Notes: generated by a model from the letters alone, not told the origin. Shown: positions 1 through 33,015, numbered from the stretch's first letter. The stretch: DNA of 33,015 nucleotides from Kiritimatiellota bacterium (GCA_013151865.1 JAADHN010000001.1:1-33015), one strand, 5' to 3'. Made by a program: numbers and translations.

Positions 1-208
1 GCGGTTCGATTTATCGAAAACAAAAACTTCGGACGAATCCCGAAGGGATCGGGCGACTCGGCCATTAGCGACGCGCGCAGCGCGGCGCTAAATACACCAT
101 CCGGGCCGTGCGGCGCCCGACAATGGGATCAATGCGGGCATGGTCGACGGCCACGCCAGGTGGTTCACGGCAATGGAGTTCGCTTGGTCCGACGCCACGC
201 GTCCGTGA
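1..208 (+). pseudogene. C-terminal tail of a prepilin-like H-X9-DG protein, partial and apparently frame-disrupted
   Basis: The frame ending at the TGA 206-208 reads NGINAGMVDGHARWF at about 122-166, which closely matches [15 protein letters not shown] near the end of the intact prepilin-like protein at 19373-20011. This is the DG-H tail typical of pseudopilin-like proteins in PVC bacteria. Here the usual H is a P. The frame is closed by a TAA at 89-91, just upstream of the recognisable tail, while frame 1 is open across the left edge. The simplest reading is a gene entering from the left with an indel near 85-95, either a real lesion or a sequencing error. I cannot tell which upstream frame is the true one. 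The identification rests only on the short tail. Confidence 0.45.
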
Positions 209-668
209 GATCGGCGCCGCACCGCCTCACGGCGCCGGGTTGATTCTCCAAGTCGGCCTCGCCTGGTCGCCGGGCGGGGTCGCTCTTTTCTTGAAACACA
301 GGACGCTCTGCCGACCCGTTCGCGAGGACAAGGGCCCCGACCGCATCGCCGCGTCCGCTGCGGCCCCGGTCTTTTTCTGAGATAGCGTCCTGGAAAACTG
401 CAGCCTCGCGCAATACGTTCTATTATCGCATAATCATGCAAAACCGCCGCGCTGTCGATCTCCTCACCTGGATTATTCACGAACTCCGAAGCGAGAGGGT
501 CCCGCCTGTATCGCTTCGAATTGGTGTGTTGACCTCCGAGCACAAGTGCATCGAAACCCCGCCTCTGTCTGGGACACCACCCTACGATTTAGCGAGTTAC
601 ATCATCGCAGCGGACGGCCCATGAATAACTCGAGCCGAGGCGCGACACCCAGGGGAAGGAACGCGACC
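209..668. other. intergenic stretch without a supported gene
   Basis: About 460 bases lie between the left-edge fragment and the first intact gene. Open frames here on both strands are Arg/Pro/Ser-rich and resemble no protein family I know. An AT-richer patch (about 414-437, including TATTAT and CATAATC) could hold a promoter for the 669-4011 operon, but I see no convincing -35/-10 pair. Confidence 0.5.
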
Positions 669-1658
669 ATGGACCTTTTGTGCCTCGTTAAACCCGAATT
701 GTTCGACCAGTGCTTTCCGCCGCACTTGCGCACGGAGTTGGGGAAACTCGGTCGCATCGATTTCCCGACCGCGGAGCAACTGGCGTTGCCGGACGCCGCT
801 TACGGCGAGTTGCTTCGGAAGTACGACGTACTCCTCGGCGGCTGGGGCGCGCGTGGACTACCTCGTGATTACAGTCCTGCCCCGCGTCAGCTCTGGTGTC
901 ACCTGACCGGTTCACTGGCCGGCCAGGTCCACCCCGACCACCTCCGTCGCGGACTGCACGTCACGAACTGGGGCGACGCCATCAGCCATCTCGTCGCAGA
1001 GGCGGCCCTGACCCTGATTCTGGCCTCGGTCCGACATCTCGGGCTGTATTACGATGCCACGCACACCCGCAAAGCCTGGTTCCGTCCCAAGGAATTCCGC
1101 AGTCTTTTCGAGCGGAATGTGGGTCTGATCGGTTTCGGCAGTATCGCCCGAGCTCTGGTCAAGCTGCTTCGCCCGTTCCAGGTCCGGATTCTCGCCTACG
1201 ACCCGTACGTTCCCGGTCCCGTTTTCAGCGCCTGGAGCGTTCAGCGGACCGGGACGCTCCCCGAACTGTTCTCCTCCTGCGACGTCATCTCGATTCATGC
1301 GGCCAGGACTCCGGAAACCGACCGACTCATTACCGCGGACCTCCTGGCCCTCCTGCCCGACCATGGCGTCCTCGTGAATACGGGTCGGGGCAACATCCTG
1401 GACGAGTACGCCCTTGCCGCTGAACATGCTCGGGGCCGCTTGTTCAGCGGTCTGGATGTCTTCGACCCCGAGCCCCCGGCCGCCGATCATCCGTTGCGCG
1501 ACCAACCCCGCTGCCTCATGACTTGTCACCGTGGGGGCCCCACAACGGACCAGTACGACAAGATGGGGCGCCGCGCCATCGACAACATCCGGCGTTTCAA
1601 GGCGGGACAGCCGTTGATCCAGGAACTCACCCCCGAGACCCTCATGCGGATGACATGA
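669..1658 (+). CDS. D-isomer-specific 2-hydroxyacid dehydrogenase family protein
   Basis: 329 aa, close to the family's usual 310-340. It should catalyse NAD(P)-dependent interconversion of a 2-oxoacid and a D-2-hydroxyacid in the cytoplasm; the substrate cannot be read from sequence. The Rossmann signature GFGSIA is at residues 155-160. The catalytic triad of the family is in place: Arg240 in NTGRGN, Glu268 in DPEPP and His287 in TCHRGG, with spacing like phosphoglycerate dehydrogenase. I chose the ATG at 669 because AGGGGAAGGA (651-660) sits just upstream; an in-frame ATG at 621 has no ribosome site. The stop overlaps the next start as ATGA, so it is the first gene of a three-gene operon with a phosphoesterase and an rRNA methyltransferase. 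SerA/GhrA-like alternatives are possible, but there is no ACT domain. Confidence 0.85.
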   Translation: MDLLCLVKPELFDQCFPPHLRTELGKLGRIDFPTAEQLALPDAAYGELLRKYDVLLGGWGARGLPRDYSPAPRQLWCHLTGSLAGQVHPDHLRRGLHVTNWGDAISHLVAEAALTLILASVRHLGLYYDATHTRKAWFRPKEFRSLFERNVGLIGFGSIARALVKLLRPFQVRILAYDPYVPGPVFSAWSVQRTGTLPELFSSCDVISIHAARTPETDRLITADLLALLPDHGVLVNTGRGNILDEYALAAEHARGRLFSGLDVFDPEPPAADHPLRDQPRCLMTCHRGGPTTDQYDKMGRRAIDNIRRFKAGQPLIQELTPETLMRMT

Positions 1659-2629
1659 GCCCCTTCAACCTCAGAGACCTCCCGACCCTCCCGCGTGGGG
1701 CGGGACACGGCGCGGCGGTCATGGTGCGACGTTTGCTTGCGGCGCGCTCCGCACCTGCGTGGGCGCCGATCTCAGTGCCGAGCGTCCGTCGCGCCTGTCT
1801 CGCGGGCATTCGCCTCATCGAGTATCGCCCCCCCCCGCCTTTCCCGGTTTCGGGCGGATGGCGTCTGGCGTTCTTCTCGGACCTCCACTGGAGCGCCGCC
1901 GACGCCCGACGACTCGGTCCAACTCTCATACGACTGATCAACCGGGCCCAGGCCGATTGGGTGCTGTTCGGCGGAGACCTTGTTCGGTGTCAGGCGGACC
2001 TCGCCGCCGCCTTGAGCGTATTGCACAGAATCGAAGCCCGCTGCGGCAAGCTCGCCGTCCTGGGCAACTGGGAACGCCGCCACGCCTGGGTCGGGCTCGA
2101 ACAATGGCGGGAGTGGTTCGCCGACGGCGGCTTCCGCCTCCTGGTGAACGAGGCGACCTCCTATGGGAAAACGAACGGTCGGGTCGCTCCCGTGTTCATC
2201 GGCATGGACGATGCCCGACGTGGACGCGGGAACGTGACCGACAGTCCGTTGCCCGACCCCGCTCCGCCTCTTGCGGTGAGGCTCGCGCATTCCCCCGACA
2301 GCGTGGCCGAGGCCCCCCCGGATAATCTCGGCGATCTCGTGCTCGCCGGGCACACTCACGGCGGACAGTTCAGACTCCCGCGGTTCGGCGCGCTGTACAC
2401 CTCGTCGGCTTACGGCAAAGCTTTCGAGTACGGATGGCGCCGTCACATTCGGAGCGGCACACTTCTGTACACTACCCGCGGGGTCGGATGCACCGGGAAA
2501 CCACTGTTGCGCCGGCGCATCTTCTGCCCGCCGGAAATCGCGATCATCCTCCTGCCGGGGCCCGAACAAGCGACCGGCAATGCCGCCTGTCGCCTCGGCA
2601 CTCCCCGCAGAGGCGGACCACAACCATGA
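1655..2629 (+). CDS. calcineurin-like metallophosphoesterase with GNW in place of GNH
   Basis: 324 aa. The dimetal phosphoesterase motifs are in order: DLH (D76, H78), GGD (D108), GNWE (N138, W139), a histidine in LAHSPD, and GHTHGGQ (H233, H235). The GHTHGGQ plus a basic N-terminus resembles the YkuE/YaeI lineage, which acts on envelope-associated phosphoesters. There is a hydrophobic, Arg-flanked N-terminus but no clear signal peptide. The odd point is Trp139, where the family has the catalytic GNH(D/E) histidine; the metal ligands all remain, so metal binding should persist while catalysis may differ. The start ATG at 1655 overlaps the upstream stop by four bases, and the stop overlaps the methyltransferase start in the same way, so translation is probably coupled. 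The specific substrate is unknown. Confidence 0.85.
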   Translation: MSPFNLRDLPTLPRGAGHGAAVMVRRLLAARSAPAWAPISVPSVRRACLAGIRLIEYRPPPPFPVSGGWRLAFFSDLHWSAADARRLGPTLIRLINRAQADWVLFGGDLVRCQADLAAALSVLHRIEARCGKLAVLGNWERRHAWVGLEQWREWFADGGFRLLVNEATSYGKTNGRVAPVFIGMDDARRGRGNVTDSPLPDPAPPLAVRLAHSPDSVAEAPPDNLGDLVLAGHTHGGQFRLPRFGALYTSSAYGKAFEYGWRRHIRSGTLLYTTRGVGCTGKPLLRRRIFCPPEIAIILLPGPEQATGNAACRLGTPRRGGPQP

Positions 2630-4011
2630 GACCGCCCGACAGCAGAATCGACGCCCAAACCCGGGCCTGCATCGAAGCGGCGCGAACCATTCTGCCCCGG
2701 GTCCTCCGCCTTCGACGCCCGGCGGACCAGGAGTTGCGCGCCTTCTTTCGCGCCCGTTCGGAACTCGGCCGGCGGGACCGTCTTCTGGTGTATGACCTGC
2801 TTTTCGCCCTGTTCCGCTGGTGGGGCTGGGTTCGGCTGCTTCTCCCCCCCGACGTCCGCGACGCCTTGGTTCCGTCCGGCCCTCCCGGAGGTTCCGGTTC
2901 GCGATCCATGTCGGTGCCGCCCCTGGAGCTGCCCGCCAGGGACTGGCATCGGTGTTTCCTGGCGGCGGCGCTATGTGAAGACACTCCCGCGACCGAAACC
3001 GTGCTGCGCTGGGCGGAAGTTTGCGGGATCGCCTCTCCGGAAGCGGCCGTCCTTCCGCCGCGGGAAGAGTTCGACCGGCTCTATCGGGCAGTTTTTCGCC
3101 TGCTTCAAGTTGAAGGGCCCGTCCTGCAGAACCCGGCGGACGCTCTCCTGCCGGCTTGGGTTCGCCCCCTTTTCCCGACACCGCTCCGGTTTGAGCAAGC
3201 CCTGGCCTGGGCCCTGCGTCGCGCGCCGCTTTGGTTGCGCGTCCGGCCCGGCACGACCCCGGAACTCGCCGCAGACCTCGACCGGATCCGGGCGACCCGA
3301 CATGCCGTTCTGCACGACGCCGTCGAAGTCGGGATATCGAGCGTGAATGTCTACGGCCTGGCCAGCTTCCGAAAAGGCCTGATCGAAGTTCAGGATCTGG
3401 GTTCTCAAGCCGTGTGCGCTTTGTGCGCCCCGGCCCCGGGACAGAGCTGGTGGGATGCCTGCGCCGGGAGCGGCGGCAAGACTCTCTTCCTGGCCCAGGC
3501 GGTCGGCCCGCGCGGAAGCGTTCTTGCGACGGACCTCCGCCGGCGCGTGTTGCGCAACCTCCGCGGCCGGGCCGCACGAGGTCGACTCAAAAACATTCGC
3601 GTGCAGTCGCTGGACGCCACACGACCGTATCGACTCTCCGCAGCCTTCGACGGCGTACTCGTGGATGCGCCCTGCTCCGGCTCCGGCACATGGCGTCGCA
3701 ACCCGGACGCACTCTGGCGGTTGTGTCCGGCCGATCTCGAACGGACGCCGGAACGTCAGTTCGACCTCCTCGCCGGCGTCTCCCCCCGGGTGAAACCCGG
3801 CGGGCGACTCGTTTATGCCACCTGCTCGCTTTTCGCCTGCGAAAACCGGGAAGTGGTCCGCCGATTCCTGACAACAGCCCCGGACTTCTGCCTCGAACCG
3901 TTCGAACACCCGCTGCACCCGGGGCAACGTTGCGAAGGGATGCTGCAAATCTGGCCCTGGGACGGCAATTGCAATGCCATGTTCGTCGCCCGCATGAGAC
4001 GTCGGAGCTGA
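2626..4011 (+). CDS. rsmB: RsmB/NOP2-family RNA (cytosine-5) methyltransferase
   Basis: 461 aa. SAM-dependent m5C methyltransferase of the NOL1/NOP2/Sun group, most likely acting on 16S rRNA C967 as RsmB does. Motif I is DACAGSGGKT (about residues 282-291); motif IV is DAPCSGSGT with Cys350, the residue that releases the product; motif VI is YATCS with Cys400, the catalytic nucleophile. The N-terminal 150 or so residues are helical and resemble the NusB-like domain of RsmB, which argues against RsmF. The start ATG at 2626 overlaps the phosphoesterase stop (ATGA). It is the last gene of the operon and converges on the minus-strand gene at 4040, with no obvious terminator in the 28-base gap. 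The gene symbol is by family similarity. Confidence 0.85.
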   Translation: MRPPDSRIDAQTRACIEAARTILPRVLRLRRPADQELRAFFRARSELGRRDRLLVYDLLFALFRWWGWVRLLLPPDVRDALVPSGPPGGSGSRSMSVPPLELPARDWHRCFLAAALCEDTPATETVLRWAEVCGIASPEAAVLPPREEFDRLYRAVFRLLQVEGPVLQNPADALLPAWVRPLFPTPLRFEQALAWALRRAPLWLRVRPGTTPELAADLDRIRATRHAVLHDAVEVGISSVNVYGLASFRKGLIEVQDLGSQAVCALCAPAPGQSWWDACAGSGGKTLFLAQAVGPRGSVLATDLRRRVLRNLRGRAARGRLKNIRVQSLDATRPYRLSAAFDGVLVDAPCSGSGTWRRNPDALWRLCPADLERTPERQFDLLAGVSPRVKPGGRLVYATCSLFACENREVVRRFLTTAPDFCLEPFEHPLHPGQRCEGMLQIWPWDGNCNAMFVARMRRRS

Positions 4012-4039
4012 AGGGGCGGCGCGAGTTATTGAAGCGGGT

Positions 4040-4792
4040 TCACGCTGCGGGTGCTTCGGAGGACGATTGCCAGGGGATCGCCACCTCCCCGTATTCGGTT
4101 TCACAGGGCGGCCCTTCGGCGTGCCAGTACCGGAACCGCTTGGCGAATAGCCCGAGGATGATCGTACTCGACCGCGTGCCACTGCTTTTCCCGTGCCGGC
4201 AGAGCGCGTCCGACGCGTCCCCGCGCCCCTTTTTCCCATGGTCTCGGCACAGCGCGGCCAAGGGCGAAGGAAAACCGCTCGTCACCCGAAACGTGTTCCG
4301 TTCGAGGAGAGCATTCGCCCGGCGGATACGGGGGGACGCGGGGTCCTCGAGCGGACCATTGGCAAGGAAATACCATCCGGGATGCAGTTTCACAGGCCGT
4401 TCGGCATCGACATTCGAGACAAACCAAGCTTCATCAAGGTCTACCGTCATCATTGAAAAAGGATTACAGGATCCGCCGCGGGCCGCGGCGGTCAGGGCTG
4501 CCTCGCGCGCGGACGGGGCTTTGAGCGCATCCAGACAGAGCAGCCCGCGACTTGGCGCCGTTCCGGAATCGCCGTTACCGGCATGCCGATTGGTCAGCCC
4601 GACAATGACACCGAACTCATTGAGTCCAAGCCAAGTGCCCCCTGCCCGGAGATCACGCCCGGCCACGATCCCCGGGGTCTGATGGATAAGGCGCGGCGGT
4701 TCGCTCGGACGTTCATAGCATTCATCCCGATTGGCCGCCACCGCGATCGGTTGATCCGGCAGAGAATGAAACGCGAGAACGAGCAGGCACAT
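4040..4792 (-). CDS. NRDE/TANGO2 family protein (DUF833)
   Basis: 250 aa. The protein starts MCLLVLAF and has ANRDECYERP with the NRDE signature at residues 21-24. It continues with GRDLRAGGTWLGLN and GVIVGLTNR, all hallmarks of the NRDE (TANGO2) family, whose second-residue Cys is conserved and compatible with an N-terminal nucleophile fold. Eukaryotic TANGO2 has been linked to haem handling; the bacterial role is not established. The start is the ATG whose complement is at 4790-4792, chosen because a full AGGAGG lies seven bases upstream and because family members begin Met-Cys. It follows the GH4 gene on the same strand after 163 bases, so cotranscription is possible but not shown. Confidence 0.85.
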   Translation of the reverse strand: MCLLVLAFHSLPDQPIAVAANRDECYERPSEPPRLIHQTPGIVAGRDLRAGGTWLGLNEFGVIVGLTNRHAGNGDSGTAPSRGLLCLDALKAPSAREAALTAAARGGSCNPFSMMTVDLDEAWFVSNVDAERPVKLHPGWYFLANGPLEDPASPRIRRANALLERNTFRVTSGFPSPLAALCRDHGKKGRGDASDALCRHGKSSGTRSSTIILGLFAKRFRYWHAEGPPCETEYGEVAIPWQSSSEAPAA

Positions 4793-4955
4793 GGCAGGCC
4801 TCCTTTGCCAAACCCCGGTTGAGGCGCCCGGCAAATCCGCCGGCCGCCACCCGCGCGGTCCCCGGCGTCCAACCGGTTCGTCCGGGCAGGAAATGTGCGG
4901 GGCGACCTCGGCGGCAGCGGACGACGCTCACGCCCGAACCGCGCGGATGCGGCGA

Positions 4956-6257
4956 TCAATCGAACCACGTCAGAAGGTCTTTCTCGGCAACCCACATGCG
5001 GTCGAACATCTCACGGATGGCGTGCAACGGCAGCACGGCCGCCGTCAACGGGTCAAGGGCCACGGCGTGGAACGCTGCGTCCCGGTCGCGATCCAGAAAG
5101 GCGCGCACCGCCAACTCCTGCACGGCGATGTTGGAGCGGTTCAGCGCCGCGCATTGCGCCGGGAGTTCCCCCACGTAGCAGGGGCGCACCCCCTGCCGGT
5201 CCGCCACACACGGCACCTCGACACAGCATCCCTCGGGCAGGTTGGTGATGAGTCCGGTATTCATGACGTTCCCGTTCAGCTCGAACGGGACGCCCACGGT
5301 GACCGCCTCAATGATGCCCGCCGTGTATTCGTGCGACGCCTGCAACTTACCGACCGGGCCATTGTCATCATCTCCGGAACCACTGTCTTGGAGCCACTCC
5401 CGGGCGGCAGGCGGTTCGTCTCTGACGATACGGCTGTCAAGTCCGAAATGCTTCATCAATTCCGGGGTCTGCCGAAAATACGGCAGGTATTCGGAGTTGT
5501 GCCGCGTGCTCTCGGTTACGAAGTACCCGAAATGTTTCATCATCTCGAAACGGACCGACTCGGCTCGATACACTTCGGGACGTTCCATGGCGTCCCGGAG
5601 CCGGGGATAAAGATCTTTTCCGTTCTGCCGAAAATCGAGGATCCAGCTCTGGTGATTGATACCGGCAACGGTGTAGCTGACTTCTTCATACGGGACATCG
5701 AGAATCCGGGCCAACTGACGCGTGGTTCCCTGGACACTGTGACAAAGCCCCACGTTCGCGATGTCGGACGCCGCGGAATGGATCCAGGTCAACATGGCCA
5801 TGGGGTTGGTATGATTCAGCAAAAGGGCGTCCGGGCACAGTTCCTCCATATCCCGACAAATGGCCAATTGCTCGGGTGCGGTCCGCAAGAATCGAAAGAC
5901 GCCGCCCGGCCCGATGGTATCTCCCACGGACTGGTCGATCCCGTATTGGCGGGGTAACTCAATTTCTGTTTTATACGGAAACCCCCAGTACGAGGGACCG
6001 CCGACTGCGATGGCGGTCACCACGAAATCCGCACCGGGCAACAGCTCCCGGCGGTCGGTGCTGCATAGGACACGCGCTCGCAGGCCGTGCGCCGCGATGG
6101 TCCGTTCGATATAACCGGCCACTTTGGCCAGACTGTTCGGGTTGATGTCGCACAGCCCGATCTCCGCATCCTGAAACACCTCTCTGGCCAACAGGTCGAT
6201 CGAGAGTTTGCCTCCAAACCCGCTGCCTGCGCCGATGATGACAATCTTCTTTGCCAT
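4956..6257 (-). CDS. glycoside hydrolase family 4 (alpha-galactosidase/alpha-glucosidase-like)
   Basis: 433 aa, normal for GH4. These enzymes cleave glycosides by an NAD+- and Mn2+-dependent oxidation/elimination route in the cytoplasm. The NAD-binding loop GAGSGFGG is at residues 9-16. N148 and N151 lie in NHTNPM, the metal-binding Cys-His in GLCHSV is C172-H173, and the second metal histidine is H202 in AGINHQSW. The CHS form is characteristic of MelA/AglA-type members rather than the 6-phospho-beta-glucosidases, so an alpha-galactosidase, alpha-glucosidase or alpha-glucuronidase is most likely. The start at 6257 has AAAGGA upstream. It is not next to a sugar transporter or PTS genes within the window, so the substrate is unresolved. 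Confidence 0.88.
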   Translation of the reverse strand: MAKKIVIIGAGSGFGGKLSIDLLAREVFQDAEIGLCDINPNSLAKVAGYIERTIAAHGLRARVLCSTDRRELLPGADFVVTAIAVGGPSYWGFPYKTEIELPRQYGIDQSVGDTIGPGGVFRFLRTAPEQLAICRDMEELCPDALLLNHTNPMAMLTWIHSAASDIANVGLCHSVQGTTRQLARILDVPYEEVSYTVAGINHQSWILDFRQNGKDLYPRLRDAMERPEVYRAESVRFEMMKHFGYFVTESTRHNSEYLPYFRQTPELMKHFGLDSRIVRDEPPAAREWLQDSGSGDDDNGPVGKLQASHEYTAGIIEAVTVGVPFELNGNVMNTGLITNLPEGCCVEVPCVADRQGVRPCYVGELPAQCAALNRSNIAVQELAVRAFLDRDRDAAFHAVALDPLTAAVLPLHAIREMFDRMWVAEKDLLTWFD

Positions 6258-6666
6258 GCTTGCCGTCCTTTCGCAGACGCCGCCACCAACTTCGAGGTGA
6301 AAGGACCCGACCGGGCGCCGTCATGTTGTTGGTCGGATTACCGGTTGTTCCCGTCCGTTTCGAACGCGCTCGGAGAACCCACGCAGTCGCTGTCCGAGCA
6401 GCTTCCGCAAGCGGGAATATGGCCTTTCCCGACCCACATGCAATACCCGGGGCGAAAAACGCCGGTGCGTCGAGGAGTTCGCTGGTCCGCCGCTGCAAAG
6501 CCGTTGCAACCGACAAGCCGCCGAGGTAGAGTGCAGCGGGCGCCTTTCCGTCCACCTCTCTCCGGACAATTGGAAACGAATGCCGTTCCCGGACACATCT
6601 TGCCTCCAGACTTGGAAAACCGCTCGCACCAAGCGTCTTGTTTGGTGAGAAGAGGAGCAGCAGCTA
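6258..6666. other. divergent intergenic region between GH4 and the first ECF sigma gene
   Basis: About 400 bases between divergently transcribed genes, which must hold both promoters. I could not identify a convincing sigma-70 pair for either direction. A GAGGAG ribosome site precedes the sigma gene. Open frames crossing this region run antisense into, or overlap, the flanking genes and have no recognisable domains. Confidence 0.4.
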
Positions 6667-7266
6667 ATGCGCGACTCGCGCCGGAGTTCAGATCCACAAC
6701 CCGACGACGCACGGTTCGACGCGGCCGCTGCTCCGCCGGGCTTTGAACTCGCTGCGGTCGTGGACCGGTTCCAAACGCCGCTGCTGCGGTACGTCGGCCA
6801 AATCTTGGGCCCGGACTCCGGAGAAGTCGAGGAAGTCGTCGAGGACACCTTCCTGCGCTTCCATCGACAAGTTTCCCGCTACGGCCACGCAAGCATCAGC
6901 AACTTGGCGAGCTGGCTGTTCCGGGTGTCCCACAATCTGGCCCGGGACGCGGGCCGGCGGCGAAAACGACGCAAGAAACTGCAGGACGACGTGATGTCGG
7001 ACCCTACCCTTCAAACCACCTGCACCGGCCGCGCCGAGGCGCCGGGCGTCGAGCTGGCCCGGCGTGAGGCGTACGAACTGGCCATGGCCGAATTGCGACG
7101 ACTGCCGGACGCGGAACAGAACATTCTCTTGCTCAAGCTGATCCAAGGCCTGACTCTCCGAGAAATCAGCGAAGTCACCGGGATACGACTCAGTACGGTC
7201 CACTACCGGTTGAACCGCGGCCTGCAATCTCTCAGCGGACGGCTGAGCGAACTCGGACTCGTCTAG
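6667..7266 (+). CDS. ECF-type RNA polymerase sigma factor
   Basis: 199 aa. Sigma-70 region 2 spans about residues 30-95 (DRFQTPLLRYVGQIL through SWLFRVSHNLARD), and region 4 about 135-190, with the helix-turn-helix LTLREISEVTGIRLSTVHYR. There are no regions 1 or 3, as in extracytoplasmic-function sigma factors. A GAGGAG site lies upstream of the ATG. The gene is 32 bases ahead of a large protein that begins with a zf-HC2 anti-sigma zinc finger, so the pair very probably forms a sigma/anti-sigma switch. The trigger and the regulon are unknown. Confidence 0.88.
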   Translation: MRDSRRSSDPQPDDARFDAAAAPPGFELAAVVDRFQTPLLRYVGQILGPDSGEVEEVVEDTFLRFHRQVSRYGHASISNLASWLFRVSHNLARDAGRRRKRRKKLQDDVMSDPTLQTTCTGRAEAPGVELARREAYELAMAELRRLPDAEQNILLLKLIQGLTLREISEVTGIRLSTVHYRLNRGLQSLSGRLSELGLV

Positions 7267-7298
7267 CATTGCGGTGCCCGGACGCCATCGAGGACAAC

Positions 7299-10200
7299 AT
7301 GAAAAAACAGGACAGTGAAAACCGGAAACCGACCGAAACCGGCACGACTCGCGGCGCTCCGGTGCGCCCCTTGGCGTGCCGGAAAGTCCGGGCGGTCCTC
7401 GGGGAATTCGTCTTCAACGAACTGGCCCCATCCCGCCGGGCCGCGGTCCAAGCGCACATCGACGCATGTCCCGAGTGCGCTCGCCAAGTCCAGGCCATGC
7501 TCCGGACCCGGGACTTGTTGGCCCGAGCCGTCGAGCAGTCTCCGGCAGCCGTGCTTACCCCCGCTCGACGCGAGGCACTTCTGACCGCGGCCCGCAAGGA
7601 ACGCCCGCACGCGCCCGGCGTTCCCTCTCCCGCGCGTCGCGGCTGGACATTGCTCGCCGGCGGCGCAACGGCCCGCGGGGTGGCTACGGCCGCCGCGGTG
7701 TTGCTCATTGTCGGGGGCCTCGTCGCCTCCCTACTTCTGCCGGCCCTTCGAAAAGCAGGTTTGCCCAGGTTCCGGATGGCGCGGTACGCGCCGACGACGA
7801 CCCGGCGAGGGACGGCAATAGAAGGGAGTACGCAGCGCACCGCACAGGCCCGTTTGGCGAACGATGCCGCCCGCGCAGCCAGCCTCCGCCGGGAAGGTTC
7901 GGACAGCTCCGAGATGCCGGTCGGTGGCGAAAAACCACGGAACATTCAAACGAAACCGGCCGCGGCCGGCGCCGGAACGCCCGACGGGATGGGCAGGGAC
8001 GGCGGCGGAATGCTTGCGACAAGTGAAACCGCAACCCGCTTTTTTGCCGCACCCAACACGAACGGCCCCGCGCTGAGGGCCGACGAAAGCGGCGCGACAG
8101 AAACCGCGGAACCGAAAACGGAGGCGGCCGTGGGGCTCGCCAAGAAACATGGCAGCCTCCGGCCTCGGGGCGGACAGGCGGAACCCGACCGACAGCGCCG
8201 CTCGCCCCGGACCGGAACCGAACCACGGCACGAACTCGGATCGAAACGCGCGACGAAGACGCCACTCGCGGACGCCGACGGCTTGGCCGATTCGTCCGGC
8301 CACGTTCGGCGACGCGCCCTTCGTGATGAGAGAATGAACGAAACAACCTCGAATGCTGCAGACGCTGCAAGAAGATCGTCTCTCGTCGCCAACCCCCTGC
8401 CCCCAAAGCTCGCTCTGCGGGGATTGGGGGCCTCGGCGCTCCCGAAAATGCCCGCCAATGAGTCGGCGCGGCGGCTTGCCGAAGACAAACTGTCGGTGCT
8501 GGGCCGCACGGTCGGACAACCGCCATTGCGCGGCAGCGCGGGAGAGTCCGCCGTTCGTGGACTGCCGAACTACCGAAGGAACTCGGATGAGAAACTCGTC
8601 CGCCGTCGGACGGTCAAGGCAAAGCGACTGTCGAATTGGAGAGGCCGCACCGACGACGATGCATCACGCCCCGCGATCACCCCCTCCTCTTGGCGCCGGA
8701 CGGCGCGCCCGGCAGCCCCGGCAGCTACGGTCGGTACGGCGCTGGCCGGAGACGATCGGCCGGTTCGAAACACCGCCAACGAACCCCGCGTCCTGTCGGC
8801 GGGGGCCGTGAAGGCGCCGACGAAACCGAAAGCCGGCGTCGCAGCGGCCTTCGCCGAAAAGATGGTTTACGGGCAGACTTCAGCCGACGCAATAGTCGCA
8901 AGAAAACCGACGATGCGCGCACCGCAAGCGGTGCCTCAGGACGCCGGAATCGAATCGAAAAAAGCCGAAACACTCGACCGCCTCGCCCTGTCGCCCGGCA
9001 AGTCCGACGCCGGGGATGTCGTTGCGCCGGCTGCCGGAGAGTCCCTATTGGCCTTCAGCGAACCAACTCGGCGCCACGTGTCGGAATTGCGGATTACGCC
9101 CGAGAGACAGCATGGAACGTCGGCGGCGGCCGCGGCACGAGCCCCGACACGGCGGGAAACGCTCGCCTCATCCAACCAAACCACCGAACCGGAGAAGCCG
9201 CCCGCAGCAATCTCGCCCGCGACGGACGTCGGTCAAAAACCGCTTCCCCTTCCCCCCCCTGTCCGGGTCAACCCGTTCGTGCTCACGGCGCGGGATCGAT
9301 TCTCCACGTTCGCGCTCGAAACGGATACGGCTTCATACGCCCGCACACGAAGCAGCATTCGGGCCGGTCGACTCCCGCCGCCTGCCGCGGTCCGACCGGA
9401 GGAATTCGTCAATGCATTCGATTACAATTATGCCCGAAACACTCGTTCGGCGTTCGCAGTGGATGTGGCGGGCGCACCGTCCCCGTTCACGCGCGGCCTT
9501 ACCCTTCTCAAAGTGGGCGTGACCGCCCGGAATGTCGGACGCGAAGCGATGAAGCCCGCGCACTTGGTGTTCGCGGTGGACGCCTCGGGATCGATGGACC
9601 GCCCGGACCGACTGGGACTGGTCCGGTATGCCCTGAAAAAACTCGTGCGGGAGTTGCGCCCCAAAGACCGGGTGTCTCTCGTCGTTTATGCCACCACAGC
9701 CCGGCTGATACTCGATTCGGTTCCGGCCGGTCGACAGGCGGTTATCGACCGGGCGGTCGACGCGATTCAGTGCCGGGGGTCCACCAACTTGCTCGAAGGG
9801 CTCGAGGCTGCCTACACTCTGGCCCGGAAACGATTCGAGTCCGGCGGGATCAATCGCGTGATTCTCTGCTCCGACGGCGTGGCCAACGTGGGACCGGACG
9901 AGGCCGGCGCCCTGCTGGCCCGAGTCGCGGATTACCGTAAATGGGGTGTGACCCTGACCGTCGTCGGAGTCGGGACCGGCGCCTATAACGACAACCTGCT
10001 CGAACAACTTGCGGACCGAGGCGACGGGGCTTATGTGTTCCTCGATTCGAAAGAAGAAGCCCGGCGCGTCTTCGTTGCACAGCTCGGGGGCACATTGCAA
10101 GTGGTGGCGCGGGACGCGAAAATCCAGGTTGAGTTCAACCCCGACCGGGTCCGGCGTTACCGGCTGATCGGATACGAGAATCGGGACATCGCGGACAAGA

Positions 10201-10619
10201 ACTTCCGGAACGATTCGGTCGATGCGGGCGAGGTCGGCAGCGGTCGGAGCGCAACCGCTTTGTACGAGCTGGAACTGACGGACGGGCGAAGCGGGACGGA
10301 GCGGGACGGACGAGACCTTGGGACAGTCTACGTGCGCTATCGAAGCGCGGACACCGGCAGGATCGAGGAAACATCGGCACGGATCCGGGCCGACGCCGTC
10401 CGCGAGCGGACGCCGGAGGATTCGCCGTACTTCTGGCTCGCCGTATGCGTCGGGCGTTTCGCAGAAGTCCTGCGCGGCAGTCCGTACGCCGCACCTGCGG
10501 ACCTACCGAGAATCGAGCGGATCGCAACCGAACTCGCCAAGGCATTGCCGCTGGACCGGCGCATCCGTGAATTCCGCGAACTCGTGGATCGAACCCGGTC
10601 CCTGATCGCCGCGAGATAA
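7299..10619 (+). CDS. transmembrane anti-sigma zinc finger fused to YfbK-like von Willebrand A protein
   Basis: 1106 aa. Domains in order: a zf-HC2 anti-sigma zinc finger with H53-x3-C57-x2-C60; a single membrane helix at about 128-150 (VLLIVGGLVASLLLPAL); about 500 residues of Arg/Ala/Pro/Thr-rich low-complexity sequence (about 151-656); a VWF_N-type segment (about 657-712, RFSTFALETDTASY); a von Willebrand A domain with intact MIDAS, DASGS starting at D761, then STN and CSDG; and a DUF3520-like C-terminus. The expected topology is finger inside, VWA outside. I start at the ATG 7299, with GAGGAC upstream, rather than the TTG at 7269. It probably holds the sigma factor of 6667-7266 at the membrane and releases it on an extracellular signal sensed by the VWA part. 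Separate zf-HC2 and YfbK families are known; their fusion across a giant linker is unusual. Confidence 0.85.
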   Translation: MKKQDSENRKPTETGTTRGAPVRPLACRKVRAVLGEFVFNELAPSRRAAVQAHIDACPECARQVQAMLRTRDLLARAVEQSPAAVLTPARREALLTAARKERPHAPGVPSPARRGWTLLAGGATARGVATAAAVLLIVGGLVASLLLPALRKAGLPRFRMARYAPTTTRRGTAIEGSTQRTAQARLANDAARAASLRREGSDSSEMPVGGEKPRNIQTKPAAAGAGTPDGMGRDGGGMLATSETATRFFAAPNTNGPALRADESGATETAEPKTEAAVGLAKKHGSLRPRGGQAEPDRQRRSPRTGTEPRHELGSKRATKTPLADADGLADSSGHVRRRALRDERMNETTSNAADAARRSSLVANPLPPKLALRGLGASALPKMPANESARRLAEDKLSVLGRTVGQPPLRGSAGESAVRGLPNYRRNSDEKLVRRRTVKAKRLSNWRGRTDDDASRPAITPSSWRRTARPAAPAATVGTALAGDDRPVRNTANEPRVLSAGAVKAPTKPKAGVAAAFAEKMVYGQTSADAIVARKPTMRAPQAVPQDAGIESKKAETLDRLALSPGKSDAGDVVAPAAGESLLAFSEPTRRHVSELRITPERQHGTSAAAAARAPTRRETLASSNQTTEPEKPPAAISPATDVGQKPLPLPPPVRVNPFVLTARDRFSTFALETDTASYARTRSSIRAGRLPPPAAVRPEEFVNAFDYNYARNTRSAFAVDVAGAPSPFTRGLTLLKVGVTARNVGREAMKPAHLVFAVDASGSMDRPDRLGLVRYALKKLVRELRPKDRVSLVVYATTARLILDSVPAGRQAVIDRAVDAIQCRGSTNLLEGLEAAYTLARKRFESGGINRVILCSDGVANVGPDEAGALLARVADYRKWGVTLTVVGVGTGAYNDNLLEQLADRGDGAYVFLDSKEEARRVFVAQLGGTLQVVARDAKIQVEFNPDRVRRYRLIGYENRDIADKNFRNDSVDAGEVGSGRSATALYELELTDGRSGTERDGRDLGTVYVRYRSADTGRIEETSARIRADAVRERTPEDSPYFWLAVCVGRFAEVLRGSPYAAPADLPRIERIATELAKALPLDRRIREFRELVDRTRSLIAAR

Positions 10620-10892
10620 CGGACAGGCGACCGAGCGACGAAAGTGCGCCCGCCGCCCCTCGATCCTGCGTATCCGTACTCTTCCACACCTCCCGACCGT
10701 GAACCCGATACACCACATATCGATTTCGTCAACCCGGACGTTTCATCAGCGTTGCCATGCGCACACCTCCCAGTTGACGCAGTCAATACCAGCAACGCCT
10801 GCAACGCACCCACCCTCTTTCTCTGTTAGTTAAAACCGTTAACTTTAGCTCCCCCGTTGTCCCCAATTACTCTCGCTCCTGTCAACAAAAAA
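10620..10892. other. intergenic stretch after the VWA gene
   Basis: No supported gene. The 3' part (about 10815-10890) is markedly AT-richer than the surroundings and contains a perfect inverted repeat, AGTTAA-AACCG-TTAACT, at 10828-10844. This could be a weak terminator or operator. The segment ends at the A-tract of the tRNA terminator on the other strand. Confidence 0.4.
10828..10844. repeat. short perfect inverted repeat
   Basis: AGTTAA, five bases, TTAACT. The repeat is short and symmetrical and sits in an AT-rich pocket between the VWA gene and the tRNA terminator. There is no T-tract on the plus strand, so a protein-binding site is as likely as a terminator. Confidence 0.3.
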
Positions 10893-10920
10893 CCCCTTGC
10901 AGGGCATTGCCTGCAAGGGG
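10887..10920 (-). terminator. Rho-independent terminator of tRNA-Arg
   Basis: An 11-bp perfect stem (CCCCTTGCAGG at 10893-10903 with CCTGCAAGGGG at 10910-10920) with a 6-base loop is followed on the minus strand by six T residues (AAAAAA at 10887-10892 on the plus strand). It lies 10 bases beyond the tRNA 3' CCA in the direction of tRNA transcription. Confidence 0.9.
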
Positions 10921-10930
10921 CATTCGCGAA

Positions 10931-11007
<77 letters not shown>

Positions 11008-11121
11008 AGCAATTGTCCGAGAGTCAAGTGCACGAACGACAACCCAGAGTTCGCGGCAGATCCAGTGTTCTCGTGGTGCGCAATTCCATCCGCGGGACGG
11101 AGGGGGAACGGAAACCGCCGT

Positions 11122-11388
11122 TCACGACCCCATGGCCTCGGCGAGAAGATCTCGGAGTTCATCGCGCCCCACGTCCGCCAAAGCACGTCCACGCTGTCTG
11201 AGCTTTTCATTGAGTTTGACGGCTGTCTCTGACATGCATTCGTGTGTTTCTTCCGAGCCGCCCACCAAGTGAAAGTTCTTTCCCCGGGTGATCCGCAAAT
11301 GTCCGTCATCGTTGTCCAGGCCGATCCCAAGCAGCAGAGCCTTGCGACGACTGCCTTCAGTCGGGGGGTCATTGTTGAGAGGCTGCAT
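11122..11388 (-). CDS. small conserved hypothetical protein
   Basis: 88 aa. The sequence has the look of a real, conserved small cytoplasmic protein: LLGIGLDNDDGH, then RITRGKNFHLVGGSEETHE, then a helical tail (AVKLNEKLRQRGRALADV) ending in acidic/Leu-rich DELRDLLAEAMGS. I recall similar hypothetical proteins in planctomycete genomes but know no function. I start at the ATG whose complement is 11386-11388; a GTG nine codons upstream (11415) is also possible, and neither has a strong ribosome site. It lies upstream of the tRNA on the same strand, 114 bases away, and could share its transcript. Confidence 0.65.
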   Translation of the reverse strand: MQPLNNDPPTEGSRRKALLLGIGLDNDDGHLRITRGKNFHLVGGSEETHECMSETAVKLNEKLRQRGRALADVGRDELRDLLAEAMGS

Positions 11389-11415
11389 TTTCGAACGTCC
11401 GGTTGGCGGTTCCAC

Positions 11416-11733
11416 TCGAGGTCGGCGCCGCGTGTCGCGCCGACATGCCGAATTCAGATGCTCCTTAATCTACACCGATCTCCACTTGCTGTCGCCCGGT
11501 CGAATGCCGGTTGGCGAGACCAAGCGGCGGGAATGACCGGACCTCTCGTCCGGTCGGACGAACTGCGGCACGATCTGATCTGCACGACGCATTGTCCTCC
11601 GCGACTGGAAAGGCCCCGGTCTACACGGGATATTGTGGGAGACCAGTTTCCTGTCTTGGGCGGGCGTCAGAAGCGGACTGCGACCCCGTTCCTGCGATTA
11701 CTCTTTCCAGTGACGTGATTGGAAGACTCGAAC
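11416..11733. other. divergent intergenic region with a small hairpin
   Basis: About 318 bases between the minus-strand small protein and the plus-strand membrane protein. It contains one perfect 8-bp hairpin, GACCGGAC-CTCTC-GTCCGGTC, at 11535-11555, without a T-tract. I see no supported gene and no confident promoter. Confidence 0.4.
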
Positions 11734-12228
11734 GTGCTCGCACTCAGCATCCTCGAATGGCTCGTAGTGGTGTTCTCTCTGCGGATTGCCGTGATGGGCA
11801 ATCCGGTTTTCACCTTGCTGAGCCGTGCCGATCCCGCCGCCATCGAACGGATGGACGCCATGACCGCAGGACCGGGCCCCCAGTCGCTGCCTGCCGCAGA
11901 AGACATCCGTTTTCTCCGGACCTTCATGCGTTGGACTTTAATCGAGCTGGTGCTTTTCCTGGTCGAGGTCGGCCTTCTGGTCTACCTGCTGTGGACCGAC
12001 ATTCTGCCGCTACTGTGCGCCATTCTCCTCGGAAAGGACTTGGCCATGGTGGCCCTGAGTTTTTACATCGCACGGCAACAGGAGGGGCCCGGCCTATTCG
12101 GCGCACTGTGCAGGCTGCCCCGGTGGCTGATCTGGACGGACCGAATCTCCGCCCTTACGTCCGGGGCCGGTTTTCTCGTTCTTTTTATGGCGGCAAACGG
12201 CCTGATCAAGCCGCCCGGCCTGAACTGA
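11734..12228 (+). CDS. hypothetical integral membrane protein (four helices)
   Basis: 164 aa from the GTG at 11734. Four hydrophobic segments are visible: about 3-22 (ILEWLVVVFSLRIAVM), 62-86 (LIELVLFLVEVGLLVYLLW), 88-112 (LPLLCAILLGKDLAMVALSF) and 138-156 (SGAGFLVLFMAANGL). I recognise no family. GGAAG at 11721-11725 favours the GTG start; a TTG at 11719 would add five residues. It lies 41 bases ahead of holA on the same strand and is probably cotranscribed with it, though no functional link is evident. Confidence 0.65.
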   Translation: MLALSILEWLVVVFSLRIAVMGNPVFTLLSRADPAAIERMDAMTAGPGPQSLPAAEDIRFLRTFMRWTLIELVLFLVEVGLLVYLLWTDILPLLCAILLGKDLAMVALSFYIARQQEGPGLFGALCRLPRWLIWTDRISALTSGAGFLVLFMAANGLIKPPGLN

Positions 12229-12269
12229 CGCCGCGTACTCCAGCAACCCAGCCATGACAAGGGCCCGCC

Positions 12270-13418
12270 ATGGACGCCAATGTTTTCCTGATAACCGGTA
12301 ACGATGGCCCCACCATCGAGGCCGCGGCCCGGAAGTTGGTCCGTGAGGTGGCCGGCGACGAACCGGACGCTTTCGCCCTCGAGATTATCCGCGAGAGAGA
12401 TGGTGCAACTGTGGCGGACATCGTCCACGAAGTTGTCCGCGCCCTGCGTTCCCCGCCTTTCCTGGGCGGGCACAAAACGGTCTGGCTGCAGAATTTTCAC
12501 GGATTCAGCAGCGAAGGAAGCCGAAAAGACTCCAGCCCCGAAGCCACGGCTTTCCGAGAACTGGCGGGGATCATCACCGAGGGGATCGGCGAGGATATGG
12601 TCCTGATTATGAACGGTCCGGGCGCCGACCAACGCAAGGCCCTGTGTCGCGCCTGCAAAGAAAAAGGCGTGCTCCGGGTCGCCGGCAAACCCGACATTCG
12701 CGACCGGCGAAACTGGGAGGCCGACATGCGCCGGCTGGTTCGGCAGGCGGCCGACAGAAAGGGAGTGGACCTGCCCCAGCCTGTGCTGGATTACCTGGTC
12801 GCGGCATTGGGCACGGACACGGTCAGGATCGAAACTGAACTGGAAAAACTGATCTGCTATTGCGGCGGTCCCGACAGCCCAATCACCATCGAGGCAGCTC
12901 GGGAAATCTGCCTCTCCGAGGGTGAAACCATTTCATGGGCGCTGCAGGATGCCGTCGGCGACCGGAACGTCGCCGCGGCCCTCCAACAAATCGACACATT
13001 GCTGCAGCGAGAAAAGGACCCCGAAGGTGCGGTCATGGGACTCCTGGTGCAAATGGGCAATTACCTCCGGCATCTCCTCGAGGTCAAGCTGTTCATGCAC
13101 CGGCAACGGTTGCGCAATCCGCAAAATGTGATGCGGGCGGTCGAAAACCTGTCCCCCGAGGCGCGGGCCGCGTACGAAAAGCAAGGCATGGACGTGGTCG
13201 GTTTCAATACCTACCGCGTGCGTTTGCTGGCTCAACGGGCCCTCCATTTTCAGGGAGGCGAATTGGTGCGCGGGCTCGTCGGGGTTCGGGACGCCTATCG
13301 GAAATGCGTCTCTTCCACTGCGTCCAACCGGATCGCACTTGAAAAACTCATCATCGACATTTGTGGACCGCCGGTCTCCACGTCCCGCGGGACGCAAGTA
13401 CGCGCAGGTCGGTGCTGA
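12270..13418 (+). CDS. holA: DNA polymerase III subunit delta
   Basis: 382 aa, slightly longer than the usual 330-350. Delta opens the beta sliding clamp within the clamp loader at the replication fork. The N-terminal part (VFLITGNDGPTIEAAARKL; later FLGGHKTVWLQN and EDMVLIMNGP) fits the degenerate RecA-like domain I, which lacks a Walker A motif as expected. The middle (LGTDTVRIETELEKLICYCG) is the HolA signature of domain II, and the rest is the helical clamp-loader collar domain (ISWALQDAVGDRNVAAALQ and ALHFQGGELVRGL). The ATG at 12270 has AAGGG upstream. The last 15 or so residues are Arg/Thr-rich and atypical. Confidence 0.85.
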   Translation: MDANVFLITGNDGPTIEAAARKLVREVAGDEPDAFALEIIRERDGATVADIVHEVVRALRSPPFLGGHKTVWLQNFHGFSSEGSRKDSSPEATAFRELAGIITEGIGEDMVLIMNGPGADQRKALCRACKEKGVLRVAGKPDIRDRRNWEADMRRLVRQAADRKGVDLPQPVLDYLVAALGTDTVRIETELEKLICYCGGPDSPITIEAAREICLSEGETISWALQDAVGDRNVAAALQQIDTLLQREKDPEGAVMGLLVQMGNYLRHLLEVKLFMHRQRLRNPQNVMRAVENLSPEARAAYEKQGMDVVGFNTYRVRLLAQRALHFQGGELVRGLVGVRDAYRKCVSSTASNRIALEKLIIDICGPPVSTSRGTQVRAGRC

Positions 13419-13654
13419 CGCCCCCCCGACTTCCCGGTCTATTCACGGAAATGACAAGAAAACGCAGACCCGGTGTAACCTCCGGGCCGGTCAGACCGTA
13501 CTATGGGCGGATGAAGTTTCCTCGCAACCTTCTTCCGGGGCGCGCACTGTGAAGGTCGCGGGGAAAAGGTCGGACCGACCGAAACCCCGCCCGGGATTGC
13601 CGCGACACCGACTGTCCCCGAGCCCGGGCAGCACCAAACCGGGAGATGCCAATC

Positions 13655-14551
13655 ATGAAACACCTCTTCGCCGCACTCGTTCTTGGAACCCTTGCCGCCG
13701 TCCAGCCTGCCATCGCGGAAGTCAACGTGGCGGCGACGATCCCGAAGGAAATGGTCATTGTCGGCAGACTCGATTTGGCAACCGCACTGAAGAGCCCCGT
13801 GGTCAATGACGTGCTGAATGCCTTCGGCGACAAGTACAGCGCCATCTGCAACTTCTGCCAGCAGGCCGTGGGCTTCGACTTGGAACAGGTTCGAACCGTA
13901 TGGTTCATGTCGGCCAAACCGGACACCAGCGTCATTGTCTTCAGCGGCCCCTTTGTCGCCGAAGACATTCGTCGCACTTTCGGCGTCGCGCCAAACGTCA
14001 CTGTCATCGACGAGGAAGGCTGCCTGTTTGCGGCCCGATTCCGGGATGACAAGACCGGTCAAATGAAAATCGGGGCCATCTTGGACGAGGGCACGCTTGC
14101 CTTCGGGGACGAACAATGGATGAACCTTTTTCTCGAAACTTGGCGTGGACGCCATCCCGCCCATCCAACGGACTCGCCGCAGGTTCAACGATTGACACAA
14201 ACCAAGAAAACCATTGCCGTCACCCTGCTTGGCGGACCGCGACGCTGGCCTGAATTCGACCGCAAGATCGCCCGTCTCCTCGAAGAAATCTGGATTTCCG
14301 TCGACATCTCAGACACGGTGAACGTGCAGTTTGCAAGCCTGACCAAGGATCCGCAGATCGCGCAAGGGGCGGCCATGATCTTCGAAGGACTGACTAAGGT
14401 GGCGACGGCCCGGAACAGCGGCCTGCCCTTGCCCCCCTTGGTCCGGACTTTGCTTCAGGGCGCCCGGTTCGGCGTGGACGGAAAAGCCGTAATGGCGGCG
14501 GCGGCGGTCACTCAGGAAAGCATCCAGCAGCTCCTAGCTGCCCGTCGCTGA
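13655..14551 (+). CDS. secreted or periplasmic hypothetical protein
   Basis: 298 aa. It has a clear Sec signal peptide, MKHLFAALVLGTLAAVQPAIA, with cleavage predicted after AIA (about residue 21). The mature part is soluble, with alternating strands and helices; a central segment reads RTVWFMSAKPDTSVIVFSG and FAARFRDDKTGQMKIGA. I do not recognise a domain. GGGAG at 13641-13645 fixes the ATG at 13655 over an ATG three codons earlier. It lies 65 bases upstream of the second ECF sigma gene on the same strand, so it could be part of that sensing unit or one of its targets; this is inference only. Confidence 0.7.
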   Translation: MKHLFAALVLGTLAAVQPAIAEVNVAATIPKEMVIVGRLDLATALKSPVVNDVLNAFGDKYSAICNFCQQAVGFDLEQVRTVWFMSAKPDTSVIVFSGPFVAEDIRRTFGVAPNVTVIDEEGCLFAARFRDDKTGQMKIGAILDEGTLAFGDEQWMNLFLETWRGRHPAHPTDSPQVQRLTQTKKTIAVTLLGGPRRWPEFDRKIARLLEEIWISVDISDTVNVQFASLTKDPQIAQGAAMIFEGLTKVATARNSGLPLPPLVRTLLQGARFGVDGKAVMAAAAVTQESIQQLLAARR

Positions 14552-14616
14552 AGTGTGGCGGAGCGGGAGACCATTCCGGCGATACCGGTGTCTCCCGCCC
14601 TGTCGGGAGATTCGGC

Positions 14617-15192
14617 ATGCGGTCCCCCCAGATGGACGAAACCCCGTCCGATGCCGCCCTCGTCATCCGGGTCCTGGCCGGCGATGACGGGGCTTTCACG
14701 TTGCTTGTCAAGCGGTACGAGCGGTTGGTCTGGGCCTGCACTCGTGCCGTTACCGGGAACGAAGCGGACGCCGCGGACGCCGCCCAGGAAGCCTTTATCC
14801 GGTTGTATCGCAATCTCGAACAGTTCAACCCCGAACGCCCCATGAAACCGTATTTGGCCAAAATCGCCGTCAATTCCGCCCGCAACCTTTTGGCGGCCCG
14901 CCGCCGGGCCGCGGCGTTTCGAGACGAACTCGTCCGCATCGAGCAGGGGCGACGTCAAGTGGGTCCGGACAGGGGCCTTCTGGCAAAGGAACGTCGTGCC
15001 GGCGTCCGAGAACAGATCGCCGCCCTTCCACCCGTATTGCGCCAAGTTTGCTCTCTGTTTTATCTGGCCGAATGCTCCTGCCGCGAGATCAGCCGGAGCC
15101 TGTCCATGAGCGAAACCGCCGTCAAGGTGGCCCTGCATCGTGCCCGCCGGAGGTTGGCGCCGGCCCTCGCCCAATGGAGAACGAATCAATGA
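14617..15192 (+). CDS. ECF-type RNA polymerase sigma factor (second)
   Basis: 191 aa. Region 2 (about 15-85) carries DAADAAQEAFIRLYRNL, the conserved core-binding helix, and region 4 (about 125-180) ends in CREISRSLSMSETAVKVAL, a helix-turn-helix of the RpoE/SigW kind. GGGAGA precedes the ATG at 14617; a second in-frame ATG at 14632 is possible. The stop overlaps the anti-sigma start as ATGA, so the two are translationally coupled. It is only distantly similar to the sigma factor at 6667, so this is not a recent duplication. Confidence 0.9.
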   Translation: MRSPQMDETPSDAALVIRVLAGDDGAFTLLVKRYERLVWACTRAVTGNEADAADAAQEAFIRLYRNLEQFNPERPMKPYLAKIAVNSARNLLAARRRAAAFRDELVRIEQGRRQVGPDRGLLAKERRAGVREQIAALPPVLRQVCSLFYLAECSCREISRSLSMSETAVKVALHRARRRLAPALAQWRTNQ

Positions 15193-15737
15193 ATGCCGAC
15201 TGCACTTTCTGGCAGGATCGAATGCTCGAGTCGAACCGCATCACAGCGGACGAATATCGCGCCCTCGCCAGGCATATCGACGCTTGCGGAGAATGCGCGC
15301 GAATTCTACAGGAGATCCGGGAAATGCAGAACCTGCTTGCGCAATTCGCCGAACTCCCAGTGCCCGGCGGTTTTGCGGAGAAAGTGACCGCTGCCGCGTG
15401 CCGAGGTCGAAAGACGCCCGAATCCAACCGTGTGCTGACGGCCCTGGCCGCGCTCCTGGCCGTCGAAATCACGGCCGTCACCTGGGCGCCGCTTCAACTC
15501 GGGGCGCTCCTCGACACTTGTATCGCTTTCGTGGCGCACCGTGTGGAAACGATCCGACTCGCGGCGGCCACGACCTTTTTGGACGCCTCCAGCACAGTGA
15601 CCCTGCCGTTTCGAGAGTTGGGGAACCTGTCGGCCCTGCCGCTGGCGGCTCAATGGGGTGCGGTCGCGTCCATTGTTCTGATTCTCGGCTTCATGACTGT
15701 CGTCCATGCCGGACAGTTCGACATCACGCGCCGCTGA
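15189..15737 (+). CDS. zf-HC2 membrane anti-sigma factor
   Basis: 182 aa. The N-terminus holds HIDACGECA (H-x3-C-x2-C), the zinc-binding anti-sigma motif, followed by a helix (ILQEIREMQNLLAQFAELP) expected to grip the sigma factor. Two hydrophobic stretches follow: about 80-100 (LTALAALLAVEITAVTWA) and 155-177 (WGAVASIVLILGFMTVVHAG). The start codon overlaps the sigma stop (15189-15192). This is a classical membrane-held anti-sigma, in contrast to the giant version at 7299-10619. Confidence 0.85.
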   Translation: MNADCTFWQDRMLESNRITADEYRALARHIDACGECARILQEIREMQNLLAQFAELPVPGGFAEKVTAAACRGRKTPESNRVLTALAALLAVEITAVTWAPLQLGALLDTCIAFVAHRVETIRLAAATTFLDASSTVTLPFRELGNLSALPLAAQWGAVASIVLILGFMTVVHAGQFDITRR

Positions 15738-15952
15738 GCCGTGTCTTTCGCGCCGACAGCAAACAATCGGCGGGCCGTAACGGAGAAAGGGAATGCGGCG
15801 GAGCGCATCGCAGGGGCATCCAAGAACCAGGGAAGCGGTCGACAATCAGCGACAGATCATCGAAAGAACAGTACGGAAGAGACGGGGGTGCTCCCTTCCC
15901 GCCTCACTCCTCTCCACCAAGAACCGGAGCCGCTGTCCGGGAGGAATGAACC

Positions 15953-16624
15953 ATGAACGGAACGCTTTTCCGCCGTGCGGCTGCGCGGCAGATCGGTATC
16001 GCCGCGGGCCTGCTTTCGCTGCTGGCTCGGGCGGCCCCGGCCGCCGCAACCGCTTCCTCCAACAAATCCTGGGACGTGGTCGTTCTGATCGTGGGGCTCC
16101 TCTTTCTCAAGCTGGGACTTGTATCGCTTTTAGCCCTGTATGCCGTGCTGCGACCCCAGACTCTGCGCGCGTCGCGTGCGCGTCTGTGTGCCTCGCCCCG
16201 CAAGACCTTCATCACGGGAATCCTGGCCTTCTTGGCATTGGCTTTGTTGGCGGGCCTTCTCCGGGTGCTGCCGGGACCGTTGAAAGGCTTTACCGGTGGG
16301 ACCCTACTGTTGGCAACAGCCTACTGGACGGTCGGCGGCTTGGCTGCCGTGGCCTTGGAGGTCGGCGAGCGACTCCAGGCCAACCTCAACGGACTCGGAG
16401 TCGGGTCCGACGCTGCGGCAGTGATCGCCGGAGGTGCGCTGCTGATGCTGGTCGGATTTCTGGTCGGCTTCGGGCAAGTGGTTGAAATCGTGGCGCTGCT
16501 CCTGGGCCTGGGCGCCGCGATTACCGGTCTCGGAAAAAAACGACAGCGCACAGAGGCAGCCGGAGCATCCGCGACAGCCACCGCGGTACCGCCGCCCGGG
16601 GAAAACCCACAAACCGAGCCCTGA
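15953..16624 (+). CDS. hypothetical polytopic membrane protein
   Basis: 223 aa. A cleavable or anchoring N-terminal hydrophobic segment (IAAGLLSLLARAAPAAA) is followed by about five further hydrophobic helices, among them WDVVVLIVGLLFLKLGLVSL, FITGILAFLALALLAGLL and the Gly/Leu-rich VEIVALLLGLGAAITGLG. A polar, Pro/Ala-rich cytoplasmic tail ends the protein. I know no family for it. GGGAGGA upstream gives a confident start. It follows the sigma/anti-sigma pair after 215 bases on the same strand and may belong to the same operon, perhaps as a third sensing component. Confidence 0.65.
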   Translation: MNGTLFRRAAARQIGIAAGLLSLLARAAPAAATASSNKSWDVVVLIVGLLFLKLGLVSLLALYAVLRPQTLRASRARLCASPRKTFITGILAFLALALLAGLLRVLPGPLKGFTGGTLLLATAYWTVGGLAAVALEVGERLQANLNGLGVGSDAAAVIAGGALLMLVGFLVGFGQVVEIVALLLGLGAAITGLGKKRQRTEAAGASATATAVPPPGENPQTEP

Positions 16625-16646
16625 TCGCTCCGCACACAACGGCAAC

Positions 16647-16686
16647 AAAGGCCGGCGCGGACGGCAAAGCGTTCGCGCCGGCCTTT
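16647..16686. terminator. hairpin between convergent genes, probable bidirectional terminator
   Basis: A perfect 13-bp stem, AAAGGCCGGCGCG (16647-16659) with CGCGCCGGCCTTT (16674-16686) and a 14-base loop, lies between the stop of the plus-strand membrane protein and the end of the minus-strand gene at 16709. The flanking AAA/TTT gives a short U-run in either direction. Confidence 0.75.
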
Positions 16687-16708
16687 CAATTCTCCGCAGT
16701 GGCCGTAT

Positions 16709-17050
16709 TCAAGAGGCAGCGGGCGCGACTTTTCCCCCGTACTCGGCGCTTCCGAACCCGAGGATCGGATAAAACACGAACGGCAGGAGAATCAAACCGA
16801 TAGTGAAGCCGACCCCTTTGCCGAAATTCACCGAAACGCCATGTAAGACAATGATCCAGACCACGATGTTCACCAGTGGCACAAGCAGCAGGAAAAACCA
16901 CCAGCCGGGTTTCCCGGCGATCTTGACCAGCAGGTATGCGTTGTAGAAGGGGATCAGACACCCCCACCCCGGCTTTCCCCCCTTGACATACATCTTCCAC
17001 ATGCCCATCACGACGACGATCAGGATCACCAACCCCAGAATCCCTCTCAC
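16709..17050 (-). CDS. DUF5684-like small membrane protein
   Basis: 113 aa with three or four hydrophobic helices: ILGLVILIVVVMGMWKMYV, then the conserved KGGKPGWGCLIPFYNAYLL, then WWFFLLLVPLVNIVVWIIV and a C-terminal VGFTIGLILLPFVFYPILG. The KxGxPGWxxLIPxYNxxLL signature is typical of DUF5684 and signal-peptidase-associated small membrane proteins; the function is unknown. The start is the GTG whose complement is 17048-17050, because AGGAGGT lies five bases upstream; a longer frame lacks a ribosome site and adds polar, unrelated sequence. Confidence 0.8.
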   Translation of the reverse strand: MRGILGLVILIVVVMGMWKMYVKGGKPGWGCLIPFYNAYLLVKIAGKPGWWFFLLLVPLVNIVVWIIVLHGVSVNFGKGVGFTIGLILLPFVFYPILGFGSAEYGGKVAPAAS

Positions 17051-17162
17051 ACTGCACCTCCTTTCGGCTTCAAACGAAGAGCCCGCCCCCCTTTGTGCGC
17101 TCTCGTCCCCTGCCGTCCTTACAGTACCGAACGGGTGTCTGGTTTTCAAGCCCCGCCGCCGC

Positions 17163-17903
17163 TCAGTCGCCGGGGACGCGGTCCATCAGGTACGCCACTT
17201 CCACCTCCTTGGTCAGCGGAATAATCCACGAGGCATACAGTTCCACCACGCGTTCGGGATGGAGTCTGTAACGGAACTCCGGACCGGTGGAGATGTCTCT
17301 TCCATAGGTTTGGGCTTTGAGCCGCACACGCTCCAAGACGCATTGCTCGACGCGGGCGTCCGTGATCGCCGCCATTACCGCCTCGGTGTCGCGGCGGACA
17401 ATCAGGGAGCGAAACCGCTCCGGTTCCGCCCGAAACTTGCTCTCGGCCACGAACTTGCCGTAATGAATCCGCCGGGACAGAGCCTGCAGACAGGCCACGT
17501 CGCAGACCGAACTTGAGCCGTATTGGGCATCGTCGCCCGCAGTGCAGACAAACGGCACGATCTGTTGCTCGTAAACCATCCGGATGCGATCGTTCAGGTT
17601 GATCCTGTTTGGGTGCAACGGATCTTCGTCGTACCGGAGGGCGGGCAGGATCGGCTCGGGCAGGTCGGAAAAAAAGGGATGCTCGTCCGGACTGGTATAG
17701 CGCCGCATCTTCGCGTGGATCGCTTCGGTCTCATGCAGGAGATACCCCACCAGCGAACGCGACCCCACATTCGGAAAAGCACCTTTACGGTAGATGATCT
17801 CATTGTGCCGGAACTGGGCGCGTTCGATGAGGGCGAAGATGATTGTCTCCTCGAGTCGAATCAACACGTTGCGGATGTTGCTGAGCAGGAGCTGTTCGTT
17901 CAT
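17163..17903 (-). CDS. chorismate mutase, eukaryotic (plant/fungal) AroQ type
   Basis: 246 aa. Converts chorismate to prephenate for Phe and Tyr synthesis. The sequence follows yeast Aro7 and plant enzymes along its whole length, not the short bacterial AroQ. R16 in LIRLEE, R145 and K156 in SRRIHYGKFVAESK, and T231/E235 in PLTKEVE match yeast R16, R157, K168, T242 and E246. GDDAQYGSSSVCDVACLQAL is very close to plant enzymes and contains the Gly-Ser that in yeast lines the Tyr/Trp effector site, so allosteric control is plausible. The ATG at 17903 (complement 17901-17903) gives the expected N-terminus; upstream sequence does not look coding. It is divergent from the DUF362 gene, 179 bases away. 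Confidence 0.88.
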   Translation of the reverse strand: MNEQLLLSNIRNVLIRLEETIIFALIERAQFRHNEIIYRKGAFPNVGSRSLVGYLLHETEAIHAKMRRYTSPDEHPFFSDLPEPILPALRYDEDPLHPNRINLNDRIRMVYEQQIVPFVCTAGDDAQYGSSSVCDVACLQALSRRIHYGKFVAESKFRAEPERFRSLIVRRDTEAVMAAITDARVEQCVLERVRLKAQTYGRDISTGPEFRYRLHPERVVELYASWIIPLTKEVEVAYLMDRVPGD

Positions 17904-18082
17904 GGTTTTCTTGCTCTTCTCCCGGCGAATGTCCTTTTCGAGCCTCCCGCCTTCCGAACACGCCCGACACACTTGCAGGCATCCCACGGGACGCGCTTGA
18001 CCGGGACGGCCCGATCGCCCATAGTACCGGGCCGAACTCACCGGCACCCGAGCGCAGAACCAACGAGCCACGGTCGTTCCGC

Positions 18083-19276
18083 ATGATTCCGACCCCGAAC
18101 GCAACACCAGACGGCCCACGCAAGCAAACTGTAGTGTCCGTCGCGCGTTGCGCCAGTTACGCCCCGGAACTCGTCCGCCGAGCCGTGGAATCCGCCATGG
18201 CCCCCTTCGGCGGGCTCGCCGCCTGGCTCGGTCCCGGCCGGACCGTGCTCCTCAAACCGAACCTCGTAAGCCCGCATCCGCCCGAGGACGCCGTCACCAC
18301 CCACCCGGCGGTTGTGGAAGCGGTCGCCCGCCTCTGCCGCGAGTGCGGAGTCCATAACCTTTGGATCGGGGACAGCCCGGCGGGCGTCCATAACGACGCC
18401 GTGCTTTGGGAACGGACCGGGATGCGCAAGGTCGCGTCCCGCACCGGGGCCGAGCTTCGGTCGTTTGCGGTTCGCGATCTGAAGTCCGTCTCCTGCGGCG
18501 CGGAACGGGTGCCGGTACCCGCGTGGTTGGACGAGGTGGATGTAATCGTTTCGCTGCCCAAACTGAAAACTCATGCCTTGACCGGACTCACCTGCGCAAC
18601 CAAGAATGTGTTCGGACTCGTGGTGGGTGAAGCCAAGTCCATGGCCCATGCCCGACACGCGTCCCCTGAATCGATGAGTTCATTCCTGGCAGGGGTATAC
18701 GGCCGCCTACGCCCCCACCTGACCATCGTGGACGCCGTCGTCGCCATGGAAGGCGAAGGGCCCACCAATGGACGACCGCGGGAAGTGGGAGTGATCCTCG
18801 CCGGCAGCGACGCCGCCGCGGTGGACGCGGTGTGCGCCCGAGTCTTGGGAATGCCGCCGGAAGCGGTGCCCATGCTGCGACGGATCCGGGAGTCCGAATT
18901 GGGAGAAACGCGACTTGCGAGAATCGTAACGGTCGGCGATGGCGTCGCACGCCTCGATAAGGTCCGACTCAAGCCCTCGATGGCCCGCTGGTTGCAACGC
19001 ATCCCGGCGCCGGTTTTCAAACTGGCGACCTACCTGCTCGCCGCCCGTCCCCGGATCCGCCGGAAACATTGCATCAAGTGCGGGGCATGTGCCCGGATCT
19101 GCAGCCAACAGGCCATTGAATGGGATGAGAACGCCGAGCGATACCGCGTCCGGAAAGAGCGCTGTATCCTTTGTATGTGCTGCCTCGAAAGTTGCCCGTA
19201 CCGGGCCGTCGAGGTCCGCTCCCCCCTCCTGTGGCTGTCCAGACTCTCCGGTTGGCTACGGGATCGTAGCCGGTAA
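18083..19276 (+). CDS. DUF362 protein with two C-terminal [4Fe-4S] clusters
   Basis: 397 aa. The DUF362 region spans about residues 18-300 (VLLKPNLVSPHPPEDAVTTH, DVIVSLPKLKTH, GLTCATKNVFGLV, MEGEGPTNGRP, AVDAVCARVLG). A dicluster ferredoxin domain follows: C330-x2-C333-x2-C336-x3-C340 and C361-x2-C364-x2-C367-x3-C371-P. Such proteins are presumed redox enzymes or metal-cluster proteins of unsettled function; the proline after the last Cys of cluster one is replaced by Ser. There is no signal peptide. The ribosome site before 18083 is weak. A hairpin terminator lies just downstream. Confidence 0.85.
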   Translation: MIPTPNATPDGPRKQTVVSVARCASYAPELVRRAVESAMAPFGGLAAWLGPGRTVLLKPNLVSPHPPEDAVTTHPAVVEAVARLCRECGVHNLWIGDSPAGVHNDAVLWERTGMRKVASRTGAELRSFAVRDLKSVSCGAERVPVPAWLDEVDVIVSLPKLKTHALTGLTCATKNVFGLVVGEAKSMAHARHASPESMSSFLAGVYGRLRPHLTIVDAVVAMEGEGPTNGRPREVGVILAGSDAAAVDAVCARVLGMPPEAVPMLRRIRESELGETRLARIVTVGDGVARLDKVRLKPSMARWLQRIPAPVFKLATYLLAARPRIRRKHCIKCGACARICSQQAIEWDENAERYRVRKERCILCMCCLESCPYRAVEVRSPLLWLSRLSGWLRDRSR

Positions 19277-19298
19277 ATCGTGCCGCGACCATCTAGAG

Positions 19299-19329
19299 TG
19301 AGGGCGCCCCGCAAAACGGGGCGCCCTCA
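19299..19329. terminator. GC-rich hairpin between convergent genes
   Basis: A perfect 13-bp stem (TGAGGGCGCCCCG at 19299-19311 with CGGGGCGCCCTCA at 19317-19329) and a CAAAA loop lie between the DUF362 stop and the end of the prepilin-like gene. There is no T-tract on either side, so it may stop transcription weakly or protect 3' ends. Confidence 0.65.
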
Positions 19330-19372
19330 ACAGAGTCGCTTCCTCTCGAAAACGTTAAGCCGTCCCAAGGAC

Positions 19373-20011
19373 TTACGGAGCCGGCGCCCGCAAACCGTCA
19401 AACAACGTGGTCCGGCTTTCGAACGCCTGCTGGACCGTCATGCCGCTCAGCCATTTGGCGTGTCCGTCCAGAAACGCCAGGTTCAACCCGTTGTTGTGTG
19501 GAAGGGCCCGAGTTCCGTTCCACCAACTGTGCGAACGCGGACACCCTCCGCACCCGCCCGCGTTGTACTTGATACACGCATACGGCCAGTCGAAAAATGT
19601 GCCCGTTTGAGTGGGCCACTTGAATTCGGCCAAAGCCCGATTCTGCAGATGGCAGAAGCTGTACGCGTAGGAAGTTCCGGTACCGGCCGGCATACTCCAA
19701 ATCCGGTGCTTGCGGCGGGTTGCCGGGCAAACCATAATGTTGTAATCGCCGACATACGACTGTAATTGCACTGGCCAACCTTCGACATACGCCGGTTGAT
19801 TCCGTAACGGCAATACCTCAAAATCCTGAGCATACATCGATAGCCCCAACCCCATCTGTTTGAGGTTCGACAAGCAACTCGCCTGCAAGGCCTTGGCCCG
19901 GGCCTTCTGGAGTGCGGGCAGCAACATGCTCGCCAAGATGGCGATGATGGCAATGACCACCAACAACTCGATCAGAGTGAAATTCCGGCGATTCCCACGT
20001 GCATCCCTCAT
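19373..20011 (-). CDS. prepilin-like exported protein with H-X9-DG tail
   Basis: 212 aa. The type IV/II prepilin N-terminus [20 protein letters not shown] starts at residue 11, with the mature Glu5 at residue 15 and a long amphipathic helix behind it ([20 protein letters not shown]). The residue before the cleavage site is Asn rather than the usual Gly, as often seen in Lentisphaerota-type proteins. The C-terminus contains [16 protein letters not shown], the H-X9-DG motif. There are several cysteines in the middle (CHLQN, GGCGG). It is processed by a prepilin peptidase and probably displayed on or through the envelope; these proteins occur in many copies in PVC genomes and their role is unclear. 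GGAG precedes the ATG, and a strong promoter lies about 130 bases upstream. Confidence 0.9.
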
Positions 20012-20149
20012 GGCTCCTTCTCCTTCTGCTCATCTTGCGGCAAACCGGGGGCGCTTCGCCGCACGCGTTTTGTTGGGTCGCCGGGATGATTTGGCACACC
20101 GCACTGCCCCGGCCCCCCGTTGACCCGCACGCATCGACCATGCGCAGGT

Positions 20150-20178
20150 ATTTTAGCGGTTCGAACGACGGTTGTCAA
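20150..20178 (-). promoter_or_regulatory. sigma-70 type promoter of the prepilin-like gene
   Basis: On the minus strand: TTGACA (complement at 20173-20178), 17 bases, TAAAAT (complement at 20150-20155). The -35 box is a perfect consensus match, the -10 has one mismatch, and the spacing is ideal. Transcription would start near 20143, leaving a leader of about 130 bases before the ATG at 20011. Confidence 0.75.
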
Positions 20179-20376
20179 GCTCTCGGAACGTCCTGGGCGC
20201 AGTGGGGTCGGTCTTGGGGCCCAAGCGGTCGGGCCCAGACGCGTTATTCTGGACGAGCGGCGTTCCACGGAGGCGGGGGGGGCGCCGACGTGACTGACCC
20301 TTTGCACCTGGACCGCGGAGGGAACCCAGCATCGGCGTGTCGGTCGGTCCGCGACCGCCCTCGAGCCCGCCTGCTT

Positions 20377-20421
20377 CAGAACGTTCTGCCTCTTCCAATA
20401 CAGCCCCGCCCCGGAACGTTC
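20377..20421. promoter_or_regulatory. paired GAACGTTC palindromes, possible operator
   Basis: CAGAACGTTCTG (20377-20388) is a perfect 12-bp palindrome; GGAACGTTCT (20413-20422) repeats its core GAACGTTC. The centres are 35 bases apart. A one-mismatch version, GGAACGTCCT, occurs at 20185-20194. Two symmetric sites upstream of the ketoacyl-synthase operon suggest binding of a dimeric regulator; no regulator gene lies nearby. Confidence 0.45.
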
Positions 20422-20512
20422 TAAGCCGTGAGCGACGGTTTCGACAAACGCCCCCCCCCGTCCCGCCCCGGGATTTCCGCAGCCGGGCCGGACCGAATCG
20501 GACTTGTATCAG

Positions 20513-21739
20513 GTGCATTCTCCTCCTGTCGACATCACGGGAATCGGACTTGTCTGCTGCCTCGGGACAGGGGCCGAGGCTGTCTACGGCGCCATGTGCG
20601 ACGGGGCGTGCGGTTTTCGCACCATCGATCGGTTCCCGAATGGCCTGTACCCACAGCAGCAGGCCGGCCAACTCCCGCCGGAGACCGAGGATCGACTCCG
20701 GGATGCATTCCCGGAAGAAGACATCGCCGGCGCCATGGTCGTCACGGCCGGACGTGAGGCCCTCGAGCAGGCCGGTCTGAACTCCGCGAGGTCCGACCCC
20801 CGGCTCGGACTGGTGCTCGGGACCAATTTCGGGCCGATGGAAACCCTCGAATGGTGTTGGCGCGAACGCGTCGACCTTGGCACGCTCGACACCGAAACGT
20901 TCGCGATCTGGCAAAAGTTCGTCTATCGGATGGCGGAACTTCTCGGATGCGGCGGACCACGCACACAGATTTCCCTTTCCTGCGCGTCGGGCGCCGCCAC
21001 CGCAGCCCTCGCTGCCGATTGGGTGCGCACCGGTGCGGCCGATCGGGTGTTGGCCGTGGGGTACGACGCGCTCACCGAATACTGCTGGTGCGGCCTCACC
21101 AACCTTCGAACGATCACAACCGACACCGTCCGCCCCTTCGATCGACGCAGGAGCGGGACCCTGTTCAGCGAGGGCGCGGCCGCCATGCTGCTCGAGCGGC
21201 GCGCCGCCCGACCCACGGACGGTCGCGCCGCCCTCGCCTGCTTGGCCGGCGCCGCAACCAATAACAACGCGTTCCACATGACCGCGCCGGCCAAGAACGG
21301 CGACGGCTCCCGCCGCGTCATGGCCGCAGCACTCCAGGACGCCGGCTGCGCGCCGGCCTGTGTCCAACACATCTGCGCCCACGCCACCGGCACCGCCGCA
21401 AACGACACGACCGAGGCTGCGGCGCTTCGGGGTTTGTTCGGCGAGCGGCTCGAGCACATGACCGTCGCGGCCCACAAATCTCAATTCGGGCACATGATGG
21501 GCGCGGCGGGCTTGGCCGAGGCGGTTGTCACGGTACAGGTCTTGCGGCACGGCATCGTCCCCCCCACCATTCACTCGGAAGAACCGGATCCGGCCTGCAG
21601 GCTTGACTGCGTCCGTGGAGAGGCCCGAAAGCGTACTGTCCACTGGGCCCTCACCAACTCGGCGGGACTCGGCGGCAACAACGCTGCGCTCCTGCTGCGG
21701 GCCCCGCAGCCACAACGCCCGGAGGGCCCCCGGCAATGA
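20513..21739 (+). CDS. beta-ketoacyl-ACP synthase (KAS I/II type)
   Basis: 408 aa, the normal length for a FabF/FabB-type condensing enzyme, which extends an acyl chain on acyl carrier protein with malonyl-ACP. The Cys-His-His triad is complete: Cys157 in LSCASG, His290 in AHATGT and His327 in KSQFGHMMGAAG; the gatekeeper FSEGAA is also present. No ATG fits the start; GTG at 20513 gives VHSPPVDITGIG, which aligns with the family start, and TTG at 20504 would add three residues. The stop overlaps the next gene (ATGA). It heads an operon with a half-length KS-like protein, a glycosyltransferase and an ACP, so it probably serves a specialised acyl chain rather than housekeeping fatty acid synthesis. 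Confidence 0.88.
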   Translation: MHSPPVDITGIGLVCCLGTGAEAVYGAMCDGACGFRTIDRFPNGLYPQQQAGQLPPETEDRLRDAFPEEDIAGAMVVTAGREALEQAGLNSARSDPRLGLVLGTNFGPMETLEWCWRERVDLGTLDTETFAIWQKFVYRMAELLGCGGPRTQISLSCASGAATAALAADWVRTGAADRVLAVGYDALTEYCWCGLTNLRTITTDTVRPFDRRRSGTLFSEGAAAMLLERRAARPTDGRAALACLAGAATNNNAFHMTAPAKNGDGSRRVMAAALQDAGCAPACVQHICAHATGTAANDTTEAAALRGLFGERLEHMTVAAHKSQFGHMMGAAGLAEAVVTVQVLRHGIVPPTIHSEEPDPACRLDCVRGEARKRTVHWALTNSAGLGGNNAALLLRAPQPQRPEGPRQ

Positions 21740-22461
21740 AGCGACCGAAGATCAAAGTGGCCGGAGTCGGCTGGGTCCTGCCTTGGGACCGCGCGGCCGG
21801 CGACCGCCCGCCTCCGCCCCCGGCGGGATACAAACCCGGTCCGGACGACCTGAAGACGTTCCGCCCGAAAGAGTATCTCAATTCGGTCAAGGGGTATCTG
21901 GATCCGATCGCCGGCTACGCGCTGGCGTCCGCGGCGCTTGCCCTCGGAGACTGGCGCGAAAAGTTGGTCGGAGGGAATGTCCGCGACGACGCCGGCGTGG
22001 CCTCGGTGACGTTCTACGGCGCCCAAACTTCGGCTTTTCGCTTCTACCGGCAGTTCGCGTCCAAAGGACCACGCTGGGCCAGTCCCATGGTTTTCCCCCA
22101 CGGCTACCCCAATACGGCGGGCAATCTCGTAGCCATCGAGTTCGGTTTCGGCGGTCCTCACATGGCCTTCAGCGCCGTCGACGCCGTGGCTACGGCGTTC
22201 CACTTCGCCGCCAAGTGTCTCGCCGCGGGCCACGCTCGACACATGCTCGTCATCGGAGCGGAAGCCGGCCTGCCCGAGGCACTGCCCGACCGGGCCGCCG
22301 TTGCCGGCGGCAGCATTACGGTCTGGTTGACCACCGAGGACGCCGTTCCCCGCAAGGACGCGCTTGATGCGGTCCTCGCGGCAACTCCCAACAGCGACCA
22401 GGGCTCTTCCTCCCCCCCGCAGGGAGCAGTGGACGAAATGCTCGGTTTTCTCCGAAGTTGA
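21736..22461 (+). CDS. half-length ketoacyl-synthase-like protein lacking the active Cys
   Basis: 241 aa, matching only the N-terminal half of a ketoacyl synthase. The stretch GFGGPHMAFSAVDAVATA aligns with the active-site loop, but no Cys stands at the nucleophile position (S-A-V/D instead of T-A-C), and HMLVIGAEAG follows as in KS folds. Stand-alone KS N-terminal domains of this size (Ketoacyl-synt_2 type) occur in aryl-polyene-like clusters, where a KS works with a non-catalytic partner similar to the chain-length factor of type II polyketide synthases. Its start overlaps the KS stop, consistent with forming a heterodimer with it. It could not condense acyl chains alone. The N-terminal region is unusually Pro-rich (DRPPPPPAGY). 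Confidence 0.75.
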   Translation: MKRPKIKVAGVGWVLPWDRAAGDRPPPPPAGYKPGPDDLKTFRPKEYLNSVKGYLDPIAGYALASAALALGDWREKLVGGNVRDDAGVASVTFYGAQTSAFRFYRQFASKGPRWASPMVFPHGYPNTAGNLVAIEFGFGGPHMAFSAVDAVATAFHFAAKCLAAGHARHMLVIGAEAGLPEALPDRAAVAGGSITVWLTTEDAVPRKDALDAVLAATPNSDQGSSSPPQGAVDEMLGFLRS

Positions 22462-22512
22462 ATCGCCCCGGCCATCGAGTCGGGCCTGACCGCGCACAGT
22501 AAAGGAAACTCC

Positions 22513-23436
22513 ATGTCCGAGTCCGTACACGCCTCTCTCGTCATGTTGGCCCACAACGGACACGCCTTCACCCGCACCTGTCTGGAAAGCCTGCTTCGGG
22601 CCGGAGATATGCCCGGCGAGTTCTTCCTGATCGACAACGGCTCAACCGATGCCACGCCCGACTTGATTGCGGAGTTCGCACCCCGGTTCGAGGATGCCGG
22701 AGTCCGATTCGTTACTTGGCGCAACGAGCAAAACAAGGGATGTTCTCAGGCCCGGAACGAGGCGTGGGAACGGGCTGCCGGCCGGTATGTCGTTTTCATG
22801 GACAACGACACCGCCGCCTGCACTCGCAACTGGCTGTCGCTTCTGGCGAAGTCGCTCGACGACGCCCCCGAGGCAGCGTTGGCCGGCCCGAAATTGATTT
22901 ATCCGTTCCGTCCGCACCCGATCCAATGCGCCGGTGTGTCCTTCAACCGGCTGGGACGGGTGGCGTTCCGAGGGCGGGGCCGCCCCCGCCACACACCGCA
23001 ATTCTCGTTTCGCCGGTCCGTGCCCGCTCTCATCAGTGCGTGCTGGATCATGCGGAACGATCTGCGGCACACCATCGGCATGCTGGACCGACTTTTCCAT
23101 CCGGTCCAGTACGAAGATCTTGATCTCTGCCTCCGGGCCCGCCGGGCCGGGTTCGATGTGCTTTACAATCCCACGGTGGAGATGTATCATTTCGAGGGAA
23201 TCACCACCGCCGCTGTGGGCGCGACGGAATATCGGCGGAACATCGCCCGCAACTCGGCTCGGTTCCGCGAGCGCTGGCATGAGGTATTCCCCGTGTTCGA
23301 AGACGACCTCGCGCCGGGCGATTACCGGTGGATCTCGCGCCGGGAACTCGGCCTGCGCCCCGAACTCGATCTGACTTTGTGCGATCCGGCGTCGGATGCG
23401 ACGCCCGAAACCGGTGGAACAAAAAAGGACCCCTGA
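22513..23436 (+). CDS. family 2 glycosyltransferase
   Basis: 307 aa. The GT-A fold of GT2 is evident: SLVMLAHNG at the N-terminus, FLIDNGSTDATPD, NKGCSQARNEAWERA, and the metal/nucleotide motif DND (D97-N98-D99) in VFMDNDT. The acceptor region includes ISACWIMRND and QYEDLDLCLRARRAGF, the ED-x-D-LC-R pattern common to rhamnosyl- and other sugar transferases. There are no membrane helices, so it acts in the cytoplasm or at the inner membrane face. AAAGGA lies before the ATG. It sits between the KS pair and the ACP, four bases ahead of the ACP start, which suggests it glycosylates the acyl product made by this operon. Confidence 0.85.
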   Translation: MSESVHASLVMLAHNGHAFTRTCLESLLRAGDMPGEFFLIDNGSTDATPDLIAEFAPRFEDAGVRFVTWRNEQNKGCSQARNEAWERAAGRYVVFMDNDTAACTRNWLSLLAKSLDDAPEAALAGPKLIYPFRPHPIQCAGVSFNRLGRVAFRGRGRPRHTPQFSFRRSVPALISACWIMRNDLRHTIGMLDRLFHPVQYEDLDLCLRARRAGFDVLYNPTVEMYHFEGITTAAVGATEYRRNIARNSARFRERWHEVFPVFEDDLAPGDYRWISRRELGLRPELDLTLCDPASDATPETGGTKKDP

Positions 23437-23439
23437 CCC

Positions 23440-23694
23440 ATGGCCACCATCCAAGAGGCCCTCAAGGAACTCATTGTCGACCGTCTCTTTTTGGACATCG
23501 AACCGAGCGAAATCGACACGGACACTCCGCTTGCAGAATACGGGGTGGACTCCTTCTTGCTGCTCGAGTTGATCGTGGCCCTCGAGGAACTTTACGACAT
23601 CAAGTTCGAGGAAAGCGACATCACCGCCGAAACCCTGAAATCCGTCGCCAGTCTGACCGAACTCATCCAGACCAAGCAAGGGGGGAGTGGGTAA
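23440..23694 (+). CDS. acyl carrier protein
   Basis: 84 aa, acidic and helical, as expected for an ACP. The phosphopantetheine attachment serine is S38 in EYGVDSFLLLEL, where the common DSL has become DSF. The surrounding helix II (LLLELIVALEELYDIKFEE) is typical. It carries the growing acyl chain for the ketoacyl synthase at the head of the operon. The ATG follows the GT2 stop by three bases, so coupling is likely. A dedicated ACP in such an operon points to a specialised product; the main fatty-acid ACP should be elsewhere. Confidence 0.88.
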   Translation: MATIQEALKELIVDRLFLDIEPSEIDTDTPLAEYGVDSFLLLELIVALEELYDIKFEESDITAETLKSVASLTELIQTKQGGSG

Positions 23695-23738
23695 GCAGAC
23701 GCGGCGCGTCCCCACCGCACCGGCCTCCGCCCGGTACG

Positions 23739-24614
23739 TCACCGTCGCCCGCCTCCTTCTCCCAAAACTGTCAGCTCGGAGCCGAATACCGCACCGACCC
23801 GCTCGGCCAAACCGGGCGCAGGCGGCTCGGCGAAAATCCCGAATACGGTCGGACCGCTGCCGGAAACGTGCGTTGCCAGGGCCCCTTCTCCGTCGAGGAA
23901 TTCCCGCAGCAGCCCGACCAGCGGAAACTTGTCCCCGACGGCGAATTCCAACGCATTGTACATCTGCGCCGCAAGTGCCTGCAGCGTCCCGCCCGAAAAC
24001 GTCTCCACGAACTTCGCGGCCGACACCCGCGCGGCCGGACGCGGCGCGCGGTCCAGGTTGGCATACGCCCAGGCCGCGGACACCGGGAACTCCGGCGCGA
24101 GCAGCACCAGGCAAAGATCGCGCCGGAACGGAACGGGCGCCAAAGTGGTTCCCGTGCCTGTACCCAACGCCGGGACCGAAGGCCCCAGAAAAAACGGAAC
24201 GTCCGCACCGACCGTCGCTGCAACGCGCAACAGCTCCTGCGGATTCAACACGCCGCCGCAGGCCCGGTTCAGCAAACGAAGGACTGCACCGGCGTCCGAG
24301 CTGCCTCCGCCGAGACCGGCCGCCACCGGAATACGCTTCTCGATCGCGATCCGCCAAGACGCGGGGACCCCGGCCGCAGCGGCATACGCTCGGGCCGCAC
24401 GAATACAGATGTTTTCGGCATCATCGGGGACCGCGGGATGATCGCAGACGACGGTCACTCCCGCCCTATCGACAACTTCGACCTCAATTGTGTCCGTCGG
24501 CGCCGGGAGCGGGTAGAAGAAAGTCGCAATCTCGTGATACCCGTCATCCCGGCGCCCCAGAACATCCAGGAAAAGGTTGATCTTCGCCGGCGTCTCGGCA
24601 CGAAAAACCTGCAC
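23739..24614 (-). CDS. ispE: 4-diphosphocytidyl-2-C-methyl-D-erythritol kinase
   Basis: 291 aa. GHMP-family kinase of the non-mevalonate (MEP) isoprenoid pathway; it phosphorylates CDP-ME with ATP. The N-terminus PAKINLFLDVLGRRDDGYHE and the ATP loop VAAGLGGGSSDAGAVLRLLN are IspE signatures, with GADVPFFLGP and the C-terminal SGSGPTVFG also in place. I start at the GTG with complement 24612-24614, because GGAAGGAG lies upstream and the protein then begins just before the conserved KINL; a longer frame to 24818 adds Arg/Gly-rich sequence without homology. It converges on the ACP gene with a 44-base gap. It has no evident tie to the KS operon. Confidence 0.9.
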   Translation of the reverse strand: MQVFRAETPAKINLFLDVLGRRDDGYHEIATFFYPLPAPTDTIEVEVVDRAGVTVVCDHPAVPDDAENICIRAARAYAAAAGVPASWRIAIEKRIPVAAGLGGGSSDAGAVLRLLNRACGGVLNPQELLRVAATVGADVPFFLGPSVPALGTGTGTTLAPVPFRRDLCLVLLAPEFPVSAAWAYANLDRAPRPAARVSAAKFVETFSGGTLQALAAQMYNALEFAVGDKFPLVGLLREFLDGEGALATHVSGSGPTVFGIFAEPPAPGLAERVGAVFGSELTVLGEGGGRR

Positions 24615-24810
24615 GGCTCGACTCCTTCCGTCCGTTCGGACCGCGGTCAGACAAAAACAGGAGACGCTCGGCCGCGTTTTACCGGATCCACGACCGTCTC
24701 CTGCCCCCGCCGCGCCCGATCCCGATTGCCGGATGCTGCGTCCCTTTGCCCGCCGACTCCGGAATTCCATGCTCCCGACCGGCCTCTGCCGTGCCGGAAT
24801 GCCTATCGCC

Positions 24811-25902
24811 TCAAACATCCCGACCGGTCTCGACAGGCTTGTCCCACACCCCCGGAATAACCGCGCCGCATTCCGAACACAGGCCTCCGCGCAACCGGTT
24901 CTGTATCAAATAGAAGCCGCGGCGTTCGAGCAGGAGAGCACCGCACCCGGGGCAAAGCGTGTTCTCCGCATTGCCGAGCCCCGGCACATTCCCGCCGTAC
25001 ACATACCGCAAGCCGGCTTCACGGCCGATTCGCACAGCGGTGCTCAAGGTCGATCTCGGGGTCCGTCCCGGGCCGCTCGACATCTTGTAATCGGCGTGGT
25101 ACGCCGTCACGTGCCAAGGAATGTCCGGGCTGACGGAGACGATGAATTCCGCGATGGCTCGGACCTCAGCCGGCCCGTCGGTGAAGCCCGGCACCAGAAG
25201 TGTGATCACTTCGACCCACTTGCCGCGCCTGTGAAGTTCGCGAATCGTTTCCAGGACCGGCCCCAGTCGTCCGCCGAGCCGACGATACCCGGCCTCTGTG
25301 AAGCACTTCAGATCCACGTTCATCGCATCCAAAACAGGATCCAGGTACTCCAACACCTCCGGACCGGCAAAACCGTTCGAGACATAGCAGGTGAGCAGAC
25401 CGCGCTCCTTGGCGAGTTGAAAAACCTCACGCGACCATTCGGACGTGATCAGCGGTTCATTGTAAGTGCTGCTGATCACCGGCGCCCCACGCCGTTGCGC
25501 CAACGCCACCAATTGTTCGGCCGTGCACGGCTCGGGTATTGCGGTCGCCGCCGAGTCGCGGACCGCTTGAGAACTCATCCAATTCTGACAGAAAGGACAC
25601 TGAAAGTTGCACCCGAGCATCCCGTAGCTGAGCGCATCCCGGCCCGGCAAGAAGTGATAAAACGGCTTTTTTTCAATGGGATCGCACGCCACGCCGGCCA
25701 CATAGCCCCTGGGAACAAAAAGCTTGCCACTCCGGTTGAAGCGCAACCGACAGACACCGCGGCCGCCCGGCGGGATCCGACAATGGAACGCACAGGCCAG
25801 GCACTCGACCAAACCCTCGGTCCCGCCGGGGACCGGGATCGAGAGGGCGCCGGGACCCGCGAGAGCATCCAATCTCCGAACAAGACCGGTTCGAACGTCC
25901 AT
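24811..25902 (-). CDS. amrS: AmmeMemoRadiSam system radical SAM enzyme
   Basis: 363 aa. The radical SAM motif is C98-x3-C102-x2-C105 in GCNFQCPFCQNW. The N-terminal Cys cluster (ECLACAFHCRIPPGGRGVC) and IEKKPFYHFLPG, SYGMLGCNF, STYNEP, VSNGFAGPEVL and NVDLKCF follow the AmmeMemoRadiSam radical SAM subfamily. Two C-terminal CxxC pairs (CPGC and CSEC) look like a zinc ribbon. The partners that name the system (MEMO and AMMECR1 proteins) are not in this window, so it is either an orphan or has its partners elsewhere. The chemical reaction is unknown. GGAGAC precedes the ATG at 25902. Confidence 0.85.
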   Translation of the reverse strand: MDVRTGLVRRLDALAGPGALSIPVPGGTEGLVECLACAFHCRIPPGGRGVCRLRFNRSGKLFVPRGYVAGVACDPIEKKPFYHFLPGRDALSYGMLGCNFQCPFCQNWMSSQAVRDSAATAIPEPCTAEQLVALAQRRGAPVISSTYNEPLITSEWSREVFQLAKERGLLTCYVSNGFAGPEVLEYLDPVLDAMNVDLKCFTEAGYRRLGGRLGPVLETIRELHRRGKWVEVITLLVPGFTDGPAEVRAIAEFIVSVSPDIPWHVTAYHADYKMSSGPGRTPRSTLSTAVRIGREAGLRYVYGGNVPGLGNAENTLCPGCGALLLERRGFYLIQNRLRGGLCSECGAVIPGVWDKPVETGRDV

Positions 25903-26040
25903 CGCTGCCGTCTCCGTCGATTGCCGACTTCAGCGCGTGCCGCGCGCCGGTTTCCGCCCTCCTGCAATGCGCCTTGGGATCGCTCGGCCATTCGCACCGC
26001 GGGGCCGGCAAGCGCGCTTGCACCTCGGCAGAATCCGGGA

Positions 26041-28616
26041 TCAGTCATGCTCCTTCGGTCCGATGCTCAGTATACCCCAAGTCCGCAATTCCGGAACCAC
26101 CACGCGCAAGCTGGTCCCATGTTTCTCCGGATCGAGGACCACCGTCGACGCCCCAGGCTGGGAATAGCGGAATTCACAGTCCTCGAACCCGACCCACGCC
26201 CCCCCGAGCGAAAGGCCGATATATCGGAAGACCTCGCTCCGTGCCCCGTCCCCCCGATAGTTCCAGTTGACCAAGTGAACGACCGCCCGCCCGCCGCCCT
26301 GCGTCCTCGGACGAAAGCAAAGATGCCCGGCGGCCCCTCCACACGGAGAGTGGCGGTTTCTCCAGCATCCAAAACCTGCAACAGCGCAGTCAGGCTCGTA
26401 TAGAAACGGGTGCGCCGCGCCGTTCTGACCCGGTCGATCACGGCGGCGTCCGAAGTCGAAAAACTTGATTCCGGAGTCGCAAGAAGCACGCGCCGAATCC
26501 CGCGAAATCGACCTTCGTTCAACTCCCGCCGTAATGCACCGGCCGCGTCCGCCGCCACAATGCACCGAAACTGGACTTGCCGTGCCGCCAACTGACGGCA
26601 CGCTTCGAACACGGGACCGTACGGCGCGGAATCCGCACGGAAGAGGATCGCCGTGTCGGCCGCGATTCGATACCCCCGGAATAATCCCGGATGCTCGCTG
26701 ATGAAATCGTAAAAAGGCTTCCAGTCGGACTCGGCCCCGAAATAGCGCGGGGCGGGCTGACCGTCCGGACCGTTGTCCATGTACACATCCCACGGAACCC
26801 GGAACCACTGCCCGAGTGCGTACGATGTGGCCAGTGCGGCTTGACTCGCCGCCACCGGTCCCGGCTTGGACATCATGACTTGAGGGATGCCAAATGCTGC
26901 CGCGACTTTGCAAGGCATAATGTAATCCACAGGGCGCTGCATACCGCGCCAAGCCTCGCCTGCAAAGAAGTCGACGACGTCCACAGCGTACCAACCGCCG
27001 AACCGTCCCTCCGCTCCCTTCCGCCGAAACTGGTTGTTGACCGAGACGGCGATGTACTTCTGCGGGGAAACTGCATCGAGGCGGCGGCGCAACTCCCGGT
27101 AGAACTGCCGGACGCTGGCACGGTGGAAAGCCAGGAACAGGGGAGTCAGCGCCAGAGAACGGAACCGCTGGCGATACATAGCCGCGTCGTGGATGTCATC
27201 GTGCGTCTCGAGATACTTCCGGTAGTCGAAAGTCGCGAGGGATGGAATCCCGAATTCCCGTCGTTTGCGGGTCCCCAGTCGCGTTGCGAGGAAGGCGCGA
27301 AACCCCTGCATACAGTGCGGGCAGAAGCAACCGAGCCCTCTCCGTGCCATGCCGGCCGACATCTCCCAATCGTCCACATGAATTGCATCCACTCCAAGCC
27401 GGACAAGACCGGTTGCCCGCGCGAAAAAAAGCGAGCGAAAGTCCGGACTGTTCTCGCACCCGACCCACAGCGGGTGCTTCACTTTCCAAGCCCGCATATG
27501 GGGTAGCATGAATTTCCGACCGTCGAAGTTCCACTGCCGCCCACTGCGGTCCGACGCAGCGTCGGGGTCGGCACCGGCCACCTCCGCCCCAGTCATTCCA
27601 TTCAGGGCGGCTTCGTAAAAAATGCCCATGTCCCGTACCCGCCGGACCGGTGCCGTTTCGGCTCCGTAAACCCAGAGAAGATGGGTCGCATGGTAGGTGG
27701 AAAGGGCCTTGTACCCGTCCAACTTTTCCAGTCGGCTCTGGCTCAGGGCTCTCAGAAAAATGGCGGTCGCCGGAATCCGAAATCGAGCGAGGGGGCGGTT
27801 GGCTTCCGGCAGACCCCGGAGAACGGACCCGGAGCGAAACGCTCTTTTCCTGTCCGCGACGATCATGGCTTCGATACGTCCGGCCGGTAATGCACCCGGC
27901 ACAATTCGCACATTGTCGATCAACCCCCTGAAGGGCCGAATCCCGGCAAGATTGCCGATCTCCAGGTCGCCCCGTCCGGGACGCAGGCCGTCGGGCAGCG
28001 TGGCGTCGGCAATGATCGAATGCGAACCGCGCAAACTCGCCCGAAACAAGACAACCTTCCCTGTCCGGCGTGACACGGTCACGGCGAAGAACCGCCAGTC
28101 CCCTTCGCTCCACGCCCCCGACGTCCCAAAGCGTAGGGCCACCTTCTTTCCTTTGTCGCCCGTAACGTAGAATCCCAATCTGGCGCGACTGTCGGTCACC
28201 TCCCAACTGCCGACCCGATTCAGAATACGCGCGTTGACATCCGGCGAAAGCGGCGCCCTGCGGAACCAGCAGGCGACAGTGAAGTCCCCGCTGTCCGGGA
28301 CCCGCTCCCCGGGCACGATGCCAACGCCACCGGCCGCCTCTTCTACGCCCTCAGGCGCGAGACCGCCCGCCCGCGACGCCTGCCTCAGGTCCAGACAATC
28401 GCCCCAAGGCCCCGGAGAAAAATACGGTCCCTCCCCGGGACGGCAATCGACAAGCCGTATCCGCGCAGAAGCAGGACCCGCCGCTTCGAAATCCAGCTGC
28501 AACACCCCCGGGCTTGCCGCTCCGACCGGCGACAGGCCGACGGCGGCCAGCAGACCCCAAAATCCCCAAACGACCGCTTCCGGCCACTTCGTTCCCGGTT
28601 TTCCGGCTCGATGCAT
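26041..28616 (-). pseudogene. secreted LamG + TIM-barrel glycosidase-like protein, frameshifted near the 3' end
   Basis: The protein has a signal peptide (WGFWGLLAAVGLSPVGAA), then a concanavalin A-like/LamG region at about residues 35-225 (GDFTVACWFRRAPLSPDVNA), then a TIM-barrel glycosidase-like region with IHVDDWE (D415/D416/E418) and CFCPHC (C430, C432, C435), then a beta-galactosidase-type tail. The frame starting at 28616 stays coding to about 26320 (GIFAFVRG), after which it becomes low-complexity. The other frame picks up GGGRAVVHLVNWNYRG and runs to a natural stop at 26041 (LSIGPKEHD). So one base is missing, or two are extra, within about 26283-26325, a GC-repeat region. It may be a true lesion, a slippage site or a sequence error. 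It is likely an extracellular glycan enzyme. GGGAG precedes the ATG. Confidence 0.75.
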
Positions 28617-28996
28617 GGCAGAACTCCCGGTTCTTTTGGGGCGGCACGAAACCCCGTCCGGCATCGCTTCCCCAATCATAACATGGGATTCCCGGTCGGC
28701 AAGAAGGCGTCCCGTGAACATCGGTTCCCGGACGCCCCGACCCGACAAACCCTCGGACGGACGGCTCCGGCAACGGAGAAGCTCCCAAAGCACAACTTGC
28801 TTCAGGACGATCAACAGGATATGTGTATGCCTGCGGCGCAACTCGTCGGGCCGTGTCCCCGGCTCCATTGCGGATCGGATTCAGGCGACAAGCCGCTCCA
28901 CATGCTGCGTCCAGGCCCGGTTCCGGCGATGACGCGCCAAGGCGCGCTCCGCTACCGAGTCGACCGGCCAACAGGATTCTCTTCGAGGTGCAAATC
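28617..28996. other. divergent intergenic region between two secreted glycan-related genes
   Basis: About 380 bases between divergently transcribed genes must carry both promoters. I found only weak candidates (for example TTGCTT, 17 bases, TATGTG on the plus strand near 28799-28827). No supported gene and no clear repeat is visible. Confidence 0.4.
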
Positions 28997-31165
28997 ATGC
29001 TGAAAACCGTCATGTGGGGCGCGACCACCGCCCTGGTCTTCGCCGCAGCCGGCGCCGAGACCGCCGGCCAGCTCTCCCGGTCCGAGGTCAGCCCCCTCGA
29101 CGAACTTCGTAACCTGCGGCGCAAACTCGCTTTCCGCCGTCGTGGAATACTGGCCAACAACGACGGGTGCGACGCACTCTATTTCCCGAAGGACCGGGTA
29201 TTGACGCCCCAATCGTTTCTCGACCTCCGCACGACCGCCCTGGCCGAAACCGGCGTCGGGACCGTGGCCTACTGCACAATCAGTTCCGGCTTCAGCTTTT
29301 TCACCCATGACACCAAGGTGGGAACGTTGCTGACCCGGCAGCCCAAGGACTACGGCCTCGGCGCCGGTCGGCGAAACGTGGCTCAAGAACTGATCAACCA
29401 GGGCGCGGATTGCCTCGAACTGGTCGCCCGATACGCTCATGAACACGACATTGAGGTATTCTGGTCATTTCGAATGAACGACACGCACGACGCGGCCCAT
29501 CGCCCGGACAAACCCTATTTCCTCTATCCGCCTCTGAAGGAACAACACCCGGATTGGTTGGTCGGCAAGGTGGCCAAGCCCACCCGATTCGGCCGATGGA
29601 GTTCGGTCAATTACGCCTTGCCCCAGGTCCGGGATCTGGCTTTTCGGTTCACTGAAGAAGTGTGCCGCAATTATGACGTGGACGGCATCGAACTGGACTT
29701 CTTCCGCCACCTCTGCTATTTCCCGAGCACGGCGAACGGCGGCACGGCCTCCGATGCCGAGCGGGAGATGATGACGAAGCTGCTCCGCCGAATCCGGCGG
29801 ATGACCGAGGAAGTGGGCCTCAAACGCGGGCGCCCCATCTTGATGTCGGTTCGTGTGCCGGACTCGGTGGGCTTCAACCGGGACATGGGGCTCGATGTCG
29901 AGCGTTGGCTCGCGGACGGTCTCGTAGACATCCTGGTGACCACCGGGTACTTCCGACTCAACCCGTGGGAAAGCAGTGTCGCCCTCGGTCACAAGTACGG
30001 TGTCGCCGTGTACCCATGCCTGAGCGATTCCCGTGTCCGAGGACAAACGCGCTTCATGCGCGGATCAATACCAGCATATCGCGCACGGGCCGTCAACGCC
30101 TGGGCTGCGGGAGCCGACGGCGTGCACCTGTTCAATTACTTCAATCCCAATGCGCCGCTCTGGAAGGAACTCGGTTCCCCTCGGACCCTGGTCGGTCTCG
30201 AAAAACTGTTTTTCGTGACCGTACGGGACGGCAATCCCGACTCCTGGCTTCTCGGCGGCAGTCGCTACCGGCGCGTTCCCATCCTCACGCCTTCGCATCC
30301 CCTCCTGCTCGAACCGAACAAGCCGGAACGTCTACCGCTCACCGTCGGAGAGGACTTCGCCGCAGCCCGCACTGCGGGGCTGAGCCCGAAAGCGGCGCTG
30401 CATGTCCGAATGTTGGGACACGTCGCGCCGGGGCGCTTGGCGGTCAGCATGAACGGACACGATTTGGGGCGGGGCGTCGCCAAAGGCAGCGATTGGCTGG
30501 ACTACCCCCTGCCGACGACGTGGATCAAGCGCGGGGAGAACGAAGTCACCGTTGCCCTCGAACCCGCTTCCCAAAAAGAGGGCGACCTGGCGGATTGGAG
30601 TGTGGAATACACCCCGGCAACACTCCCCAAACCCCCGTGGCGGAAGGATCGCCCGGCCACCCGCACTGTCGCAAAAATCAAAGACGGCGCCTTGCTCATC
30701 GCCGACCGCGGCACGCAACCGGGCGATTACCGCTACTACCGTGTGCCCTGGGGGATGGGACGATCCGGGGAGGTGGTTATCGAAGCCAGACTCAAAGTGA
30801 TCTCCGGAGTGAACTGCATCATCTTCGGGAACGGCGAAACAGGCCAGCGCCTCTGCTTCTATCCGGACCGGATCGAATTCTATCACAATCGCGCCTACAA
30901 AGTTGCGATGGACACCACGACCGACTTTCACACCTACCGGCTGGTCATCCGTGGGCAGGACATTCAGGTTTTCGTGGACAACGTCAAACGCATCGACGGC
31001 AAGGACTGCTTTGCCGGAAAGCGCCCCGCCTACCGGAACGAACTGGCGTTCGGCGCAGCCAACAGCACTCAGCTCGGCGAGGCTCTGTGGCAGAATGTCC
31101 GCGCTCGTCTGGATTCGGCCGCGTGCGGAGATTTGGTGGTGCGCGTGCAGTACGCAAAAAAATGA
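28997..31165 (+). CDS. secreted GHL10-like glycosidase with C-terminal concanavalin-like domain
   Basis: 722 aa. A short N-terminal hydrophobic segment (MWGATTALVFAAAGAETA) acts as signal peptide. A TIM-barrel region (about 30-400) resembles family-10-like hydrolases (GHL10/DUF187): DGCDALYFPKD, AHEHDIEVFWSFRMNDTHDA, NYDVDGIELDFFRH and ADGVHLFNYFNPN mark barrel strands, with Asp/Glu at D-GIELDFFRH as likely active-site residues. A C-terminal beta-sandwich (about 560-710; VVIEARLKVISGVNCIIFG, FHTYRLVIRGQDIQVFVDN) looks like a LamG/DUF1080 carbohydrate-binding fold. GAGGTG precedes the ATG at 28997. It probably works with its frameshifted neighbour and the beta-helix protein in extracellular polysaccharide use. 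Confidence 0.75.
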   Translation: MLKTVMWGATTALVFAAAGAETAGQLSRSEVSPLDELRNLRRKLAFRRRGILANNDGCDALYFPKDRVLTPQSFLDLRTTALAETGVGTVAYCTISSGFSFFTHDTKVGTLLTRQPKDYGLGAGRRNVAQELINQGADCLELVARYAHEHDIEVFWSFRMNDTHDAAHRPDKPYFLYPPLKEQHPDWLVGKVAKPTRFGRWSSVNYALPQVRDLAFRFTEEVCRNYDVDGIELDFFRHLCYFPSTANGGTASDAEREMMTKLLRRIRRMTEEVGLKRGRPILMSVRVPDSVGFNRDMGLDVERWLADGLVDILVTTGYFRLNPWESSVALGHKYGVAVYPCLSDSRVRGQTRFMRGSIPAYRARAVNAWAAGADGVHLFNYFNPNAPLWKELGSPRTLVGLEKLFFVTVRDGNPDSWLLGGSRYRRVPILTPSHPLLLEPNKPERLPLTVGEDFAAARTAGLSPKAALHVRMLGHVAPGRLAVSMNGHDLGRGVAKGSDWLDYPLPTTWIKRGENEVTVALEPASQKEGDLADWSVEYTPATLPKPPWRKDRPATRTVAKIKDGALLIADRGTQPGDYRYYRVPWGMGRSGEVVIEARLKVISGVNCIIFGNGETGQRLCFYPDRIEFYHNRAYKVAMDTTTDFHTYRLVIRGQDIQVFVDNVKRIDGKDCFAGKRPAYRNELAFGAANSTQLGEALWQNVRARLDSAACGDLVVRVQYAKK

Positions 31166-31319
31166 TCGAGAGGCGTGCCGAACGAGAGACCGGCGCAGTT
31201 TCCGGCACGCGCCGTGCAAGGCGCTCGGAGGCCGAGACCCGCTTCGTCAAGGCGACCTCCAGCTTCGCGGAAAGCGGTCGGGCATCGCCGCGCCACGGCA
31301 CGATAATTGGGATCCCACG

Positions 31320-33015
31320 ATGAGGACGCTTCACCCTTTTCTCTTATGTGCCATGGTGTCATTCGCTCTGCTCGAGTTGCCCTGCCGCGGGGCGACTTAT
31401 TATGTCGACGGTGCCGCAACCGGCGCTTCCGACGAGAATGCGGGTACGGCAAAGGCCCCGTGGAAAAGCATCACTCGGGCGGCGCAGGCTCCCGAACTCA
31501 AGCCGGGGGACGTCGTCGTGATTCGATCCGGAGTCTACCGCGAGCACGTGGACGTGACGGTGAGCGGCGTCCCGAATCGACCGATCACCTTCGCGGCGGC
31601 GCCCGGCGCCAGGGTGGTGGTCAAGGGGTCCGAGATTGTCCGCGGCAAGTGGCGACGCGTGACAGAAATGCCGAGAACACGGGAACCGTTCCCGAATGCA
31701 TACGCCGGCATATGGGCTGTCCACCTCGGAGACGAGTTCTTCCGAGACCCGCGGTTTTCCGCAAGTTATCGCGACAAAATGCGGCGCTGGGTCTCGCAGG
31801 TTTTCATCGACGACCGTCGCGCTCTCCAGAAAATCGGACCGTCGCGAATCTATTCGAACGACAAGGTTCACAAACTTCGGGTGGTCGGCCGGGGCCTTTC
31901 GGAGATCGTCGACGAGTCTTTCTTCTTCGATCCGACGACCCAGCAACTTTATGTCAAGATTTCGGGCAATCCTTCCTGGTTCTGCATCGAGGTCGGAGTG
32001 CGGGGCTTTTGTCTGACGCTTGCGAACGTCCACGACGTGGTTGTCCGCGGCATTGAGTTCCGCCACAATCGGCAGCCTGGCGGTCAGTGGGCCATGGCAG
32101 CCGTCCGCAACTGCCGGTCCATTGTGTTGGAGAATTGTCGATTCGAGTTTGCGGACTTCGCCGGCCTGGCGCTTGGACGCTCGAAGCAGTGCGCCGTCCG
32201 CGGTTGCGATCTCTCGCACAATGGGAACTCGGGGCTGGCCATGGGCGAGTGCGAAGAGTGCCGAATCGAGAACTGCACCCTCCTGGCCAACAACTACCGG
32301 CATTTCAACGCAGGTTGGCACGCAGGTGGCATGAAGTGCATTCCGCGCAATCGCCGGTGCACGGTCCGGCAGTGTGAAGCTGCCTGGAACATCGCATCGC
32401 CCGGCATCTGGTTCGACGGCGGCAACGGCGACGTCCGCATTTTGGAGAATGTGGTCCACCACAACGACGGACCCGGCATTTTCTTCGAAATCAATGACGG
32501 CGGGGGCATCATCGCCGACAACCTGGTGTACGCCAACGCCGGCCGCGGGGTCTACGTGTCCGGATCGCGGCACACTTGGATCGTCCACAATACCGTAGCC
32601 GGTAACGAGGCGGGCGTCGTCTGCATGCCCCGGGGCGACGACTGGCCGCTTGAAGACGTGCACATTCTCAACAATCTTCTGCTCTGCAATGGAATTGCGG
32701 CGGAAAAGATCGGCCGCGGCTGCGAAATCACGCTCTACATGGGACCCGAACCCGGCAAGCGGACCGTGTTCGGGAATCACTCTGACGGCAACGTACTGTC
32801 GAACATTGCCTGGACGCCGACGTTCCGTCGGGACTGGAACCCGAACAGCACGCTCCAAGAATGGCGCACGAGATTCGGGGAAGACCTGCACAGCAAGATC
32901 GCACCGATTGACTTCGAACGGCCCGGTGCGGGCTTCCGATTGGTTGGCGACCGTCCCGCCGCCGGGGCCGTTCTGCCTGACGGCTTGGCTTGGCGGCCGC
33001 CGCCCGCGCCCGGGG
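31320..33015 (+). CDS. secreted right-handed parallel beta-helix protein, truncated by the window end
   Basis: At least 565 aa, open to the right edge. After a signal peptide (FLLCAMVSFALLELPCRGA) the mature N-terminus TYYVDGAATGASDENAGTA, then PWKSITRAA and PGDVVVIRSGVYREHVDV, is the classic entry to the DUF1565/beta-helix family. Downstream repeats of the coil type, for example VVRGIEFRHNRQ, IVLENCRFEF, CRIENCTLLANN, VRILENVVHHNDGPGI and HTWIVHNTVAGNEAGV, define many short parallel beta-helix rungs rich in Asn and His. Such proteins are polysaccharide lyases, pectate-type enzymes or epimerases; the active residues are not identifiable here. A weak GGGA precedes the ATG at 31320. It follows the GHL10-like gene after 154 bases on the same strand, consistent with a shared glycan-degradation role. 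Confidence 0.85.
   Translation, partial: MRTLHPFLLCAMVSFALLELPCRGATYYVDGAATGASDENAGTAKAPWKSITRAAQAPELKPGDVVVIRSGVYREHVDVTVSGVPNRPITFAAAPGARVVVKGSEIVRGKWRRVTEMPRTREPFPNAYAGIWAVHLGDEFFRDPRFSASYRDKMRRWVSQVFIDDRRALQKIGPSRIYSNDKVHKLRVVGRGLSEIVDESFFFDPTTQQLYVKISGNPSWFCIEVGVRGFCLTLANVHDVVVRGIEFRHNRQPGGQWAMAAVRNCRSIVLENCRFEFADFAGLALGRSKQCAVRGCDLSHNGNSGLAMGECEECRIENCTLLANNYRHFNAGWHAGGMKCIPRNRRCTVRQCEAAWNIASPGIWFDGGNGDVRILENVVHHNDGPGIFFEINDGGGIIADNLVYANAGRGVYVSGSRHTWIVHNTVAGNEAGVVCMPRGDDWPLEDVHILNNLLLCNGIAAEKIGRGCEITLYMGPEPGKRTVFGNHSDGNVLSNIAWTPTFRRDWNPNSTLQEWRTRFGEDLHSKIAPIDFERPGAGFRLVGDRPAAGAVLPDGLAWRPPPAPG

Follow-up and report, generated by a model that had tools for sequence, protein, structure and literature searches.

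In the aryl polyene (APE) system, ApeO and ApeC form a heterodimer (PDB 6QSP) in which the chain-length factor (CLF) is half-size and consists of one thiolase fold (PMC8358021). In cispentacin biosynthesis, AmcF, AmcG and AmcB constitute the ketosynthase (KS), CYF and acyl carrier protein (ACP), and AmcG is a small Cys-less protein that requires AmcF for its solubility (PMC10698177). A further type of system is represented by the quinocarcin-type and scleric acid clusters, whose QncL/M/N and SclQ1-4 proteins load a C2 unit on an ACP by means of E1-like and lipoyl components (PMC6335953).

The stretch of DNA analysed here, referred to as the window, is an entire 33-kb contig of a 6.2-Mb genome that is 97% complete. 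Four genes follow one another on its plus strand, and open reading frames, Pfam matches and active-site residues bear out the sequence-only reading, which had described a complete KS, a 241-residue Cys-less partner, a GT2 glycosyltransferase and an ACP in tandem:

20504-21739, plus strand: KS, 411 amino acids, PF00109 and PF02801, catalytic Cys-His-Lys-His intact
21736-22461, plus strand: half-length CLF-like partner, 241 amino acids, weak PF00109, N-terminal thiolase half only
22513-23436, plus strand: GT2 glycosyltransferase, 307 amino acids, PF00535, orthologue of the operon GT2 described below
23440-23694, plus strand: dedicated ACP, 84 amino acids, PF00550, GVDSF phosphopantetheine site

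The KS could alternatively start at the GTG at 20513. The tight spacing noted earlier holds for the KS/partner junction, a 4-bp ATGA overlap, and for the 3-bp gap between GT2 and ACP, but not for GT2 itself, which follows the partner after a 51-bp gap without overlap. A convergent ispE comes after the ACP. The only Pfam match of the partner at E<=0.01 is PF00109, and it is weak (E 2.8e-6). Orthologues with 30-71% identity are present in many genomes, and the four window genes are therefore real. Those of the GT2 occur only in genomes with the system, and a search of plasmids with the GT2 as query returned generic GT2s only, at 28-34% identity among the matches listed. ACP orthologues are 59-73% identical in most system genomes. 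As the earlier reading had also observed, no reductase, dehydratase or thioesterase was matched by Pfam among the window reading frames scanned.

Natural fusions, phylogeny and structure modelling identify the 241-residue protein as a truncated CLF, in agreement with the KS/CLF logic first suggested for this pair. In the alignment, the Cys-His-His-Lys set is complete in 34 of 34 system KSs, including that of the window, and the catalytic Cys is found in none of 27 half-length partners and none of 17 full-length CLFs. The C-terminal half with its His and Lys residues is missing from the window partner and from all 27 aligned half-length homologues. R, N, D, P, E, K, V and other residues occupy the Cys column of the partners, and never Q; Gln in place of Cys is known only as a feature of classical aromatic CLFs. 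Homologues of the partner are typically encoded directly 3' of a KS, and KS and half-CLF form a single open reading frame of 587-667 amino acids in 13 aligned relatives. In two families the partner is a full-length KS-like protein without the Cys, and in genome G006 the KS and a full-length CLF are fused into one 847-residue chain. In a tree of the N-terminal domains, halves and full-length CLFs form a group that excludes every KS and FabF (support 1.0), and the system KSs form a clade of their own, distinct from FabF (support 1.0). We rejected the window KS as the housekeeping FabF on the basis of this separate clade and of a separate KR-ACP-FabF set (KR, ketoreductase) on contig C169.

An AlphaFold2 model of a natural KS-half-CLF fusion, built from 13 sequences only and for a relative's fusion rather than the two separate window proteins, reached a pLDDT of 80 and a pTM of 0.89. 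Foldseek aligned this model over both domains with the KS-CLF didomain of PfaC (PDB 6riw; 763 columns, TMq 0.67). The window half alone was modelled with a pTM of 0.82 as a KS N-terminal thiolase fold. From the natural fusion and the relative's model, the partner is predicted to form a KS-type pseudo-dimer with the KS, in line with the structural pairing anticipated by the sequence-only reading. Half-size CLFs are already known from ApeC, and AmcG is a comparable small partner; the KS/half-CLF part of the system is therefore a variant of a known architecture.

The similarity to AmcG raises the possibility of a cispentacin-type pair, in which one C2 elongation and a cyclisation on an AmcB-like ACP would yield a five-membered ring as the substrate for glycosylation. 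AmcF, AmcG and AmcB are indeed among the NCBIfam matches of the three window proteins, and AmcG resembles the window partner in being a small KS half without the Cys, dependent on AmcF to stay soluble (PMC10698177). All three curated cut-offs are missed, however (AmcF 210 vs 325, AmcG 28.8 vs 80, AmcB 52.9 vs 80), and FabF models outscore AmcF on the window KS. Homologues of AmcH (the 2-oxoglutarate-activating ligase), AmcC and AmcE were not recognised among the operon genes described below, and the partner descends from full-length CLFs, which makes a cispentacin-type pathway very improbable. Canonical membership in either the cispentacin or the aryl polyene type was rejected on cut-offs and missing genes. 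No evidence was found for a ladderane link: the nearest KS/CLF pair in the PDB by sequence is 9s5h, chains B/C, and a 2009 ladderane comparative-genomics paper makes no mention of lipoyl or Lentisphaera.

In about ten relatives, the DNA directly upstream of the KS encodes lipoyl and E3-binding domains together with a FabG-type KR, either fused or as separate genes. The fused form, a neighbour of 430-475 amino acids, had been considered as a dehydratase-KR fusion, which was discarded once Pfam assigned it lipoyl, E3-binding and KR domains. All 33 sequences that extend across the lipoyl Lys retain it, and the KR Tyr and Lys are likewise invariant in the 31 that include them. Pfam recognises Biotin_lipoyl and E3_binding in the separate lipoyl/PSBD (LIPO) and the lipoyl-KR proteins, but no E2 catalytic domain (2-oxoacid_dh). 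The lipoyl-KR is present in 28 of 30 genomes with the KS-partner pair and in 3 of 30 without it, a co-occurrence that is phylogenetically structured, with whole families having or lacking the system, and for which Fisher p-values overstate independence. The suggestion that the reducing steps are borrowed from fatty acid synthesis is not supported: a dedicated KR, fused to lipoyl and E3-binding domains, accompanies the KS in almost every genome.

Further components are found beside these genes. Genome G005 encodes lipoyl/PSBD and KR as separate genes, followed by KS, CLF, E1alpha and E1beta, the latter two being pyruvate dehydrogenase (PDH)-like; G006 has the order KR, KS-CLF, E1alpha, E1beta; and in G012 the GT2 orthologue, ACP, HYD2 and HYD1 come after E1alpha and E1beta. 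HYD2 and HYD1 are alpha/beta hydrolases that resemble exosortase-A-associated hydrolases 2 and 1. The operon E1beta scores above the PDH E1beta cut-off (NF006667) and E1alpha below the PDH cut-off. Against TIGR03100/TIGR03101, the separate hydrolases reach at best 144 vs 202.75 and 100.7 vs 168.45, and the fused hydrolase of G005 reaches 169.4 vs 202.75 and 147.7 vs 168.45, all below the cut-offs.

A phylum-wide search for full-length CLFs in 388 genomes, many of them MAGs, revealed five genomes that share the order lipoyl/PSBD - KR - KS - CLF - E1alpha - E1beta - GT2 - ACP - HYD2 - HYD1, and a sixth that keeps it as far as GT2. In all six, a gene for a giant protein lies directly 5' of the lipoyl gene. 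Its reading frames span ~1,700-2,230 amino acids (~2,000 amino acids), some of them incomplete at the edge of the DNA examined, and a signal-peptide-like N-terminus, read by eye, marks the protein as putatively secreted. One or more conserved genes lie 3' of the operon in four of the six, and in one genome these encode GT4-type glycosyltransferases. The operon has no linked gene for a malonyl-transferase, a dehydratase or a classical acyltransferase. The window corresponds to its KS-CLF-GT2-ACP section, with the order kept and E1alpha/E1beta gone from the middle. We propose that the ancestral order ran from the giant secreted protein through lipoyl/PSBD, KR, KS, CLF, E1alpha, E1beta, GT2 and ACP to HYD2 and HYD1. 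The four window genes are thus a section of a larger conserved and apparently undescribed pathway of Verrucomicrobiota-type bacteria (PVC group); no paper on lipoyl combined with ketosynthase/PKS systems was found among the open-access papers searched, which is not proof of absence. The description of the pathway as 'minimal' is likewise not supported: the four genes are joined by six or more others (E1alpha, E1beta, the lipoyl protein, the KR and two hydrolases), in addition to the giant secreted protein.

The GT2 follows E1beta both in G012 and in the full operon of the five genomes, and the ACP adjoins or lies near the GT2 in seven genomes, G005 and G012 among them. We had considered GT2 and ACP as unrelated neighbours, given that they are unlinked in most relatives, and rejected this on phyletic co-occurrence and the ancestral operon. 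Their place in the same ancestral operon as the KS-CLF is consistent with the acyl-plus-sugar pathway originally suggested.

In the window's own genome and in its taxonomic order, these parts are dispersed. E1alpha and E1beta lie on contig C116, are ~51% identical to the G005 pair and were called orthologues by best hit; the lipoyl-PSBD-KR is cut by the ends of contigs C13 and C46; both hydrolases are located on C87, separated by a third alpha/beta hydrolase; and the giant protein is split across C163 and C97. The system is scattered in this genome and forms one operon in more distant relatives. Six families (half/CLF, lipoyl-KR, GT2, ACP, hydrolases and giant protein) are nonetheless restricted to the same 35 of 60 genomes; all six occur together in 22 of the 60 and none in 25. 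Two genera of one family jointly lack every component, and the gaps fall mainly in incomplete assemblies. Of the four-gene synteny expected earlier, only the linkage of KS and partner is always kept within the order, but the phyletic distributions of the genes coincide, and other families of the phylum keep them colinear; the broken synteny therefore does not refute the pathway.

The gene order bears on a rival interpretation, namely an ordinary KS-CLF or an aryl-polyene/PUFA-like iterative synthase that elongates repeatedly with housekeeping FabG/FabZ, with GT2 and ACP completing a glycolipid and lipoyl-KR and E1 proteins as bystanders. Such a synthase would agree with the half-size CLF, whose single thiolase fold is exactly that of ApeO-ApeC (PMC8358021), and with the resemblance of the fused model to the KS-CLF of PfaC. 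We nevertheless regard it as unlikely: the lipoyl-KR accompanies the KS-half so regularly, often directly 5' of the KS, E1alpha/E1beta sit between CLF and GT2 inside the ancestral operon, and a dehydratase is not linked, unlike in aryl polyene clusters. Neither the dehydratase nor the aryl-AMP ligase of APE clusters was recognised in the window reading frames scanned or as a conserved operon neighbour.

With moderate confidence, we favour a scheme in which E1-lipoyl loading, KS-CLF condensation, the KR, the hydrolases and GT2 together yield an acylated glycan or glycolipid, and from the gene content we infer the following steps. The thiamin-diphosphate-dependent, PDH-like E1alpha/E1beta would decarboxylate a 2-oxo acid, probably pyruvate, and reductively acylate the lipoyl domain; loading probably proceeds via this 2-oxoacid-dehydrogenase-type domain. 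Since the operon has no E2 acyltransferase domain, the acyl group would pass to the active-site Cys of the KS or to the dedicated ACP. Condensation of this group with malonyl-ACP would fall to the KS-CLF dimer, with housekeeping FabD as the source of malonyl, and the KR, fused to lipoyl/PSBD in the window's order, would reduce the beta-keto group. The operon encodes no dehydratase, and the product should therefore be a beta-hydroxyacyl-ACP. Alpha/beta hydrolases of the exosortase-A-locus type may off-load or transfer the acyl group, and GT2 would add a sugar. The resulting acyl-sugar would probably be attached to a surface polysaccharide or to the giant secreted protein.

Several points weigh against this scheme. 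E1beta passes the PDH cut-off and could belong to an ordinary PDH sitting there; E1alpha/E1beta are unlinked from the KS in the window's order, with orthology assigned by best hit rather than by tree; malonyl-transferase, dehydratase and classical acyltransferase are not linked; and the structure model is that of a relative's fusion from few sequences.

In an alternative version, E1alpha/E1beta-lipoyl would give the acyl group straight to the ACP, with KS-CLF acting only as an acyltransferase, without elongation, and the KR reducing the acyl or keto group to form, for example, a lactyl- or glycolyl-type decoration. The Qnc/Scl modules load a C2 unit on an ACP without a KS (PMC6335953), and the KS could fill the role of the absent acyltransferase domain. 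The decarboxylative condensation set, intact in every system KS aligned, and a FabG-like KR suited to a beta-keto product argue against this version, which we consider improbable.

The synthesis of fatty-acid and polyketide chains usually starts from acyl-CoA or acyl-ACP, and a lipoyl arm usually passes its acyl group to CoA via an E2 acyltransferase. We tentatively postulate that the lipoyl domain, loaded from a 2-oxo acid by E1alpha/E1beta, carries the acyl group and primes a type II KS directly, that KS-CLF replaces E2, with the KR fused to the same lipoyl/E3-binding arm, and that the product is built for the giant secreted protein at the head of the operon. E1alpha/E1beta and a lipoyl/E3-binding protein beside KS-CLF, without an E2 domain, suggest that central metabolism feeds a chain builder directly. 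Conserved in several families, the system would provide PVC bacteria with a dedicated acyl-sugar pathway linked to a giant surface protein. The window illustrates how such a pathway escapes notice: in this order it is dispersed, the CLF is halved and no locus looks complete.

Compared with the known systems, the window KS pairs with a half-size CLF of one thiolase fold as in ApeO-ApeC, but many relatives have KS and CLF in a single chain, and in place of a linked dehydratase, AMP-ligase and second KS there are E1alpha/E1beta and a lipoyl-KR. With AmcF-AmcG-AmcB the system shares a KS, a small Cys-less KS half and a dedicated ACP; the Amc cluster lacks GT2 and E1-lipoyl modules, whereas the conserved operon genes include no recognised AmcH adenylate-forming loader, AmcC or AmcE. 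The fused relatives resemble PfaC in carrying KS and CLF in one chain, and both domains superpose, but the PfaC CLF is full length within a PUFA megasynthase, whereas the window CLF is truncated and the proteins of the system are discrete. As in type II PKS-like pairs, a catalytic KS is combined with a homologous Cys-less partner; the Gln of aromatic CLFs is absent. The HYD2-HYD1 pair beside ACP and GT4 glycosyltransferases recalls the XrtA EPS locus, although the operon hydrolases score below the cut-offs for XrtA hydrolases 1 and 2. Like the pyruvate dehydrogenase complex, the operon encodes E1alpha/E1beta, a lipoyl domain with its conserved Lys and an E3-binding domain, but it lacks the E2 catalytic domain, and in the window's order lipoyl/PSBD is fused to a FabG-type KR. 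By analogy, the closest biochemical precedent for E1, lipoyl and ACP loading is the C2-unit system of Qnc/Scl, in which ThDP proteins resembling E1alpha and E1beta are likewise clustered with a lipoyl domain and a dedicated ACP; Qnc/Scl include an E2 acyltransferase domain and deliver to an NRPS, and in the operon KS-CLF and the KR stand in that place.

A single protein uniting a lipoyl domain, an E3-binding domain and a FabG-type ketoreductase (relative locus L043:6637-7992) has orthologues in about 30 genomes. To our knowledge, such an architecture in one chain has not been described before, and no description of the fusion was found in the literature searched. In the ancestral operon, the lipoyl gene is adjoined by the gene of a giant secreted protein, whose family contains LamG/3-keto-disaccharide-hydrolase-like regions and is found only in genomes with the system.

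L249:1258-7266, L172:3965-9970, L257:12973-19671 and others, giant secreted protein family, ~2,000 aa
C97/C163, giant secreted protein of the window's own genome
L275:8494-9699, L270:9309-10640, L269:7807-9987, third alpha/beta hydrolase (Peptidase_S9/DLH-like)

In the bacterial order to which the window belongs, this third hydrolase lies between HYD2 and HYD1, the operon's two hydrolase genes; it is absent from the ancestral operon.

Within the window (22513-24818), ispE is convergent with GT2-ACP. Comparably, ispE adjoins the GT2 orthologue in G044, a relative's genome (L054:3388-5330), though the half-length CLF is positioned ~7 kb away. The window also carries the following genes:

7269-10619, +, 1,116-aa protein with N-terminal zinc-finger zf-HC2, vWFA domain and C-terminal YfbK domain
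17163-18119, -, chorismate-mutase-domain protein
18083-19276, +, DUF362 protein carrying a 4Fe-4S ferredoxin domain at its C-terminus
24811-25902, -, AmmeMemoRadiSam-type radical SAM enzyme (TIGR04337, above cut-off)

The chorismate-mutase-domain and DUF362 genes are divergent, and the radical SAM gene overlaps ispE by 8 bp.

Among solved structures, PDB 9s5h is a two-KS entry whose sole given name is '3-oxoacyl-ACP synthase'. Its chains B and C constitute the closest KS/CLF pair by sequence, both for the KS of the window and for the profile of the half-CLF.
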